Of a stretch of DNA of 64,000 nt, positions 1 through 64,000 are shown one piece after another (the first letter of the stretch is position 1; every line of letters begins with the position of its first letter). Below the pieces are notes generated by a model, which saw only the letters and a list, made by a program, of their open reading frames with translations, was not told the origin of the DNA and made no database searches. Made by a program: the position numbers and the translations under genes. Source of the stretch: a bacterium (GTDB lineage: Bacteria; Verrucomicrobiota; Verrucomicrobiia; Limisphaerales; J093); NCBI GenBank assembly GCA_021823625.1, contig JAKANS010000005.1:1-64000 (forward strand). Direction: 5' to 3'.

Positions 1-746
1 CGGGAGCCGGAAGCCGTTCATCTGGGCGGGGTTCCTCTCCTCGCTCCGGCGCCATAGACATCGGGGAACTCTCGCTCGTAGCCCTTGCGCACCGTCGGGC
101 GCAAGGGGGCCGGAGCCCAGCACCGGCACCTCCGCGCCATCCGGCCGAAACGAGCCTCGGCCTGAAACCTCAGCCGGATGGGGCGATCCGGCACCGCTGC
201 CGCCGTCAACACGGCCGCCAGGTTTTCGGGCAGCGTTTTTTTCCACTCGCGCGGCCCCGGCGGGTCGGCCTGGGGCTGTCGCGTGTCGGGGGCCACTTTG
301 CGCCAACGGTGCCGTTGGACCAGGCCGTACACCACCGAAGGCTTGACCCGCCGGCCCAGTTGTCGATCCAAGGCGGCCCGCAGCGGCGGGAGCACCCCCC
401 ACTCGCCGCGCTCTGCCGCGGCCTGCCAGTCGGCCATGAACGCCGGTTCTTGGGCGCGGCTCAGCAGGGCGCGGCGTCGGCCCCCTCCCAGGGCCGAGCG
501 CGGGCAGGCGGGCGGGCGCTCGCCGGGGTGCCGGAAGCGTGTCTGCAAGCGGGCCACCGTGGCCCGTCCGACTCCCAGCACCGCGGCCGTTTGCTCCAAG
601 GTCAGCTTGGCCAGGCCCGGCAGCGGAACGGCCTGCGCCATACGCAACTCCGGGAGGTCGTGTGCTTGGGCCGCCACCCGTTGGGCTTTGGCCACCAAGT
701 CAGTGTCGAGGCGTCGGGGGCTTGCCAGGCGCCCGGCATCGCACAT
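1..746 (-). pseudogene. IS630-family transposase remnant, truncated and frameshifted
   Basis: The 242-aa reading frame has an IS630-type N-terminal half: a helix-turn-helix (LTLEQTAAVLGVGRATVARL), then a second winged-helix stretch with VKPSVVYGLVQRHRWRK, then the start of the DDE domain (RLRFQAEARFGRM, RRCWAP, DVYGAG). Active relatives normally read FQDEARFG here, so the first catalytic Asp appears changed to Ala. The frame ends at a stop near base 18. Just before it, another frame continues with QMNGFRLP, which resembles the next conserved block (LDSLILP-like), so a frameshift near bases 35-55 is likely. The gene runs off the left edge. The family call rests on my reading of motifs. It is probably a dead insertion sequence. 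Confidence 0.7.
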
Positions 747-787
747 TTAGTCTCATCTTGAAAGAGAAATGGAATCAGACGCCGTTT

Positions 788-825
788 GGCCGACCCGCAG
801 GTCGGCCCTACCACCGTGGTAGGGC
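788..825. repeat. Twin-hairpin REP-like palindrome
   Basis: Two adjacent perfect inverted repeats lie between the IS630 remnant and the pseudouridine synthase gene. The first is GGCCGACC / GGTCGGCC with a 4-nt loop. The second is GCCCTACCAC / GTGGTAGGGC around a single central base, overlapping the first by 3 bp. The arrangement resembles bacterial REP elements. It could also fold as a transcription barrier, but no T-run follows. Confidence 0.6.
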
Positions 826-903
826 GAGGCTGTGTCGGCACCGTTCGGCCGGCTGCTTCTCGATTGTACACCGCGCGGACCGCTCTAGCCTCTCGCGGTC
901 CGC

Positions 904-1473
904 GTGCCGATCGCATTCCATAAACCTTACGGCGTGTTGTCGCAGTTCACGCCCGATGGCTCCCCGAACCGGCCGCTGGCGGAATTTGGCTTCCCGCCCG
1001 GCGTGTATCCGATCGGCCGGCTCGACGCCGACAGCGAGGGCTTGTTGCTGCTCAGCGACGAGCCGGTCTGGAACGACCGCCTGTTGAACCCGCGGCAGGC
1101 GCACCGGCGCGAGTATTGGGTCCAGGTCGAACGCGTGCCGGGCGACGCCGCGCTGCGCCAGCTCGCCGCCGGCATCATCATTCAAGGCCGTCGCACCTTG
1201 TCCTGCCGCGTCCGGCGGCTCGAACCTCCGCCCGATCTGCCACCGCGCGAGCCGCCGATCCGCTTCCGAAAGAACGTGCCGGACTGCTGGCTCGCACTGG
1301 AATTGGTCGAAGGCCGGAACCGCCAGGTCCGGCGCATGACCGCCGCCATCGGCCACCCGACGTTAAGGCTGGTCCGCGTGCGGATTGGTGGGTTCGAACT
1401 GGGTGATCTGCCGCCCGGCCGGTGGCAAGAGTTGTCGGCCGCCGAACGCCCACTTGTACTAGCGCCTGGTTGA
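904..1473 (+). CDS. rluE: RluE-like 23S rRNA pseudouridine synthase
   Basis: Isomerises uridine to pseudouridine in rRNA; it belongs to the RsuA/RluB/RluE/RluF group of cytoplasmic enzymes. At 189 aa with no N-terminal S4 domain it matches the short RluE form, which modifies U2457 of 23S rRNA in E. coli. The catalytic motif GRLDADSEGLLLL is at residues 38-50 and contains the nucleophilic Asp. The C-terminal signature EGRNRQVRRM(T)AAIGHPTLRLVR is intact. A GTG codon is the likely start because the protein begins directly with IAFHKPYGVL, as relatives do. It stands alone between a transposase remnant and an ATPase gene. The exact RNA target is inferred from subfamily only. Confidence 0.88.
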   Translation: MPIAFHKPYGVLSQFTPDGSPNRPLAEFGFPPGVYPIGRLDADSEGLLLLSDEPVWNDRLLNPRQAHRREYWVQVERVPGDAALRQLAAGIIIQGRRTLSCRVRRLEPPPDLPPREPPIRFRKNVPDCWLALELVEGRNRQVRRMTAAIGHPTLRLVRVRIGGFELGDLPPGRWQELSAAERPLVLAPG

Positions 1474-1663
1474 GCGGCGGGTCCGAAATTGGCCTGCATG
1501 GCCAGCGCATCCCCAAGTTGTCGCTGGCGCGCCGGAAATCGCGGGTTCCGGTTCGCCGACAACTTCAGGGTACACTCTGCTTGTCCGTGGCCCGCTTTCG
1601 CGCTGGCGAAACCCACGTTGATCCCGCTAGGGTGGGCGTTGCCAGCCTCGCTGAGCACCACGG

Positions 1664-2878
1664 ATGAACGAAACCACGCGTTACCTCCAATCCGCCTCGG
1701 AAGAGCGTCCCATCGAGGTCGCCACCCTGGTCAACTGCCTCATCATCGACGCCGTCCGCGCCAACGCCAGCGACATCCACATCGAACCGTGGGAGAGCAC
1801 CATCGCCGTGCGGGTCCGCCTCGCGGGGGTGTTGCAGGAGCTGGTGCATCTGCCGCTCGACCTCATGGACAAGCTCGCCGGCCGGATCAAAGTGATGGCC
1901 AGCTTGATCTCCTACCAGACCGACCTGCCGCAGGAAGGCCACGTGGCCGCCAGCCCGGAGTTCGGCGGCGTGGAGTTGCGGGTCTCGTTCTTTCCGACCG
2001 TGCGCGGCGAGAAGATTGTCCTGCGCATCTTCGATCCGCAAAACCGCAGCTTCAACCTCGCCGACCTCGGCTTCGAGGAGGACACGCTGCAAACGTTCGT
2101 GCGGCTGCTCTCGCGCCCGAACGGCTTGATTCTGCTCACCGGCCCCACCGGTTCGGGCAAGACCACCGCCATTTACGCCGCGCTGACGCATCTGGTGAAC
2201 CGCCACGGGCCGACGATCTCGCTCAGCACGGTGGAGGACCCGGTCGAGTTTCACCTGCCGATGATCGGCCAGGCGCAGATTCACCCGGCCAAAGAGTTCA
2301 CGTACCCGCGCGCCTTGCGCTCGCTGATGCGGCAGGATCCGCAGGTCATCATGATCGGCGAAATCCGCGATCCCGAGACCGCGGCCATCGCGGTCCAGGC
2401 CGGACTGACCGGCCACTTGGTGATCAGCACGATCCATTCGGGCAGCACGGCCGGCGTGTTCGCCCGCCTCATCAACATGGACATCGAACCGTTTTTGTTG
2501 TCCTCGGCGGTGAGCGGCGTGCTCAGCTTGCGGCTGATCCGAACCACCTGCCCGCAATGCGCCGAGCCTTGCGCGCCGGACGCCGCACTGCAAAAGGCCG
2601 TCCCGGCGGAGGTGCTGGAAGGCGCCACGCTGCGCCGCGGCGCCGGTTGTCCGCACTGCCTCGACACCGGCTATGACGGACGCACCGCCCTCACGGAAAT
2701 GCTGGTGGTCGATGAGATTCTGCGCGACGCCATTTTGCAGAAGTTGCCCACCCGTTCACTGCAACAAGTCGCCATCCAGCAGGGCATGCACACGCTGTGG
2801 CAAAACGGCCTGCGCCGCGTGTTGAGCGGCGAGACCACGCTGGACGAAGTCATGCGCGTCCTGGCCGCGGACATCTGA
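1664..2878 (+). CDS. GspE/PilB-family secretion or pilus ATPase
   Basis: Hexameric ATPase that powers type II secretion or type IV pilus assembly from the cytoplasmic face of the inner membrane. Visible motifs are SDIHIEP in the N2 domain, Walker A GPTGSGKTT (about residue 165), the Asp-box STVEDPVEF, Walker B QVIMIGEIRDPE and the His-box LTGHLVISTIHSG. A CxxC-CxxC zinc insertion (CPQC ... CPHC) distinguishes GspE/PilB from PilT. At 404 aa it lacks the long N-terminal N1 domain of many GspE/PilB proteins. No other secretion or pilus genes lie next to it, so its partner machine is elsewhere. GspE versus PilB cannot be decided here. Confidence 0.88.
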   Translation: MNETTRYLQSASEERPIEVATLVNCLIIDAVRANASDIHIEPWESTIAVRVRLAGVLQELVHLPLDLMDKLAGRIKVMASLISYQTDLPQEGHVAASPEFGGVELRVSFFPTVRGEKIVLRIFDPQNRSFNLADLGFEEDTLQTFVRLLSRPNGLILLTGPTGSGKTTAIYAALTHLVNRHGPTISLSTVEDPVEFHLPMIGQAQIHPAKEFTYPRALRSLMRQDPQVIMIGEIRDPETAAIAVQAGLTGHLVISTIHSGSTAGVFARLINMDIEPFLLSSAVSGVLSLRLIRTTCPQCAEPCAPDAALQKAVPAEVLEGATLRRGAGCPHCLDTGYDGRTALTEMLVVDEILRDAILQKLPTRSLQQVAIQQGMHTLWQNGLRRVLSGETTLDEVMRVLAADI

Positions 2879-2903
2879 GCCGTAAGTATGCCGTCGGAAC
2901 GCT

Positions 2904-3048
2904 GGCTCGCCCTCACCCTAACCCTCTCCCCCAGGAGAGGGAACCAACGGTCGGGGCGTGGGCAAGACTCACTGAACGATGAAGGTGCTCTCGCGCTGGA
3001 AAAGTCCCTCCCTCTCCCCGGGGGAGAGGGCCGGGGTGAGGGCGAGCG
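2904..3048. repeat. CCCTCACCC/CCCTCTCCC inverted-repeat element
   Basis: Two inverted arms of about 40 bp flank a central spacer. The left arm reads GGCTCGCCCTCACCCTAACC and continues CCTCTCCCCCAGG; the right arm is its imperfect reverse complement ending GGGTGAGGGCGAGC. Each arm also contains its own small hairpin (CCCTCTCC/GGAGAGGG). The same motif recurs as a degenerate copy inside the restriction gene at 41409-41515. It occupies most of the gap between the ATPase and glycosyltransferase genes. Confidence 0.65.
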
Positions 3049-3094
3049 TGAAGGCCAACCGCATGGATACGGCTGAGGATTCACGTTTCGCGGC

Positions 3095-4228
3095 ATGACC
3101 CTGGTGCTGGCCACGCTCGCGGTTCTGAGCCTTGCCTTGCTGCTCTGGCAATGGCTCGAAGCGACGCTCTTCCCGTTGCACCGGCGCGAGCCTGACACCG
3201 GCTTCGCGCCCGCGCTGACGTTGCTCAAACCGCTCAAAGGCGCCGACGCCGAAACCGGGACCTGCCTGCGCAGTTGGCTGGCCCAGGATTACGCCGGGCC
3301 GGTGCAATTCCTCTTCGCGGTCGCCACCGAAAACGACCCGGCAGTCGCCGTGGTTCGCCGGCTGCAGGCGGAATTTCCCAAAGCAGACGCGCAACTCGTG
3401 GTCTGCCCGGAGCGGCTGGGCCTAAACTCGAAGGTGTCCAAGCTCGCCCAACTCGAGCCACACGTGAAGCACGCCTTCCTCGTGGTCAGCGACGCCGACG
3501 TGCGCGTGCCGCCGGACTTTCTCCGGCAAGCAGTCCAGCCGCTGCGCGATCCCGCGGTGGGTCTGGTCAACCCGTTTTACCAGCTCGCCACACCCGCCAC
3601 GCCCGCCATGCATTGGGAGGCCCTCGCCACCAACGCCGACTTCTGGAGCAGCGTACTGCAGGCGCGCCGGTTCGGGCCGATGCACTTTGCGCTTGGCGCG
3701 GCCATGCTCGTGCGCCGCGAGGCGTTGGCTGGAATCGGCGGCTTCAAAACCTTGCTGAACCACCTGGCCGACGACTACGAACTGGGCAAACGCGTGACCG
3801 CCGGCGGCGCGCGGGTCGCCATCAGCCCAACGGTCGTGGAATGCCGCGAAGCTGCGCGCGGTTGGGGCGCGATCTGGCGTCACCAACTGCGCTGGTCGCG
3901 CACCATCCGCCATTGCCAGCCGGCACCCTACGCGGCGAGCATCCTGAGCAACCCCACGCTTTGGCCACTGCTCTGGCTGGCGGGCGCACAGAGTAGTCTT
4001 GCGCTCGACGGCTTCGGCGTCTGCCTGGCGGCCCGGCTGGCGATGGCGGCGCATTGCCAGTGGCGGCTGACCCGCTCGTGGCGGCAGCTGCCCTGGCTTT
4101 GGCTCGCGCCGGTGAAAGATTTGCTGGGCGCGACGCTGTGGGCGCTGGCGTTTCTCGGCCACACCGTCGAGTGGCGCGGCGAGCGGTTTCGCGTGCGGCG
4201 GGGCGGCGAACTGCAACGTCGTGTTTGA
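3095..4228 (+). CDS. GT21 ceramide-glucosyltransferase-like / HpnI-type glycosyltransferase
   Basis: Membrane-bound family 2/21 glycosyltransferase that probably moves a sugar from a nucleotide sugar to a lipid acceptor on the cytoplasmic side. The N-terminus is a signal-anchor helix (residues 1-18). The GT-A core shows TLLKPLKG, the metal-binding VVSDADVRV, the HLADDYELG acidic motif and the (Q/R)xxRW signature HQLRWSRT. C-terminal hydrophobic stretches follow (about 275-300 and 330-345). HpnI and ceramide glucosyltransferases share this layout; the acceptor cannot be read from sequence. The last 62 coding bases are repeated exactly at 4975-5036 beyond the next two genes. Confidence 0.85.
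   Translation: MTLVLATLAVLSLALLLWQWLEATLFPLHRREPDTGFAPALTLLKPLKGADAETGTCLRSWLAQDYAGPVQFLFAVATENDPAVAVVRRLQAEFPKADAQLVVCPERLGLNSKVSKLAQLEPHVKHAFLVVSDADVRVPPDFLRQAVQPLRDPAVGLVNPFYQLATPATPAMHWEALATNADFWSSVLQARRFGPMHFALGAAMLVRREALAGIGGFKTLLNHLADDYELGKRVTAGGARVAISPTVVECREAARGWGAIWRHQLRWSRTIRHCQPAPYAASILSNPTLWPLLWLAGAQSSLALDGFGVCLAARLAMAAHCQWRLTRSWRQLPWLWLAPVKDLLGATLWALAFLGHTVEWRGERFRVRRGGELQRRV
4157..4218 (+). repeat. 62-bp direct repeat, copy 1 (3' end of GT21 gene)
   Basis: Identical over 62 bp to 4975-5036, in the same orientation and 818 bp apart. This copy encodes GHTVEWRGERFRVRRGGELQ at the C-terminus of the glycosyltransferase, where purifying selection may hold it. Confidence 0.93.
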
Positions 4229-4427
4229 GTCGGGCAGGTTGAGCAAAGACCGAAACCGAAGGAAACCAGATTGTCGAACCGCGAAGGTCCAGGAAACGGA
4301 TCTTGTGGTCGCCGATTTCCCCGCGCATTCAACCTCGTAAGCCAAGCCTCGTTTCATTCCGGGCGTGTCCAACGCCGGGCGCATGGGGGTGTTTGCTTTT
4401 CCGTCAGGGTGCCGCCACGCTGCGGGT

Positions 4428-4643
4428 GTGAACGTGCTTGAGATTCAGCAGATGCCGCGGCAGGAAAAGCTGCGGCTCATGGAAGCCTTATGGGCGGCCC
4501 TCAGTGGGGAGGAGCAGGATCTGGCGTCACCCGCCTGGCACGGCACCGAATTGGCCGCCACGACCCAACGGTTGGCGGCCGGCCAAGAGGAAGTGCTGGA
4601 TTGGGAACGCGCCAGGGCCGCGCTGCACAAGAGCCCGGCATGA
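4428..4643 (+). CDS. Addiction-module antitoxin (TIGR02574 / Unstab_antitox type)
   Basis: Short acidic antitoxin of the putative addiction-module component family, expected to neutralise the ParE/RelE-type toxin encoded next. I chose the GTG that gives VNVLEIQQMPRQEKLRLMEALWAALS, because relatives begin this way; the tracked ORF extends 21 codons further upstream without matching sequence. The ending (QEEVLDWERARAAL) fits the family, where W-E near the C-terminus recurs. The stop overlaps the toxin start (ATGA), so translation is probably coupled. The pair sits between two copies of a 62-bp repeat. Confidence 0.8.
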   Translation: MNVLEIQQMPRQEKLRLMEALWAALSGEEQDLASPAWHGTELAATTQRLAAGQEEVLDWERARAALHKSPA

Positions 4644-4945
4644 GCCTCCGCATCCTCACGTCTGCCGTCAAAGACCTGGCAGATGGACGAGAGTTTTACG
4701 AGCGGCAGGGCGAAGGGCTGGGCGCGTACTTCCTCGATTCGTTGTTCTCGGATATTGACTCGCTGGCCCTCTACGCGGGAATTCACCGGAAGGTTTTCGG
4801 TTTCCACCGGCTGCTCGCCAAACGGTTTCCTTACGCGATCTACTACCAACTCGACGCCCAAGGTACGGCGGTCGTGTATCGGGTGCTCGATTGCCGCCAG
4901 AACCCGCGGAAGACTACGGTGGCGTTGAAGCGCAGTTCGTCGTAG
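4640..4945 (+). CDS. ParE/RelE-superfamily toxin
   Basis: A 101-aa toxin of the plasmid-stabilisation (ParE/RelE) fold. ParE members poison gyrase and RelE members cleave mRNA at the ribosome; which applies here is not clear. Features are an N-terminal strand and helices (LADGREFYERQGEGLGAYFLDSL), the central HRKVFGFHRLLAKRFPYAIYYQL block and the VVYRVLDCRQNP strand typical of the family. The tracked ORF begins far upstream in the wrong frame for the antitoxin; the ATG overlapping the antitoxin stop is the natural start. Confidence 0.82.
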   Translation: MSLRILTSAVKDLADGREFYERQGEGLGAYFLDSLFSDIDSLALYAGIHRKVFGFHRLLAKRFPYAIYYQLDAQGTAVVYRVLDCRQNPRKTTVALKRSSS

Positions 4946-5399
4946 GTCGTGAGAGATGGACACTCTCCTTCCTTGGCCACACCGTCGAGTGGCGCGGCGA
5001 GCGGTTTCGCGTGCGGCGGGGCGGCGAACTGCAACGCCTCTCCCGAGACCGCGATGCTGGATCGAAGCGAAACTTCGAGACTCACCAACGGGCGCCGCGC
5101 CCCCTGAATTTTTGAGTTTGGCCGGACCCATTCCTGAATTGTCGGAGGTCCAGCCAGAAGTCATGAACCGGGGACCGATGCCTCCGGGCGAAATGACGCG
5201 TCAGTTGTGATAGCGGGATTGTCAGCCAAGCGTACGCGCGGCGGGGTCCGCTTCCCGGCCGCCCGACATGCCAGCCATCCCGCCCGGCGTTGAAGGATGA
5301 CAAGGTTGTCATGCTGGCTTCATGCCCAATTCACCGGGTGGCCGCAAAGTCTGTCGCGTTGACGGTTTCCGAATGACATCGATCGAAACGCAGAAAACC
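4946..5399. other. Non-coding gap carrying the second repeat copy
   Basis: No convincing gene is present. It begins with 4975-5036, the duplicate of the glycosyltransferase 3' end. Just upstream, in the same frame as that gene's end, it also encodes a LSFLG-like stretch before GHTVEW, so it looks like a remnant of a duplicated gene end. Bases 5040-5399 show no recognisable feature other than upstream sequence for the PepSY gene. Confidence 0.6.
4975..5036 (+). repeat. 62-bp direct repeat, copy 2
   Basis: Exact duplicate of 4157-4218, lying after the toxin gene with no open gene around it. Upstream similarity continues imperfectly for a few bases (TTCCTTGGCC versus TTTCTCGGCC); downstream similarity stops at once. 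Confidence 0.93.
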
Positions 5400-5822
5400 A
5401 TGAAAAGAAGCACCCTCATCGGCTCCCTCCTTGCGGCCTGCCTGCTCGTCGGGTCTGGCATCGGCAACGCCCTGGCCGGCGAAACCGCGGCCAAGCATTC
5501 CGACGCCAAGCCGAAGATTACGAAAGCCGAGGCGAAGAGAATCGCGCTCGGCAAGGTGCCCCACGGCAAGGTCAAGTCGTCCGAGCTGGAGAAAGAAAAC
5601 GGAGAACTGGTCTGGTCGTTCGACCTCGCCACCCCGGACACGAAGGACATCACCGAAGTGTTGGTGAACGCCAAGAACGGCAGGGTCGTGTCGGTACAAA
5701 CCGAGACGCCGGCCGAGCAGGCAAAGGAGGCCCAGGCCGACGCCGGAAAGCAGGGGAAGGGCGGAGAAAAGAAAGCGCGCAAAGAAAAAGAAGCAAACGC
5801 GGAGAAGGACGAGAAAGACTAA
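5400..5822 (+). CDS. Exported PepSY-domain protein
   Basis: A 140-aa periplasmic or secreted protein. A signal peptide is visible (MKRSTLIGSLLAACLLVGSG, cleavage after a GNALAG-like site). One PepSY domain follows: ITKAEAKRIALGKVP, then ELEKENGELVWSFDL and EVLVNAKNGRVVSV. PepSY domains are thought to inhibit or regulate proteases or sense extracytoplasmic conditions. The last 35 residues are a Lys/Glu-rich low-complexity tail (KGGEKKARKEKEANAEKDEK). I chose the ATG at the signal peptide; the tracked start adds 26 unlikely residues. It is monocistronic by position. Confidence 0.82.
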   Translation: MKRSTLIGSLLAACLLVGSGIGNALAGETAAKHSDAKPKITKAEAKRIALGKVPHGKVKSSELEKENGELVWSFDLATPDTKDITEVLVNAKNGRVVSVQTETPAEQAKEAQADAGKQGKGGEKKARKEKEANAEKDEKD

Positions 5823-5893
5823 ACACACCGCGACGTGCGGGGCGGTTCGCCGCGCCGCCGTCCGCCCTGAAGTTCATACGCTCTCGCCTCGGC

Positions 5894-8089
5894 ATGAAAG
5901 CGCTTCCCATCCTGCTACTGGTCCTGAGCCTGGCGCAGGCTCAGGGTCAGGCGGTTCTCAACGAAGTCATGGTGGCGAACGTCCAGGCCGTCCCAGGCTT
6001 CGGCGGTTACCCCGATTGGGTGGAGTTGTACAATCCCTCCGCAGGGAGCGTGTCGCTCGTGGGCATGAGTCTCACCGACGATCCGGCGCAACCGCGTCGC
6101 TTCGCGTTTCCCGCGGGCGCGAGCCTGGGGCCGCTGCAGTTTTTGGTGGTTTGGTGCGACGGCCTTACGAACGCAGCAGGATGGCACGCCCCGTTCAGCC
6201 TCAAGACGGTCGGCGGAGAGGTCTCCTTGTTCGCCACCGACGGCGTCACGTTGATGGATCGGGTCGCTTACGGCGTGCAACTGCCCGACCTCACCGTGGG
6301 CCGGGTTCCCAATGGCAGTGGCGCCTGGGCATTGACCCGCCCCACGTCCGGCGCCGCCAACTTAAGCGCGCCCACCGACCCGCCTTCGACACTACGGATC
6401 AACGAATGGTTGGCGTCCGAGTCGGTCGGGTCCGACTGGATTGAAATGTACAACCCGGCCAATCGACCGGTGGACCTGGGCGGGCTGGTCCTCAGCGACA
6501 TGGCGGGGGCGCCCACCAATCGCGCGGTGCCGGCTCTCTCGTTCGTCGCGGGGAATGGGTACCTGCAATTCTTGGCGGACGATCTGGCGTCGGCTGCCGC
6601 CAACCACCTTGACTTCAAATTAAGCAAGGGCGGCGACACGATCACTCTGTTCGGCCCCGATCGGCAAACCGTCCTGGACCGGGTGGCCTACACGAACCTG
6701 GCCCGGGACTATTCCCAAGGCCGATTCCCGGATGGCTCGGCAAAAATCGTCACTTTTCAACCCGACCAAGTCACGCCAGGTGCGAGTAATTTTCGTTTCT
6801 TGGAAATCACGAACGTGGTCGTCAACGAGGTATTGGCCCACACCGATCCGCCCTTGGAGGACGCCATCGAACTGCACAACCCCACGAGCGACGCGGTGGA
6901 CATCGGCTATTGGTGGTTGAGCAACCGGCGTGAAACGCTGGAGAAATACCGCATTCCCGGCGGGACCGTCATCCCCGCCGGCGGTTACATGGTGTTCTAC
7001 GAGTACCAATTCGACCCGGATTTCACCGGGAACAGCCCCAGCTTCCGGTTCAACTCCGCCCACGGGGACGAAGTGTATCTCACGACGGCCAACGCCGCGG
7101 GCGAACTCACCGGTTACCGCACCGGCGTCAGCTTCGGAGCGACCGCCAACGGTGTGTCCGTCGGGCGGGTCGAAACCAGCACCGGAGCGCAGTTCGTGCC
7201 GCTGGCCGCCCGCAGCTTCGGGGCGGACAACCCGCGCAGCCTCGCCGAGTTTCGCACGGGGCGGGGCGCGCCCAACGCCGCGCCTGCTGTTGGCCCGGTC
7301 GTGATCCAGGAAATCATGTATCGCCCTCCGAATTGGGTCCAAGACACCAACACCGCCGACAACACGCTGGACGAATACGTGGCCCTCTACAATCTCGGCC
7401 CCGTCAGCGTGCCGCTTTACGACCCGGCGGCGGCAACGAATTCGTGGCAAATCCAGGGGGCCATCGGTTTCACGTTCCCGCCGGGCGCGGCGCTGCCTCC
7501 CGGTAGTTTTGCGCTGGTCGTGAGTTTCGACCCCGCGCTGGATGCCGCCCAACTGGAGCGGTTTCGCGACCTGTACGCCGTGCCGTCGTCCACCCCGATC
7601 GTTGGGCCTTACCGTGGCAAACTCAGCAATTCGGGCGAAAGCCTCGAGTTGTACCGGCCGGATTCCCCCCAACTGCCACCGCACCCGGACGCCGGGTTCG
7701 TGCCGTATCTGCTGGTGGACCGCGTGCAATACTCGTCCCGCCCGCCGTGGCCGGCCGCGGCCGATGGTGGGGGATCGGCGTTGGTGCGTCCGCAGCCCGA
7801 GGCGTTCGGCAACGATCCGCTGTCCTGGACGGCGGCGGCGCCCAGTCCGGGTCGGCCGGCCGTAAAGCTGGAAGCTGTGCGTACGGTGGAAGGGAAATTC
7901 GTGGTGCGATTCTTCGCGATGGCGGGCGCCAGCTACAGCCTCGAATCCAACCGTTCGCTCGCCGCCGCCGGCTGGCAAACCGTCGGCTCTTGGGGCGGGG
8001 AGCGAACCAGCCACACTGTTGAGTTGTCATTTCCTTTGAACGGCGGGTCCGGGGATTTGTTCTATCGCGTGAAAGTGAACGGACCATGA
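5894..8089 (+). CDS. Secreted multi-lamin-tail-domain (LTD) protein
   Basis: A 731-aa exported protein with a signal peptide (MKALPILLLVLSLAQAQGQ). At least four lamin-tail-like Ig-fold domains begin with the motifs VLNEVMVANV (about residue 21), LRINEWLASES (about 168), VVVNEVLAHTD (about 313) and VIQEIMYRPPN (about 473). Each is followed by a D-W/A-I/V-E-L/M-Y/H-N-P type motif (DWVELYNPS, DWIEMYNPA, DAIELHNPT, EYVALYNLG). A short C-terminal module (YSLESNRSLAAAGW ... LFYRVKV) resembles those closing many verrucomicrobial secreted proteins. It is probably a surface or extracellular structural protein; no enzyme motif is seen. The stop overlaps the next gene (ATGA), so the two are co-translated. 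Confidence 0.82.
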   Translation: MKALPILLLVLSLAQAQGQAVLNEVMVANVQAVPGFGGYPDWVELYNPSAGSVSLVGMSLTDDPAQPRRFAFPAGASLGPLQFLVVWCDGLTNAAGWHAPFSLKTVGGEVSLFATDGVTLMDRVAYGVQLPDLTVGRVPNGSGAWALTRPTSGAANLSAPTDPPSTLRINEWLASESVGSDWIEMYNPANRPVDLGGLVLSDMAGAPTNRAVPALSFVAGNGYLQFLADDLASAAANHLDFKLSKGGDTITLFGPDRQTVLDRVAYTNLARDYSQGRFPDGSAKIVTFQPDQVTPGASNFRFLEITNVVVNEVLAHTDPPLEDAIELHNPTSDAVDIGYWWLSNRRETLEKYRIPGGTVIPAGGYMVFYEYQFDPDFTGNSPSFRFNSAHGDEVYLTTANAAGELTGYRTGVSFGATANGVSVGRVETSTGAQFVPLAARSFGADNPRSLAEFRTGRGAPNAAPAVGPVVIQEIMYRPPNWVQDTNTADNTLDEYVALYNLGPVSVPLYDPAAATNSWQIQGAIGFTFPPGAALPPGSFALVVSFDPALDAAQLERFRDLYAVPSSTPIVGPYRGKLSNSGESLELYRPDSPQLPPHPDAGFVPYLLVDRVQYSSRPPWPAAADGGGSALVRPQPEAFGNDPLSWTAAAPSPGRPAVKLEAVRTVEGKFVVRFFAMAGASYSLESNRSLAAAGWQTVGSWGGERTSHTVELSFPLNGGSGDLFYRVKVNGP

Positions 8090-8493
8090 AGAACCAACTC
8101 TCGATCCTCAAGCTGCTGCCGGGGTTGGCCGTACTAGCGTTGACCTCGCATCTCACCGGCGCAGCCGCGCCGCAACCCAGGTTCGCCCACCCGCGCGAGA
8201 TCACGAACCCGTTCCTGCCTCTTGGAGCTTTGCAGAGGGACGTGCTCGAAAGTCGCAACCCCCGCCTTTCCGGCGACGAGCGCCAGGACCTGAGCGGGGA
8301 CCTGAACGAAGATGGCCTTTCCGACCTGCCACGCCCCACACAAGCCGATCTGCCCTTCGTCGTGAACCGGCTCATCTTGATTGCGGCGGTCGCGCCCGAC
8401 GCAATGGACAGGGTCAATGCCGACAGCGTTGCGGAGGCGCACAAGGATCCCTCCGATCTCTCCGTGATGTTCGTGCGAGTGGCCGCACGCTAA
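8086..8493 (+). CDS. Small secreted protein with dockerin-like repeat
   Basis: A 135-aa exported protein with a signal peptide (to about residue 26, TGAAA). The N-terminal part reads FAHPREITNPFLPLGALQRDVLE, which resembles the start of a larger family whose remainder is missing here. The C-terminal half looks like dockerin type I: GDLNEDGLSDLPRPTQADLP resembles a Ca-binding loop plus helix, and a weaker second copy follows (DAMDRVNADSVAEAHKDPSD). Translationally coupled to the LTD protein, so the two may work or be exported together. The dockerin call is from pattern only, and no cohesin is visible in the window. Confidence 0.5.
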   Translation: MKNQLSILKLLPGLAVLALTSHLTGAAAPQPRFAHPREITNPFLPLGALQRDVLESRNPRLSGDERQDLSGDLNEDGLSDLPRPTQADLPFVVNRLILIAAVAPDAMDRVNADSVAEAHKDPSDLSVMFVRVAAR

Positions 8494-8550
8494 GACCGCA
8501 TCTCTTAAGAAATGCCTTCGGTAAACCGCCGGCACCACTAGTCTTTGCGC

Positions 8551-9225
8551 GTGCGCGTACTCGTCGTCGAAGACATCAGGAAAACCGCCGCCTTCATCCG
8601 CAAAGGCCTGGCCGCGGAAGGCTTTGCCGTGGACGCGGTCCACAACGGCGAAGACGCGCTGGCCGCCGCGATTACCACCCCGTTCGACGCGCTGGTGCTC
8701 GACATCATGTTGCCGGGCTGCGACGGGCTGGGCGTCTTGCGCCGCCTGCGCGAGCGGGGCGTGCGTACGCCGGTACTCCTTCTCTCGGCACGCGGCCAGG
8801 TCAACGAGCGCGTCGAGGGCCTCAACGCCGGCGCGGACGATTACCTGCCCAAGCCGTTTGCACTGGCCGAATTGATTGCGCGGCTGCGTGCGCTGGGGCG
8901 GCGCAGCGCCGAGTCCACGCCGCTGGTGCTGCGCGTGGCCGACCTGGCGCTGGACACGGTCACTCACCAGGCGCGCCGGGGCGAACGCGCCATCGAGCTG
9001 ACCGCCCGCGAGTATCGCTTGCTGGAGTTTCTCCTGCGCACACCGGGCCGGATTTGCGGTCGGATGCTGCTGCTCGAAAAAGTCTGGGATTACGACTTCG
9101 ACCCCGGCACCAATCTGGTGGACGTCTATATCATGCGCCTGCGCGAGAAGATCGACGCCGGCGAAGACCGCAAGCTGCTCCACACCGTGCGTGGCGCCGG
9201 CTACGTACTCAAGGAGTCGCCATGA
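8551..9225 (+). CDS. OmpR/CusR-family response regulator
   Basis: Two-component transcription factor: an N-terminal receiver domain with phospho-acceptor Asp in ALVLDIMLPG, Thr/Ser switch region LLLSARG and Lys in LPKPFALAEL, then a C-terminal winged helix (IELTAREYRLLEFLLR ... TNLVDVYIMRLREKID ... LLHTVRGAGYVL). Similar to metal-responsive CusR/CopR regulators, including its paralogue at 17900. The GTG giving MRVLVVED matches that paralogue better than the TTG two codons upstream. It starts a run of overlapping genes: regulator, kinase, deleted outer membrane factor, outer membrane factor, adaptor, RND pump. Confidence 0.9.
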   Translation: MRVLVVEDIRKTAAFIRKGLAAEGFAVDAVHNGEDALAAAITTPFDALVLDIMLPGCDGLGVLRRLRERGVRTPVLLLSARGQVNERVEGLNAGADDYLPKPFALAELIARLRALGRRSAESTPLVLRVADLALDTVTHQARRGERAIELTAREYRLLEFLLRTPGRICGRMLLLEKVWDYDFDPGTNLVDVYIMRLREKIDAGEDRKLLHTVRGAGYVLKESP

Positions 9226-10319
9226 CCATCCGCACCCGTCTGACCTTGTGGTACGCCGGCATCCTATTCGTCTCGCTCCTGGCGATGGGGTTGTTGTCGT
9301 ATCATGAGTTTGTCTCCGAACCGCGCAGCCGTGCCCTGGGGGGCGAGGCGCCGGAGCAGGAAATCGCCGAGGACGAAGGCGGTTGGGGAGAAGTGTCTCG
9401 CATCCTCTTCGGATGCGGCGTGCCCGCCGGCCTGCTCGCACTGGGCGGCGGCTGGTGGCTCATGCGCCGGGCGCTCGCCCCCGTGGCCACGCTCACCGCG
9501 GCGGCGGAACGGATCAACGACCGCAACCTCGGAGAACCCTTGGCCCGCACCGGCAACGGCGACGAATTGGACCGGTTGACCGAAGTCTTCAATGCCATGA
9601 CCGCGCGGCTCGACCAGTCGTTTCAGCGCATCCGCGAATTCACCCTGCACGCCTCGCACGAACTCAAAACGCCGCTCACCGTCATGCGGGGCGAACTCGA
9701 CACGCTCCTCCAAGACCCGTCGCTGGCTCCGGCCCACCGCGAGCGGCTCCTCAGCCAACTCGACGAACTGGACCGGCTGGCTCAGATCGTCGATGGCCTC
9801 ACGCTGCTGACTAAGGCGGACGCCGGGCAGGTTCCGCTCGCGCGCGAGCCGATCCAGCTTGACGAATTGGTGCGTGACGCCCTCGCCGACGCCGAGATCC
9901 TCGCCCAGCCGCGCGGCGTGCGGATGCGTCTCGACGCCTGCAAGCCGCTCACGGTCCTGGGCGACCGCCATCGCCTGCGGCAACTGCTGCTGAACCTCAC
10001 CGACAACGCCATCAAGTACAACCACCCCGGCGGCGAGGTGAGACTCGCTTTGCACGGCGTGGAGCACTGCGCCGTACTCGTCGTCACGAACACCGGCCCG
10101 GGCATCGCGCCCGAGCGGCTGCCGCGCGTCTTCGAGCCCTTCTTCCGCGGTGACGCCAGCCACAGCAACGCCGTCGAAGGGTGCGGGCTGGGATTGAGCA
10201 TTGCGCGGTGGATCGTACGGGCCCACGATGGGGCCATCGTGATCGCGTCCGTGCCCTCGAACCACACCACGGTCACGTTGCGCCTCCCCCTCCCGGGGCC
10301 GGAGGGCCAACTCACATGA
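9222..10319 (+). CDS. Sensor histidine kinase of the first RND locus
   Basis: Membrane sensor kinase partnering the preceding regulator; starts overlap by ATGA. Transmembrane helices lie near residues 8-25 and 65-85, enclosing a short 40-residue periplasmic loop rich in Glu (GEAPEQEIAEDEGG). Then HAMP (LAPVATLTAAAERI...), the dimerisation H-box TLHASHELKTPLTVM, and ATPase N, G1 and G2 boxes (LLLNLTDNAIKYN, NTGPGIAPE, GCGLGLSIAR). The small sensor loop differs from the larger loop of the second kinase at 18552, so the two probably respond to different cues. The tracked ORF's 56 extra N-terminal residues are read-through from another frame. Confidence 0.9.
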   Translation: MTIRTRLTLWYAGILFVSLLAMGLLSYHEFVSEPRSRALGGEAPEQEIAEDEGGWGEVSRILFGCGVPAGLLALGGGWWLMRRALAPVATLTAAAERINDRNLGEPLARTGNGDELDRLTEVFNAMTARLDQSFQRIREFTLHASHELKTPLTVMRGELDTLLQDPSLAPAHRERLLSQLDELDRLAQIVDGLTLLTKADAGQVPLAREPIQLDELVRDALADAEILAQPRGVRMRLDACKPLTVLGDRHRLRQLLLNLTDNAIKYNHPGGEVRLALHGVEHCAVLVVTNTGPGIAPERLPRVFEPFFRGDASHSNAVEGCGLGLSIARWIVRAHDGAIVIASVPSNHTTVTLRLPLPGPEGQLT

Positions 10320-10867
10320 AACGCTGGGCGCTCCTCCTCGGCCTCGTTGCGTTGGCCGGCTGCGCCCGCTTCGCGCCCCGCCCGCTCGCGCCGGCGCAAA
10401 CCGCGGCGCAACTCGAAGCGCATTCGCTCACGGCCCCCGCCTTGCGCTCGTTCGTGGAAACGCACCTGCACCGCAACTTCCCGGAATGGCCGCAGGGTCT
10501 TTCGGTGACGCTGCCGGTCTTCAATCGAAACCCGAGAGCGAACGCCGAAGCGCCGGCCCGGTTCAACGCGTTGCCGGCGCGCGCGCTGGCGGAGATCGAT
10601 CTCGCCGTGGCCGGCTATTGCGCGGCGGCGCAGAAGCCGGCCGAGGCCGACACGCTGCTCGCCGCCCAGGCGATGCGCGATGCGGGAGAGATCTCCAAAA
10701 GCGAACTGACCGGCTTGCAGTTGCAGTTAAGCGCCTCGGCGCTCGCCCGCCTTGACGCGCTGGTGAAGGCGCAGCCGGCGGCCGGTCAATTGGAAGACGC
10801 GGTGGAAAGCCCGTTCGACGTGCCGCTGGCGCCGATCGAGAGCGTTCGACATCCTCCCCAATCGTGA
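10316..10867 (+). pseudogene. TolC-type outer membrane factor with large in-frame internal deletion
   Basis: The 183-aa product has a lipoprotein signal (LLGLVALAGC). Its N-terminus (LAPAQTAAQLEAHSL ... FVETHLHRNFPEWP) matches residues 1-60 of the intact factor at 20114. It then jumps straight to VTLPVFNRNPRANAEA and continues to the C-terminus (DTLLAAQ, LEDAVESP), matching residues from about 327 onward. About 265 residues, including the first half of the barrel/tunnel repeat, are missing, yet the frame stays open and both ends overlap neighbours by ATGA/GTGA. It probably cannot form a normal TolC trimer. It could be a neutral relic kept because it preserves translational coupling, or a small lipoprotein with a new role. 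Confidence 0.78.
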
Positions 10868-12294
10868 AGCCAGTTCACTCTCGACTCTGTCTGCGACACG
10901 CGACCGTCACGGCACTGCTGACCTGCGTGTTCAGCGGCTGCGTGGCGTATCATCCCAAGCCGTTGAGCCAGGACGCGGCAAGTCGCGCGCTTCGTCCGCC
11001 GGACCTGGCCGCCGTCCGCGTCGAGGCGCAATCGCTCAAACACCCCTTACTGCCTCCGATTTCGTTCGACGAGCGCGACGGTCTAAGCCCGGACGAGGCG
11101 GCGGTGCTGGCGGTGCTCGCCAATCCATCCCTGCGCGCCGTGCGGGATCGGCGGGGCATGGCGTCGGCGCAACTGCTCCAGGCCGGTCTGCTGCCCAACC
11201 CGCAACTTTCCTACAGTCTCGACGTGCCCACGGGCGGCAGCACGGCCGGAACCATCAATGCCTACGGCCTGGGTTTGAGTTGGGACGCATCGCAACTGAT
11301 CGCCCGCTCGGCACGCGTGCGGAGCGCGGCGTCACAGCGGGCGGCGGTGGATTTGGATGTCGCCTGGCAGGAATGGCAGGTGGCGCAGGCGGCCAAGACC
11401 GCCGTTTATCGCGTCATCAGTTTGACGGCGCAGCACGCCGTGGCGGTCGGGACGGACCGGCGCCTGGCGGACAACCTCGGCCGGGTACGCCAGGCGGCGG
11501 AAAAAGGGTTGATGTCGGAATTGGACGTGGCCGCCGCCGAAGCCGCCAGCAACCAGGCGCACGCCAGGGTGCTCGACCTGGAAAAGCAACGCGAGGATCG
11601 GCGGCTGACGTTGAATCGGTTGCTCGGGTTGCCACCGGAAACACCAGTCGCCTTGCAAAAGGAAGCGGAGTTGCCATCGCATTTTGTTTCGTTACCGACA
11701 AACCAGCTTCTGCAAGATCTTGAACAACGCCGACTGGATTTGGTGGCGTTGCGCCGGGGTTACGAAAGCCAGGATGCCACGGTCCGCGCGGCCATTCTCG
11801 CCCAATTCCCCAAGATCAACCTGGGCGTCAACCGGGCGCGCGACACGGGCAACGTCGTCACCACTGGTTTTGGCGTCTCGATTGACCTGCCTCTTTTCGA
11901 TCGCAACCAGGGCCGGATCGCTTTGGAATATGCCACGCGCAAAACGCTGTTTGACGAATATGTCAACCGTGTGTTTGAAGCGCGCTCCGAGGTAGCTACA
12001 TTGGCCGCCAATCTCCGGGCGCTCAACGGGCAGATCGAAACGGCGCAGGCGGCCGAGCCCGGACTGCAACGGCTGGTGGAAGCGTATCGCCGGGCCACCA
12101 ACCAGGGCCAGGCCGACGTGCTCAGTTACTACACGGCCTGGAATAATCTGGCCCAACAGCAAATCGAAATCCTGAGTCTGGAGCAACAACTGGCCGAAAC
12201 CCGGATCGCTTTGGAACTGGCCACGGGGCGGTTCCGAATTGACGAGCCGGCCAGCGGGGCCAATCCGCACGCCCCAAATCCCTCATCGAAATGA
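10864..12294 (+). CDS. TolC/CusC-family outer membrane efflux factor
   Basis: Outer membrane channel of a tripartite RND pump. The 476-aa protein starts at a GTG overlapping the previous stop and has a lipoprotein-type signal (LLTCVFSGC, lipid-modified Cys at residue 22). The family's internal repeat is present, with long amphipathic helices (e.g. LSELDVAAAEAASNQAHARVL) and the LFDRNQGRIALEY motif. It lies 4 bp before its adaptor gene, so it should serve the adaptor and pump encoded next. It differs clearly from the outer membrane factor of the second locus. Confidence 0.87.
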   Translation: MKPVHSRLCLRHATVTALLTCVFSGCVAYHPKPLSQDAASRALRPPDLAAVRVEAQSLKHPLLPPISFDERDGLSPDEAAVLAVLANPSLRAVRDRRGMASAQLLQAGLLPNPQLSYSLDVPTGGSTAGTINAYGLGLSWDASQLIARSARVRSAASQRAAVDLDVAWQEWQVAQAAKTAVYRVISLTAQHAVAVGTDRRLADNLGRVRQAAEKGLMSELDVAAAEAASNQAHARVLDLEKQREDRRLTLNRLLGLPPETPVALQKEAELPSHFVSLPTNQLLQDLEQRRLDLVALRRGYESQDATVRAAILAQFPKINLGVNRARDTGNVVTTGFGVSIDLPLFDRNQGRIALEYATRKTLFDEYVNRVFEARSEVATLAANLRALNGQIETAQAAEPGLQRLVEAYRRATNQGQADVLSYYTAWNNLAQQQIEILSLEQQLAETRIALELATGRFRIDEPASGANPHAPNPSSK

Positions 12295-12298
12295 CTTC

Positions 12299-13402
12299 AT
12301 GAAACGCGCCCGCTGGATAAAACTATCATTGTTCACCCTGCTTCTGTTGGGCGTGGGCATCGGCATCGGCCAATGGTCCGCTCGTCACACCGCCCCCCAG
12401 TCCGCTGCGCCGGAGGTAGCGGCCCCGGATTCAAACAATGGACCGGTCGCGACCGTCGAAACCGTTCCCTTGCGGCGCGCTCAAATCAAAGCCGTCCAGG
12501 TCGCCTACGGTACGGTGATGGCGGCGCCGAGCGAAACGCACACGTTCAGTGTGCCCTACGAATCCCGTGTGAAGACGATTTCGGTCACCGCCGGACAGGT
12601 GATTCAGACGCACACGCCGCTCATCGAAGTGGAACCCAGCCCCGACACCCGCCTGCAACTGGATCAGGCCCGCAACGACCGGGACACGGCGCGCAAAAGT
12701 TTTCAACTCGTCCAGCAGCGCCTCGACCTGAAGCTGGCCACCCGGCAGGACCAGTTTCAGGCGCAACAGCAGCTTGAGGCCGCCGAGTTGCGCGTGCGCA
12801 GCCTCGAGTCGCGCGGCGTCGAGACTCCACAGATACTGCGCGCCGACGCTTCGGGCGTCGTCAACGACATTACGGTTCAACCCGGACAAATCGTCGCGGC
12901 GGGCGCGCCGTTGCTGAACACGATCGGCGAGAACCAAATCATCGTCCGGCTGGGACTTGAGGGCGAGGATGTCCGGCGCGTGCAAGCGGGCCAAGGGGTC
13001 GAGCTGCGCGCCGTGAACGCGCCGGGAACGGAGCCGGTGCCGGGAAAAATCCGCTTCATCGCCAGCCGTGTAAATCCCCAGACGCGTTTGGTGGACGTTT
13101 TTGTCGCCCCCGATTCGGCGGCGCATTTCGTTCTCAACGAATATGTGCGGGGAGACATTGTGATCGCCGCGCATGAAGCCTGGGTGGTGCCGCGCGCGGC
13201 GGTCTTGCCGGAGGACGGGCGGAACATCCTTTACACGGTCGAAAGCGGACGCGCTGTCCGGCATGCCATCGCGCTCGGCTTGCAAAACGACCAGGAAGTA
13301 GAAGTCATCGGCCAGGCTTTGAAAGCGGGCGAACCGGTCGTGGTCGTCGGCAACAGCCAGTTGCAGCCCGGCATGGCCGTTCACGAGGGCGCCAAGCCAT
13401 GA
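12299..13402 (+). CDS. RND periplasmic adaptor (membrane fusion protein)
   Basis: HlyD/CusB-type adaptor linking the inner-membrane pump to the outer-membrane channel. Starts at the ATG for MKRARWIKLSLFTLLLLGVG, a signal/anchor segment; the tracked start adds 20 residues lying in the previous gene's tail. The lipoyl halves are visible (VKTISVTAGQVIQTHTPLIEV and LRADASGVVNDITVQPGQIV), separated by an alpha-hairpin rich in Gln/Arg (residues 115-165), then the beta-barrel and membrane-proximal domains (WVVPRAAVLPEDG). Overlaps the pump gene by ATGA. Confidence 0.88.
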   Translation: MKRARWIKLSLFTLLLLGVGIGIGQWSARHTAPQSAAPEVAAPDSNNGPVATVETVPLRRAQIKAVQVAYGTVMAAPSETHTFSVPYESRVKTISVTAGQVIQTHTPLIEVEPSPDTRLQLDQARNDRDTARKSFQLVQQRLDLKLATRQDQFQAQQQLEAAELRVRSLESRGVETPQILRADASGVVNDITVQPGQIVAAGAPLLNTIGENQIIVRLGLEGEDVRRVQAGQGVELRAVNAPGTEPVPGKIRFIASRVNPQTRLVDVFVAPDSAAHFVLNEYVRGDIVIAAHEAWVVPRAAVLPEDGRNILYTVESGRAVRHAIALGLQNDQEVEVIGQALKAGEPVVVVGNSQLQPGMAVHEGAKP

Positions 13403-16400
13403 AGTTCACCGCATGGGTCCAGGCGCATCGGCGGTCCATCCTGTTTCTGCTGGCCGTATTCAGTCTGGCCGGATTGATGAGCAGTTTCTATCTGCCGGTC
13501 GGATTATTTCCCGACGTCAACTTCCCGCGCGTGGTGGTGAACCTCGACGCGGGCGACCGGCCGGCCGAACGCATGGCCATCGAAGTCACCTGGCCGATTG
13601 AAGAGGCGGTGCGCTCCGTGCCGGGGGTGCGCAGTGTCCGCTCCACCACGAGCCGCGGCAGCGCGCAGATTTCCATCAATTTCGCCTGGGGCCAGGATAT
13701 GGTGGCCGCCATGCTCCAGGTCGAATCCGCCGTCAATCAAATCAAAGGCTCCCTCCCGGCCGAAACCATGTTTGAAGTGCGGCGCATGGACCCGACCGTG
13801 TTTCCCGTGCTGGGTTACAGTCTGACTTCGGACACGCATTCGCTGGTCGAGCTACGCGACTTGGCGCTTTATCAAATCCGTCCGGTGCTCTCCACCGTCA
13901 ACGGCGTGGCGCGCATCGGCGTTTTGGGCGGCGCGACGGCGGAATACCAGGTGATGGTGGACCCGGCCAAACTGGATTCGTATGGCCTGGGTTTGAACGA
14001 CATCGCCAGCGCTCTTTCCGCGGCCAACATCATCACCGCGGTGGGGCGGTTGGAGGAACACAACAAACTTTACCTCGTCCTGTCCGACACGCAGTTCCGG
14101 AATTTTGATGAGATTGGCCGGACAGTCCTGCGCTCGGGCGAAAACGGCCTGGTGCAGCTCGACGACGTGGCCATTGTGAGCCGCGCGACGGTGCCGCAAT
14201 GGACGCGCGTCAATGCCGATGCCCACGACGCGGTAATCTTCCAGGTGTATCAGCAGCCCGGCGGCAACACGGTCCAGATCGGCAACGGCATCGCGGCGAA
14301 GTTGGACGAGTTGAAAGCGCGGCTTCCCCAAGGCGTCCGGATTGCCAACTGGTATGACCAGCGCGAACTGATCGTCGCCTCGGCCGGCAGCGTTCGCGAT
14401 GCGGTGCTCATCGGCATCGTGCTGGCGGCGCTGGTGCTGTTCGCGTTCCTGCGCAATCTCAAGGTCACGTTCATCGCCGCGCTCGCGGTGCCGATGGTGC
14501 TGGCCGCCACCGTCCTGCTGCTGTTCATCCTCAAGATGAGCTTTAACATCATGACGCTTGGCGGCATGGCGGCGGCGGTGGGCCTGATCATTGACGACGC
14601 CATCGTGATGATCGAGCACGTCATGCGGCGGTTTCGCGGCGGCGCCGGTCGTTACCGCGAACGCGTGATGGCCGCCGCGGCGGAATTTACCCGCCCGTTG
14701 GCCGGATCTTCCGCCTCGACCATCATCATATTCGCGCCGCTCGCCTTTTTGTCCGGCGTGACCGGGGCCTTCTTCAAGGCGCTTTCCCTGACCATGGCCG
14801 CCAGTCTCATCATCTCCTTCCTCGTGGCCTGGCTGGCGGTTCCCTTGCTCGCATTGCATTGGTTGAAAGAAAAGGATGCGGAAGAAAAGGAGGGCGGCGC
14901 CTTGACCGCGTTCGTGCATCGCCCTTATCGCCGCTGGGTGGGAAGCGTGCTGGCGCGGCCGTGGCTGATTGTCGTGGTCATCGTGCCGTTGCTGGTCGCG
15001 GGCGGGGTGGCTTACCGCCATACGGGATCGGGTTTCATGCCCGCGATGGACGAAGGCGGTTTCATCCTGGATTACCGCGCGCCGTCCGGAACTTCCCTGG
15101 CGGAAACCGACCGGCGGTTGCGCCAAGTCGAGGCCATTCTGCGTGCCACGCCGGAAGTCGAAACGTATTCGCGGCGAACCGGGTTGCAGTTGGGGGGCGG
15201 CGTGACGGAAGCCAACGAGGGCGATTTCTTTGTGCGACTCAAACCTCTGCCCCGACGACCGATTGACGCGGTGATGGACGACGTTCGCGGACGCGTCGAA
15301 CATGCGGTGCCCGGGCTTGAAATCGAGATGGCCCTCCTGATGGAGGATTTGATCGGCGATTTGACGGCGGTGCCACAACCCATCGAAATCAAGTTGTTTT
15401 CGGATGACGCCGGACTCCTGCGCAGCGTGCCGTCGAAAGTCGCGGATGCCATCGCCAAAGTCCCCGGCGTGGTGGACGTGAAAGACGGCATCGTGCTCGC
15501 GGGCGATGCCATGGAGATTCGCGTGGACCGCGAAAAAGCCGCGCTGGAGGGCTTCGACCCGGAGGCGGTCACGCGCCTGCTCTCAAGCGCGTTGACGGGC
15601 ACGGTCACCACCTCGGTCCAACGGGGGCCGAAGATGATCGGCCTGCGGGTTTGGATTCCCGGCGCGGATCGCGACTCGGCGCGCACGCTGGATCTGCTCC
15701 GGCTGCGGGCACCTGACGGACATCTTTTTCCCCTGAAGCGGATCGTGACCCTCACCCCGGTCACCGGCCAGCCACAGATCACGCGCGATGATCTGAAGCA
15801 GATGGTCGCCGTCACGGGACGCATCAGCGGACGCGACATGGGATCCACCATCCGGGACATCAAAACGATTCTTGACCAGCCAAACTTTCTGCCCGCTGGA
15901 ATGTATTACACGCTGGGCGGACTTTATGCGCAGCAACAAATCGCCTTTCGCGGGTTGATCACCGTGTTTGTCTCGGCGGTGCTGCTGGTGTTCGTGCTGC
16001 TGCTGTTTCTCTACGAAAGCTTCCGCGTGGCTCTGGCGATGATGCTCACCACGCTACTCGCGCTGGCCGCGGTGTTCATCGGCCTGTGGCTCACCGGCAC
16101 GGAGTTGAACATCACGGCGATGATGGGTATGACGATGGTAATTGGCATCGTCACCGAAGTTTCCATCTTCTATTTTTCGGAATACCACGACTTACCCGAT
16201 GCTATGGACAGGAACGAGCGGTTGATCGCGGCGGGCATCAATCGGATGCGCCCAATCGCCATGACCACGCTGGCCGCGATTCTGGCGTTGCTACCACTGG
16301 CGCTGGGTCTGGGACAGGGCGCGGCGATGCAGCAACCGCTGGCCATCGCCATCATTTCCGGGCTGGCGGTGCAGTTGCCGCTGGTGCTCACGGTGCTGCC

Positions 16401-16470
16401 GGCGCTGTTGAAGGTCTTTGGTGGACCTAATTCGGAAAAACCGGCCGCGGAAACCGCCGCCACGCCTTGA
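13399..16470 (+). CDS. RND efflux transporter permease (first locus)
   Basis: A 1023-aa proton-driven inner-membrane pump of the AcrB/CzcA superfamily. The N-terminal helix is followed by FPDVNFPRVVVN; TM4 carries the paired acidic residues of the proton relay in AVGLIIDDAIVMIE. The second half repeats the fold (VSAVLLVFVLLLFLYESF, MGMTMVIGIVTEVS). The DD pair is arranged as in multidrug HAE pumps; the clade is broad and substrate cannot be assigned. It ends the ATGA-linked run begun by the regulator at 8551, so metal or drug sensing and export are probably coupled. A broken phosphatase gene starts immediately at its stop. Confidence 0.92.
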   Translation: MKFTAWVQAHRRSILFLLAVFSLAGLMSSFYLPVGLFPDVNFPRVVVNLDAGDRPAERMAIEVTWPIEEAVRSVPGVRSVRSTTSRGSAQISINFAWGQDMVAAMLQVESAVNQIKGSLPAETMFEVRRMDPTVFPVLGYSLTSDTHSLVELRDLALYQIRPVLSTVNGVARIGVLGGATAEYQVMVDPAKLDSYGLGLNDIASALSAANIITAVGRLEEHNKLYLVLSDTQFRNFDEIGRTVLRSGENGLVQLDDVAIVSRATVPQWTRVNADAHDAVIFQVYQQPGGNTVQIGNGIAAKLDELKARLPQGVRIANWYDQRELIVASAGSVRDAVLIGIVLAALVLFAFLRNLKVTFIAALAVPMVLAATVLLLFILKMSFNIMTLGGMAAAVGLIIDDAIVMIEHVMRRFRGGAGRYRERVMAAAAEFTRPLAGSSASTIIIFAPLAFLSGVTGAFFKALSLTMAASLIISFLVAWLAVPLLALHWLKEKDAEEKEGGALTAFVHRPYRRWVGSVLARPWLIVVVIVPLLVAGGVAYRHTGSGFMPAMDEGGFILDYRAPSGTSLAETDRRLRQVEAILRATPEVETYSRRTGLQLGGGVTEANEGDFFVRLKPLPRRPIDAVMDDVRGRVEHAVPGLEIEMALLMEDLIGDLTAVPQPIEIKLFSDDAGLLRSVPSKVADAIAKVPGVVDVKDGIVLAGDAMEIRVDREKAALEGFDPEAVTRLLSSALTGTVTTSVQRGPKMIGLRVWIPGADRDSARTLDLLRLRAPDGHLFPLKRIVTLTPVTGQPQITRDDLKQMVAVTGRISGRDMGSTIRDIKTILDQPNFLPAGMYYTLGGLYAQQQIAFRGLITVFVSAVLLVFVLLLFLYESFRVALAMMLTTLLALAAVFIGLWLTGTELNITAMMGMTMVIGIVTEVSIFYFSEYHDLPDAMDRNERLIAAGINRMRPIAMTTLAAILALLPLALGLGQGAAMQQPLAIAIISGLAVQLPLVLTVLPALLKVFGGPNSEKPAAETAATP

Positions 16471-16912
16471 GATCGAAATGGCTGTTCTACGGCGCGTTTG
16501 TCTTTTCGGTGTTATGGTCACCGGTCGCACCCCGATGGTTTGTTATGAATTGATCCCAATGCCGCTGCGATTTTTACGGAAAAAGTCGGGTTCCGGCGAC
16601 GAACTGACTCTGGCGCAGATGGACGACCTTGTGGCGCTGTTGCGCCGGGCGCCCAAGCCGGTTTTGATTCACTGCCTGGGCGGAGCCGACCGGTCCGGCC
16701 TGGCGGCCGCCCTTTACGGTTACGCCATCGAAGGCGAAAAACCGGCGGAAGCGAATCGGCAACTGCCCCTCTGGTATGGCCACGTGCCGCTCATCCGGCC
16801 AAAAGTAACGGCCAGGAATGATTCCTTCCGGCGTTATGTCAGCAACCGCGTCGCCCGCGCAACCCATCGGCCATCCCCGGACCAGCACCAGCCATTGAAC
16901 CAACACGGATGA
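16467..16912 (+). pseudogene. Decayed dual-specificity/tyrosine phosphatase gene
   Basis: An N-terminal membrane-anchor segment (KWLFYGAFVFSVLWSPVA) begins at a TTG overlapping the pump stop but ends at TGA 16551-16553. A different frame then encodes the phosphatase core: ELTLAQMDDLVALLRRAPKP, the active-site P-loop HCLGGADRSG (HCxxGxxR) and a plausible C-terminus. The block normally between anchor and P-loop region (YRSGQL, TVINLRG-like) is absent. A deletion with frame change best explains this. The distal ORF could still be translated but would lack the membrane anchor and much of the fold. Confidence 0.65.
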
Positions 16913-17300
16913 AGCAAACGCCCACGCCAAAAAAATCCGCCGCGCTGAAATTCGTTTTGACCATCGGCGGGCTCAGTTTCTTTGCCGACTTCACTTGTGA
17001 GGGCGCGCGCAGTGTTTACGGTCCGTTCCTCGCGCTGCTGTCGGCCAGCGCCACGGTGGTGGCCTCGTCGCCGGTTTCGGTGAACTGGCCGGCTACGGCT
17101 TGCGCCTCGTTTCGGGGCGCTGGGCGGATCGCACCGGCGCTTTCTGGCCGATTGCCATTTTCGGTTACTCCGTGCAACTGCTGGCGGGGCCGGCGCTGGT
17201 GCTGGCGCGAACAACTGGTCCACGGCCGCCGTGCCGATTTTCTTCGGCGTGCGCCGACAATCTGCGGCATTCTAAAGAACGCCTTGACGAAGTTCACTTA
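16909..17300 (+). pseudogene. Truncated, frameshifted MFS transporter gene
   Basis: The start is good MFS sequence (LSFFADFTCEGARSVYGPFL). After SASATVV the frame goes wrong. A missing base in the GTGGTGG run near 17062 restores LVAGFGELAGYGLRLVSGRW and ADRTGAFWPIAIFGYSVQLL in the next frame. Another shift is needed near 17215 (NNWSTAAVPIF), and sequence then ends after only about three transmembrane helices. It overlaps the phosphatase remnant by ATGA, so an old operon with the upstream pump genes has decayed here. Confidence 0.72.
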
Positions 17301-17326
17301 AACCGGCGGTTGCCGGGCCACAAGCC

Positions 17327-17809
17327 GTGAAACTGAAAGCAGAACAGATCCATCTCCTCTTCAGAATCGGAGTGGTGATCAAAGGCATTGACGGTCTGGT
17401 GGAGACGATTGCCGGCGTCGCCCTTTTTTTCACCTCGCCGGAGAGGCTTGGCAGAATGATGGACTGGCTGACGAAAGGAGAGTTGCAGGAAGACCCGACG
17501 GATTTTGTCGCCCACCACCTCGTCAATTTTTTCCACCATCTCTCCCTCAGCACAAAACACTTTGCCGCCATTTATCTTTTGGCCTATGGCCTCGTCAAAA
17601 TGGGGCTGGTGGCCGCATTGCAGCGCGGAAAGTTGTGGGCTTATCCGACGGCATTAACGGTGCTCGGCCTTTTTCTGTGCTACCAAATCTATCGGTTCAG
17701 TCACAATCATTCGCTGGGACTGGCGTTTGTCAGCCTGCTCGATTTCATCATCCTTGCCGTGATCTGGCGGGATTACCAATATCTGAAAACGCAGCGCGCC
17801 CGGGTGTGA
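17327..17809 (+). CDS. DUF2127 family integral membrane protein
   Basis: A 160-aa protein with about four hydrophobic segments and the family's conserved start (LLFRIGVVIKGIDGLVETIAG) and middle (FAAIYLLAYGLVKMGLVAAL). Function of DUF2127 is unknown. It starts at GTG just after the decayed MFS gene and ends 90 bp before a metal-type regulator gene, so it may belong to either the old or the new locus. Translation looks intact. Confidence 0.8.
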   Translation: MKLKAEQIHLLFRIGVVIKGIDGLVETIAGVALFFTSPERLGRMMDWLTKGELQEDPTDFVAHHLVNFFHHLSLSTKHFAAIYLLAYGLVKMGLVAALQRGKLWAYPTALTVLGLFLCYQIYRFSHNHSLGLAFVSLLDFIILAVIWRDYQYLKTQRARV

Positions 17810-17899
17810 ATTCGCAGATCCCTTGCGCCGCAGACGGAAAACAGCCTTTCAATTCATTCCGTTTGCGTCCGAACGCCCGCGTATGCCAGTCTCGAAAGC

Positions 17900-18577
17900 G
17901 TGCGCGTCCTGATCATCGAAGATGAAGCGAAGACGGCGGCCTATCTCCGTCAGGGGCTGTCGGAGAACGGGTTCACCGCCGAGGTCTGCACCAATGGCGA
18001 GGATGGGTTGCATCAGGCGCTAACGGTAGAGAACGATGTCATCATCCTCGACGTGATGTTGCCGGGCCGCGATGGGTGGTCCATTCTGGAGGCGTTGCGG
18101 AAGGCCGGAAAACCGATTCCGATATTGTTCCTCACGGCACGCGACACGGTTTACGACAAAGTGAAGGGACTGGAACTCGGCGCGGACGATTACCTCGTGA
18201 AGCCTTTTGACTTCGCGGAATTGCTGGCGCGGGTACGGATGATTCTGCGGCGCGGTCCCACCCGCCAGGCCGAAGTTTTACGCATCGGCGATCTTCAGCT
18301 TGATTTGCCCCGGCGCAAGGCGACTCGCGCGGGAGCGCGGCTTGAATTGACCGCAAAGGAATTTTCGCTGCTCGAACTGCTTGTGCGACGCCGAGGTGAA
18401 CCGCTCTCACGAACGCTGATCGCCGAACAGGTGTGGGACGTAAATTTCGACAGCGATTCGAACGTCCTGGAAGTGGCCATCCGCCGTTTGCGCTCGAAGG
18501 TGGATGATCCGTTCGCGACGAAGCTGATTCATACGGTTCGCGGAGTGGGCTATGTCCTCGAAGAACGCGCAGAATGA
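17900..18577 (+). CDS. cusR: CusR/CopR-type heavy-metal response regulator
   Basis: OmpR-family regulator of 225 aa: receiver with Asp in [14 protein letters not shown], Thr in LFLTARD, Lys in [14 protein letters not shown]; winged helix [17 protein letters not shown] ... [16 protein letters not shown] ... [14 protein letters not shown]. The sequence style matches the CusR/CopR/SilR group controlling copper, silver or zinc/cobalt efflux. Starts at GTG and overlaps the kinase gene by 26 bp. A palindromic site before the outer membrane factor gene (20015-20054) is a candidate target. Confidence 0.88.
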
Positions 18578-20030
18578 GGCGAGCGGTTCCCGTCGCCAGA
18601 CCCGCCATTGGTCCCTCTCGCGGCGGCTGACGGCGCTCTATGTGGCCGCCACGACTATCCTGCTTGTGCTCGCGGCGGCCTATCTGTATTGGTCGCAAGT
18701 CAAGAATCTCGCGCGGGAGGATAACGACTTTCTCGCGAACAAAATTCAAGATTGCCGCAGATTATTGGAGAAACGGCCGAACGATGACGGTTTGTTGGTG
18801 AATGAAGTTCAAACCGAAGCCGCTGCCAGCATAATCAAGTATTACGAACGCGTGATGGACGATCGAGGACTTATTGTTCTGGAAACGCCGGGAATGACTA
18901 ATCTTCTGCCCGCGGCGTCCTTCCCTGTCGCTTCAGGGACGACCCCGATTCCGGACCGCGGGACAGTCTGGAGGACAGCGAAGGGCGAAGTGTATTTGTT
19001 GAGGTCGGCGGAAGCGACAAGCAATCCGGCGGGAACTCGAGCCTGGGTTATTCAAGTGGCACTCGATATTTCCGCCGAGGAGGCGCTAATCACCGGCTAC
19101 CGGCGAAAATTGATTGCGGTCGTCCTCTTGGGCGCATCGCTTGCGTGGGTCATGGGGGCATTGGTAACGCGCCGGGGCTTGCAGCCGCTCAAAGCCATTA
19201 CCCAGGCGACCGAGCGCATCACCGCCAGCCAATTGCACGAGCGCATTATTGCCAAAGATTGGCCGGACGAATTGGCGTCGCTGGCTCGCAGCTTTGACCG
19301 GATGCTCGACCGCTTGGAAGATTCCTTCACGCGCCTGTCACAATTTTCCGCCGATCTCGCCCATGAACTCCGCACGCCCATCAACAACCTGCGCGGCGAA
19401 GCGGGCGTCGCGCTTTCGCAATCCCGAACGCCCGAAGAATATCGCCGCACGCTCGAATCCAGCCTGGAAGAATATGCGCGCCTGACCCGTTTGATTGACA
19501 ACCTCCTTTTCCTCGCGCGAGCCGAAAGTCCGGCCGGCGGAATTACGTCAGCGCGCTTGGATGCCCGGCAGGCCATCGAGACCGTGCGCGAATATTACGA
19601 CGCGTTGGCGGAAGACCGGGGCGTTGAACTCCGCTGCGAGGGCGAAGGCGAAATTCTCGCCGATGCTGTTTTGTTCCGGCAGGCGGTGAGCAATCTTCTC
19701 TCAAACGCCCTGAGCTGCACGCCGCGCGGTGGTCGCGTGCTCATCCGCGCCAGCCAGCGCGCCGGCAGCGTGGATATTATCATCAGCGACACCGGCTGCG
19801 GCATTTCTCCCGAACATCTGCCGCGCGTTTTCGACCGGCTCTATCGAGTGGACGCGGCGCGCTCGCAAAACCCGAACGGCGCAGGACTCGGTCTGGCCAT
19901 CGTGAAGTCCATCATGACGCGGCACGGAGGTTCTGTTGAGGTCCAGAGCGAGCTCGGCCAAGGCGCCTGCTTCACGCTCACGTTTCCAGAAGCTTCATCC
20001 AAAGCGCCCGCCAACCTGACAGAAATGTAA
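18552..20030 (+). CDS. cusS: CusS-type heavy-metal sensor histidine kinase
   Basis: A 492-aa membrane kinase. Helices at about residues 28-47 and 190-210 enclose a periplasmic sensor domain of roughly 140 residues, as in CusS. Then HAMP ([15 protein letters not shown]), H-box [15 protein letters not shown] with the phospho-accepting His, N-box [11 protein letters not shown] and G-boxes [23 protein letters not shown]. It partners the preceding regulator; their overlap implies coupled translation. The metal ligand cannot be inferred safely. Confidence 0.88.
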
Positions 20031-20054
20031 GGTTGGCGTCAGCTTCCTGTCAGG
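20015..20054 (+). promoter_or_regulatory. Candidate metal-regulator operator (inverted repeat)
   Basis: A perfect 8-bp inverted pair, CCTGACAG ... CTGTCAGG, spans the end of the kinase gene and the leader of the outer membrane factor gene. Inside the left arm, CTGACAGAAATGTAAG approximates the T-T/G-ACA-N-TGTAA style reported for CopR/CusR-type boxes, and a further GTCAG lies between. Position about 60 bp before the cusC-like start fits an activator site. This is inference from pattern and place. Confidence 0.45.
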
Positions 20055-20113
20055 AGCCATTCTCTACTATCGGGAATTCAGGCCGAAGCCCAATCCGCCT
20101 TGGCCCTGAAAAT

Positions 20114-21511
20114 ATGCAACGCTGGATTCCTTTAGTTTTTGTCGGATTTCTGGTTGGGTGCGCGCACTATCAATCACAGCCGCTTTTGCCTGCTCGGACG
20201 GCGGAAGGTCTTGAAGCGCGGTCTCTTTCCGACGCGGGCCTGCAAACTTTCCTGGAGACGAACGCGCCGGAGTTGGTGAAAGAATGGCCGCGCGCGTCCT
20301 GGGATTTGCCTTCGCTCATCTTTGTCGCGTTCTATTATCATCCGGACATGGCAGTGGCGCGGGCAAAACTGGCGGGCGCGGAAGCCGCTATTATCACTGC
20401 TGGCGCGCGGCCCAATCCCACGGCCCGATTCCTGCCCACCTATGACGCGGATGCGCCCGGCGGCTTGTCGCCTTGGACGCTCGGGTTCACGCTCGATGTG
20501 CCGATCGAGACGGCGGGCAAACGCGGTTACCGCATCGCGCAGGCGCGATACCTGGCCAACTCCGCCCGGCTAAATGGGGCAGGTACGGCCTGGCAGGTCC
20601 GCAGCCGGGTTCGCAGCAGCTTGCTGGATGTGCGGGCTGCGGATTTGAACCAGGAGCTTTTGACCAAGCAAGAGGCGGTGCAGAACCAAACTGTGGGAAT
20701 TCTGGAAGACCGATTGAAGGCCGGGCAGAGTTCGCTCTTTGAAGTGCAGCTCGTGCGCGTGGCCGCGGCGCAGACAGCGCTGCAACTCCGTGACGCGCAA
20801 AAGCGAAGCGCCCAAGCCCGTGTGCATATGGCCAACGCGCTCGGCGTGCCCGTAAACGCGGTTTCCAATATCCCTTTGTCCTTCCCGGCTTTCGAGCGAC
20901 TCCCCGCTCCAAAAGATACCGGCGCGCTCCGGCGCGCGGCGCTCCTCAATCGCTCAGACGTGCTCGGTTCGCTGGCGGAATACGACGCGAGCCAGTCCGC
21001 GCTCCAACTCGAAATCGCCAAACAATATCCCGACATCCATCTGGGGCCGGGCTATGCGTGGGACCAAGGCGAGAACAAGTATTCGTTGGGCGTCTCACTC
21101 ACGCTGCCGGTCTTGAACCGAAATCAAGGACCGATTGCCGAGGCCGAGGCACATCGCCGGCAGGCTGCTGCCGCGTTCACGGCGCTGCAAGCGCGCGTCA
21201 TCGGCCAAGTGGACGCTGCATTTGCGGGATACCGCGACGCGCGCCGCAAGCTGGACACGGCCAACGAGCTGCTGGCCGCTCAACAAAAGCGAATGCAGTC
21301 CATGCAGGAATCGTTCGACGCGGGTGCGTCCGACCGGCTCGAACTGCTCCAAACGCGACTTGAACTTGAGGCCGGCGAGTTGGCGCGGGCCAACGCGCTC
21401 GTCGAGGCGCAACAAGCGCTGGGCTTGCTCGAAGATGCGATGCAGCGGCCCGTTGACGGGGCAGGCAATTCAAACTCGCTGCCGCCGCCAATCGATAGGA
21501 AATCGAACTGA
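20114..21511 (+). CDS. CusC/TolC-family outer membrane efflux lipoprotein
   Basis: A 465-aa outer membrane channel for the second RND pump. Lipoprotein signal VFVGFLVGC (Cys 16); two TolC-type repeats with long helices, and the GVSLTLPVLNRNQGPIAEAE signature of CusC/CzcC proteins. The ATG at MQRWIPLV gives a clean signal; 27 residues of the tracked ORF lie in the leader. Located just after the candidate operator and 7 bp before the adaptor gene. The deleted factor at 10316 matches its two ends, so the two RND loci share a common ancestry for this gene. Confidence 0.9.
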   Translation: MQRWIPLVFVGFLVGCAHYQSQPLLPARTAEGLEARSLSDAGLQTFLETNAPELVKEWPRASWDLPSLIFVAFYYHPDMAVARAKLAGAEAAIITAGARPNPTARFLPTYDADAPGGLSPWTLGFTLDVPIETAGKRGYRIAQARYLANSARLNGAGTAWQVRSRVRSSLLDVRAADLNQELLTKQEAVQNQTVGILEDRLKAGQSSLFEVQLVRVAAAQTALQLRDAQKRSAQARVHMANALGVPVNAVSNIPLSFPAFERLPAPKDTGALRRAALLNRSDVLGSLAEYDASQSALQLEIAKQYPDIHLGPGYAWDQGENKYSLGVSLTLPVLNRNQGPIAEAEAHRRQAAAAFTALQARVIGQVDAAFAGYRDARRKLDTANELLAAQQKRMQSMQESFDAGASDRLELLQTRLELEAGELARANALVEAQQALGLLEDAMQRPVDGAGNSNSLPPPIDRKSN

Positions 21512-21518
21512 ACAAGTT

Positions 21519-22577
21519 ATGAAACCGTTTTGGAAAAGACTTCTCCTGGTCCCCGTCGCCGTGGTTCTCGTCGCCGGTCTCATCGTTGCTTTCATTGTGG
21601 GCCGCAAGGAGGCAGCCACGGAAGCGGAGCGGGAGAAACCCATCAAGGCCCCGACGCGGGTGAAGGTCGTCAATGGCGAAAATGTCGTCACGCTCGACGC
21701 GGCCACGCAGACCAACAGCGGCCTCGCTCTGGCTTCACTCGCAACCAGCAGCCGTCGCCCCGAAATTGCGGCCTATGGCGTGGTCGTGGACCTTCAGGAA
21801 TTGACCGACTTGCGCAACGCCCTTGAGACGGCGCAAGCGCAACTCAGGAAGGGCCGCGCGGCGCGCGAAGTCGCCCGCGCGGATTACGAGCGGGTCAAGG
21901 CGCTGTTCGAGAAAAAACAGAATGTCTCGCAGAAGGTCGTTCAAGCCGCCGCGGGAACTTGGCAGGCCGAAGCGGCGAACGCGCAAATCGCGCAAGCCGC
22001 CTTGCACGCGGCGCAAGCAACCGCCTTGCAGCATTGGGGCGGCGTGATTGCCGATTGGCTGGCGCAAGCCGCGCCGGAATTCGAACAACTGCGGTCGCAG
22101 ACGAATTTGCTCGTCCAAGTCACGCTCGCCCCCGGCCAGGGCGGCATGATTGCGCCGTCGTCGGCCTCGGTGCAAACCGCCGAGGGCCAACCGATCCCCG
22201 CCCGGTTCATTTCGCTCGCTCCGCGCACGGACGCGAAGATTCAGGGCAAGAGCTTCTTCTACGTCATTGAAGCCGTCGGTGCGAATCTCCTGCCGGGCAT
22301 GAACGTGACTGCGCTGTTGCCCGTGGGCGAGCCCGCGCAAGGCGTGGTCGTGCCGGCCTCCGCCGTGGTTTGGTGGCAAGGCCAAGCCTGGGTTTACGCG
22401 GAATTGAAACCGGATGAATTCGTCCGCCGCGAAGTCTCCACCGAACAGCCACTGCCGGGCGGCTGGTTTCAGCCGCAGGGTTTTTCCACGGGCCAGCTGT
22501 TTGTGGTCAAAGGGCCGCAGGTTCTGCTCTCCGAAGAATTTCGCGCGCAGATTTCCGTCGGGGAAGAAGGCAAATAG
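21519..22577 (+). CDS. CusB/CzcB-type RND adaptor protein
   Basis: A 352-aa periplasmic adaptor with an N-terminal membrane anchor (LLLVPVAVVLVAGLIVAFIV). A VVVDLQELTDLRNALETAQA hairpin of moderate length, a beta-barrel region (VQVTLAPGQGG) and the membrane-proximal domain (GVVVPASAVVWWQGQAWVYAE) follow. The lipoyl half-motifs are less regular than in the first locus. It lies between the channel and pump genes with short spacers, as expected for a CBA efflux operon. Confidence 0.85.
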   Translation: MKPFWKRLLLVPVAVVLVAGLIVAFIVGRKEAATEAEREKPIKAPTRVKVVNGENVVTLDAATQTNSGLALASLATSSRRPEIAAYGVVVDLQELTDLRNALETAQAQLRKGRAAREVARADYERVKALFEKKQNVSQKVVQAAAGTWQAEAANAQIAQAALHAAQATALQHWGGVIADWLAQAAPEFEQLRSQTNLLVQVTLAPGQGGMIAPSSASVQTAEGQPIPARFISLAPRTDAKIQGKSFFYVIEAVGANLLPGMNVTALLPVGEPAQGVVVPASAVVWWQGQAWVYAELKPDEFVRREVSTEQPLPGGWFQPQGFSTGQLFVVKGPQVLLSEEFRAQISVGEEGK

Positions 22578-22586
22578 AACGGTGCC

Positions 22587-25500
22587 ATGTTAAACCACAT
22601 CGTCCATTTCTCCGTTCGCTTTCGCGGCGTCGTCATCGCTTTGGCGTGCGCGCTGGCGGGTTATGGAATGTATTCCTTCACGCAGGCCCAATACGATGTC
22701 TTCCCGGAATTCGCGCCGCCGACGGTGTCCATTCAGGCGGAAGCGCCGGGACTGGCGCCGGAACAAGTCGAGCGGCTGGTGACGCAGCCGATCGAAAACG
22801 CCATCAACGGCGTGGAAGGCATCGAAGCTTTGCGGTCGCAGTCCATCCAGGGTTTGGGTCTGATTGTCGTGACGTTTCGCTCGGGCAGCGACGTTTACCG
22901 CGCGCGTCAGGTCCTTGCCGAGCGGCTCACGACGGTGGCCGGGCAGTTGCCGCAAGGTGTGCCGCCGCCCGTCATGACGCCGCTAACTTCTTCCACCAGC
23001 GTCATGCTGATAGCCGGTTTGACTTCCGAAAAACGCTCGCGGATGGAGTTGCGCACGCTCGCGGACTGGACGATCAAGCAGCGGCTTCTGTCGGTGCCGG
23101 GCGTGGCCAAGGTCGCGGTTTTCGGCGGCGAGGTGAAACAGTTCCAGGTCCAAGTCAGGCCAGATCGTCTTGTGGCTTACGACCTTTCCCTTGATGACGT
23201 GCTGGCTGCTGCCGGGCGCGCTACGGCCGTGCGGGGCGCGGGCTTCATCGAAAACGACAGCCAGCGGATCGTCTTGCAGAGCGAAGGCCAATCTTTGACG
23301 GCGGAGCAGTTGGCGCAAAGCGTTGTCCGCCAGAGGCAGGGCGCGGTCGTCAGGCTCGGCGATTTAGGCCGGGTGGTGGAAGCGGCGGAACCCCCGGTGG
23401 GCGCGGCGGCCATCATGGGAAAAACCGGCGTCACGCTCGTGGTCTCCTCCCAATTCGGCGCGAACACGCTTGAGGTCACTCGCAGCGTGGATCAGGCGCT
23501 GGCGGAACTGAAACCGGCATTGCAGGCACAAGAGGTCGCGCTTCACACCGATTTGTTCCGCCCGGCCAATTTCATTCAGACCTCGACGCACAATGTCAAA
23601 AGCTCGCTCCTGGTTGGCGCGGTGCTGGTGGTGGTGCTGCTGACGCTCTTCCTGTTCAACCTGCGCACCGCGGCCATTTCCTGCTCTGCGATTCCGCTCT
23701 CGCTGCTGGCGGCGGTCCTCTTGCTGCAACGACTCGGTTACAGCCTGAACACCATGACGCTCGGTGGTCTTGCCATCGCCGTCGGGGTGGTCGTGGACGA
23801 CGCCGTCATCGATGTCGAAAATATCCTGCGCCGTCTGCGCGAGAACCGGCACTTGCCGAAACCGTTGTCGGGGTTTCAGGTGGTTTTTAACGCCTCAATT
23901 GAAGTCCGCAGCGCTGTAGTCTATGCGACCTTTGCGGTCCTCCTGGTCTTCGTTCCCATTCTCACGATGTCCGGACTGCAAGGCCGGATTTTCTCGCCGC
24001 TGGGAATCGCATTCGTTTTCGCGACGCTGGCGTCGTTGGTTGTCGCGCTCACGGCGACGCCGGCGCTGTGCATGGTCTTTCTGGGCACGCAGCGTTTCAA
24101 GGAAGCAGAACCGCCAGTGGTTCGCTGGCTCAAAGCCCGTTACGTGCGTTTGCTCCAACGGGTGGAAATGAATTCAAAAAAGGTTCTGCTCGCGGTCATT
24201 GTGGTGACCGTGATCGGACTGGCGACACTGCCGTTCATCGGCGGCGGTTTCCTGCCCGAATTGCAGGAGGGGCATTTTATCATCCACATGTCCGCGGTGC
24301 CCGGAACATCGCTCAACGAATCGCTGGCCTTGGGCCGGCAGGTGACCCAGGAGTTGTTGAAGCTTTCCTTTGTGCGCTCCGTGTCGCAGCAGACGGGCCG
24401 CGCCGAACTGGCGGATGACACCTGGGGCACGCATTACAGCGAATTCAATGTGGACTTGAAGCCGCTGGCCGGCGCGGAGGCGGAAGCCGCGCAGTTTCAG
24501 ATTCGCCAGGCGCTGGCCAAATTTCCCGGCGTGAATTTCGCCGTGAAAACGTTCCTGACTGAGCGTGTGGAAGAAACCTTGTCCGGTTATACCGCTTCGG
24601 TCATCATCAACGTGTTCGGCCACGACCTCGACGCGCTGGACACGACCGCCCAAGAAATCGCCCGCTTGCTCAACACGATTGCCGGCGCGGCCGACGTGCA
24701 GGTGCAATCCCCGCCCGGCACGCCGCAACTGGTCATCCGTTTGAAGCCGGCGGCACTGGCGCGCTGGGGTTTTGATGCGGTCAGCGTGCTCGAGGGCATC
24801 CGCACCGCGTATCAAGGGACGACGGTCGGGCAAATCTATGAAGGTAATCAGGTCTTCGACGTGTCGGTCATCCTCGATTCAGCCAGCCGCCGGCAGATTA
24901 CCCAAGTGGCGGCGCTGCCGATGAAAAGTCTCAGCGGCACGCACGTGCCGCTGGGACAATTGGCCGACATTTACCAGGCTGCCGGACGCTACGTGGTGTT
25001 GCACGAAGGCGCTCAACGCGTCCAGACCATCACCTGCAACGCCGGTGGACGCGAGGTGAATGCGTTCGTGGCGGAGGCGCGACGCCGCATTGGCGCGGAA
25101 ATCAAATTGCCACCGGGGACTTACCTCGAATTCGGGGGCACGGCGGCCGGCCAGGCGCGTTCGCGGCGCGACTTGCTCGTCCACTCGCTGCTGGCCGGCT
25201 TAGGCATCGTCTTGCTTCTGTCCATCGTCATGGGAAACGGACGCAATCTGTGGCTCGTGCTGCTGAACCTGCCGTTTGCGCTCGTGGGCGGGGTGCTGGC
25301 GGTGTTCGGCTTTGGCGGGATGCTTTCGCTCGGCGCGCTGGTGGGCTTCGTGACCCTGTTCGGCATCACGTTGCGCAACTCGATCATGATGATTTCGCAT
25401 TACGAGCACCTCGTCGCCGTCGAGGGCCAGACGTGGGGGCCGGAGATCGCGTTGCGCGGCGCGGCTGAACGACTCACTCCCATCCTCATGACCGCGCTGG

Positions 25501-25685
25501 TTACTGGCCTAGGCTTGCTGCCCTTGGCGATTGGCAGCGGCGATCCTGGGCGCGAGATCGAAGGCCCGATGGCCATCGTCATCCTCGGCGGCCTCGCGAC
25601 CTCCACGGTGCTGAACCTGCTGGTGCTGCCGACACTGGCGTTGCGGTGGGGGCGGTTCGAGAAAGCGGACCTGGGACCTGCCTGA
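22587..25685 (+). CDS. CusA/CzcA-family RND efflux permease (second locus)
   Basis: A 1032-aa inner-membrane pump. TM4 shows AIAVGVVVDDAVIDVENILR, the acidic proton-relay segment in the form usual for the CzcA/CusA-like branch. N-terminal FPEFAPPTVSIQAEAPGLAP, central GGGFLPELQEGHFIIHMSAV and the repeated second half with TM10-12 (LGALVGFVTLFGITLRNSIM) are all intact. Together with the channel and adaptor it should export a substrate from periplasm or cytoplasm to outside. The neighbouring CusRS-like pair makes a metal ion the best guess, but metal-binding methionines were not verified. Confidence 0.9.
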   Translation: MLNHIVHFSVRFRGVVIALACALAGYGMYSFTQAQYDVFPEFAPPTVSIQAEAPGLAPEQVERLVTQPIENAINGVEGIEALRSQSIQGLGLIVVTFRSGSDVYRARQVLAERLTTVAGQLPQGVPPPVMTPLTSSTSVMLIAGLTSEKRSRMELRTLADWTIKQRLLSVPGVAKVAVFGGEVKQFQVQVRPDRLVAYDLSLDDVLAAAGRATAVRGAGFIENDSQRIVLQSEGQSLTAEQLAQSVVRQRQGAVVRLGDLGRVVEAAEPPVGAAAIMGKTGVTLVVSSQFGANTLEVTRSVDQALAELKPALQAQEVALHTDLFRPANFIQTSTHNVKSSLLVGAVLVVVLLTLFLFNLRTAAISCSAIPLSLLAAVLLLQRLGYSLNTMTLGGLAIAVGVVVDDAVIDVENILRRLRENRHLPKPLSGFQVVFNASIEVRSAVVYATFAVLLVFVPILTMSGLQGRIFSPLGIAFVFATLASLVVALTATPALCMVFLGTQRFKEAEPPVVRWLKARYVRLLQRVEMNSKKVLLAVIVVTVIGLATLPFIGGGFLPELQEGHFIIHMSAVPGTSLNESLALGRQVTQELLKLSFVRSVSQQTGRAELADDTWGTHYSEFNVDLKPLAGAEAEAAQFQIRQALAKFPGVNFAVKTFLTERVEETLSGYTASVIINVFGHDLDALDTTAQEIARLLNTIAGAADVQVQSPPGTPQLVIRLKPAALARWGFDAVSVLEGIRTAYQGTTVGQIYEGNQVFDVSVILDSASRRQITQVAALPMKSLSGTHVPLGQLADIYQAAGRYVVLHEGAQRVQTITCNAGGREVNAFVAEARRRIGAEIKLPPGTYLEFGGTAAGQARSRRDLLVHSLLAGLGIVLLLSIVMGNGRNLWLVLLNLPFALVGGVLAVFGFGGMLSLGALVGFVTLFGITLRNSIMMISHYEHLVAVEGQTWGPEIALRGAAERLTPILMTALVTGLGLLPLAIGSGDPGREIEGPMAIVILGGLATSTVLNLLVLPTLALRWGRFEKADLGPA

Positions 25686-25768
25686 GCAGCACCGGCGCCT
25701 GTGGCAGACTTGCGGGCGCCCGGCCTTTCTCCTTTGACGCGAGGCGTTTTTCGGCCAGTTTGACCACC

Positions 25769-27400
25769 ATGAGGCTCGGTGAATTTGCGACGGCATGCCG
25801 GCCGGCTGCTCGCTGGCTTCGAGCACGGCCGCGTCAACCCGACGACGTCTCCGCTCGCGCGCCAGGCGTCCGGCGAACCGCGCGCGGGCGTCAGGTCGGC
25901 GCTGCGGTGTTGGGCGTCATTGCTGCGGGCTTCTTCGGCGTGCGCGCGGATTGGCCGATGTACCGCGGCCCAAGCGGCAACGGCGTTTCGACCGAGCGCA
26001 TTCGCACCGATTGGAACGCCAACCCGCCGCAATTGCTCTGGCGAACCCAACTCACGAACGGTCTCAGTTCGCTCAGTGTCAGCGGCGGACGCGTGTTCAC
26101 CCAGGTCCGGACGGGCAGCACCACCGCCGGTGCCGAGTACTGCGTGGCCTTGGATGCGCGCACGGGGGAGTTTCTTTGGACCGCGCCGGTGGGGCAGGCC
26201 AAATACGATTACCCGAACAACGCCATCGCTGTTCGCGACGGTCCCCGCAGCACGCCGGCCGTCGCGGGCGATCGGGTGTACGTTTTGGGCAGCTACCTGA
26301 ACCTCGTCTGCCTCAATGCCACCAACGGCCAGACGATTTGGGCGAAGGACCTGCGGTCGCAGTTCGGCGGCGGCGTGATCGCGTGGCAGAACGCGGCTTC
26401 ACCCCTGATCGAAGGCGATCTGCTGCTGCTGAACTGCAACGCTTCGCCGAGCCGCCTCCTGGCCCTCCGGCTCAGCGACGGCAGCGTGGCGTGGCGCAAA
26501 CTCGACTATGCCATGACCCACGCCACGCCGGTGCCGGCCACGATCCACGGCGTGCGCCAGGTGATCTTTATGACCCAGTTTGGATTGGTCTCGGTGAATC
26601 CGCTAACTGGCGAAGAGTTGTGGCGTTCGGCCTTTCCTTACAGCACCTCAACGGCCGCCTCGCCCGCGGTCGAGGACGACATCGTCTATTGCGCGGCGGC
26701 TTACAGCGTGGGATCGGTGGCGGTTCAGGTTACCCAGTCGGGCTCGACGCTCGCCGCCAACGCACTTTGGGCACGCCGGCCGTCGCGGATGATTCATTGG
26801 AGCACGCCGGTGGTCACGGGGGGATATGTTTATGGCCTTTACGGACAGGACCAGGAAGGCACGGCACCGATGCGGTGTCTGGATCTCCGCACCGGCCAGG
26901 ATCGGTGGTCGCAACCGGATTTTGGCATGGGCGCCACACTGTTGGTGGCCGGGAAGATTCTGGCGTTGACCGATTATGGCGATGTCGTGTGGGTCGAACC
27001 CGACCCCAACCAATATCGCGAACTCGGGCGCTTCACCGCGGTCACGGGAAACTGCTGGAACTCACCCGCGCTGAGCGATGGCACGCTCTATATTCGCAGC
27101 GCCGCTGAGTTGGCGGCCTTCGACGTTTCCCTGCCCCCGCCTCCGCCGCTCCGGCTGGCGGCCACGCTGGATCGCGTGGCGGGCAAGGTGATCTTCGAGG
27201 TGGCGAACGCAGACGGGGAACCCATCGCCGACAGCCGCGTGGCGGGCATTTCGTTGCGAAACTCGAACAACGTGTCTGCGCCGTTGAACGACTGGGCGCC
27301 CGCCGGGGTAGCCTTGACCCTGCAAAGCGGCAAGCTACGGGGCGAACTCGAGCTGCCGGCGGGCGAATCGGCGGTGTTCTTCGCGGTCAAAGAGAACTGA
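25769..27400 (+). CDS. PQQ-like beta-propeller repeat protein, exported
   Basis: Outer-membrane or periplasmic-type beta-propeller. After an unusually long basic N-terminus (a possible twin-Arg or mis-set start) comes a hydrophobic segment (VGAAVLGVIAAGFFG) and the conserved opening ADWPMYRGPSGNGVS. Propeller blades follow with repeated A-L-D-x-x-T-G-x-x-x-W patterns (VALDARTGEFLWTAP, LNATNGQTIWAKDL, VNPLTGEELWRSAF, LDLRTGQDRWSQP). Unlike PQQ dehydrogenases it has no visible cofactor or haem site, so a binding or scaffold role is likely. A short Pro linker (LPPPPPLRL) leads to a C-terminal module ending FFAVKEN. I chose the first ATG after the upstream gene. Confidence 0.78.
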   Translation: MRLGEFATACRPAARWLRARPRQPDDVSARAPGVRRTARGRQVGAAVLGVIAAGFFGVRADWPMYRGPSGNGVSTERIRTDWNANPPQLLWRTQLTNGLSSLSVSGGRVFTQVRTGSTTAGAEYCVALDARTGEFLWTAPVGQAKYDYPNNAIAVRDGPRSTPAVAGDRVYVLGSYLNLVCLNATNGQTIWAKDLRSQFGGGVIAWQNAASPLIEGDLLLLNCNASPSRLLALRLSDGSVAWRKLDYAMTHATPVPATIHGVRQVIFMTQFGLVSVNPLTGEELWRSAFPYSTSTAASPAVEDDIVYCAAAYSVGSVAVQVTQSGSTLAANALWARRPSRMIHWSTPVVTGGYVYGLYGQDQEGTAPMRCLDLRTGQDRWSQPDFGMGATLLVAGKILALTDYGDVVWVEPDPNQYRELGRFTAVTGNCWNSPALSDGTLYIRSAAELAAFDVSLPPPPPLRLAATLDRVAGKVIFEVANADGEPIADSRVAGISLRNSNNVSAPLNDWAPAGVALTLQSGKLRGELELPAGESAVFFAVKEN

Positions 27401-27559
27401 GCAACGGCGCAGGCCGGCGGGCGCCGCCAAAGGACGAAAAGCCGAAGCCTCCAAAGCGCGGCATGAAACGGGTCCGGCCTTCGACGTCCGGCTGATTTGC
27501 CGTGCAGGAGTCACCCCAGCATTGCGGCGGAGTTGGCGAACGGTTAAGATGCGCCTGTC

Positions 27560-27688
27560 ATGTTGCACTTGACCCGGCAGGAACAACTGGTGTTGACGGT
27601 GCTCGTGGCCTTGCTGCTCACCGGCTGGGCCGTGCGGTCCTGGCGCACCGCCCACCCGCCGGCGCCGGTGCCGGTGCAACAGCCGTGA
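27560..27688 (+). CDS. Small membrane protein, 42 aa
   Basis: Too short for the ORF track. An ATG opens MLHLTRQEQLVLTVLVALLL followed by TGWAVRSWRTAHPP and a Pro/Val tail, i.e. one transmembrane helix with a short cytoplasmic start. Its stop overlaps a GTG in frame with the Minf_1886 gene (GTGA), which argues for a real coupled gene. Function is unknown; a membrane anchor or helper for the downstream protein is possible. Confidence 0.55.
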   Translation: MLHLTRQEQLVLTVLVALLLTGWAVRSWRTAHPPAPVPVQQP

Positions 27689-27693
27689 AACCT

Positions 27694-28143
27694 ATGCAGC
27701 CGCTGGATTTCGACGCGGTGCTGGAGTTGATTGTGGAAAAAGACCCGCGATACCATCGCGAGGCTTACCACTTTCTGCGCGAGGCGCTCGACTACACCCA
27801 GAAAGCCATCAGCCAGGCGAACAAGGGCAAGTTCCGCCATGTCAGCGGCCAGGAATTACTGGCAGGTATCCGGGCCTGGGCGCTCCAGCAATACGGCCCG
27901 ATGGCCTCGGTGGTGCTCAACGAATGGGGCCTCCACCGGTGCGAAGATTTCGGCGAACTCGTATTCGGATTGGTGGACGCCGGGGTGCTGAGCAAGACCG
28001 AGACGGACAGCCGGGCGGACTTCGCCAACGGATTCGATTTCGAGGAGGCGTTTCGCAAACCTTTTCAGCCGGCGCGGACCTCCAGCTCACCCGCCGCCGG
28101 CGCTGCGCCTTCGCCGCCCGCCGGTTCCGCGGCCGGACGCTGA
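27694..28143 (+). CDS. Minf_1886 (TIGR04138) family protein
   Basis: A 149-aa cytoplasmic protein typical of Verrucomicrobia and Planctomycetes. The conserved core is present: LDFDAVLELIVEKDPRYH, REAYHFLREALDYTQK and FRHVSGQELLAGIRAWAL followed by FGELVFGLVDAGVLSKTETD. The Pro/Ala/Ser-rich C-terminal tail (residues 125-149) is variable. Start is ATG 27694, or a GTG nine bases upstream overlapping the small membrane ORF stop. The function of the family is not established. Confidence 0.82.
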   Translation: MQPLDFDAVLELIVEKDPRYHREAYHFLREALDYTQKAISQANKGKFRHVSGQELLAGIRAWALQQYGPMASVVLNEWGLHRCEDFGELVFGLVDAGVLSKTETDSRADFANGFDFEEAFRKPFQPARTSSSPAAGAAPSPPAGSAAGR

Positions 28144-28366
28144 GGGACAATCCGCACTTCCGGAGGTCGTTCCTTGGGGTAACACATCTGCGGCGAACGC
28201 CCGGCGCAAGCCATTACTGTCCACCGGTTCCGGGAACCCGCCAGCGGGAGCTGTGTACACGATGGCGAGACCACCTCCCGGTGGCTGAAGCTTATTGGTT
28301 GAACGGATTGCCCGCCCGCCGGTCGAATGAACGATTCGACAGTCAAAACACAACCGAATAGTCAGC

Positions 28367-28702
28367 ATGAAAAAACAACTCGGATGGATCGCGGCGATGG
28401 CGGTTTGCATGGTTGCGCTGGGTAGCGCCAACGCCTTCGCCAAAGACAAGACCGTCACCCTGAGCGGCGAGGCCATGTGCGCCAAGTGCATGTTGCACCA
28501 AGGCGACAAGTGCCAGACCGTGATCGAGACCACCGCCAAGAACGGCAAGAAAATGGACTATTACGTCCTCGACAACAGCGTGAGCAAGGCGTTCCACAGC
28601 GATGTTTGCCACGCCACGAAGAAAGTGACCGTCACTGGCACGGTCAAGAAGGATGGCAAGAAGAAAGAGCTGCTGCTCACCAAGATCGAGCCGGTGAAGT
28701 AG
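28367..28702 (+). CDS. Exported DUF6370-like protein with CxxC
   Basis: A 111-aa protein with a Sec signal (MKKQLGWIAAMAVCMVALGS, cleavage near ANAFA). The mature part holds a CAKC motif (GEAMCAKCMLHQGDKCQTVI) and another Cys in SDVCHATKKVTVTGTV, suggesting disulfide or metal binding in the cell envelope, followed by an OB-like strand run. Similar small secreted proteins are common in Planctomycetes and Verrucomicrobia; function is unknown. A strong hairpin terminator follows at 28765. Confidence 0.75.
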   Translation: MKKQLGWIAAMAVCMVALGSANAFAKDKTVTLSGEAMCAKCMLHQGDKCQTVIETTAKNGKKMDYYVLDNSVSKAFHSDVCHATKKVTVTGTVKKDGKKKELLLTKIEPVK

Positions 28703-28764
28703 TCCCGTCCACTCCCGGCGTGGCAGCCGGGCTTGCGCTGTGCCCGGCCGTGGCGCGCTGCGTT

Positions 28765-28804
28765 CCCCCGCCTCGTCTTTTGCGATGAGGCGGGGGCATT
28801 GTTT
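28765..28804 (+). terminator. Intrinsic terminator between convergent genes
   Basis: A 13-bp stem, CCCCCGCCTCGTC paired with GATGAGGCGGGGG (one G-T pair) with a 6-nt loop, then CATTGTTTT. It lies between the converging DUF6370-like gene and the ABC permease gene, so it could act in either direction. Confidence 0.75.
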
Positions 28805-28872
28805 TGCGGCAGACCAAATGAGGGGCCCCGAGCTCGAAGCATCCACAGTGCGGTTCGCCCGGCGTCCAAACT

Positions 28873-29850
28873 TCACCGCGCGCGCGTGCGGCGATCCAGC
28901 CAAACCGCACCCACGATGATCACGCCTTTGATGATTTGCTGGTAGTAGGCCGAGACGTTGAGCTGGTCCAAACCGCTGTTGAGCACACCCAACAACAGCG
29001 CCCCCAGGAAGGTTCCCCCCACGCCACCCACACCGCCTGAAAGGCTGGTGCCGCCGATCACCACGGCGGCGATGGCATCCAGCTCGTAGGCGATGCCGGC
29101 GTTCGGTTGACCCGTGGTGATGCGCGCGGCCAGCACGACGCCCGCCAGGCCCGCCAACGCGCCGCACAGCGCGTAAGCGAAAAGCTTCACGCCGGTGACG
29201 TTAATGCCGGCGGCCCGCGCGGCCATTTCATTCCCGCCCACTGCGTACAGGTGGCGGCCGAGACGGGTGTTGCCGAGGAAGACCCACGAACCCAGCGTCA
29301 CCACCAGCAGGATCAGTGCGGGCACCGGAATGCCGGCGACCTCGCCGCCCAAACTGGTGAAGGCGGGGCTGAGATTCGACACCGGCCGACCACCGCTGGC
29401 CACCAGGGCGAGGCCGCGCGCGGCGGTCATCATGCCCAACGTGGCGATGAACGGCGCGACGCGACCGGCGGTGATGACGGTGCCGTTGACCAGTCCGCAG
29501 AGCAGACCCGCGAGCACCCCGGCCAGGATCGGCACAAGGGCCGGCCAGTCGCCGGGGTGGGCGAGCGACGCCGCCGCCACGCCGGTGAGCGCCACCAGCG
29601 AGCCGAGCGACAAATCCACCCCACCGGTCAGCAGAACATAGGTAACGCCCACGGCGAGGATGCCGTTGATGGAGATCTGGCGGACGATGTTGATGAGATT
29701 CCCTGCGCTGAAGAACGTGGGTTTAACCAGGGCCAGTGCGCCACACACGACCGCCAGCGTCAGCACCAGTCCGTAACGGCGAAACCAATCGCCGCCGGGC
29801 ACGGACTGGTGGGGCGACGCGGAGGCGGGTTCGTGGGGCGCGGAAGTCAT
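28873..29850 (-). CDS. RbsC-type sugar ABC transporter permease
   Basis: Inner-membrane permease of the ribose/xylose/autoinducer-2 class. The 325-aa protein has about eight to ten hydrophobic helices and the family motifs VGVTYVLLTGGVDLSLGSLV, GLVNGTVITAGRVAPFIATLG, TRLGRHLYAVGGNEMAARAAGI and ELDAIAAVVIGGTSLSGGVG. It follows the ATPase gene after 2 bp on the minus strand, so they form one unit. No periplasmic binding protein gene is adjacent, so substrate capture must use a product encoded elsewhere, or the operon is incomplete. Confidence 0.9.
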   Translation of the reverse strand: MTSAPHEPASASPHQSVPGGDWFRRYGLVLTLAVVCGALALVKPTFFSAGNLINIVRQISINGILAVGVTYVLLTGGVDLSLGSLVALTGVAAASLAHPGDWPALVPILAGVLAGLLCGLVNGTVITAGRVAPFIATLGMMTAARGLALVASGGRPVSNLSPAFTSLGGEVAGIPVPALILLVVTLGSWVFLGNTRLGRHLYAVGGNEMAARAAGINVTGVKLFAYALCGALAGLAGVVLAARITTGQPNAGIAYELDAIAAVVIGGTSLSGGVGGVGGTFLGALLLGVLNSGLDQLNVSAYYQQIIKGVIIVGAVWLDRRTRAR

Positions 29851-29852
29851 GG

Positions 29853-31358
29853 TCAGTCGGGCATCGCGAGGTGCAGCACTTCGGCGGCGGAGGCGGTACG
29901 AGGATCGAGTTCACCGGCGAGCCGGCCTTCCCGCATCACCAGCACGCGGTGGCTCAGCGCCAGGATCTCCGGCAGTTCGGAGGAGACCAGCAAGACCGCC
30001 ATGCCTTCGGCGGCGAGCCGTCGGATCAGCGCGTAGATGTCCGCCTTCGCTGCCACGTCGATGCCGCGCGTGGGTTCGTCGAGAATGAGGATGCGTGGCC
30101 GCGTCAGCAACGCGCGGGCGAGGAGTACTTTTTGCTGGTTGCCGCCGCTGAGCCGGCTGACCGGCTGCCGCGAGCCGGCCTCTTTGATCGCAAACGCGCG
30201 CACCTGCTCCGCTGCGATCCTGGCCTCGCGCGCGTGGTCGATGAACGGTCCCCGGCAAAATTGACGCAGACTTGCGAGCGTCATGTTCTCCCGCAAGGCG
30301 AGCTGGGGCACCAGACCTGATTCGCGCCGGTCCTCGGTAACCATCGCGATACCCAGGGCCAGGGCGTCACGCGGATGCTTCAGGCGCACCGGGTGGCCAA
30401 AGGCGCGTACCTCGCCTTCATCGGCCGGCGCCAGCCCGTAAATCGCGCTCGCCACCTCGGTGCGCCCGGCACCCATCAGACCGGCCAGCCCGACCACTTC
30501 GCCTTGCCGCACGGCGAAGCTCACGTCGCGGAAGCGGTGGCGGCGGCCCAGTCCCTGAACTTCGAGGGCGATTTCGCCGGTCACCGTTTCGGATCGGGTT
30601 GCGCTGACGGCGGCGGCGCGGCCCGCCATGAGTTCTACAAGTCGCGAAGCGGTCAGACCAGGGGCAGGCTCAGTTGTGATGTGCCGGCCGTCGCGGAGCA
30701 CGGTGACGCGGTCCGCGATCCGCAGCACTTCTTCGAGCCGGTGGGTGATGTAAAGCACGGCCACGCCATCGCGTTGGAGTTCGCCAACGATCGCCAAGAG
30801 CGCGTTCGCTTCCGGCTCGGAGAGTGCAGAAGTCGGTTCGTCCATGATGACCACGCGGGCGCGGTGAGCCAGGGCCCGGGCAATTTCCACCATCTGGCGT
30901 TCGGCCACGCTGAGCTCGCGCAACAGCCGCTCTGGTGGGATGTCGAGGCCGAGGCGATCCAGCCGGGTGGCCGCTTCGCGTTGAATCCGCCGGTGGTCCA
31001 GCCAGCCGGGAAAACAGATCACCGGCTCGCATCCCATGAGGATGTTGGCCGCCACGGTCAATTCCGGGAACCCCAGCAATTCCTGGTGGATCATCACGAT
31101 GCCGCGCGCGAGCGCCTCGTGCGGATTGCGCAGGCGGACGGCCTGGCCGTCGATTTGGATTTCGCCGGCATCGGGCGGGAAGTGCCCGGCCAGCAATTTC
31201 ATGAGCGTGGATTTGCCGGCGCCGTTTTCGCCCATGACGGCGTGCACTTCGCCCCAGACCACGTCCAGCGACACGCCTCGTAGAGCTGGCGTGCCGGCGA
31301 AAGCTTTCGCCAAGGCACAAGCTTGGAGCACGAGCGGCGTGGCGGCGGTGCGGGTCAT
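29853..31358 (-). CDS. RbsA-type sugar ABC transporter ATP-binding protein
   Basis: A 501-aa tandem ATPase. NBD1: Walker A GENGAGKSTL, signature LSVAERQMVEIARAL, Walker B VVIMDEPTSAL. NBD2 has the naturally degenerate Walker A (GLMGAGRTEV), signature LSGGNQQKVLLARALL and LILDEPTRGID, as in RbsA/XylG/MglA. It energises the permease downstream for import of a monosaccharide or related compound. The gene is divergent from the large secreted protein at 31597, with about 240 bp between them for promoters. Confidence 0.92.
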   Translation of the reverse strand: MTRTAATPLVLQACALAKAFAGTPALRGVSLDVVWGEVHAVMGENGAGKSTLMKLLAGHFPPDAGEIQIDGQAVRLRNPHEALARGIVMIHQELLGFPELTVAANILMGCEPVICFPGWLDHRRIQREAATRLDRLGLDIPPERLLRELSVAERQMVEIARALAHRARVVIMDEPTSALSEPEANALLAIVGELQRDGVAVLYITHRLEEVLRIADRVTVLRDGRHITTEPAPGLTASRLVELMAGRAAAVSATRSETVTGEIALEVQGLGRRHRFRDVSFAVRQGEVVGLAGLMGAGRTEVASAIYGLAPADEGEVRAFGHPVRLKHPRDALALGIAMVTEDRRESGLVPQLALRENMTLASLRQFCRGPFIDHAREARIAAEQVRAFAIKEAGSRQPVSRLSGGNQQKVLLARALLTRPRILILDEPTRGIDVAAKADIYALIRRLAAEGMAVLLVSSELPEILALSHRVLVMREGRLAGELDPRTASAAEVLHLAMPD

Positions 31359-31596
31359 CGTTGTCGGATATGCGGTCTTCTGTTAGCCTGCGCTTCCGTC
31401 TGCTGGCAACGACTTTCCGCCATCGCCGGCCGACTTCCGAAAAACGGTTGACGCGGTGGGCCGGGCGCGAAAGATTGACGCCGTAACTCCAAATGACCGA
31501 ACTCCAAAAGTGCTTGCAGCCGCGCTTGGCCTGATCTGCGACGGTTGGCGTCTCCAGTCCTCAAACGCGGGCGCAAGCTCAACAAAGAAGTGTGGT

Positions 31597-34500
31597 ATGA
31601 AAAGCTGGCATAACCTTGGCGGTTTCGTGGGCGGCGGATTGCTCGTGGCGTGTCTGGGCGGCCTCTGGCCGGCCTCGGCCCGGGTGTTGGATGACTTCAA
31701 CGCGGCGCAGGCGAGCGGCTGGGAGGACTCGAACCCAGCCGGTCAGCCATTGCCGGGAGGGAAGCAGGCGAACGGCGTCTTTACCTTTGACTTGCCGGCC
31801 ATCGGGCAACCGTACTTCGTGGCCAGCACCAAGAAGACGGAGACCTTCGAACTGAAGGAGGGCCGCAATCTGGAATTCCGCGTGGACCTGGTCAGCGCCC
31901 TCGGCCCGGACTCCTACGCCGTGTTGGCGTTCATCCCCACGACGACCGGTGCCAACTCGTTGGCCGGCTACGGCATCGCGAAGTCGGAGACCGACTTCCT
32001 GATCACCAAGGGCATCAACAAATACTTCCTCGACGACGTGCCGTCGCCGGAGTTGAAGAACCAGAACGTTACCCTGACGCTCAACCTGACCGTCCGCAAC
32101 GGCAACGTCGAAATCACCGGCCAGGTCCTGGACAAAGATGACGGCAACCGGGTGATTTACGAAAGGCGCGTGGTGGACACGCCCGCGGCCGACATCATGT
32201 CCGATGGCACGGACGATCCGCCGGCGCCGTTCATCACCAGCGGCTATTTCGTGCTCTATCTTTACGCGGACAATGGCACCGAACCTGCCGGTTACCAGGT
32301 GGTTTATGACAACGCCGAAGTGCTGGTTTGCGATGCAACGGTGCTGGACGACTTCAACGCGGCCCAGGCCACCGGCTGGGAGGACTCCAATCCCGCCGGC
32401 CTGCCACTGCCGGGCGGCAAACAGGCCAACGGCGTATTCACGTTCGATTTGCAGGCGATCGGCCAGCCGTACTTCGTGGCCAGCACCAAGAAAACCAAGA
32501 CCTTCCAGTTGGACGAAGGCACCCGCAACGAGTTCGCCGTGGACATGGTCAGCGGACTGGGCATCGATTCGTTTACCGTGCTCGCGTTTATCCCGACCGC
32601 GACCGGGGCCAACTCCCTCGGCGGGTACGGCATCGCCAAGTCCGAGAGCGATCTGCTTATCACCAAGGGCATCAACAAGTACTTCTTCAACGAGAACGTG
32701 GACCCGCCGGTCAAGAATCAAAACGTGACCCTGGTGCTCACCCTGACCGTGCTCCACGGCAACGTCGTCATCCGCGGGCGTGTGTTGGACAAGGACGACC
32801 ACAACGCCGTTTTGTTCGACAAGACCTTCGTGGACACGCCTGCGGCCGATGTCATGGCCGACGGCGACGACGACCCGCCGGCTCCTTTTGTTGAGATGCC
32901 GGGCAATGTGGTGCTGTACCTTTATGCCGACGGCGGCCAGGATCCGGCCGGCTATCAGGTGGTTTACGACAACCTGATCGCCTCCACGCCTCCTTCCACC
33001 GCGAACGAACCGCCGGTGATCCTCGAGGTGACACCGAAGACCGGTGCGAGCTTCCTGGCCGCACCCACGACGTTGTCGTTCAAGGTGTCGGATGACAAAC
33101 CGATCGCCGACTCGGGGGTGTCCGTCAGCTTGAACGGGCAGCTCATCACCACGGCCAACGGCCTGACCCTGAGCGCCGCCGGAACCACGCGGGTGGCGAC
33201 CCTGGCCGGGCTTGGCGCCAACACGAATTACGTGGCCGAACTGACGGTGGTGGATTCGGACAACGTTACCCGCTCCGAAACGACGTATTTCGACACCTTC
33301 GTGGCCACCGATCGCGTGACGGAAATCGAGGACTACAACTTCGATTCCGGATCCTATTTCAACAACCCGGTGCGGACCCCCGAAGGTTGGGGCCAGGACA
33401 ACAACTCGTACGTGGATCGGGTGGGGGTTGAAGGCACGGATTTCCACGACACCCGGACGGCTCCGAGTGGGGCCGACACGCTCTATCGAACGCAGGATCC
33501 GGTGCGCATGGCGCACACGCTGGATAAGCCGCGCCCGCAGTTCGACCCGGACAACTTTGTCTTCGACTACGACGTGGGTGACCTCGCCGCCGGCGAATGG
33601 CTCAATTACACGCGCGAGTTCACCGCGGGTTCATACGAGGTGTACTTGCGCGAGGCGGTGGTGAACTTCGTGCAGGCGGACAGCGTGCTGGAACAGGTCA
33701 CCAGCAGCGCCAGCACCCCGGATCAGACCACCACGCAGTTGGGCACTTTCTTCGGCAAGCTTAGCGGCTACACGTTCCGCAACGTGCCGCTGACCGACGG
33801 CACCGGCCTGAACAAAGTAGTGCTCAAGCTGTCCGGCAAAACAACGCTCCGTCTGCGCCACCTGACCGCGGACACGGATTCGGCGAACCGATATTTAAAC
33901 TACCTCATCTTCGTGCCCGTCTCGGACACGGGCGTTCAGCGGGCCACAATCACGTCGCTGCTGCCGACCCCGAGTTCCACGGTGCAGACCGTGACTCCCA
34001 CGATTGAGGCGGTGATCAAGAACCGCGACACCAGCGTGGACACCGCGACCATCCGGCTTGAAGTCAACGGCCAGACGGTGACCCCGACCATCACGCCGGA
34101 CGCCTCGGGCGCGACGGTCTCGTGGGCGATGTCTCCGCTGCCGGCTTCGGGCGCCGCCAACACCGCCAAGCTCAGCTTCAAGGACAACCAGACGGTCGAA
34201 AGCGTCACGGAATGGAGCTTCGTGGTAACGTACAAGCACCTTGATCCGGCGAACCGCCGGAGCGGCCCAGGGCAGGATCGGGGCTTCCAAGTACGCATGG
34301 TTCAGGCCCCCGCTGGATCCAATCTGGAAAACAGCCTCGACCGTGCCGAAGCCCAGCTCGCGGCCAACTCCACCATCCCGGTCTATGTGGACACGAACGT
34401 CGTGGAACAGGTGGTCAACATGTCCCAGGACGGATCGTCTGCGGGCAATTTCCCTGACAAGTACATCGTGCCCGGCTTGGATGACTTCAACGGGACGGAC

Positions 34501-35037
34501 GATTTCGTCGTGGAGGCCCGAGCTTGGCTCGAGTTGTCCGCAGGCGTGCATCGCTTCGGCGTCGTCAGCGACGACGGATACAAGATCTCTTCGGGCGCGA
34601 AGACCTCGGACAAGGAGCCAATCCTCGGCTTCCACAACGGCGGACCGGCCAACGAAACCTCCGACTTCGTCGTGCCACAGGCCGGGTTCTACCCCTTCCG
34701 CATGATCTGGTACGAACGCGGCGGCAGTGCTTACGCGGAATGGTTTTCGCAGGACACGGCCACGGGCGAAAAGACGCTCATCAACGATCCCAGCTCGACG
34801 AAGGCCATCAAAGCCTACCTTAATGTCGCGGCCGAGCCGGCCATCAAGCTGCAGTTCGTGGATCACCTCGGCGACGCGTTCGGCGACGACAACGCCGCAG
34901 TCGTGAACACCACCTCCAAGACCATCACCACCCCGGTCGGCGGCAGCACACGCTTTTACCGGCTGCGCAGCGACACCGCGCACACGCTCAAGACGATCCA
35001 TCTCGAAGGTGGCAACGTCGTCTTGACCTACGAATAG
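31597..35037 (+). CDS. Large secreted CBM6/PA14-like protein with duplicated N-terminal module
   Basis: A 1146-aa exported protein (signal MKSWHNLGGFVGGGLLVACL). Two copies of a module of about 218 residues follow (VLDDFNAAQASGWEDSNPAG ... and VLDDFNAAQATGWEDSNPAG ...), then an Ig-like segment (TPKTGASFLAAPTTLSFKV), a CBM6-like carbohydrate-binding stretch (AGEWLNYTREFTAGSYEVYL), another Ig-like piece, and a PA14-like domain (GVHRFGVVSDDGYKISSG ... GSAYAEWFSQD). No catalytic motif is recognised, so adhesion or polysaccharide binding is likely. The tracked start adds 47 residues lacking signal character; ATG 31597 is better. A strong terminator follows. Confidence 0.8.
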   Translation: MKSWHNLGGFVGGGLLVACLGGLWPASARVLDDFNAAQASGWEDSNPAGQPLPGGKQANGVFTFDLPAIGQPYFVASTKKTETFELKEGRNLEFRVDLVSALGPDSYAVLAFIPTTTGANSLAGYGIAKSETDFLITKGINKYFLDDVPSPELKNQNVTLTLNLTVRNGNVEITGQVLDKDDGNRVIYERRVVDTPAADIMSDGTDDPPAPFITSGYFVLYLYADNGTEPAGYQVVYDNAEVLVCDATVLDDFNAAQATGWEDSNPAGLPLPGGKQANGVFTFDLQAIGQPYFVASTKKTKTFQLDEGTRNEFAVDMVSGLGIDSFTVLAFIPTATGANSLGGYGIAKSESDLLITKGINKYFFNENVDPPVKNQNVTLVLTLTVLHGNVVIRGRVLDKDDHNAVLFDKTFVDTPAADVMADGDDDPPAPFVEMPGNVVLYLYADGGQDPAGYQVVYDNLIASTPPSTANEPPVILEVTPKTGASFLAAPTTLSFKVSDDKPIADSGVSVSLNGQLITTANGLTLSAAGTTRVATLAGLGANTNYVAELTVVDSDNVTRSETTYFDTFVATDRVTEIEDYNFDSGSYFNNPVRTPEGWGQDNNSYVDRVGVEGTDFHDTRTAPSGADTLYRTQDPVRMAHTLDKPRPQFDPDNFVFDYDVGDLAAGEWLNYTREFTAGSYEVYLREAVVNFVQADSVLEQVTSSASTPDQTTTQLGTFFGKLSGYTFRNVPLTDGTGLNKVVLKLSGKTTLRLRHLTADTDSANRYLNYLIFVPVSDTGVQRATITSLLPTPSSTVQTVTPTIEAVIKNRDTSVDTATIRLEVNGQTVTPTITPDASGATVSWAMSPLPASGAANTAKLSFKDNQTVESVTEWSFVVTYKHLDPANRRSGPGQDRGFQVRMVQAPAGSNLENSLDRAEAQLAANSTIPVYVDTNVVEQVVNMSQDGSSAGNFPDKYIVPGLDDFNGTDDFVVEARAWLELSAGVHRFGVVSDDGYKISSGAKTSDKEPILGFHNGGPANETSDFVVPQAGFYPFRMIWYERGGSAYAEWFSQDTATGEKTLINDPSSTKAIKAYLNVAAEPAIKLQFVDHLGDAFGDDNAAVVNTTSKTITTPVGGSTRFYRLRSDTAHTLKTIHLEGGNVVLTYE

Positions 35038-35059
35038 CGGCGGCTTCACGCGCTCTCAG

Positions 35060-35098
35060 GGCGGCCGGCAGAGAATGCCGGCCGCCCGGCGCATTTTC
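35060..35098 (+). terminator. Intrinsic terminator after the secreted CBM protein
   Basis: A perfect 11-bp stem, GGCGGCCGGCA / TGCCGGCCGCC, with loop GAGAA, followed by a short T-containing tail (CATTTTCTG). It lies 23 bp after the stop. Confidence 0.7.
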
Positions 35099-35147
35099 TG
35101 ATTTGCCAGCCGCGTGCCTGTGGCACCATTCGCCCTCCGGATTGCCC

Positions 35148-36281
35148 ATGAGCCAGGACAATCTCTTGATCGTGGCCGACAGCGCCCGCTGCGCCGATTT
35201 GCGCTACGCGGTGGGGCTGTGCGTGCCGGCGCCGTTCATTTACCTGCGCGTGAATGGGCGCGGGTACGCGGTGCTGGGCGACGCGGAACTGGACCGGGTC
35301 GGGCGGCAGGGGCGGAAATGCCGGGTGCTGTCCCTTTCACGCTGTCAACGCCAGCTCCGCCGTGCGGGCGAAAAACACCCCGGCTTGGCGGCGGTGATTC
35401 GCCTGCTGGTCGGCAAGAAAGACGCGGGGCGTCTGCTGGTTCCGGCGGACTTTCCGCTCGGCCTGGCGCGGGAACTCCGCCACCTCAAAGTCCGGGTGCG
35501 GCCGCGGACGGGCGAGTTGTTTTTCCCCGAGCGCGAATTCAAGTCCGCCGAGGAAATGGAAATGATTCGCGCCGCCGTCGTGATGGCGGAGGTGGGGTTG
35601 GCGGAGGCGATCCAGGCACTCAAGGACTCGAAGATCGGCCCGCGTGAGCAACTCATTTACCACGGCTCGCCCCTCACCGCCGAGAAACTGCGCGGGATCA
35701 TTCAGGTGGCGATTCTTCAGGCCGGCGGGCAGGCCAGCCGGACGACTGTGGCCGGCGGGCGCCAGGGATGCGACTTGTACGAGATCGGTTCCGGCCCGCT
35801 GCCGGCGCACCGGCCGATAACCCTGCAGGTGTTCCCTCGGTCCGAGAAAACCGGTTATTACGCCAACATTGCCCGCACGGTGGTTCGCGGCCGCGCCTCT
35901 GAACCGGTGCGAAAACTCTACGCCGCGGTGAAGGACGCCCAGGAAATCGCGCTGGACCGGTTGTGCGATGGCGCGCGCGCGCGCGAAGTTCACGCCACGG
36001 TGCAGGATCACTTCGTCCGGGAAGGCTTCCGCACCAGCCGGGCCAAAGGGGCGCAGCGTGGCTTCCTGCACGCCACCGGCCACGGCCTCGGCCTTGCGCC
36101 TAGCGAACCGCCGCACCTCACAGCCGCCAGCGACGAAGTCTTGCGGCCAAGTCAGGTCGTGGCTCTGCATCCGGCTCTGTACTATCCCGAGTTCGGCGGG
36201 GTGCGCGTCGGCGACGTGGCGGTGGTCACGCGCAACGGCGCCCGCAACTTAACCCAGTTCGAGAAGGTCTTGGAAGTGTGA
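35148..36281 (+). CDS. M24-fold (Xaa-Pro peptidase-like) protein with degenerate metal site
   Basis: A 377-aa protein with an N-terminal creatinase-like domain and a C-terminal pita-bread fold. The fold signatures are clear (KSAEEMEMIRAAVVMAEVGL, GFLHATGHGLGLAPSEPPHL, GGVRVGDVAVVT). Four of five metal ligands are not. Where active M24 enzymes have Asp in D-x-F/G and G-D-I-T-R-T, this reads LQVFPRSEKTGYYANIARTV. Where they have E-P-G and R-x-E-D, it reads ALHPALYY and RVGDV. The His survives. It is therefore probably not a metallopeptidase and may bind peptides or act as a scaffold. Start ATG gives SQDNLLIVADS. Confidence 0.82.
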   Translation: MSQDNLLIVADSARCADLRYAVGLCVPAPFIYLRVNGRGYAVLGDAELDRVGRQGRKCRVLSLSRCQRQLRRAGEKHPGLAAVIRLLVGKKDAGRLLVPADFPLGLARELRHLKVRVRPRTGELFFPEREFKSAEEMEMIRAAVVMAEVGLAEAIQALKDSKIGPREQLIYHGSPLTAEKLRGIIQVAILQAGGQASRTTVAGGRQGCDLYEIGSGPLPAHRPITLQVFPRSEKTGYYANIARTVVRGRASEPVRKLYAAVKDAQEIALDRLCDGARAREVHATVQDHFVREGFRTSRAKGAQRGFLHATGHGLGLAPSEPPHLTAASDEVLRPSQVVALHPALYYPEFGGVRVGDVAVVTRNGARNLTQFEKVLEV

Positions 36282-36471
36282 CCGCGCGGGGCCGTTCCGC
36301 GCCGGTGAGACGCTGATCCGTGTTGCCGTAACCTCGTTGTATTTGATCCAACGTGTTATCCATAAGCATTTGGGGATAGGCTTGCACTTGGCAGGCAACC
36401 GGCTAAATTAGGCGCGCGCGCGAGCGACCGGCTTCAGGCCGGTGGCTGCGGAATGTCGAAAGGAAACGACC

Positions 36472-37197
36472 ATGATGCCTGGACTCTTTTTCGGACCGTG
36501 GGATTGGCTGATGATTCCCGGTCTGCTGATCGGTATGTGGGCGCAGTTCAAACTGATGTCCACCTACAACCGTTACGTGCGCCAACCGGTCGAGACCGGG
36601 GTGACGGGCGCTGACGCGGCGCGCGAGATTCTTGACCGCGCCGGTCTGCGGCAGGTGCCGGTCCAGCCCGTGCCTGGCCACCTGACCGATCACTACGATC
36701 CAATCAAACGCGCGCTCTTCCTGTCCGAAGAGAACTACCACGGACGGTCCATCGCCGCGGTGGGGGTGGCGGCTCACGAAGCGGGCCACGCGCTCCAGCA
36801 CAAAGAGGCTTATGCGCCGCTGCAGTTCCGGATGATGATGGCGCCCGCGACCGGCATCGCCAGCACGGCGGTGTGGTTGATCCTGGGCGCGGGCTTCATG
36901 CTGATGATGTTCCGCATCATCACCCCCAGCCTGTTCGGGGCGCTGCTGCCTTACGCGATCGGCGCCTTCGCTTTTGTGACGCTGTTTCAGTTGGTGACGT
37001 TGCCGGTCGAATACGATGCGAGCCGGCGCGCCAAAGTGCAGTTGTCCCAGCTCGGGATCGTCCGCAGCCATGAAGCGGGAGCGGTGAGCGAAGTGCTGGG
37101 GGCGGCGGCCCTCACCTACGTCGCCGCGTTGGTGGCGTCCGTGCTGCAGTTGCTGCGCTTGGTCATGATCGCGCGCGGTTTCAGCCGAAACAACTAG
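36472..37197 (+). CDS. YugP-type membrane zinc metallopeptidase
   Basis: A 241-aa membrane protease of the neutral zinc metallopeptidase (YugP/Zn_peptidase_2) family. The catalytic HExxH is in VGVAAHEAGHALQHKE; N-terminal helix (WLMIPGLLIGMWAQ) and two central helices (residues 120-175) flank it, and ROP-like LPVEYDASRRAKV is the usual downstream Asp/Glu-containing segment. Starts at the ATG with a ribosome site AAAGGAAACG 6-8 bp before it; the ten extra tracked residues are unlikely. Substrate is unknown. A terminator follows at 37219. Confidence 0.85.
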   Translation: MMPGLFFGPWDWLMIPGLLIGMWAQFKLMSTYNRYVRQPVETGVTGADAAREILDRAGLRQVPVQPVPGHLTDHYDPIKRALFLSEENYHGRSIAAVGVAAHEAGHALQHKEAYAPLQFRMMMAPATGIASTAVWLILGAGFMLMMFRIITPSLFGALLPYAIGAFAFVTLFQLVTLPVEYDASRRAKVQLSQLGIVRSHEAGAVSEVLGAAALTYVAALVASVLQLLRLVMIARGFSRNN

Positions 37198-37218
37198 CCC
37201 GCGCCCCGGTTAGCTTCG

Positions 37219-37267
37219 AGGCACCGGCGACCGCCAATTGCAGGTTGCCGGTGCCTTTCCGTTTTCC
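37219..37267 (+). terminator. Intrinsic terminator after the YugP-type gene
   Basis: A 14-bp stem, AGGCACCGGCGACC with GGTTGCCGGTGCCT (one G-T pair) and a 10-nt loop, followed by TTCCGTTTTCC. Confidence 0.72.
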
Positions 37268-37372
37268 TTGACCCGGCCTGGTCAATCCTTTTCCCTTGCC
37301 ATGAAGCTGAACGTTGCCCCTTTGACCTCGCGGCTTCACCGAACGTCCGACTCGACTCTGTTGGGGAATCGG

Positions 37373-38032
37373 ATGAAACAAACGTTTGAGTTGGCCATAG
37401 TTGATGACGATCTCTCGATCCTCGACTCCCTCAGCCAGGTTTTCGTGGCCGAGGCCGATTTTGGGGTAGGCCGGGTGTATTCATCACCGGCTTTGGCGTT
37501 GCGAGAAATACCGCAGTACAGGCCAGCCTTGGCCATCATCGACCTCTGGCTGCCCCGTTTAGATGGGATCGAACTCACCCGGCAATTGACCGCTCAATGC
37601 GGCGGCCTCAAGGTGCTCATGTACACCGCGTGCGCCGATCCGCAGATCGTCCTTCAGGCCATGAACGCCGGGGCCTTGGGCTACGTCATCAAACCGGTGC
37701 CAACAGTTCAGTTGCTGGAAGCTGTCCGCACCGTTGTCTCCGGGAAGCCCTTTTTCCCTCCGGGCGTGGTCGATCTCCCGGTCCAGGCGATTCAAAGTCC
37801 GGCGCTGGCCTGGCACGGGCTACCCATCTCCCCACAACAATTGGAAATTCTCAAGCGCTACTTCCAAAACTTCACCTACCAACAAATGGGAGACAAGCTC
37901 CACATCTCCCCTCGAAGCGTCGATCCGCAAATGAGCCGAATACGGATCAAATTAAAGGCACACACTCGCCGCGACCTTCAGGAAAAAGCTATCCACATTC
38001 TCCATCCTCCTCCTGGTGGGCTGCCGGTTTGA
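37373..38032 (+). CDS. Orphan NarL/LuxR-like response regulator
   Basis: A 219-aa regulator: receiver domain (AIVDDDLSILDSLS, phospho-acceptor in LAIIDLWLPRLDG, Lys in GYVIKPVPTVQLL) joined to a C-terminal helix-turn-helix. ISPQQLEILKRYFQNFTYQQ and LHISPRSVDPQMSRIRIKL follow the NarL layout, but the recognition helix has DPQ where KTH is usual, so DNA binding may differ. No kinase gene is adjacent. ATG 37373 follows a GGGGAATCGG leader; the upstream in-frame ATG at 37301 is possible. It borders a mobile, decayed region. Confidence 0.78.
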   Translation: MKQTFELAIVDDDLSILDSLSQVFVAEADFGVGRVYSSPALALREIPQYRPALAIIDLWLPRLDGIELTRQLTAQCGGLKVLMYTACADPQIVLQAMNAGALGYVIKPVPTVQLLEAVRTVVSGKPFFPPGVVDLPVQAIQSPALAWHGLPISPQQLEILKRYFQNFTYQQMGDKLHISPRSVDPQMSRIRIKLKAHTRRDLQEKAIHILHPPPGGLPV

Positions 38033-38311
38033 CCGCCAAACCAATGTGCCGCCTTTGAATGCAATGGCTCCGAGGCCGTGTACGTAATTTTGTACGGTTG
38101 CAGGAAAAGCGGTTTTGGTGTAAGAAACGCACTTGTGAACGCAGCCCATGATCCAAACGTCCCTGCGAGGCTTGGCTTTGAACGGACGAATTGGGACAAG
38201 CCCCCAGGCGGCGGATCAGGTGCCATCGGCGCGGCCCAAAGCGCGCCAATTCCCCGGAGCCGCGCCTCGGCGGAGCGCCATAAATCTCTTTCCTTTGAAA
38301 GCTGCCGGCTC

Positions 38312-38506
38312 TCGCACCCGATCAGTTTCCTGGACGAAACCGCGCCTCAGAAAAAGGCCAAACCCAAAGGGGTGATCGGGCCGGAAATGTGGGTGAAAAT
38401 CGGCGACCCGCGCCCGGCCGATCCGGGCGAGCTGAGTTTCCTGGCCCTGGACACCAGTTCGCCTTACCTAGCGGAATACACCGGCCCCCAGGCCGGCAAA
38501 ACCGCC
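38312..38506 (+). pseudogene. Fragment of an Ig-like C-terminal region of a Verrucomicrobia-type protein
   Basis: Inside a longer open frame (38078-38593), only this stretch looks like real protein: ISFLDETAPQKKAKPKGVIG, then EMWVKIGDPRPADPGELSFL and ALDTSSPYLAEYTGPQAGKT. Proteins with this block normally continue with a conserved LRW-N-x-x-GEKGPWSE segment, which is missing; sequence changes just before the IS256 element. I read it as a gene remnant cut by that insertion. The remaining bases of 38033-38566 hold nothing else that I can support. Confidence 0.5.
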
Positions 38507-38566
38507 CCAATGCTTATCCCTTTGACACCGGTGACGGTTTTGGCAGCGTTCGGTCATGGCACGTCT

Positions 38567-39997
38567 CAACTTGGGAGGTTGTCAAATTCTTAGTTGAAAA
38601 TTCTCTGAGCGGCCCGAGGTGGTTCATGTTAAAAAAGCTTTTAGAGTGAATTCGTCGTAGCGTGTTCGGCTTCAATGTTCGCCAGGACTGCACGGATGGC
38701 CTCATGGCCTTTAATGGTTCGGAAGCTCCGCTCCGCGTAGAGCAGCACGCTGGCCAGCCAGCGCCGAGCCATCCTGGAATTGCGATAGCGTTTGATGTTT
38801 TTCTCACAGGCCCGCACCCGCGAGAAGAGGCTCTCGATGGGGTTGGTCGCGTGCAGCGTCGTGCGCAGCAGCGCCGGGGCCTTAAGTCGGTGCAGCGTCA
38901 GCAGTTCCTGGAACGCTTCTAACAAGGAATCGGCCGCCGACTCGTTGATGGCCCGCAGCCACTGCTCCAGCTCCCCCAGCAGTTTCTCGGCTTCTTTGTA
39001 ATCGTTCTGCTCCAGCGCCACCCGAAAACGGCGGTGGGCTTCCTTGCGGTATTTCTTGGGCCGATGGGCCTGGAGATTGCGGTCCTTGTGGATCGTGCAT
39101 CGCGGCACCAGCAGCTTGCGCCCGTAGCGGTCTTTAAGCGCCTTGGCCGTGCCTTTGCCCCCGTCAATGATGAAGAGCACCTTGGCATTGAGTTTGAGGC
39201 CGCGCTGCTCCAAATCCGCCAGCAACATTTCCCCGATCTCGGCGTTTTCGGTGGCTCCCTCCCAGAAGCCCAGCGCCCGCTTCTGGCCGCCGATATCCAG
39301 CCCCAGGGCCACCACGAAGGCCGTGCCGCCCCGATGCCCCGTGTCCAGGAACATCGCAAAGGGCGCGAAGTCCTCCAGACGCCGCTCGCGAAACTCTTTG
39401 AGCTTTTGGGTCGTCGCTTCCACCAGGCGCTCAGAAACAGCGCTGGGCGATACGCCAAAAGCCTGGGCCGCCCCCCCCACCGTTTCCCGATAACGCCGCG
39501 CCGAGAGCCCTGCCAGCGACTGACCCAGCAACTGCTCGGAGAAGCCCTCCGTGTCTCGCATCGCCTCGTAGCTCTTGAGGCTGACCTCCTGGCCCCCGCG
39601 CCGCAGCCGCGGCCGTTCTACCGCCGCCTTCTGGCCCCCGATGAGCACGGACCCCGCCTCCGAGGCCCATTTGTACAAGCCCTCCCGCCGGGGTTGGTCA
39701 TCCGGGCCAGCTCGTTCCTCGCGTTCCGCGTAGAGGATGAACTCGGCCAGTTCCCGCCCCAACTCCAGCGTCACCTCGTTGAGGGCCCGGCTGCCGGTTT
39801 GCATGATGTCGTGCATCCGCTGACGCATCCGCTCCTGATCGGTGATTTGCCGAAATCCGGCCATTGCTTTTTTCCGATTCTTAGTCTCAACTTTCATGGT
39901 GTGGCTCCTGTCTTGTTTTTTTGTTCAGCGTGGTTGTTACCACGCCGGGAGCCACTCTTCAAATTTCAACTGAATTCAGGATAACCTCCAACTTGGC
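38567..39997 (-). mobile_element. IS256-family insertion sequence with long imperfect terminal repeats
   Basis: The transposase gene lies between imperfect inverted repeats of roughly 50 bp. The left end reads CAACTTGGGAGGTTGTCAAA then TTCTTAGTTGAAAATT; the reverse complement of the right end reads CCAAGTTGGAGGTTATCCTG then AATTCAGTTGAAATTT. Similarity continues to a shared G-TGG/GAGCGGC-like stretch. The exact outer bases are uncertain, and no clean target duplication was found, so adjacent deletion may have occurred. The right end cuts into the restriction gene. Confidence 0.65.
38641..39897 (-). CDS. IS256-family (Mutator-type) transposase
   Basis: A 418-aa full-length transposase. DDE residues are visible in APFAMFLDTGHRGG, KVLFIIDGGKGTAKAL and ATNPIESLFSRVR, with the C-terminal conserved WLASVLLYAERSFR. 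The family also shows VPRCTIHKDRNLQAH, the C-H-x-x-R-N zinc-like box between the second Asp and Glu. Length and motifs suggest an active enzyme. First methionine MKVETKNRKKAMAGF is supported by an AGGAGCC leader. Confidence 0.88.
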   Translation of the reverse strand: MKVETKNRKKAMAGFRQITDQERMRQRMHDIMQTGSRALNEVTLELGRELAEFILYAEREERAGPDDQPRREGLYKWASEAGSVLIGGQKAAVERPRLRRGGQEVSLKSYEAMRDTEGFSEQLLGQSLAGLSARRYRETVGGAAQAFGVSPSAVSERLVEATTQKLKEFRERRLEDFAPFAMFLDTGHRGGTAFVVALGLDIGGQKRALGFWEGATENAEIGEMLLADLEQRGLKLNAKVLFIIDGGKGTAKALKDRYGRKLLVPRCTIHKDRNLQAHRPKKYRKEAHRRFRVALEQNDYKEAEKLLGELEQWLRAINESAADSLLEAFQELLTLHRLKAPALLRTTLHATNPIESLFSRVRACEKNIKRYRNSRMARRWLASVLLYAERSFRTIKGHEAIRAVLANIEAEHATTNSL

Positions 39998-40279
39998 CGC
40001 GACTTTTGAGAACGAAAACTCTGTCTGCGCTGGTTTGCAAGCCGACAAACAACCGTGCGACCTCACCAAAGTGGTTTTCCAGGTTTCGGTAGGCGCGAGC
40101 GCAAAGCTCCTTGGGCACCGACTTCGATGTTCCATTCGGCCGCACCAAATGAGTTGGCCTGCAACTTTGCGCGTTCACCGGTGCCGGAGCGACGCCAAGC
40201 GTCTAAACTGGCCACCTTAATGACATCACACACCCGACTGGCCGTCTTGCCAAGAAACAAGAGGCAGGTGTAGGTCGTA

Positions 40280-40411
40280 GGGCGCATCTCACTTTCTTGC
40301 AACTCCGGTGGGAATTCCGAGGAAAACCGGAGATTTGCCTTGGGATCTCTGAGTGAAATCATGTGAATTCCCCCGGAAAACGGAGGGTGTGCAAGAAAGT
40401 GAGATGCGCCC
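40280..40411. mobile_element. 132-bp MITE with perfect 22-bp TIRs and 9-bp target duplication
   Basis: Perfect terminal inverted repeats start GGGCGCATCTCACTTTCTTG at both ends (22 bp). The flanks are identical 9-mers, TAGGTCGTA, at 40271-40279 and 40412-40420. Removing the element and one 9-mer rejoins the methylase reading frame exactly (VFSKATT to YTCLLFLG). Insert plus duplication is 141 bp, a multiple of three. It has no transposase; the family that moves it cannot be named from TIRs alone. Confidence 0.92.
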
Positions 40412-41408
40412 TAGGTCGTAGCCTTGGAGAAAACTTGCTGGTCACCAAAATGGACGATGTGCACAAGATGTTTGCCAGCGGACAGAATTTCACGGAGCGC
40501 CTGGCCGTATTGAGCATTGAAGAATTTGTTGGGCAAGATGAAGCCAAGCCGGCCGGCCTTGGCTAGCAACCCAAGTCCGCATTCGGCAAATACAACGTAG
40601 ATGTCGTAGTTGCCCTGGCTTGCGGCTGTGTAGGTATGATTGAAGTATTCGACTTCCTGTGGCTGCGAATCCTGCATCGTCTGGATGCGGACGTACGGTG
40701 GATTTCCAATCACCGCGTCGAAGCCGCCTTCCCATTCTGGTCCAATCGCCGGCGAGAGGGGCATTGCCTTCTCGCCCTTCCGCTTCTTGGAACCGTCGCT
40801 GCCAGGTAGCGGCACGCCGGGCCTGGTGTAGTCCAGGGGCGCAGCAGGCGTCTCGCGCAACTCGCCACTGGAAGTCGCGCGCCGGAATATTTGCGGGAAC
40901 TCCGCCTGCCAGTCGAGGACGTTGATGCGGTAATGTTCCTCGTCGGTGAGAAGCGGGAGTTCGGATTGGTGGTAGAAATCCGGGCCGATGAGCGAGTTGC
41001 CGCACTTGATGTTGTCGCCGAGGTCGGGCAGGGCGCGTTCCTGGGAGAACCGGAAGAGGGTCTGGAGGCTTTGCCCCGTCTCGCCCTCCAGCACTTTGAG
41101 CCGCAGGGAGAGTTTGGTGACCTCGACCGCCTGCGTGTCAGTGTCCACGCCGAAGAGGTTGTTCAGGAGAATGCGCTTGCGCTCGGCGATGGTGAGTTTC
41201 CAGCCGCCGCTGGTCTGCACCAGGGCGGGTTTGCTGCCTTTCGCCCACTTCGCCGGGTCATTGGCCAGGTGGAATTGGAGATGCCAGTCCAGCAGGAATT
41301 GGTAGGCGCCGATGAGGAAGGAGCCCAAGCCGCAGGCGGGATCGAGGATGTGGCGTTGAGCGACGCGGTTGAGCATAGTGGTGGCGGCGCGAGGCGAAAG
41401 TGGGCCAC

Positions 41409-41515
41409 GCTCGCCCTCACCCGCAACAACCAGTTTTCCTCCTTCAACCCTCACCCGGCCTTCGGCCACCCTCTCCCACTCCGGTGGGCGAGGGTCCGGG
41501 GGAGGGGGAAGCGCG
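41409..41515. repeat. CCCTCACCC-type repeat inside the restriction gene
   Basis: Degenerate relative of the element at 2904-3048: CGCCCTCACCC, CCCTCACCCGGCCTTCGGCC, ACCCTCTCCCACTCCGGTGG and a G-rich close. On the minus strand it is read in frame as a Pro/Glu/Arg/Gly-rich stretch (PPPPDPRPPEWERVAEGRVR) just before methylase motif I, where relatives have a short variable loop. Confidence 0.65.
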
Positions 41516-42725
41516 CTTGAAGAAACCGGTTCGCCTGAAGTGTTGCCGGAGATTTCCGCCAGCAGTTTCCCAACGGTCTGCCGGACGATGTAGTCCACAA
41601 TGTAGGTGGGCGTGTAATAAACGCCGCCGGCCGTCTTCACCTCCGGCTTGTCGTCCACCACCGCGCGGTGGCCCTCGGTCAGGCGGATGACCTTGCCGAG
41701 AAATTGCTCATAGACCTGCCCAAGAATGTCGGCGGTGAGGACGGAGAATTCGTAGGGACTGTCGGGGTAGTAGAGGCTGCGCAGGATGTCGCGCAGCAGC
41801 TTGTCGTCGAGATCGAGGGACCGCGTGAGTTCGTCGGGATCTTCGTGCCGGCCCTTTTCCCTCTTGAAATGGAAGAGGCCGGAGTTGTAGCGGGCGGCGG
41901 CGGCCTCGAACAACTGGCACAAGCGCGGGGAGATGCGGTCGCCGTTTACGAACGCGCGCAGCCGGCCGTAGTCCTCGATGCCGCGGTCCTCGCCGATGCG
42001 AAGGAAGATGATGCGGTCAATGATGCGCTGGACGGCGAAGTTGAGTTCGCGCTGGCTGAGCTTCGGATTGCGGAGGGCGCGGTTCTCGGCCAGGCGCTTG
42101 CGCCAACCTTCGATGGTTTCAAGGAAAGCGTCGTCCACGGTGGTACCACGCTTGCCCTTGGAGCTTTCGGCGAACTTGTCGAAGGAACCTTTGAGGACGG
42201 CCTCGCGGGAGAAGACCGAAGCGATCCAGTCCCACTTCTCGCCGAGTTCGCGGAAGGTGCAATAGAAGATGCGGGCGGTGGCGGCGGGGTCATCCTGGTG
42301 CGGCTTGATCCGGCAGTCATAGACGGCGAACTCCTCGAAGTCGCTGAGGATGCTGAGGGGAAGCTTGGCGGACCAGGCGTAGCGGCGGAGCTGGTAGGCG
42401 GGGCTGGGCTCGTCCTTGATGCAGACGGACGGCTTCTTGGCTTCGAGGAAGAACTTGCGCGTCCCGCCAATGCGGAAGCCGTAGTCGGGCGCTTTCGTCG
42501 CGCCGCCGCCGCGAATCTGGTCCTCGTGAATGACATCCTTATAGGCCTCGGCGTAGCCCTGCACATTGTCCACGTCCCAACCGAGAGCCTGGAAGAGCGG
42601 GTCGAGGAACTCGCGGCGGAGCTGGGTTTCGTTGTACTGGCCGGACTTGTAGGCGTCGCGTTGCTGCTCGAAGCGAGCGACAAGATCCAGGACGGTTTGG
42701 GGCGCACTCATCGTTTCGAGTAAAG

Positions 42726-42899
42726 GGCATTTCCCGGTTGCGAAAACACCGCGGTACCGGCGCCGGTTTCCTTCACACCGCCGTGGCCCAAGGCCTGGAA
42801 GCGGCGGACCTGGAAGCGCTGGGCTTCGCCCTTCTCGTGCCCGGTGACGTGCTGGAGGCACCAGGCGACAAAGCCCTCGATCGGTACGGCGTCCGGCAT
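42726..42899 (-). pseudogene. N-terminal fragment of a second methylase/type IIG gene
   Basis: A short open frame upstream of the restriction gene reads MPDAVPIEGFVAWCLQHVTG then HEKGEAQRFQVRRFQALGHG and GVKETGAG. This matches the start of a different family of large DNA methyltransferases, which normally continue D-R-L-F-Q-A-F-G-H. The match stops after about 48 codons. It looks like debris from another restriction system, with small internal losses (RFQVRRFQAL). Bases 42900-43047 contain nothing else recognisable. Confidence 0.45.
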
Positions 42900-43047
42900 G
42901 GGGAGGTTGTAGCGAAGTGGGCGGCAGACCGGAAAGGAAAAGCAGTGGGCTGGCGATCCAATCGCGGCCGTGCCCGCACGAACTCGTCTTCACTCCGAAT
43001 TCCAATTCTCGACGGGAAGCTCCCGAAGACGCGGTCTGCAGCCGAAC

Positions 43048-44493
43048 TCAGCGTCCCGCAGACGCGCCGAGTCTCACCAACACCACGCACGGTGGGCGGA
43101 TACGCGGGAGGTCCAGTCGCTGGTCCGCCGCAAGTTGACCGTGGGCAACGCTGCCGAGGTCGCGCCCGGCATCCACGGCCAGCACTTCGTACTCGGTGGC
43201 TCCCGCCCAAGGCACGCCGTCGAGGACCAGCGCGAGCGCATCGGCCGCCGGATCCAGGTTGCTGATCGTGACTCCAGCCTCCCGCCGTGCGGCATCCACG
43301 CCGGCCACGGCCGTCACGCGGCTCGAGCCAACCACCGTGGCGGCGGTGCGCAGCGGCGTGTCGAGCAAACGCCGAAACGCCCGGAAGTCGTGGAACGTTT
43401 TCTTCGGCACGCCGTTGAAGTCGAACAGGCCGAAGCCTTGAATCTCGCCGGTGTAATAGTTCGCCACGTCCACCGGCGCGTCTAGGAGGAGCAGCAGCGC
43501 CGCCGCCGTGAACGCCGCGCCCGCCGGACCGTTCATCTCCGCGAACCACTCCTGGCGCGGCAGCCCCTGGCCTTCTTTCACCAGTGGCTGCCAGTCGTCG
43601 CGAGGCAGGTAGTTCCATTCGTTCAAATGGCTCTCGGTCTTCGTGAAACCGAAGTCGTCCAGCACCCGCCGCATCGCTTGCGCACGACGCGGCAGGTCCC
43701 ACGGGTCACTCGTGTAACGATGCCAGGAAAAGAAATCGAGCGGCACGTGGTGGTCCCGGCACCAACTGAGAAACGCAGTTACGAACGGCGTGGGCGTGAA
43801 AGTCTCGCCCGCGAAATCGCCGGTGCCGCCCACCGCCGGACCGCCCACCTTCGCCTCCGGGAAGCGCGCCTTGAGGGCCTTGGCGGTGACCTCGAACAGC
43901 CGGAAGAACTGCTCGTCCGTGCCGGTCCACATGGCGGGCCGCACGTCCGGCTCGTTCCAGATTTCCCAGTACGCGATGGGTTGCCGGGCGCCGCCGGCCC
44001 AGCCTTCCGTGTAATGCCGCGCGATGCCCACGCAGATCGCGGCCCACTTTTCCGGGTCGGTTGGCGGGTTCACGTAGTACTTGTGCGGCGTGTGCTCGAT
44101 GCTTTCGCCGAGGCGATAAACGAGCCGCGAGCCGACATCCGCGATGGTCTGGAGATAATCGTCGGTCTGGCGGAAATCGTAGTTCTCCGGCAGTGCCGGG
44201 TCGTCGCGGAAATCGCGGAAAATCGTGTGGATGTCCACCGCCTCGGCGTTGAGCCAGACGGTGTCGTGCAGGCGCGTGAACGGCACGCCGAGCTCGCGGT
44301 GGTAGGCCGAGAGGTCCACCGTGCCGCGATAACAGAGCGGTCCGCAGTTCACGCCGTGAAGCGGGCGGATGACGCCGTTCGTCCGCGCGAAATCGACCCG
44401 CACCTCCGCCGCGCGCAACACCGAGCCGAAACAGACCGTCGCCAGCCAGACCAGGCAGGCCGGCGCGAGCAAGCTACGTGGATGGGAGAGCAT
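43048..44493 (-). CDS. GH39-like secreted glycoside hydrolase
   Basis: A 481-aa exported glycosidase (signal MLSHPRSLLAPACLVWLATV ending near LRAA). The fold is a (beta/alpha)8 barrel of clan A: acid/base Glu in the N-E-P motif IAYWEIWNEPDVRP and a likely nucleophile in HLNEWNYLPRDDW, as in beta-xylosidases of family 39. LHGVNCGPLCYRG, TRLHDTVWLN and FSWHRYTSDPWDLP are family-style blocks. A small beta-domain ends the protein. Substrate (xylan, glycosaminoglycan-like or other glycan) is not determined. The tracked start adds 19 residues ahead of the signal peptide. Confidence 0.82.
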   Translation of the reverse strand: MLSHPRSLLAPACLVWLATVCFGSVLRAAEVRVDFARTNGVIRPLHGVNCGPLCYRGTVDLSAYHRELGVPFTRLHDTVWLNAEAVDIHTIFRDFRDDPALPENYDFRQTDDYLQTIADVGSRLVYRLGESIEHTPHKYYVNPPTDPEKWAAICVGIARHYTEGWAGGARQPIAYWEIWNEPDVRPAMWTGTDEQFFRLFEVTAKALKARFPEAKVGGPAVGGTGDFAGETFTPTPFVTAFLSWCRDHHVPLDFFSWHRYTSDPWDLPRRAQAMRRVLDDFGFTKTESHLNEWNYLPRDDWQPLVKEGQGLPRQEWFAEMNGPAGAAFTAAALLLLLDAPVDVANYYTGEIQGFGLFDFNGVPKKTFHDFRAFRRLLDTPLRTAATVVGSSRVTAVAGVDAARREAGVTISNLDPAADALALVLDGVPWAGATEYEVLAVDAGRDLGSVAHGQLAADQRLDLPRIRPPCVVLVRLGASAGR

Positions 44494-44842
44494 GACGTTG
44501 CTTACCGTCGCGGCGGGCGAATGGCAAGCCCGACCCCGCCAAAGCCTCATCCCAGTGCGGAAGCCACACGGCGGCCAAGGCCTTGGAAGCCGAGGGTGGG
44601 TGCGTTATATCGCGCGTAAGAAGACAAAGCGAGTTGCTCTTTCTGCATCGTGATTGCGCGAGCCGGAAATGGACGGAAGGCATGCCCCAGACAGAACGTT
44701 GAGTTAACCCAAGTGCATGGGGGCGAACTTGACTGAGTGGCACGGTCGTGTCAGCGTGCGTGCCCATGAAGCACCCCACTCCGTATTGGCTTTTGCCCCT
44801 GGCTTTGGCCCAACAATACTGTTCGGCATCATTCGCACATTT
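44494..44842. other. Intergenic region without recognised feature
   Basis: About 350 bp between the divergent glycosidase and lipoprotein genes. I see no gene, strong hairpin or repeat. It should contain both promoters. Confidence 0.5.
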
Positions 44843-45121
44843 ATGAACACATCGCGCACTGCACTCAGCACATCAGCGGTTCTCCTTGGATTGAATCTCC
44901 TCGCCGGGTGTTGCACGGCACCTCACAGGCGCACTGATCCGAGTTTCCCGGTGGCCACCAGCCCTGAGCACCGATATGACGTTTACGTTGGTGACAAACG
45001 CTTCATAGTCGACTCCGTGCACTTTCAAGGTGACTGGGTGATCTTGGAGGGAGGCTATCCCGCTGCGAAGGCACTCTGGATACCTCGCGGGCGCGTCGAT
45101 TGGATACAAGAGCCCAAGTGA
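44843..45121 (+). CDS. Small putative lipoprotein
   Basis: A 92-aa protein with a lipobox (VLLGLNLLAGC at residue 21). The mature part, YDVYVGDKRFIVDSVHFQGD and WVILEGGYPAAKALWIPRGRVDWI, has alternating strands; I do not recognise a family. I chose the ATG giving MNTSRTALSTSAVLL; the tracked ORF begins 42 codons earlier with no signal. It stands alone before a HicBA pair. Confidence 0.6.
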   Translation: MNTSRTALSTSAVLLGLNLLAGCCTAPHRRTDPSFPVATSPEHRYDVYVGDKRFIVDSVHFQGDWVILEGGYPAAKALWIPRGRVDWIQEPK

Positions 45122-45284
45122 TTGCCGAACAAACCAGATGCAGCGAACCCGGCGATGGCGCTCCGGTTTGCAGTCGAGGATCAGGGGCGCCGGGTCACTG
45201 ATCTGGAACGTTCGGCGGTTTGCGCCACCGAGGTCTTGCCGGTGGACATCCCCCGGCGGCTGGGCATATGTTCCAGCCGCTGAT

Positions 45285-45485
45285 ATGCAAATTGAGCTTG
45301 AGCAAGAAGCGGACGGCCGATGGCTGACTGAGGTGCCTGAACTGCCTGGGGTGATGGCGTATGGCCGGACGAAGGAGGAGGCACTGGCCAAGGCCAAGGC
45401 CCTGGCCCTGCGTGTGATGGCCGATCGCCTGGAACATGGGGAGCCGATTCCGGAATTGACGGATGTGTTCTCGGTGGCTGCATGA
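45285..45485 (+). CDS. hicB: HicB-type antitoxin
   Basis: A 66-aa HicB-like antitoxin. The RNase-H-like partial fold is typical: MQIELEQEADGRWLTEVPEL, PGVMAYGRTKEEALAKAKAL. There is no room for the C-terminal DNA-binding domain of longer HicB proteins, so autoregulation may need another factor. The gene comes before the toxin and overlaps it by ATGA. The upstream part of the tracked ORF is not protein-like. Confidence 0.85.
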   Translation: MQIELEQEADGRWLTEVPELPGVMAYGRTKEEALAKAKALALRVMADRLEHGEPIPELTDVFSVAA

Positions 45486-45697
45486 GCCAGTGGGGATCAG
45501 CGAAGGCACGCTCGGTTTTGGCGGCGCTGTTGCGGATCGGCTGGCAGATCAAGCGACAGTCGGGTGGGTCTCACCGAGTCCTGGCACGGACAGGGTGGCC
45601 GGACTTCGTTTTCGCGTTCCACGACGGTGAGGAAATTGGCCCACGGATGCTCGCTCGGATCGCCCGGCGTACTGGCTTGCGGCCCGAGGACCTTTGA
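45482..45697 (+). CDS. hicA: HicA-type mRNA interferase toxin
   Basis: A 71-aa double-stranded-RNA-binding-like toxin that cleaves mRNA when unbound. The conserved catalytic His sits in KRQSGGSHRVLAR, preceded by VLAALLRIGWQ, with the FAFHDGEEIGPRMLARIARR close typical of HicA. Coupled to the HicB gene by a 4-bp overlap. The pair is complete. Confidence 0.86.
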   Translation: MSQWGSAKARSVLAALLRIGWQIKRQSGGSHRVLARTGWPDFVFAFHDGEEIGPRMLARIARRTGLRPEDL

Positions 45698-45817
45698 ACA
45701 CCATGCCGAACCAAACACTGCACGGAATGGCGGCCCCGCGACGCCGGTTGCCAACCCGTGAGTTGTGACGGGGCCGCCATCGGTGAGCCGGTCGTTGGCC
45801 GGACTTGAACCTGTGAG

Positions 45818-45997
45818 ATGAGCAAGGTCTTTGCAGTGGTGCTGGGGATTTGTTTTGTCGCGCTGGGCCTGGCGACGTTGTGCTTCGCCTGGCAACGCCC
45901 CACGATCTACGGTCTGGCGGTTGGCCCGCTGTTCTTGGTGGCGGGAGTCGCGTGTTTCTTTCACCGCGGGTCTCCCAACCGCCGCCGCCCCGATTGA
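45818..45997 (+). CDS. Small membrane protein, 59 aa
   Basis: Not in the ORF track. ATG opens MSKVFAVVLGICFVALGLAT followed by LCFAWQRPTIYGLAVGPLFL and VAGVACFFHRGSPNRRRP: two transmembrane helices joined by a short polar turn, with a basic C-terminus. It has no recognised family. It sits between HicBA and a large inverted-repeat element; expression is unproven. Confidence 0.45.
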   Translation: MSKVFAVVLGICFVALGLATLCFAWQRPTIYGLAVGPLFLVAGVACFFHRGSPNRRRPD

Positions 45998-46080
45998 CCG
46001 GAGCCTGAATCCACGACCGTTGCTGTCCCGGCGCGGCCGGCCATTGCCAACAGCAGACCGATCACCAAGCCGCCAGGCAC

Positions 46081-46285
46081 GCTTAAACCCGAAAACCGAA
46101 GTCGAGTTGGGGAGCGCACGCGCCCCGCGTGCGGTTTTCGGCGCCTTCGCCGAAAAAGGCTTTGGCCAGAAACCGTGCGCCCACCGCCTGGACCGGGCAG
46201 GCCCAAGGCGCTGGACGCGAGGCGCGTCCCGCCACACCCGAGGGCGGGCGTGCTCCCCAACTTCGGAATTCGGGTTAAAGGGAGT
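46081..46285. repeat. 205-bp inverted-repeat (MITE-like) element
   Basis: The left arm (TTAAACCCGAAAACCGAAGT, then CGAGTTGGGGAGCGCACGCG) and the reverse complement of the right arm (TTTAACCCGAATTCCGAAGT, then TGGGGAGCACGCCCGCC) match over 40-45 bp with a few gaps. Inside is a 9-bp hairpin TTTTCGGCG / CGCCGAAAA. No coding sequence is seen. It fills the 314-bp gap between the small membrane ORF and the M28 peptidase gene. Confidence 0.7.
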
Positions 46286-46311
46286 CGGAGTCGAGCGAGT
46301 CAATGCACCGC

Positions 46312-47958
46312 TTATCCCGATGGATGCGTGCCACCCTCAACTGGCGCCGGGATGGATGCGCCCGTGTTCCCGGAAAGCGCGCGACGCCCGCGCGGCGCAC
46401 AGACCAACCCGGTGGCCAGCGCGATCAGGCCCAGCGAAACCGGGGCGACGCCGATGGTGACCGCCTGGTTGACCAGGTAAAGCGTGCCCGCGAGCAGCAG
46501 CGGCGCCGGCATGGCGGTCAGCACCGCGCGCAGGAAAGTTCGAACGGCACTCTCTTCTCCGCCGGGCACCAACAGAGCGAGCGTTCCCAGCAATGTCGGC
46601 CAAAGGAAGACGTAAGCTGCGGCGGGCACGAACCACGCCGAAACGAGAGTCAAGGCCAGCCACGGCAATAACCCGCCCGCGAGTCGTTCTTCAGGACTCA
46701 GGCCGCGCAGCAGCCAAACGTTCAAGCCCAGCGTGAGCAGCACTGTCCCCAGGGCGAGGCCCGCCAGGTAGCCGTCCTCGAAAGGCAGTCCAACCACAAA
46801 TGGGCCGCGACCGGCCGGATGGTAGGCCTGACGGAGCAGCGCAACGGCGAGGAACCCCAGTCCCGCGGCCAGAACGAAGGACAAGAGACTAACGCCCAGG
46901 CTGCCGAAGCTCCGGCCCAGACGCAGCGATCGTCGCCGCCGCCAGCACGCCACGACGAAAAGGACGGGCGTCAAACATGCCAGTGCCGCGGCCAGGGCTT
47001 GCGGGTAATGGACCAGCCAACCGCGCCACAGCGGAAAGTAAGTCGCCTCGCCGGCATCTTTGAGTTCCTCCAGTTCGGCCGGGGTGGCTCGGCCCAGGGC
47101 GGTGGTCAAAGGCAGAAGATAAGAGCCATAGTGTTGCAGTGTGCGCCGGCTGAGGTTGTCCGGTGTGTCCCGCGGCGTGTGGTAGTATTCGAGTCCGCCC
47201 ACGAAGGCGAAGTTCATCCCCGTGCAACCGGCCTTCAGGAACACAGAGAAATCTGTGTCGTTGGGCAAGCGGCGATAGACTTCCCGGGAGAACGAACAGG
47301 CGACCGGATAGGGACAATGCCGGTTGAGCAGCGCGATCAGCCGGTCCGCGCCGGGGCTGGATTCGAACATCAAAACCGGGCCGTGGTTGCCGCGGGCTTC
47401 CAGGTTCAGGACGACGCGGACGTCACGCCAGAGTTCGGAGTACTCCTGAACGAAGGCGCGGGCCCCCAGCAACCCGTGTTCCTCCCCGTCGGTGAACAGA
47501 ACCGCGACGCGGTTGCGCAGCGGGGGACCGGCTCGCAGCGCGCGTAAGGTTTCCAGAATGGTGGCAACGCCGCTGGCGCAGTCGGCCGCCCCCGGCCCAC
47601 GCGGCACGGAGTCGTAGTGGGACACCAAGAGAATGACCGGTCGGCTGGCGTCGGTTCCGGCGAGTTCGCCGTAGAGGTTGCCGAGCTTGAGTCCGCCTTG
47701 CTCACCCGGAAGTTCACGCACGGTCAGTCCCAGCTTGGACAGATCTGCCTTCAAGTAGGCCCGGACGCGAAGGTTCTCCGCTGTGCCAGCGGGGTGGAGT
47801 TCCCGGGCCATGGCGCTGACATGTTGCCAGGCGCGCTCGGCGGAAAAGGCGTTCTCCGGTGCCTCGATCGGCAGCGGGGCAGGTAGCCACGCCCCGGAGA
47901 GGCCCAAGGCGACAGCAAGAGAACCCAGCGTTAGGCCAAGAACACCGGAGGATTTCAT
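46312..47958 (-). CDS. Membrane-bound M28-family peptidase
   Basis: A 548-aa protein with an N-terminal signal-anchor (VLGLTLGSLAVALGLSGAWL), an extracytoplasmic M28 zinc aminopeptidase domain and about six C-terminal transmembrane helices. Zinc and catalytic residues are in LLVSHYDSVPRGPGAADCAS, LFTDGEEHGLLGARAF, VLNLEARGNHG and EYYHTPRDTPDNLS. The layout is like the FXNA/Pff1 type of membrane aminopeptidase. The tracked start adds 26 residues; ATG 47958 gives the clean anchor. Divergent from zwf. Confidence 0.85.
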   Translation of the reverse strand: MKSSGVLGLTLGSLAVALGLSGAWLPAPLPIEAPENAFSAERAWQHVSAMARELHPAGTAENLRVRAYLKADLSKLGLTVRELPGEQGGLKLGNLYGELAGTDASRPVILLVSHYDSVPRGPGAADCASGVATILETLRALRAGPPLRNRVAVLFTDGEEHGLLGARAFVQEYSELWRDVRVVLNLEARGNHGPVLMFESSPGADRLIALLNRHCPYPVACSFSREVYRRLPNDTDFSVFLKAGCTGMNFAFVGGLEYYHTPRDTPDNLSRRTLQHYGSYLLPLTTALGRATPAELEELKDAGEATYFPLWRGWLVHYPQALAAALACLTPVLFVVACWRRRRSLRLGRSFGSLGVSLLSFVLAAGLGFLAVALLRQAYHPAGRGPFVVGLPFEDGYLAGLALGTVLLTLGLNVWLLRGLSPEERLAGGLLPWLALTLVSAWFVPAAAYVFLWPTLLGTLALLVPGGEESAVRTFLRAVLTAMPAPLLLAGTLYLVNQAVTIGVAPVSLGLIALATGLVCAPRGRRALSGNTGASIPAPVEGGTHPSG

Positions 47959-48200
47959 GGCTGGAAAGCTTGCTCGCCCGGCCGGCACAGGACAAGACGC
48001 AACGCCGCTGCCATCGCCGGCGCACCAACGGCACAAGTTCGCGTGGCGGGTGCGAGGGTGAGGCCCAAACTGGCTCCGCTCTGGCGGAACCGTGCGGGTG
48101 CCGGTGGTGAGGCTCGCTTTGTCGATGCCAGTGGGAACCGAACCGCGGATGCTGGGGACGTGGCTTGCGGGCGAGCGCGAGTGCCGGCACTTTGCGCGGC

Positions 48201-49763
48201 ATGGACGATCTCGGCCACTTGGACGAACTCATGATCTGCCGGCTCGACACCAGCCGTCGGCAGGTTTCGCCGTGCACCATTGTGATCTTCGGGGCGAGCG
48301 GCGACCTCACCGCGCGCAAGCTCATCCCCGCGCTCTATCACCTGCACGGCAAAAAGCTCCTGCCCGAGCCGGTCCGCATTCTCGGCTTTGCCCGCCGGCC
48401 GAAGACGGACGAGTCATGGCGCGCGGAACTCTTCGGCGAGCTGCAAAAGTATTCGCGCACCCAGCCGGTCGATGTGGCGCGCTGGGAGGCCTTCGCCGCC
48501 AACCTCGGTTATTGCCAGGGCGACCTGAACGACCCGGAATCCTATCGCCGCCTGGCCGCGCGGCTGAACACGCTGTCGCCCGCCGAATTGGGCCGCAATC
48601 GCCTCTTTTACCTGGCCACGTCGCCCAGCCAGTTTGCGGAAGTAACCGAGCGCCTCGACGCCGCCAGTCTGCTGCACCGTGACGAGCAGCCGCCGTTCTG
48701 GCAGCGCGTGGTGGTCGAGAAGCCGTTCGGGCATGACCTCGCTTCGGCGCGGGCGTTGAACCAGGAACTCGTTCAGTTCGCCCATGAAGGCCAGATCTTC
48801 CGCATCGACCACTACCTCGGCAAAGAGACCGTCCAGAACATCCTCATGTTCCGGTTCTCGAACGCGATCTTCGAGCAACTCTGGTCGCGCCAGTCGGTGG
48901 ATCACGTCCAGATCACCGTGAGTGAGAAACTCGGGGTGGGCGCGCGCGGCGGTTACTACGAGGAAGCCGGCGCGCTGCGCGACATGGTGCAAAATCACCT
49001 GCTCCAGGTGCTCTCGCTCGTGGCGATGGAACCGCCGGTGTCGCTCGACGCGGAGGCCATCCGCGACGAAAAGGTCAAGCTGTTGAAATCGATCCGGCCA
49101 GTGGCACCGGAGGCAGCCGGCCGCCAGGTGGTGCGCGGTCAGTACACGGCCGGCCAGGTCGATGGCCAACCCGCGCCCGCCTACCGCCAGGAACCCAAGG
49201 TGCGGCCGGACTCGAACGTCGAGACCTTCGCCGCGCTGCGGCTGCTGGTGGACAATTGGCGTTGGGCGGGCGTGCCGTTTTATCTCCGCACCGGCAAAAA
49301 TCTGCCGCTCAGCGCGAGCGAGGTGCGCGTGCAGTTCCGGCCGACGCCGAACGTGCTCTTCGCCGCTCAGTGCGGGCCGCGACTCGACGCGAACGTGCTC
49401 ACGCTCCGGCTCCAACCGAACGAAGGCATTTCACTCCGCTTCAATGGCAAGGTTCCCGGCGCGAGCATGACCGTGCGGCCGGTCCGAATGCATTTCGGGT
49501 ACGACGCGGAGTTTGGCGCGTACACCCCGGAGGCCTACGAGCGGCTGCTGCTCGACGCGCTCGAAGGCGATGCCACGCTGTTCATCCGCCGCGACGAAGT
49601 CGAAGCCGCGTGGACGTTTGTGGATGGCATCCGCGCGGCCTGGGACGACGCGCCGCTGGGCGAAGGCGAGTTTTATCCGGCGGGCACTTGGGGGCCGGCC
49701 GCGGCGGATGAGTTGCTGGTCCGCGATGGTCGCCAGTGGCGCAACCCGCAACCGGTGACCTGA
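48201..49763 (+). CDS. zwf: Glucose-6-phosphate 1-dehydrogenase
   Basis: Oxidises glucose 6-phosphate to 6-phosphogluconolactone with NAD(P), the first step of the oxidative pentose phosphate pathway, in the cytoplasm. The 520-aa protein has the coenzyme motif IVIFGASGDLTARKLIPALY, substrate loop IFRIDHYLGKETVQN with the conserved His/Asp/Lys, and PFYLRTGKNLP. Start at ATG giving MDDLGHLDELMICRL; 12 further residues are possible. The 6-phosphogluconolactonase gene follows after a repeat element, so the two form a pathway pair though the gap may separate transcripts. Confidence 0.95.
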   Translation: MDDLGHLDELMICRLDTSRRQVSPCTIVIFGASGDLTARKLIPALYHLHGKKLLPEPVRILGFARRPKTDESWRAELFGELQKYSRTQPVDVARWEAFAANLGYCQGDLNDPESYRRLAARLNTLSPAELGRNRLFYLATSPSQFAEVTERLDAASLLHRDEQPPFWQRVVVEKPFGHDLASARALNQELVQFAHEGQIFRIDHYLGKETVQNILMFRFSNAIFEQLWSRQSVDHVQITVSEKLGVGARGGYYEEAGALRDMVQNHLLQVLSLVAMEPPVSLDAEAIRDEKVKLLKSIRPVAPEAAGRQVVRGQYTAGQVDGQPAPAYRQEPKVRPDSNVETFAALRLLVDNWRWAGVPFYLRTGKNLPLSASEVRVQFRPTPNVLFAAQCGPRLDANVLTLRLQPNEGISLRFNGKVPGASMTVRPVRMHFGYDAEFGAYTPEAYERLLLDALEGDATLFIRRDEVEAAWTFVDGIRAAWDDAPLGEGEFYPAGTWGPAAADELLVRDGRQWRNPQPVT

Positions 49764-49814
49764 GCGGCGCCGCCTGGCCTGGTGGGGCAAGACTCCGTCG
49801 AGCCGTGCATTTGG

Positions 49815-49960
49815 GCCACTGAGGCGCGGAGACACAGAGTGGGAATTCGGCAAGCAGGAAAGCAGGAAAAGCCTGCCGGCAATTGCTCAGTGTCTGGATT
49901 CTCGCTTTCCTGCTTTCCTGAGTTCCAAATTCAATCTTTGTGTCTGGGTGACTCCGTGGC
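49815..49960. repeat. 146-bp long-inverted-repeat element between zwf and pgl
   Basis: The left arm GCCACTGAGGCGCGGAGACA, continuing CAGAG ... AGCAGGAAAGCAGGAAAA, matches the reverse complement of the right arm, GCCACGGAGTCACCCAGACA, continuing CAAAG ... TCAGGAAAGCAGGAAAG, over about 56 bp with scattered mismatches. The RNA would form a long hairpin. No gene lies inside it. It resembles a MITE or a dispersed hairpin repeat. Confidence 0.7.
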
Positions 49961-50027
49961 CGTGGCTTGCAGCCGCCTTGGGCGCGTTTGCGGACTGCCG
50001 CCGATTGGTTCAGTTTGGCGCTGTCCA

Positions 50028-50741
50028 ATGGCTGAAATCTTCCGTTTTGCTTCGGCTGATGCACTGGCCATCGCGGCGGCGCGACGCCTCGTTGGTTTGA
50101 TCGGCGACGCGCTAACCAGTCGCACGCCGTTCGTCATCGCGCTTTCGGGCGGCCGGATTGCCCGGCCGTTCTACGAGGCGGTCGTGGCCGAATCGTCGCG
50201 GGCCGGAGCAATTTGGAAGCGCGTTCGGTTTTGTTTCGCGGACGAGCGGTGCGTGTCGCCGGATCATCCCGACAGCAATTTCGCCGTGGCGCAGCGGCAC
50301 TTGTTCACGCCGCTCGGTCTCGCGCCGGGTCAGGTGCTGCGGTTGCGGGGTGAAATCGAGTCGGCGATGGCCGTGGTCGAGGCTGAGCGTGCGTTGCGCC
50401 AGCTTGCACCGGTCGAAAATGGTCTGCCGGTGCTCGACCTGGTCTGGCTCGGGATGGGTGAGGACGGCCACGTGGCGTCGCTGTTCCCGAACGCCGGGGT
50501 CGAAATCGTCGAAAGCCGCGCGGTTTACCGGCCGGTCATCGGCCCCAAACCGCCGCCGCAGCGCCTGACGCTGACCTTCGCCATGCTGGCCGCCGCGCGC
50601 GAGGTGTGGGTGCTGGCCACCGGCCCCGGCAAGGGTGCGGCGTTGGCGGAATCGCTGCGGCCCGACGGCCAGACGCCGCTGGCGCGCGTCTTGCGCGCGC
50701 GCACCCACACCACTGTCTTCACCGATCTCGCCGTGGCCTGA
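50028..50741 (+). CDS. pgl: 6-phosphogluconolactonase
   Basis: Hydrolyses 6-phosphogluconolactone to 6-phosphogluconate, the step after Zwf. The 237-aa protein has the DevB/SOL-type motifs FVIALSGGRIARPFYEAV, RFCFADERCVSPDHPDSN and LVWLGMGEDGHVASLFP. The start giving MAEIFRFASADALAIAAAR is preferred over the 82-codon extension through the repeat element. Confidence 0.92.
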   Translation: MAEIFRFASADALAIAAARRLVGLIGDALTSRTPFVIALSGGRIARPFYEAVVAESSRAGAIWKRVRFCFADERCVSPDHPDSNFAVAQRHLFTPLGLAPGQVLRLRGEIESAMAVVEAERALRQLAPVENGLPVLDLVWLGMGEDGHVASLFPNAGVEIVESRAVYRPVIGPKPPPQRLTLTFAMLAAAREVWVLATGPGKGAALAESLRPDGQTPLARVLRARTHTTVFTDLAVA

Positions 50742-50834
50742 AAGCGCGCCACGAACCCGCGTCGAACGCGACGCAGGTCAAGCTTTCGGCGAGCGGGTCT
50801 GGACAGCCGCGGCGCCCACCATCAGTTTTGGCTC

Positions 50835-52136
50835 ATGCTCCGTTGGCGAACACTTATCGCAGCAGCCGTAGCGGTGGCCGCGCACCTGGCCGCGCAAAAC
50901 CTGCCGGACTACGAGCTGCCGCCGATCAACTACTCGACCGCCCTTGCCAGCAACACGGTCTCGCGGCTGCAAGCGCGGCTCGACGCGGGCCGCGGCCGCC
51001 TGCCGCTGGGCGAACCCACGGCCTGTTTGCGCGAGCTGCTCGCCGCGTTGGAGGCGCCGGTCGCGTCGCAGGTGCTGGTGTTTTCCAAAACGAGCCTGCA
51101 ACGCGCGCTGATCGAGCCGCGCCGGCCGCGGGCCATCTACTTCTCCGAGGACGCGTACGTCGGCTGGGTGCCCGGCGGTTTGATGGAGGTCGCCGTCACC
51201 GACCCGCAACTCGGGCTGACGTTTTACCGCTTCGATCCGCGCGACACCACGCAGCCGGTGCGCTTCGCGCGCGACGCGGATTGCCTGTCCTGCCATGCCG
51301 GCTCGCTCACGCGCGACTGGCCGGGCCTGATGGTGCGCTCGGTTTTTCCGGACGCGCACGGCGAGCCGATCGTTTCGGCGGGCACGTTCCTGATCGGCCA
51401 CGACAGTCCGCTGAGCGAGCGTTGGGGCGGTTGGTACGTGACCGGCACGCATGGCGCGGCGCGACATCTGGGCAACGCGATCGCCACCGAGGCAGCCGGC
51501 GGCGCCACGCTGGATCGCGAAGCAGGCGCGAACGTGACGAACCTCGCGGGCTATTTCGCGACGAACCAGTATTTGCGGCCGGACAGCGACATCGTGGCGT
51601 TGATGGTGCTCGAACATCAGGTGGGAATGCACACCCGGCTGGCGCAAGCCGCCCTGCGGGTCCGCAAATGGATGGCCTACCAGCAGAATCTCCAGCGCGA
51701 ACTCAAGGAGCCGGTCACCGACGTGCCGGAAGGCACGGCGCGGCGGGTGGTCGAGACCGAAGCCGGTCGGATTGTCGAACACCTGCTCTTCTGCGACGAA
51801 GCGTCGTTGCCGGCAAACGGGGTTCACGGCGCCGGAGATTTTGAGCGGGCGTTTTGCCGGAACAAATGCGCCGACCCGCGCGGTCGGAGCTTGAAGGACT
51901 TCGATTTGCGCACGCGGCTGTTCGCCTGGCGGTGCAGTTACATGATTTACTCGCAGGCGTTCGACGCTCTGCCGCCGGCGCTCAAGGCGTGCGTGTACCA
52001 GCGCCTGAAAGCCGTGCTGACGGCGTCGGAGCCGCCGAAGCGTTTCGCGCACCTGTCCGCGGCGGAGCGCACCGCCATTGGCGAAATCCTGCTGGCGACG
52101 AAGCCGGACTTGAAGGCCGCGTGGACGGACCATTGA
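50835..52136 (+). CDS. Exported protein with single c-type haem motif
   Basis: A 433-aa periplasmic protein (signal MLRWRTLIAAAVAVAAHLAA). One haem c attachment site CLSCH lies in ARDADCLSCHAGSLTRDWPG, so a covalent haem is likely if the cytochrome maturation machinery is present. The remainder, e.g. PRAIYFSEDAYVGWVPGGL and LMVLEHQVGMHTRLAQAAL, resembles uncharacterised proteins of Planctomycetes and Verrucomicrobia. A role in redox or peroxide handling is possible but not shown. It follows pgl by about 90 bp. Confidence 0.72.
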   Translation: MLRWRTLIAAAVAVAAHLAAQNLPDYELPPINYSTALASNTVSRLQARLDAGRGRLPLGEPTACLRELLAALEAPVASQVLVFSKTSLQRALIEPRRPRAIYFSEDAYVGWVPGGLMEVAVTDPQLGLTFYRFDPRDTTQPVRFARDADCLSCHAGSLTRDWPGLMVRSVFPDAHGEPIVSAGTFLIGHDSPLSERWGGWYVTGTHGAARHLGNAIATEAAGGATLDREAGANVTNLAGYFATNQYLRPDSDIVALMVLEHQVGMHTRLAQAALRVRKWMAYQQNLQRELKEPVTDVPEGTARRVVETEAGRIVEHLLFCDEASLPANGVHGAGDFERAFCRNKCADPRGRSLKDFDLRTRLFAWRCSYMIYSQAFDALPPALKACVYQRLKAVLTASEPPKRFAHLSAAERTAIGEILLATKPDLKAAWTDH

Positions 52137-52166
52137 TTCGCACAATTTACGTACTTTGGGCGGCGC

Positions 52167-52223
52167 GCCGGCTTGCCGCCGGCTGGGCGGGGTCCACCGG
52201 CCCCAAGCCGGTCACAGACCGGC
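52167..52223. repeat. REP-like double hairpin
   Basis: Two short palindromes, GCCGGC-TTGCC-GCCGGC and GCCGGTC-ACA-GACCGGC, lie 23 bp apart in the gap between the haem-protein gene and the GYF gene. The style resembles the twin hairpin at 788-825 but sequences differ. Confidence 0.5.
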
Positions 52224-52349
52224 GCTCCACTCCTTCGGCCGTCTGTGTGGGTTGTGAATTACTCGGGTTAACCGGCACACGGCGCGATTGGCGCCCCGAA
52301 TCAGCGCGGCGCTTGACGCCCTTGGTTCGCGGCCAACACACTCGCCGCC

Positions 52350-53345
52350 ATGTTCAAGATGATCGGCGGCGACGGCCGTGAGTACGGCCCGGTGACCGCG
52401 GACCAGTTGCGACTCTGGATTCTGGACCATCGCGCGAACGGCCAGACGATGGTCCAACCGGTGGGCAGCCTGGATTGGGTTCCGCTCGGCAGCCTGCCCG
52501 AGTTCGCCGAAGCGCTCGCCTCCGCGGCGCAACCCCACGGCGTTCCGCCACCGAAACCGTTGCCAGTCGTCGCGGAGGCGGAAGCCCCCACGCCGTTCGC
52601 GCCCGTTGTCGCTCCGGTGGCGGCCGGTGAACTGCACATCTTCGATTGTCTGGAGCGCGCCTGGCTTCTGTTGCAGCGGCATTTCCTCCTCATCGCCGGC
52701 GCCGCCTTGGTGGTGTGGGGCGTGCAGACTCTTTCCGCGCTGGGCGGCTGTGCCGGTGGACTGGTCAGACTGGCTATTTCGGGCCCGCTCTATGGGGGCT
52801 TGTCGGTGCTGGTGCTTGGCCTCGCGCGCGGCCGATCGACTGGCCTCGGCGATTTGTTCGCGTGCTTCGGCGAACGGTTTCTGCCGTGCCTGGCGATCTG
52901 GCTGGTCACGGAGATTCTTTCCCAACTGGGACTTGCGCTGTGCCTTTTGCCCGGCATTTTCCTGAGTGTGGTCTGGGCATTCAGCCTGCCGCTGACGGCT
53001 GACCGCGGCCTCGGCTTCGGCGAGGCGATCCGCACCAGTTGGCGCGCGGTGCTGCCCCGGTTTTTCACCGTCCTGGGTTTGCTGGCGCTGGCCTTTCTGC
53101 CGGTCGTCGTGTTCGCGGCTTACAGCAGCGTGACGATGGCGGTGCATGCAATGGACGTGCTGGGACCGGTGGGCGCGTTCGATTTCGCGCGGTTGCAGGA
53201 AAAACTCCCGGAACTGGCCAGCCACGCGGCCCGGATCGGATTTCAACAACAGATGGTGCTGCTCTTAAATTTGCCGTTTGCCTGGGCCGCGCTGATGACC
53301 GCGTATGAAGATCTCTTCGGCCGGCGTTCCGCCCAAGCTGCTTGA
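52350..53345 (+). CDS. GYF_2-domain integral membrane protein
   Basis: A 331-aa protein. The N-terminal GYF_2 domain (REYGPVTADQLRLWILDHRA, DWVPLGSLPEF) is a cytoplasmic peptide-binding type fold. A Pro/Ala linker (residues 62-90) follows, then about five hydrophobic helices (LLIAGAALVVWGVQTLSALG, GPLYGGLSVLVLGLA and others) like those of DUF4013/YciC-type proteins. Overlaps the next gene by 41 bp, making a three-gene run of membrane proteins. Confidence 0.75.
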   Translation: MFKMIGGDGREYGPVTADQLRLWILDHRANGQTMVQPVGSLDWVPLGSLPEFAEALASAAQPHGVPPPKPLPVVAEAEAPTPFAPVVAPVAAGELHIFDCLERAWLLLQRHFLLIAGAALVVWGVQTLSALGGCAGGLVRLAISGPLYGGLSVLVLGLARGRSTGLGDLFACFGERFLPCLAIWLVTEILSQLGLALCLLPGIFLSVVWAFSLPLTADRGLGFGEAIRTSWRAVLPRFFTVLGLLALAFLPVVVFAAYSSVTMAVHAMDVLGPVGAFDFARLQEKLPELASHAARIGFQQQMVLLLNLPFAWAALMTAYEDLFGRRSAQAA

Positions 53346-53688
53346 CCGCCCCACCGCCTGGGCTTGCACGGTCACGAACCTGGTCACGCTGCCGGGGTTG
53401 GGCAGCCTGGCCGCCCGGCGCAAGGTTGGCTACGCGCAAGCCGGGCTGGCGCTGGCAGGCTTCGCGCTGACGATGTGGTGGATGCTCCGCACGCTGTTGG
53501 ACTGGTTCGCGTCCGGCGAATTGAAGGCGGAATTGAACTCGACGCTTCTGATCGGCCTGCTCGGTGTGCTCGTGTTCGGGTTGGCCTGGCTCTGGGCGCT
53601 GGCCACGAGTCTGCAATTACACCGGGAGGCCCGGCAAAATGAACGCGCTGCCGAAAGCTCAAAGCCCGAATCTGCCGCCGCTCCTTGA
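53305..53688 (+). CDS. Small membrane protein of unknown function
   Basis: A 127-aa protein with two strong transmembrane segments (AGLALAGFALTMWWMLRTLL and STLLIGLLGVLVFGLAWLWA) and a basic/Glu-rich C-terminus. The segment LVTLPGLGSLAARRKVGYAQ is characteristic of small membrane proteins often found next to GYF_2 and DUF2752 genes. It overlaps both neighbours, so the three are surely co-transcribed. Confidence 0.7.
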   Translation: MKISSAGVPPKLLDRPTAWACTVTNLVTLPGLGSLAARRKVGYAQAGLALAGFALTMWWMLRTLLDWFASGELKAELNSTLLIGLLGVLVFGLAWLWALATSLQLHREARQNERAAESSKPESAAAP

Positions 53689-54097
53689 ACGGCGCGTGCC
53701 TTCGGCCCCGCGCGGCAACCGCTGGCCGGTGGTCGCCTTCGCGGTGTGCCTGCTGGCGCTGGGCGGACTGCGCCTCGCCGTGGCGTGGAACCTGCCTTTG
53801 CCGGGATGCCGGTTTCACGCGGTGACCGGCCTGCCCTGCATGTCCTGCGGATCCACCCGCGCGGCGCTGGCGTTGACGCGCGGTGAGTGGCTGGAGGCGT
53901 TGCGTTGGAACCCGCTGGCCGTCGCCGGTTTTGTGGCGGTGGCGGTGGCTTTCCTGCTTTGGTGCGCGGACGCCGCCTTCGGTTCGCGATTTCTACGCGC
54001 GGCGCGTCAAAGGCTGGGGTGCTTGCCCGGCTGGCGTTTGTTCGCCGCAGCGGTGGCGCTGAACTGGATTTACTTGCTCTTCAGCGGGGGGCGTTGA
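53639..54097 (+). CDS. DUF2752 family membrane protein
   Basis: A 152-aa protein with three hydrophobic helices and the DUF2752 signature PGCRFHAVTGLPCMSCGSTR, which holds three conserved cysteines, followed by ALTRGEWLEALRWNPLAV. Function of the family is unknown. Start ATG overlaps the preceding gene; the tracked ORF start is 25 codons further up in that gene. Confidence 0.8.
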   Translation: MNALPKAQSPNLPPLLERRVPSAPRGNRWPVVAFAVCLLALGGLRLAVAWNLPLPGCRFHAVTGLPCMSCGSTRAALALTRGEWLEALRWNPLAVAGFVAVAVAFLLWCADAAFGSRFLRAARQRLGCLPGWRLFAAAVALNWIYLLFSGGR

Positions 54098-54193
54098 CCC
54101 CAGGCCGGCCGCGCTGCGCCGAGTCCAACCTTTCCTGTGAAAGCAAAGTCGCCTTCGATGGCGCTGCGACTCTTGCTCAGCCTGGCTCCTTCC

Positions 54194-54303
54194 TCACGGC
54201 CCGGGCACCGCCCGGTAGAACTGGGAAGCTGCCCCCGCGTTCACCGGGCACGGGCTGACTGCGTTCGTCAGGTTGTGCCACGGGCCGTTCACCCTTTCGG
54301 CGT
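54194..54303 (-). pseudogene. C-terminal fragment of a secreted protein (FYRAV module)
   Basis: The minus-strand frame reads VNGPWHNLTNAVSPCPVNAG then AASQFYRAVPGP before the stop. This is the end of the module found at the C-termini of many verrucomicrobial secreted proteins. No related sequence lies upstream, so it is an orphan remnant. Within 54098-54820 only this piece and the next fragment are recognisable. Confidence 0.5.
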
Positions 54304-54461
54304 CGGCGGCTTGCGGGTGGTCGAACGCACTGAATGCTGAAGCGGTCCTCAGCATGTCGAACCTGCCGTTGATCGTCGCTATTTGGCGGCGGGTTGAGGC
54401 GGACACACGGACTCCGCCACCAATCCCCGCCGTCGTTCCGCGCGGAAGGTCAAGTAAGTCC

Positions 54462-54715
54462 TCAGGGCGCCTGCCGCAGGTGGAAGAACTGCATCGGGCC
54501 GCTTTGGAGGACCGTCATCTGCTGGAAGCCGGGCGGCATAGAGTCTTGGACCGGCAACCACGGACCGTTCACGCTGGGCGTGGCTTCGACGCCGAAGTTC
54601 ATCCCCGTGGCAGTCCAGTTGAGCTGCACGGCACGCTCGATGCCGACTTGGGGCGCTTCCTAGGTGCGCAGTTCCAGGTTATCGAAGGCGGCTTCCGCGG
54701 CACGCGTAGCCACCG
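54462..54715 (-). pseudogene. C-terminal fragment of another secreted protein with an in-frame stop
   Basis: In one minus-strand frame: AAFDNLELRT, then a TAG stop, then EAPQVGIERAVQLNWTATGM, NFGVEATPSVNGPWLPVQDS and MQFFHLRQAP before the true end. The block on both sides of the stop belongs to one protein (LamG-like domain end plus final module). The 5' part is missing. Confidence 0.6.
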
Positions 54716-54819
54716 CCTGCTATCGCAGGGCGTCAGTGCTACCGCCGATGCCATAGCCGGCAATGTCGTAGTGGATGGAATGAGCTGCTTGCCGCTTGTG
54801 CCGCTTGTGCTGGAGGATT

Positions 54820-56141
54820 TCATTTCCTCTGCACGTTGTAGATCTCCGGATTGGTCGGGAACGGCGGCGCCCCATCCTTGAGGTAGGTGTCGAAGAACCA
54901 GACCAAGCAGGCATCGAAAGCCAGTGCTGGCCCGCGTCCCCAGGGTACCTCCGACAACCAGGCTAGATCAGTGCCGGTGAAGTGGTCGGCCTGCGCAACT
55001 TGGAGCAGGACAGCGTTGGTGATTGCCTTGCTGAAGAGCCACTGATCTTGGGCGTAAAACAAATTCGTTTGGCCCAGCGCGACGATGAATGGCTTCTGGA
55101 GGCCCGAACTGTTCAACTGAACGTTCATGGCGTCCCACAGAGCCGCGCACTTCACCCTGCTGTCGCAGCGGCAGGTCTCAACGACCATGCCGCCATAGGA
55201 AATTCCGTAAACACCAATTCGGTCCAGGTCCAGTTGGCCGGCGAGCAACGGGTCGCTGCTGTTGATTAGAACCAGTTCGTCGAGCAGGAATCGCATGTCC
55301 ATGAGACGGTTCGTCACGTCACCGGCGTGATTACCGGCAAGATAGCGACCATCGGGAAATTCCGTGGCCCAGCAATCGGCATGATCCAGTGCGACCACGA
55401 CATAGCCGTGGCTGGCCAACTCTTCGGCGGTCTGCGATTGCGGCTGCCCATCAGACCGTGAGAATGAACGATCACCGGGTACGTGCCGGCATTCGACAGC
55501 GGAGTTTGAAGAAACCGATGTCCCGCGAGCCTGGGTGCGATCAACGCCCACCGAGTATCAAGTCCGAAAGTGGAGTAACCGGTGGTATCTGCCGCGAAGT
55601 GCCGGTCCCACATGGCGGCTGGCAGGACTCCAGCCGCCGGCGTGTCCGCTGGATACCAAAACGTGGCCATGAAGGCGTTGGTCGGAGGCGAGTATCGGTA
55701 CAAATTCGTTCGCGCGGGATCAATCATCACGCGATCCACGGTGCCGACCGCGAATGGTCCGCTAGGTTTTGGGAAGGCCGTGAGCAGATGGTTGGCAAAG
55801 GTGCGATAGAACCGCTGGTTCAGACCGGCGGCATTGGTATCCTGAAAGATCAAAGGACTGGGATCGTTGTTCGTCCGCAGCAGCCAAGCCAACGGCGTCC
55901 AGTCCATTAGATTGCTGGAGGCTTCGACCGGATAGAGGTCGAACATCTGCCTGAACTGATTGGAGATGGTGCCCGTCAGGTTGAACATGCCCACGACGCT
56001 GCCATCCAGGCTGAGCGTCGCCGTGTGGTCCGGCGAGACCGTGACACCGCTGAAATGGTGTGGCACTGGCTGGGCCGAGAGAGTTGGATGCGCCGGGAGC
56101 AGCAGCCCCAGGCCGAGCGCGAGCAGAGTTGATGGTTTCAT
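54820..56141 (-). pseudogene. Exported alpha/beta hydrolase split by one frameshift
   Basis: N-terminal part (from ATG 56141): signal peptide MKPSTLLALGLGLLLPAHPT and a domain ending VIVHSHGLMGSR. The other frame then continues SQTAEELASHGYVVVALDHA, nucleophile GISYGGMVVET, and QADHFTGTDLAWLSE with a likely catalytic His, ending EIYNVQRK. Adding one base near 55440 joins the two into a protein of about 440 aa resembling the platelet-activating-factor acetylhydrolase/dienelactone hydrolase group. It may be a recent mutation or a sequencing error. Confidence 0.75.
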
Positions 56142-56162
56142 AGTCTTGGTTTTACAGGTTAT

Positions 56163-58874
56163 TTAGTTCTCCACGCGCACCCGGTAGAATAGCGGCGCCA
56201 GGCTGGCCGCATTGGTGTCGGTGAAGCGGGTCGTGCCGGGTTGCCCGACAATGTCGGAAGCCAGCGGCAGGAAGCACGGCGAGGACGCGAGGTTCGTGCT
56301 TCGCTCCAGCAAATAGAGTACGCCGGCGATGCTTTGCCAACTCACCGTCACGTTCGTGCCGTCGGACGTCGCGGAGAGCAGGCGCAACACGGAGAGCGCG
56401 TTGGTGGGACAGGTTCCCGTGCGCCACTCCTGCCAGGTGGTGTGGCCGTCGGCGTCCGCGTCCGTGGCATCGGCCGAGCCGTTGGTGGGCAGGCCGTAGC
56501 GCTGGAGCCAAGCGTACGAAATCGACGACCCTGGCCCTTGGAACTCGTAAGCGCCGATGTCCACCGTGCCGCTGACGATGCGCGGGTTGCCGTCCAAGTC
56601 CGTGGGGCCGGCGGCATAGGCATTGTTGCCGGCGTTGATGCACGGGGAATTGGATTGCAGGCGCAGGTTGCCGCCGGCGTAATCCACGAACAGCGGCGCG
56701 TTAGTGATGTTGCCGACGCCGTTGGTGGGCATGGGCGTCGTGCAACAGTAGTTCATCACAGGAGGACTAAAGAAAATTTCCCCATTGTGGTAGTTCGCAC
56801 CGGTTGGGGCCGTGTTGAAATAGAGGATGCAGTTGTTCAGCGTGCCCCCATTCGCGCCGCCGGCAAAGCCTAATCCCCCCGAGTTGTCGGTCACCAAATT
56901 GCCGGTCAGCGTGCAGTTGTTCAGCATGCACCAATTCGCTCCGCCGCCGTATGCACGAGCCAAGTTGGCGGTCAGCGTGCAGTTGTTCAGCGTGCAGTTA
57001 TCCGCCCCGCCCCCACGGTAGCCAGCCGAGTTGCCGGAGAGCACACAGTTGTTCAGCGTGCTGTCGTTTGCTCCGGCGCCGGCCCAGTCAGCCGAGTTGC
57101 CCGTCAGTGTACAATTGTTCAGCGTGCCCCTCCTCGTCCCGCCTCCTTGGTCAGCCGAGTTGCCGGTCAGCGCGCAGTTGTTCAGGGTGCTGTCCGCCGC
57201 CGCGCCTCCGCCGTTGATACGGGCGGAGTTGCCAGTGAGCTCGCAGTTCTCAACCGTGCCCCCAAACGCCCCCCCGCCAAGATTATAGGCGGAGTTGCCT
57301 GCCACCACGCAGTTGGAAACCACAGCATTTGTTGATTCACACCCCACCCCACCGCCGCTCATGTCGAGGGAGTATTCCCAATTAGTTCGCGTCGCCCCGT
57401 TGGTCAAGGTGAACCCAGAGAGGCGGGCGCCGCTGGCCAGATACACGCACCGGATCGCGCCGTCGCCGTTGGTGGTGCCGGGCACTTGGTGGCCTTGGAT
57501 CACCGTGAACTGTGGGCCATTGACGCTGCGCAGCGCCAGCGGTTTGTCCACCGCCACGCGGTTGACGAGCAGGTTCGTTCCAACCGCCCGCCCGCCGGTT
57601 GCGTAAACGCCGTTGGTCACCACGATCTCGTCGCCCGGCAGTGCCGCGTCCACGGCGTCCTGGATGACTCGGGCGGCAGTGGCCCCGTTGGTGTACGGCG
57701 GCGTGGGATTCGGACTCTCTGGCGAGACGTAAAGCGCGCGGTATTCGTAGGCGCCGATGTCGAATGCGGCCACACCATCGCCGTTGCCATCCACTGGACG
57801 CGGCCGGCCATCGAGATCGTTGGTGACGATGGCGCTGAGATTGGTGCCCGCGTCAATGCAGGGCGAGTCGGGCCTCAGTCGGTAATTGCCCGCTGCCGCG
57901 TCCACGAACAGCGGCGCGTTGGTGATGTTGCCGAAACCATTGGTGGGCATCGGCGTCGTGCAGCAGTAGCTCGAGACATTCGGAAACCAGGCCGGGTCAC
58001 ACTCTGTGAAGTTCGCTCCGTCTGGAGCGGTGTTGAAATAGACGATGCAGTTCTTCAGTATGCCAGCGGCCACTCCGCCGCCATCCCCTCGAGCAAAGTT
58101 GCCCGTCACCGTGCAGTTATTCAGTTCAGCCGAAAGCGCCCCACCGCCGGAATAATCCGCCGAATTGCCCGTGAGCGTGCTGTTGTTCAGAGTACCTCCG
58201 GACGTCCCGCCGCCGTACCAGGCACGGTTGCCGGTCAGCGTGCAGGTGTTCAGCGTGGCCGAGGCTGCCCCGCCGCCGCCGGACGCGGAATTGCCCGTGA
58301 GTGTGCAGTCTTTGAGTGTACCGTCATACGCCCCCCCTCCTAGCCCGGCCGCAGAGTTGCCGACCAACACACAGTTGGAAACCACAGCGCTTGATGATTC
58401 GCACCAGAGCCCGCCGCCGCCCGATTCGCTGAACGGAGGCATCTCGTCCACCGCACGTGTCGCCCCGTTGGTCAACGTGAAGCCGGACAGGTTCGCGCCG
58501 TCGGCCAAATATACACACCTGATCGCGTCGTCGCCGTTGATCGTGCCGGGCACCTGGTGGCCTTGGATCACCGTGAACTCAGGACCGTTGACGCTGTGCA
58601 ACGTCACCGGCTTGTCCACGGCAACCCGGTTGACGAGCAGATTCGTTCCAGTCGCCCGCCCGCCCGTGGCGTAAAGCCCGTTGGTTGTCACGATCTCGTC
58701 ACCTGCCACCGCCGCGTCCACCGCCTGCTGGATCGTCACGGCGGCGGTGGCCCAGTTGGTGTAGGGCGGCGCGGGGTTGGCGCTGTTGGCGTCCACGTAG
58801 CGCACGGCGGCCAAAGCGCTGCTCGTGGCTGCCAGCAACATCCCTGCAGCCAGAAGGTCAAGTTTCGTTTTCAT
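56163..58874 (-). CDS. Secreted parallel beta-helix protein with internal duplication
   Basis: A 903-aa exported protein (signal MKTKLDLLAAGMLLAATSSA). Two large related halves each start YVDANSANPAPPYTNWATAA / YVSPESPNPTPPYTNGATAA and pass through GLYATGGRATGTNLLVNRVA. They then run as beta-helix turns of about 20 residues with LNNCTLTGNSA..GGG, and end CIDAGTN-like. The end (YGLPTNGSADATDADADGHT ... LFYRVRVEN) is the usual EF-hand-like plus C-terminal module. The fold suits a polysaccharide lyase or adhesin; no catalytic residues are identified. Confidence 0.82.
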   Translation of the reverse strand: MKTKLDLLAAGMLLAATSSALAAVRYVDANSANPAPPYTNWATAAVTIQQAVDAAVAGDEIVTTNGLYATGGRATGTNLLVNRVAVDKPVTLHSVNGPEFTVIQGHQVPGTINGDDAIRCVYLADGANLSGFTLTNGATRAVDEMPPFSESGGGGLWCESSSAVVSNCVLVGNSAAGLGGGAYDGTLKDCTLTGNSASGGGGAASATLNTCTLTGNRAWYGGGTSGGTLNNSTLTGNSADYSGGGALSAELNNCTVTGNFARGDGGGVAAGILKNCIVYFNTAPDGANFTECDPAWFPNVSSYCCTTPMPTNGFGNITNAPLFVDAAAGNYRLRPDSPCIDAGTNLSAIVTNDLDGRPRPVDGNGDGVAAFDIGAYEYRALYVSPESPNPTPPYTNGATAARVIQDAVDAALPGDEIVVTNGVYATGGRAVGTNLLVNRVAVDKPLALRSVNGPQFTVIQGHQVPGTTNGDGAIRCVYLASGARLSGFTLTNGATRTNWEYSLDMSGGGVGCESTNAVVSNCVVAGNSAYNLGGGAFGGTVENCELTGNSARINGGGAAADSTLNNCALTGNSADQGGGTRRGTLNNCTLTGNSADWAGAGANDSTLNNCVLSGNSAGYRGGGADNCTLNNCTLTANLARAYGGGANWCMLNNCTLTGNLVTDNSGGLGFAGGANGGTLNNCILYFNTAPTGANYHNGEIFFSPPVMNYCCTTPMPTNGVGNITNAPLFVDYAGGNLRLQSNSPCINAGNNAYAAGPTDLDGNPRIVSGTVDIGAYEFQGPGSSISYAWLQRYGLPTNGSADATDADADGHTTWQEWRTGTCPTNALSVLRLLSATSDGTNVTVSWQSIAGVLYLLERSTNLASSPCFLPLASDIVGQPGTTRFTDTNAASLAPLFYRVRVEN

Positions 58875-58943
58875 AGTGATTGTGTCGGCATTGGTTTGTC
58901 TGTCTGAAGCTCATCCCGCAGCTGCACGGCGAAAAGAGCACTT

Positions 58944-60017
58944 TCATGGCGTTCCGGCGTCTATCAGAATGTCCGTCGCCCGCATTATGAGGCCCTCGTT
59001 CGCGCCGGTGTCACAAATGACCGTGCCCCTGGGATCAACTATGCGGCTGTGACCGTAACACTGGGCGTAACCGATGAGTCCCACCTGTTCGGCGACCACA
59101 TGCCACCGGCTGGCCCTAAGAGCGTTCGTGTTGGTGGCAATATCGTAGAGGCCGGCAGCGCCGGTCCACCAAGCCGAAGAGGTAACGAGGAAATCAGCCC
59201 CGGCAGCCGCCAGGCGGGGCCCGGGTACGGTATCGATGCATCCGCATTCGCCCCCCATCTCTGCGCAGATCATCATCCCTGCTTTCCCCAGGGGACTGGC
59301 AACCACTTGGATGAGTTGGGTGCCCCGGCTCCAGATCTGACTATCATTGCCGACATGGATCGACTTGCGGTGGGTCCCGAACACTCCTCCAGGCCCCAGG
59401 AACACAGCGGTATTGTATATTCTCCCTGCCTCATCTTTTTCGGTCATGCCGAACACCACATGAATCCCCAGCTCTTTGGCCTTGGCGACGAGTATGTCAG
59501 TGCTTGGTCCCGGGACGGTCTCGGCGGTGTTTGTCATGTACGCCATTTCCGCCGGCGTTGGCGTCCGCGAGTATTCCGCCCACGGCGGACACTGTTGGAG
59601 GGCGACTTCGGGGAAAACCACCAGGTCTGCGCCGCGGCTGGCGGCTTCGGTCATGCGGGCGAACATCGTTGCCAAGTTCGTCTCCGTATTGGGCACTCCA
59701 TGCATTGTCACCGCCGCCAGGGTCAGCCACTTTTTCCCCGGCGGAGGCTGGGTCAATCGAAAGAACTTCCGCGCACCCGTCATCCGGTACCGGCACGAGT
59801 TGACCGCCGCCGTGTTGACGGTTAACCAAGGACCATTCAGGGTCAAAGCCTCCGACAGCTTGGCATCCAGCGGCTCCCAACTGAAGTTGAGGTATTGCTG
59901 GTCTCGGCCGGCCCGCAGTTCAGGCCCGGTGGCGGCGTGTGCCAAAGACAAGACCGACAGTGGCAGTAAGAGCATGAGGAGGTTCAACCGTGCCAGCTTC
60001 GTGCGACAGATATTCAT
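58944..60017 (-). CDS. Exported carbon-nitrogen hydrolase with N-terminal FFRL module
   Basis: A 357-aa nitrilase-superfamily protein. The catalytic triad is visible: Glu in ADLVVFPEVALQQ, Lys in VFGTHRKSIHV and Cys in GKAGMMICAEMGGECG. Relatives hydrolyse nitriles, amides or carbamoyl groups. Unusually it has a signal peptide (LMLLLPLSVLSLAHA) and, before the enzyme domain, about 65 residues of a module normally found at protein C-termini (LNGPWLTVNTAAVNSCRYRM ... KFFRL). The gene order and start look intact, so an extracytoplasmic amidase is inferred. Confidence 0.78.
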   Translation of the reverse strand: MNICRTKLARLNLLMLLLPLSVLSLAHAATGPELRAGRDQQYLNFSWEPLDAKLSEALTLNGPWLTVNTAAVNSCRYRMTGARKFFRLTQPPPGKKWLTLAAVTMHGVPNTETNLATMFARMTEAASRGADLVVFPEVALQQCPPWAEYSRTPTPAEMAYMTNTAETVPGPSTDILVAKAKELGIHVVFGMTEKDEAGRIYNTAVFLGPGGVFGTHRKSIHVGNDSQIWSRGTQLIQVVASPLGKAGMMICAEMGGECGCIDTVPGPRLAAAGADFLVTSSAWWTGAAGLYDIATNTNALRASRWHVVAEQVGLIGYAQCYGHSRIVDPRGTVICDTGANEGLIMRATDILIDAGTP

Positions 60018-60251
60018 AAATTGCCTAAAGCCGTTTGTTTATGGTTTCAGTTGTCACAGGGCTCAGCGTCTGGCGAGTTCGACGCCTCGAATCCACTGAA
60101 CGCGGCTTCCACTCCGTACAGAGGAAAATCCGGGAAACAGATTCAGGAAAACTCCAGAAATCTTTCAGGAAGCAACGGCTACTGGCCTCCAAACCCAAGC
60201 GCTGCTCCTTCGGCGGGGTCCAAACGCTTCGCCACGCCCAACGTCACGATT
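60018..60251. other. Intergenic sequence without recognised feature
   Basis: Together with the prepilin remnant this makes a gap of about 570 bp between the nitrilase and kinase genes. No gene, repeat or terminator stands out here. Confidence 0.45.
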
Positions 60252-60585
60252 TCACCGGATGGGCACACGCTGCGGGATGGAGCGAAAGAAACGGCCCAGG
60301 TCACGGTCAGTGTTGAGCACCGCGGGTCGGAAGTCCGGCCAGGGCTCCGTCTTCGGCGCCCGGAGCGTGGTCGGCTCTTTCCAAGGCCAGATTTCGGCGT
60401 GTTCGTCGGCGAAGCTCAGCGTGCCGGCGTTGCCGTGGCGCGTGGCGGGGGGCGCTCAGCCAGGTGCATATGGTCGTGCTTTGCTGCACCCAGCCCCCGT
60501 TCGGATGGTTCCTGGCGAAAAGCCCCCAGGAAGTGCTGTTCTCGTGCTCGTCCGCGAACACGAAGGCCAGGACCAGGCCGGGGGC
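60252..60585 (-). pseudogene. Remnant of a prepilin-like H-X9-DG protein
   Basis: After the kinase stop, the minus strand encodes FADEHENSTSWGLFARNHPN and GGWVQQ, then (in another frame) ATRHGNAGTLSFADEHAEIW, PWKEPTTLRAPKTEPWPDF and NTDRDLGRFFRSIPQRVPI to a stop at 60252. The HGNAGTLSFADxHAE block is the H-X9-DG signature of verrucomicrobial pseudopilins, here with DG changed to DE. The N-terminal methylation helix is missing and a frameshift lies near 60445. Confidence 0.65.
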
Positions 60586-63747
<3,162 letters not shown>

Positions 63748-63819
63748 AACTGTTTGGGCGACCTGTCAGCCGCCTTACTCTCTTACAGAGGCAAATCCGG
63801 CGAAAAGTTTCGCGCAAAC

Positions 63820-64000
63820 TCACTGGCTCATCACCGCGATCAGGTACCGAAGCTCGGCGTCAATCTCCGCCGGATCGGCCACCGTGTGGGCAATCTCTTC
63901 GCGCACCAACTCGCGGTAGCGCTGCCGCAAGCGATGCAAGGCGGATTTCACCGCGCTCTCGGTCAGTCCCAGGCGAGTGGCCGCCTCGCCACACGAGACG
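63820..64000 (-). CDS. ECF sigma factor, C-terminal part only
   Basis: Runs off the right edge, so it has no start and is absent from the ORF track. The minus strand encodes CGEAATRLGLTESAVKSALH then RLRQRYRELVREEIAHTVAD and ELRYLIAVMSQ, i.e. sigma region 4 (helix-turn-helix) plus the C-terminal tail common to verrucomicrobial and planctomycetal ECF factors paired with kinases. About 70 bp separate it from the kinase gene, so one transcript is likely. Confidence 0.82.
   Translation of the reverse strand, partial: VSCGEAATRLGLTESAVKSALHRLRQRYRELVREEIAHTVADPAEIDAELRYLIAVMSQ

Follow-up and report, generated by a model that had tools for sequence, protein, structure and literature searches.

The reading frame at positions 35148–36281 of the window, by which we mean the whole 64,000-nucleotide stretch of DNA that was analysed, encodes a protein of the M24B peptidase family that has lost most of its catalytic centre. 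As judged from its sequence, this protein is very probably dead as an M24 metallopeptidase, and the gene has probably been maintained by selection after the loss.

The gene is listed below.

35148–36281, forward strand: putative pseudo-peptidase M24B open reading frame, 377 amino acids plus stop, frame intact

Pfam matches the product to Peptidase_M24 (PF00557, E = 6.5e-31), and the 377-residue protein used as query also matches the solved Xaa-Pro dipeptidase 1pv9 (E = 8.5e-20). The predicted structure is a canonical pita-bread fold (pLDDT 91.7) whose top PDB match is the Xaa-Pro dipeptidase 3q6d (TM 0.80–0.85), with 1wy2 and 5cnx also among the matches; Foldseek comparison with Xaa-Pro dipeptidases gave E values of about 1e-26 and TM scores of 0.78–0.85, and creatinase occurs among the fold matches. 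The M24B pita-bread catalytic domain is present both by sequence and by predicted fold, and the structure prediction agrees with the claim of the earlier note on this DNA that the M24 fold is kept. No signalling domain linked within the protein was found with Pfam.

The ligand columns were read from alignments to Pyrococcus Xaa-Pro dipeptidases and to 122 orthologues, using the numbering of E. coli PepP, with ligands and histidines taken from PMC5774706 and PMC10377022. The metal ligands of PepP are D260, D271, H354, E383, and E406 (PMC5774706, PMC10377022); H243 is the proton-shuttle histidine (PMC5774706), and its replacement by Ala abolishes activity in the E. coli enzyme (PMC10377022). The corresponding positions in the window, taken from the orthologue alignment and, for the four acidic ligands, from the dipeptidase alignment as well, are as follows.

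35778–35780, forward strand: Y211, replaces the proton-shuttle His (PepP H243)
35826–35828, forward strand: Q227, replaces a metal ligand Asp (PepP D260)
35865–35867, forward strand: N240, replaces the bridging metal ligand Asp (PepP D271)
36069–36071, forward strand: H308, kept (PepP H350)
36081–36083, forward strand: H312, the sole metal ligand kept (PepP H354)
36102–36104, forward strand: S319, replaces the second shuttle His (PepP H361)
36168–36170, forward strand: H341, replaces a metal ligand Glu (PepP E383)
36210–36212, forward strand: G355, replaces the bridging metal ligand Glu (PepP E406)

Six of the eight catalytic residues are lost, leaving H308 and H312. The ligand set of active M24B enzymes, D, D, H, E, E, reads Q, N, H, H, G, and the shuttle and substrate set H243, H350, H361 is incomplete (Y211, H308, S319). 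The loss of two Asp and two Glu ligands to Q, N, H, and G, claimed earlier from the letters alone, is borne out by Q227, N240, H341, and G355, and the motifs cited for it are present as given; the accompanying claim that the active-site His remains holds for H308 and H312 (PepP H350 and H354) but not for the H243 and H361 positions. A search for other acidic ligands close by yielded none, and all motifs align without gaps except for a two-residue insert in one relative (G002). Alignment and predicted fold together describe a homologous fold with its catalytic residues lost, as in an M24 pseudoenzyme.

Across the order, the full set HDDHHHEE is kept in 111 of the 123 aligned orthologues. Intact examples (e.g. 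L006, L007, and L009) are 56–59% identical to the window protein and near-identical in length, and L007 and L009 have the same gene neighbours; they differ in keeping H, D, D, H, H, H, E, and E, and are presumed to be active Xaa-Pro peptidases. The catalytic centre is gone in all four genomes examined of the window's genus, that is, in the window protein, G001 (QRDHHDGK), G003 (QRDHHEGK), and G002 (GAEHHRVG). Besides this clade, three lineages have lost most of the centre: G011, from the same family as the window (QRVHNSGE), G318 (QDRHSAHG), and G045 (VAESHHEV). The window protein alters 15 of 84 near-invariant sites, and these changes fall on 11 of the 21 sites within two residues of catalytic positions compared with 4 of the 63 elsewhere (p = 1.5e-5). 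Chance does not account for the loss, given how many orthologues have the complete set of eight (111 of 123) and how strongly the changes concentrate near the catalytic positions.

G152, G100, and a three-member clade (G159, G088, and G160) show milder active-site changes. This clade (L111, L118, L127) is well supported, keeps all metal ligands, and carries Asn or Ser in place of H243, with dN/dS of about 0.10–0.13 inside it; in the G152 protein (L089) the acidic ligands are retained and Arg takes the place of H243 and of H354, and in the G100 protein (L134) Asp replaces E383. The degenerate protein of G318 (L135) has genus mates (L108, L110) that are fully intact at 52–53% identity, and this pairing is suited to studying the transition to catalytic loss. 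In G013, a congener of the degenerate G011, the orthologue was not detected.

When the eight catalytic columns are left out of the tree, all four genus members group together among intact relatives in a single clade (100/100 support), so that the conserved pseudoenzyme clade which the earlier note had proposed to look for does exist. The three genus members compared have derived residues in common, e.g. A13, C15, L18, R19, and Q186. G045 and G318 fall elsewhere in the tree, and for G011 a single loss common to it and the genus and two separate losses are neither of them favoured (AU p = 0.18). The gene is flanked by two syntenic neighbours.

31456–35037, forward strand: upstream neighbour, 1193-residue protein with a weak PA14 match
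36472–37197, forward strand: downstream neighbour, YugP-like zinc peptidase (PF04298), start picked by eye at the ATG after AAGGAA

The order PA14 protein, M24, YugP is common to the window, G001, G002, G003, G007, G012, and G008, and dead and intact relatives have these same neighbours. All four genus genomes have larger and smaller M24 genes with a strong PF00557 match; in the window's genome (G000) these encode an AMP_N-type PepP and a MetAP-sized protein. A second copy of the M24B orthologue was not found in any of the four. On the grounds of synteny and of searches in each of the four genomes, we rejected the alternative of a paralogue superseded by an active copy. Because the neighbours are conserved with intact relatives and there is no second copy in the genus, the gene reads as an orthologue inactivated in place and not as a spare paralogue.

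To assess selection after the loss, dN/dS was calculated, a check that the earlier note had suggested. Between G001 and G003, both of which are without the ligands, dS is 0.395 and dN 0.038, giving an omega of 0.097, and neighbouring genes in the same comparison mostly give 0.05–0.18. The substitutions lie at third positions in 94 of 125 cases, and there are 28 amino-acid changes compared with a mean of 83.5 and a minimum of 69 in a neutral simulation. On the window branch, setting omega to 1 costs 18 log-likelihood units in a codon model in which synonymous sites are near saturation. A codon model with a free stem gave a degenerate stem (omega at its bound, near-zero length) and was left uninterpreted, and pairwise dN/dS against the window is saturated (dS above 1) and served as background only. 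These data establish purifying selection after the loss for the G001/G003 pair and support it for the window's branch; tree, omega, and simulation agree on a clade maintained by selection after it lost catalysis.

Three of the genus genomes carry the frame at full length. In the fourth, G003, the frame changes three times, each time in a run of G, and beyond the indels the pattern of substitutions keeps to the original frame. At this locus (G003:C23:247122-248252; L040, L141), the M24 gene and two genes close to it all carry indels in homopolymer runs. Because all the frame changes are in G runs and neighbouring genes carry homopolymer indels too, they are likelier to be sequencing error than decay, and the frameshifts of this assembly are to be distrusted pending polishing. 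As proof of decay they were rejected, given also the frame-consistent substitutions. Frameshifts in relatives had been named beforehand as a sign of simple decay; one of the four genomes is affected, and indels confined to G homopolymers do not speak for it. The claim that the losses are not recent decay is upheld by the low omega after the loss, the rejection of neutrality on the window branch, and the three full-length frames.

From the common ancestor, the path is 0.60 changes per site to the window, 0.87 to G001, and 1.85 to G002, compared with 0.34 to the intact sister. As the genus paths exceed the sister's by a factor of 1.8 to over 5, some constraint is relaxed in the genus, and faster evolution is as expected from an active site released from constraint; the fast-evolving G002 copy erodes outside the pocket too. 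This quicker evolution would also fit a gene on its way out, with intact frames that are residual or held by selection against misfolded protein, as would the disabled or missing copies in relatives (the G003 frameshifts and the absence in G013) and the variation of pocket residues in every lineage. We consider such slow decay unlikely, as the ligand-less G001 and G003 show their low omega over a dS of 0.4, 87% of neutral replicates acquired a stop codon, the window and G001 proteins are both 377 residues long at 62% identity, and the G003 indels, all in G runs, resemble the homopolymer indels of two neighbouring genes.

The closest known case is the pseudo-aminopeptidase domain of C. elegans PID-5, which has the aminopeptidase P pita-bread fold, the identical changes D260 to Q, D271 to N, and E406 to G, and, as in the window protein, lost H243 and H361 positions with H350 and H354 kept (PMC10377022, PMC7849312). 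PID-5 differs in retaining E383, where the window protein has H341, in carrying an eTudor domain and acting in piRNA silencing, and in its proposed origin by duplication of app-1, which persists (PMC10377022, PMC7849312). By analogy, the dead protein might place or tune the active aminopeptidase P of the same genome by dimerising with it. M24B dimers form by embracing contacts (PMC4108388), PID-5 with its Q, N, and G substitutions co-purifies with APP-1 (PMC10377022, PMC7849312), and one intact PepP with an AMP_N domain is present in the window's genome. However, this PepP is the only intact M24B partner found and is distant (27% identity, partial, E = 9.3e-4), the two genes are unlinked, and PID-5 is proposed as a duplicate of its partner enzyme, which the window gene is not. 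No close active M24B partner was found in G000 beyond this PepP and the MetAP-sized M24 protein, and because genus genomes hold none, we keep a regulatory subunit of this kind as a rival reading and regard it as improbable.

EBP1/PA2G4, the other well-known M24 pseudoenzyme, is a pseudo methionine aminopeptidase that acts by binding and has a partial ligand set, D109, N120, H188, D227, and K320 (PMC11266112); it differs in being eukaryotic, of the M24A (MetAP-like) type, and distant in sequence from the window protein. Our literature search found no account of a bacterial M24B pseudoenzyme, though an earlier description may exist. Most known pseudoenzymes are duplicates, with an active counterpart persisting next to them. 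In this case, it appears to be the orthologue that was inactivated, at a locus which is conserved and in genomes that retain no close active copy, and selection continues to act on it.

A different enzyme on the M24 fold, either metal-free like creatinase or with one metal at N240, H312, and H341, is quite unlikely. The fold does carry other chemistries, such as that of creatinase, which is regarded as metal-free; however, creatinase and ectoine hydrolase (DoeA/EutD), although they have the M24 fold, each rely as enzymes on a conserved catalytic set of their own, whereas no conserved replacement set is seen in the window clade. The catalytic His of creatinase, which we take to be at the H243-equivalent position, would correspond to Tyr in the window and to Gln or Gly in its congeners, and the shuttle histidine needed for PepP activity is missing. 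The window protein does have N, H, and H around the tight metal site, and for PID-5 it has been argued that asparagine supports binding of one metal (PMC10377022), but congeners read D/H/G and E/H/V at these sites, so no single-metal triad is conserved.

Where constraint remains was examined by comparing identity within the dead clade with that in triples of intact orthologues. It is 0.35 compared with 0.75 over residues 196–216, 0.67 with 0.86 over 217–250, 0.52 with 0.75 over 301–325, and 0.44 with 0.83 over 337–360, and is held in the N-domain (0.56 and 0.57). Two further segments stand out.

35508–35732, forward strand: residues 121–195, linker and long helices, identity 0.68–0.70 in the genus clade and 0.68–0.74 in intact triples
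36228–36278, forward strand: C-terminal tail, residues 361–377 (RNGARNLTQFEKVLEV), where conservation within the genus is highest

Identity in the tail is 0.92 in the dead clade compared with 0.75 in intact triples, and 15 of its 17 sites are invariant compared with 142 of 360 elsewhere (p = 7e-5, in a test chosen post hoc on data already seen). Constraint is shifted off the active-site segments, while the 121–195 helices and the C-terminal tail stay conserved. Within the pocket, residues vary between congeners (Q/R/A, N/D/E, H/G/V, G/K/G), and this speaks against a new ligand site being conserved there; no conserved replacement binding site was seen among the genus members. The earlier proposal of peptide sensing, taken here as binding of peptides or dipeptides in the former active-site pocket, for which one can cite the fold, R353, and the histidines H308 and H312 kept in the window protein, is thus very unlikely, as R353 is Cys in the other three genus members, constraint is lost in the pocket-lining segments, and no signalling domain is attached. 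Of the selected non-catalytic function claimed before, selection and catalytic loss are supported and peptide sensing is not.

We slightly favour a non-enzymatic binding or structural protein that derives from an order-wide M24B orthologue, is kept by selection, and acts at its outer surface; such a scaffold or partner-binding role would fit better than sensing. In this reading, the gene is the positional orthologue of an Xaa-Pro peptidase present across the order, and it was the genus ancestor that lost the dinuclear metal centre and the proton-shuttle histidines; the pita-bread fold is predicted to be retained, and purifying selection has probably kept the protein. The pita-bread dimer could then serve as a binding protein or scaffold via its outer surfaces, namely the N-terminal domain, the 121–195 helices, and the C-terminal tail, with the old pocket drifting freely; candidate partners are its own homodimer, the genome's PepP, and the neighbouring YugP protease. 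That it works through these surfaces rather than the pocket is put forward tentatively.

The intact sisters and several separate inactivations offer a natural experiment on the roles of an Xaa-Pro peptidase other than cleavage. It is conceivable, though doubtful, that a single-copy bacterial Xaa-Pro peptidase is repeatedly converted, at its own locus and without duplication, into a non-enzymatic protein under selection; if so, binding would have been a second function of the ancestral enzyme from before the loss of catalysis, and the only one kept after it. The window protein is also a warning for annotation, as pipelines would label it a metallopeptidase.

The window's lineage is represented by one metagenome-assembled genome (90.9% complete, 3.1% contaminated), whose assembly holds two 16S rRNA genes (G000:C277:300-1783 and G000:C182:13937-15505), and the bin may therefore contain a second organism. 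Past YugP, the conserved neighbours of relatives (a solute-binding protein and an ABC transporter) were not found in the window. It carries a Mutator-family transposase (38641–39897, reverse strand) and, beyond it, an Eco57I-type restriction-modification protein (40411–43005, reverse strand). Finally, a 1053-residue protein with a Ser/Thr kinase domain and a WD40 beta-propeller is encoded at 60586–63747 on the reverse strand.
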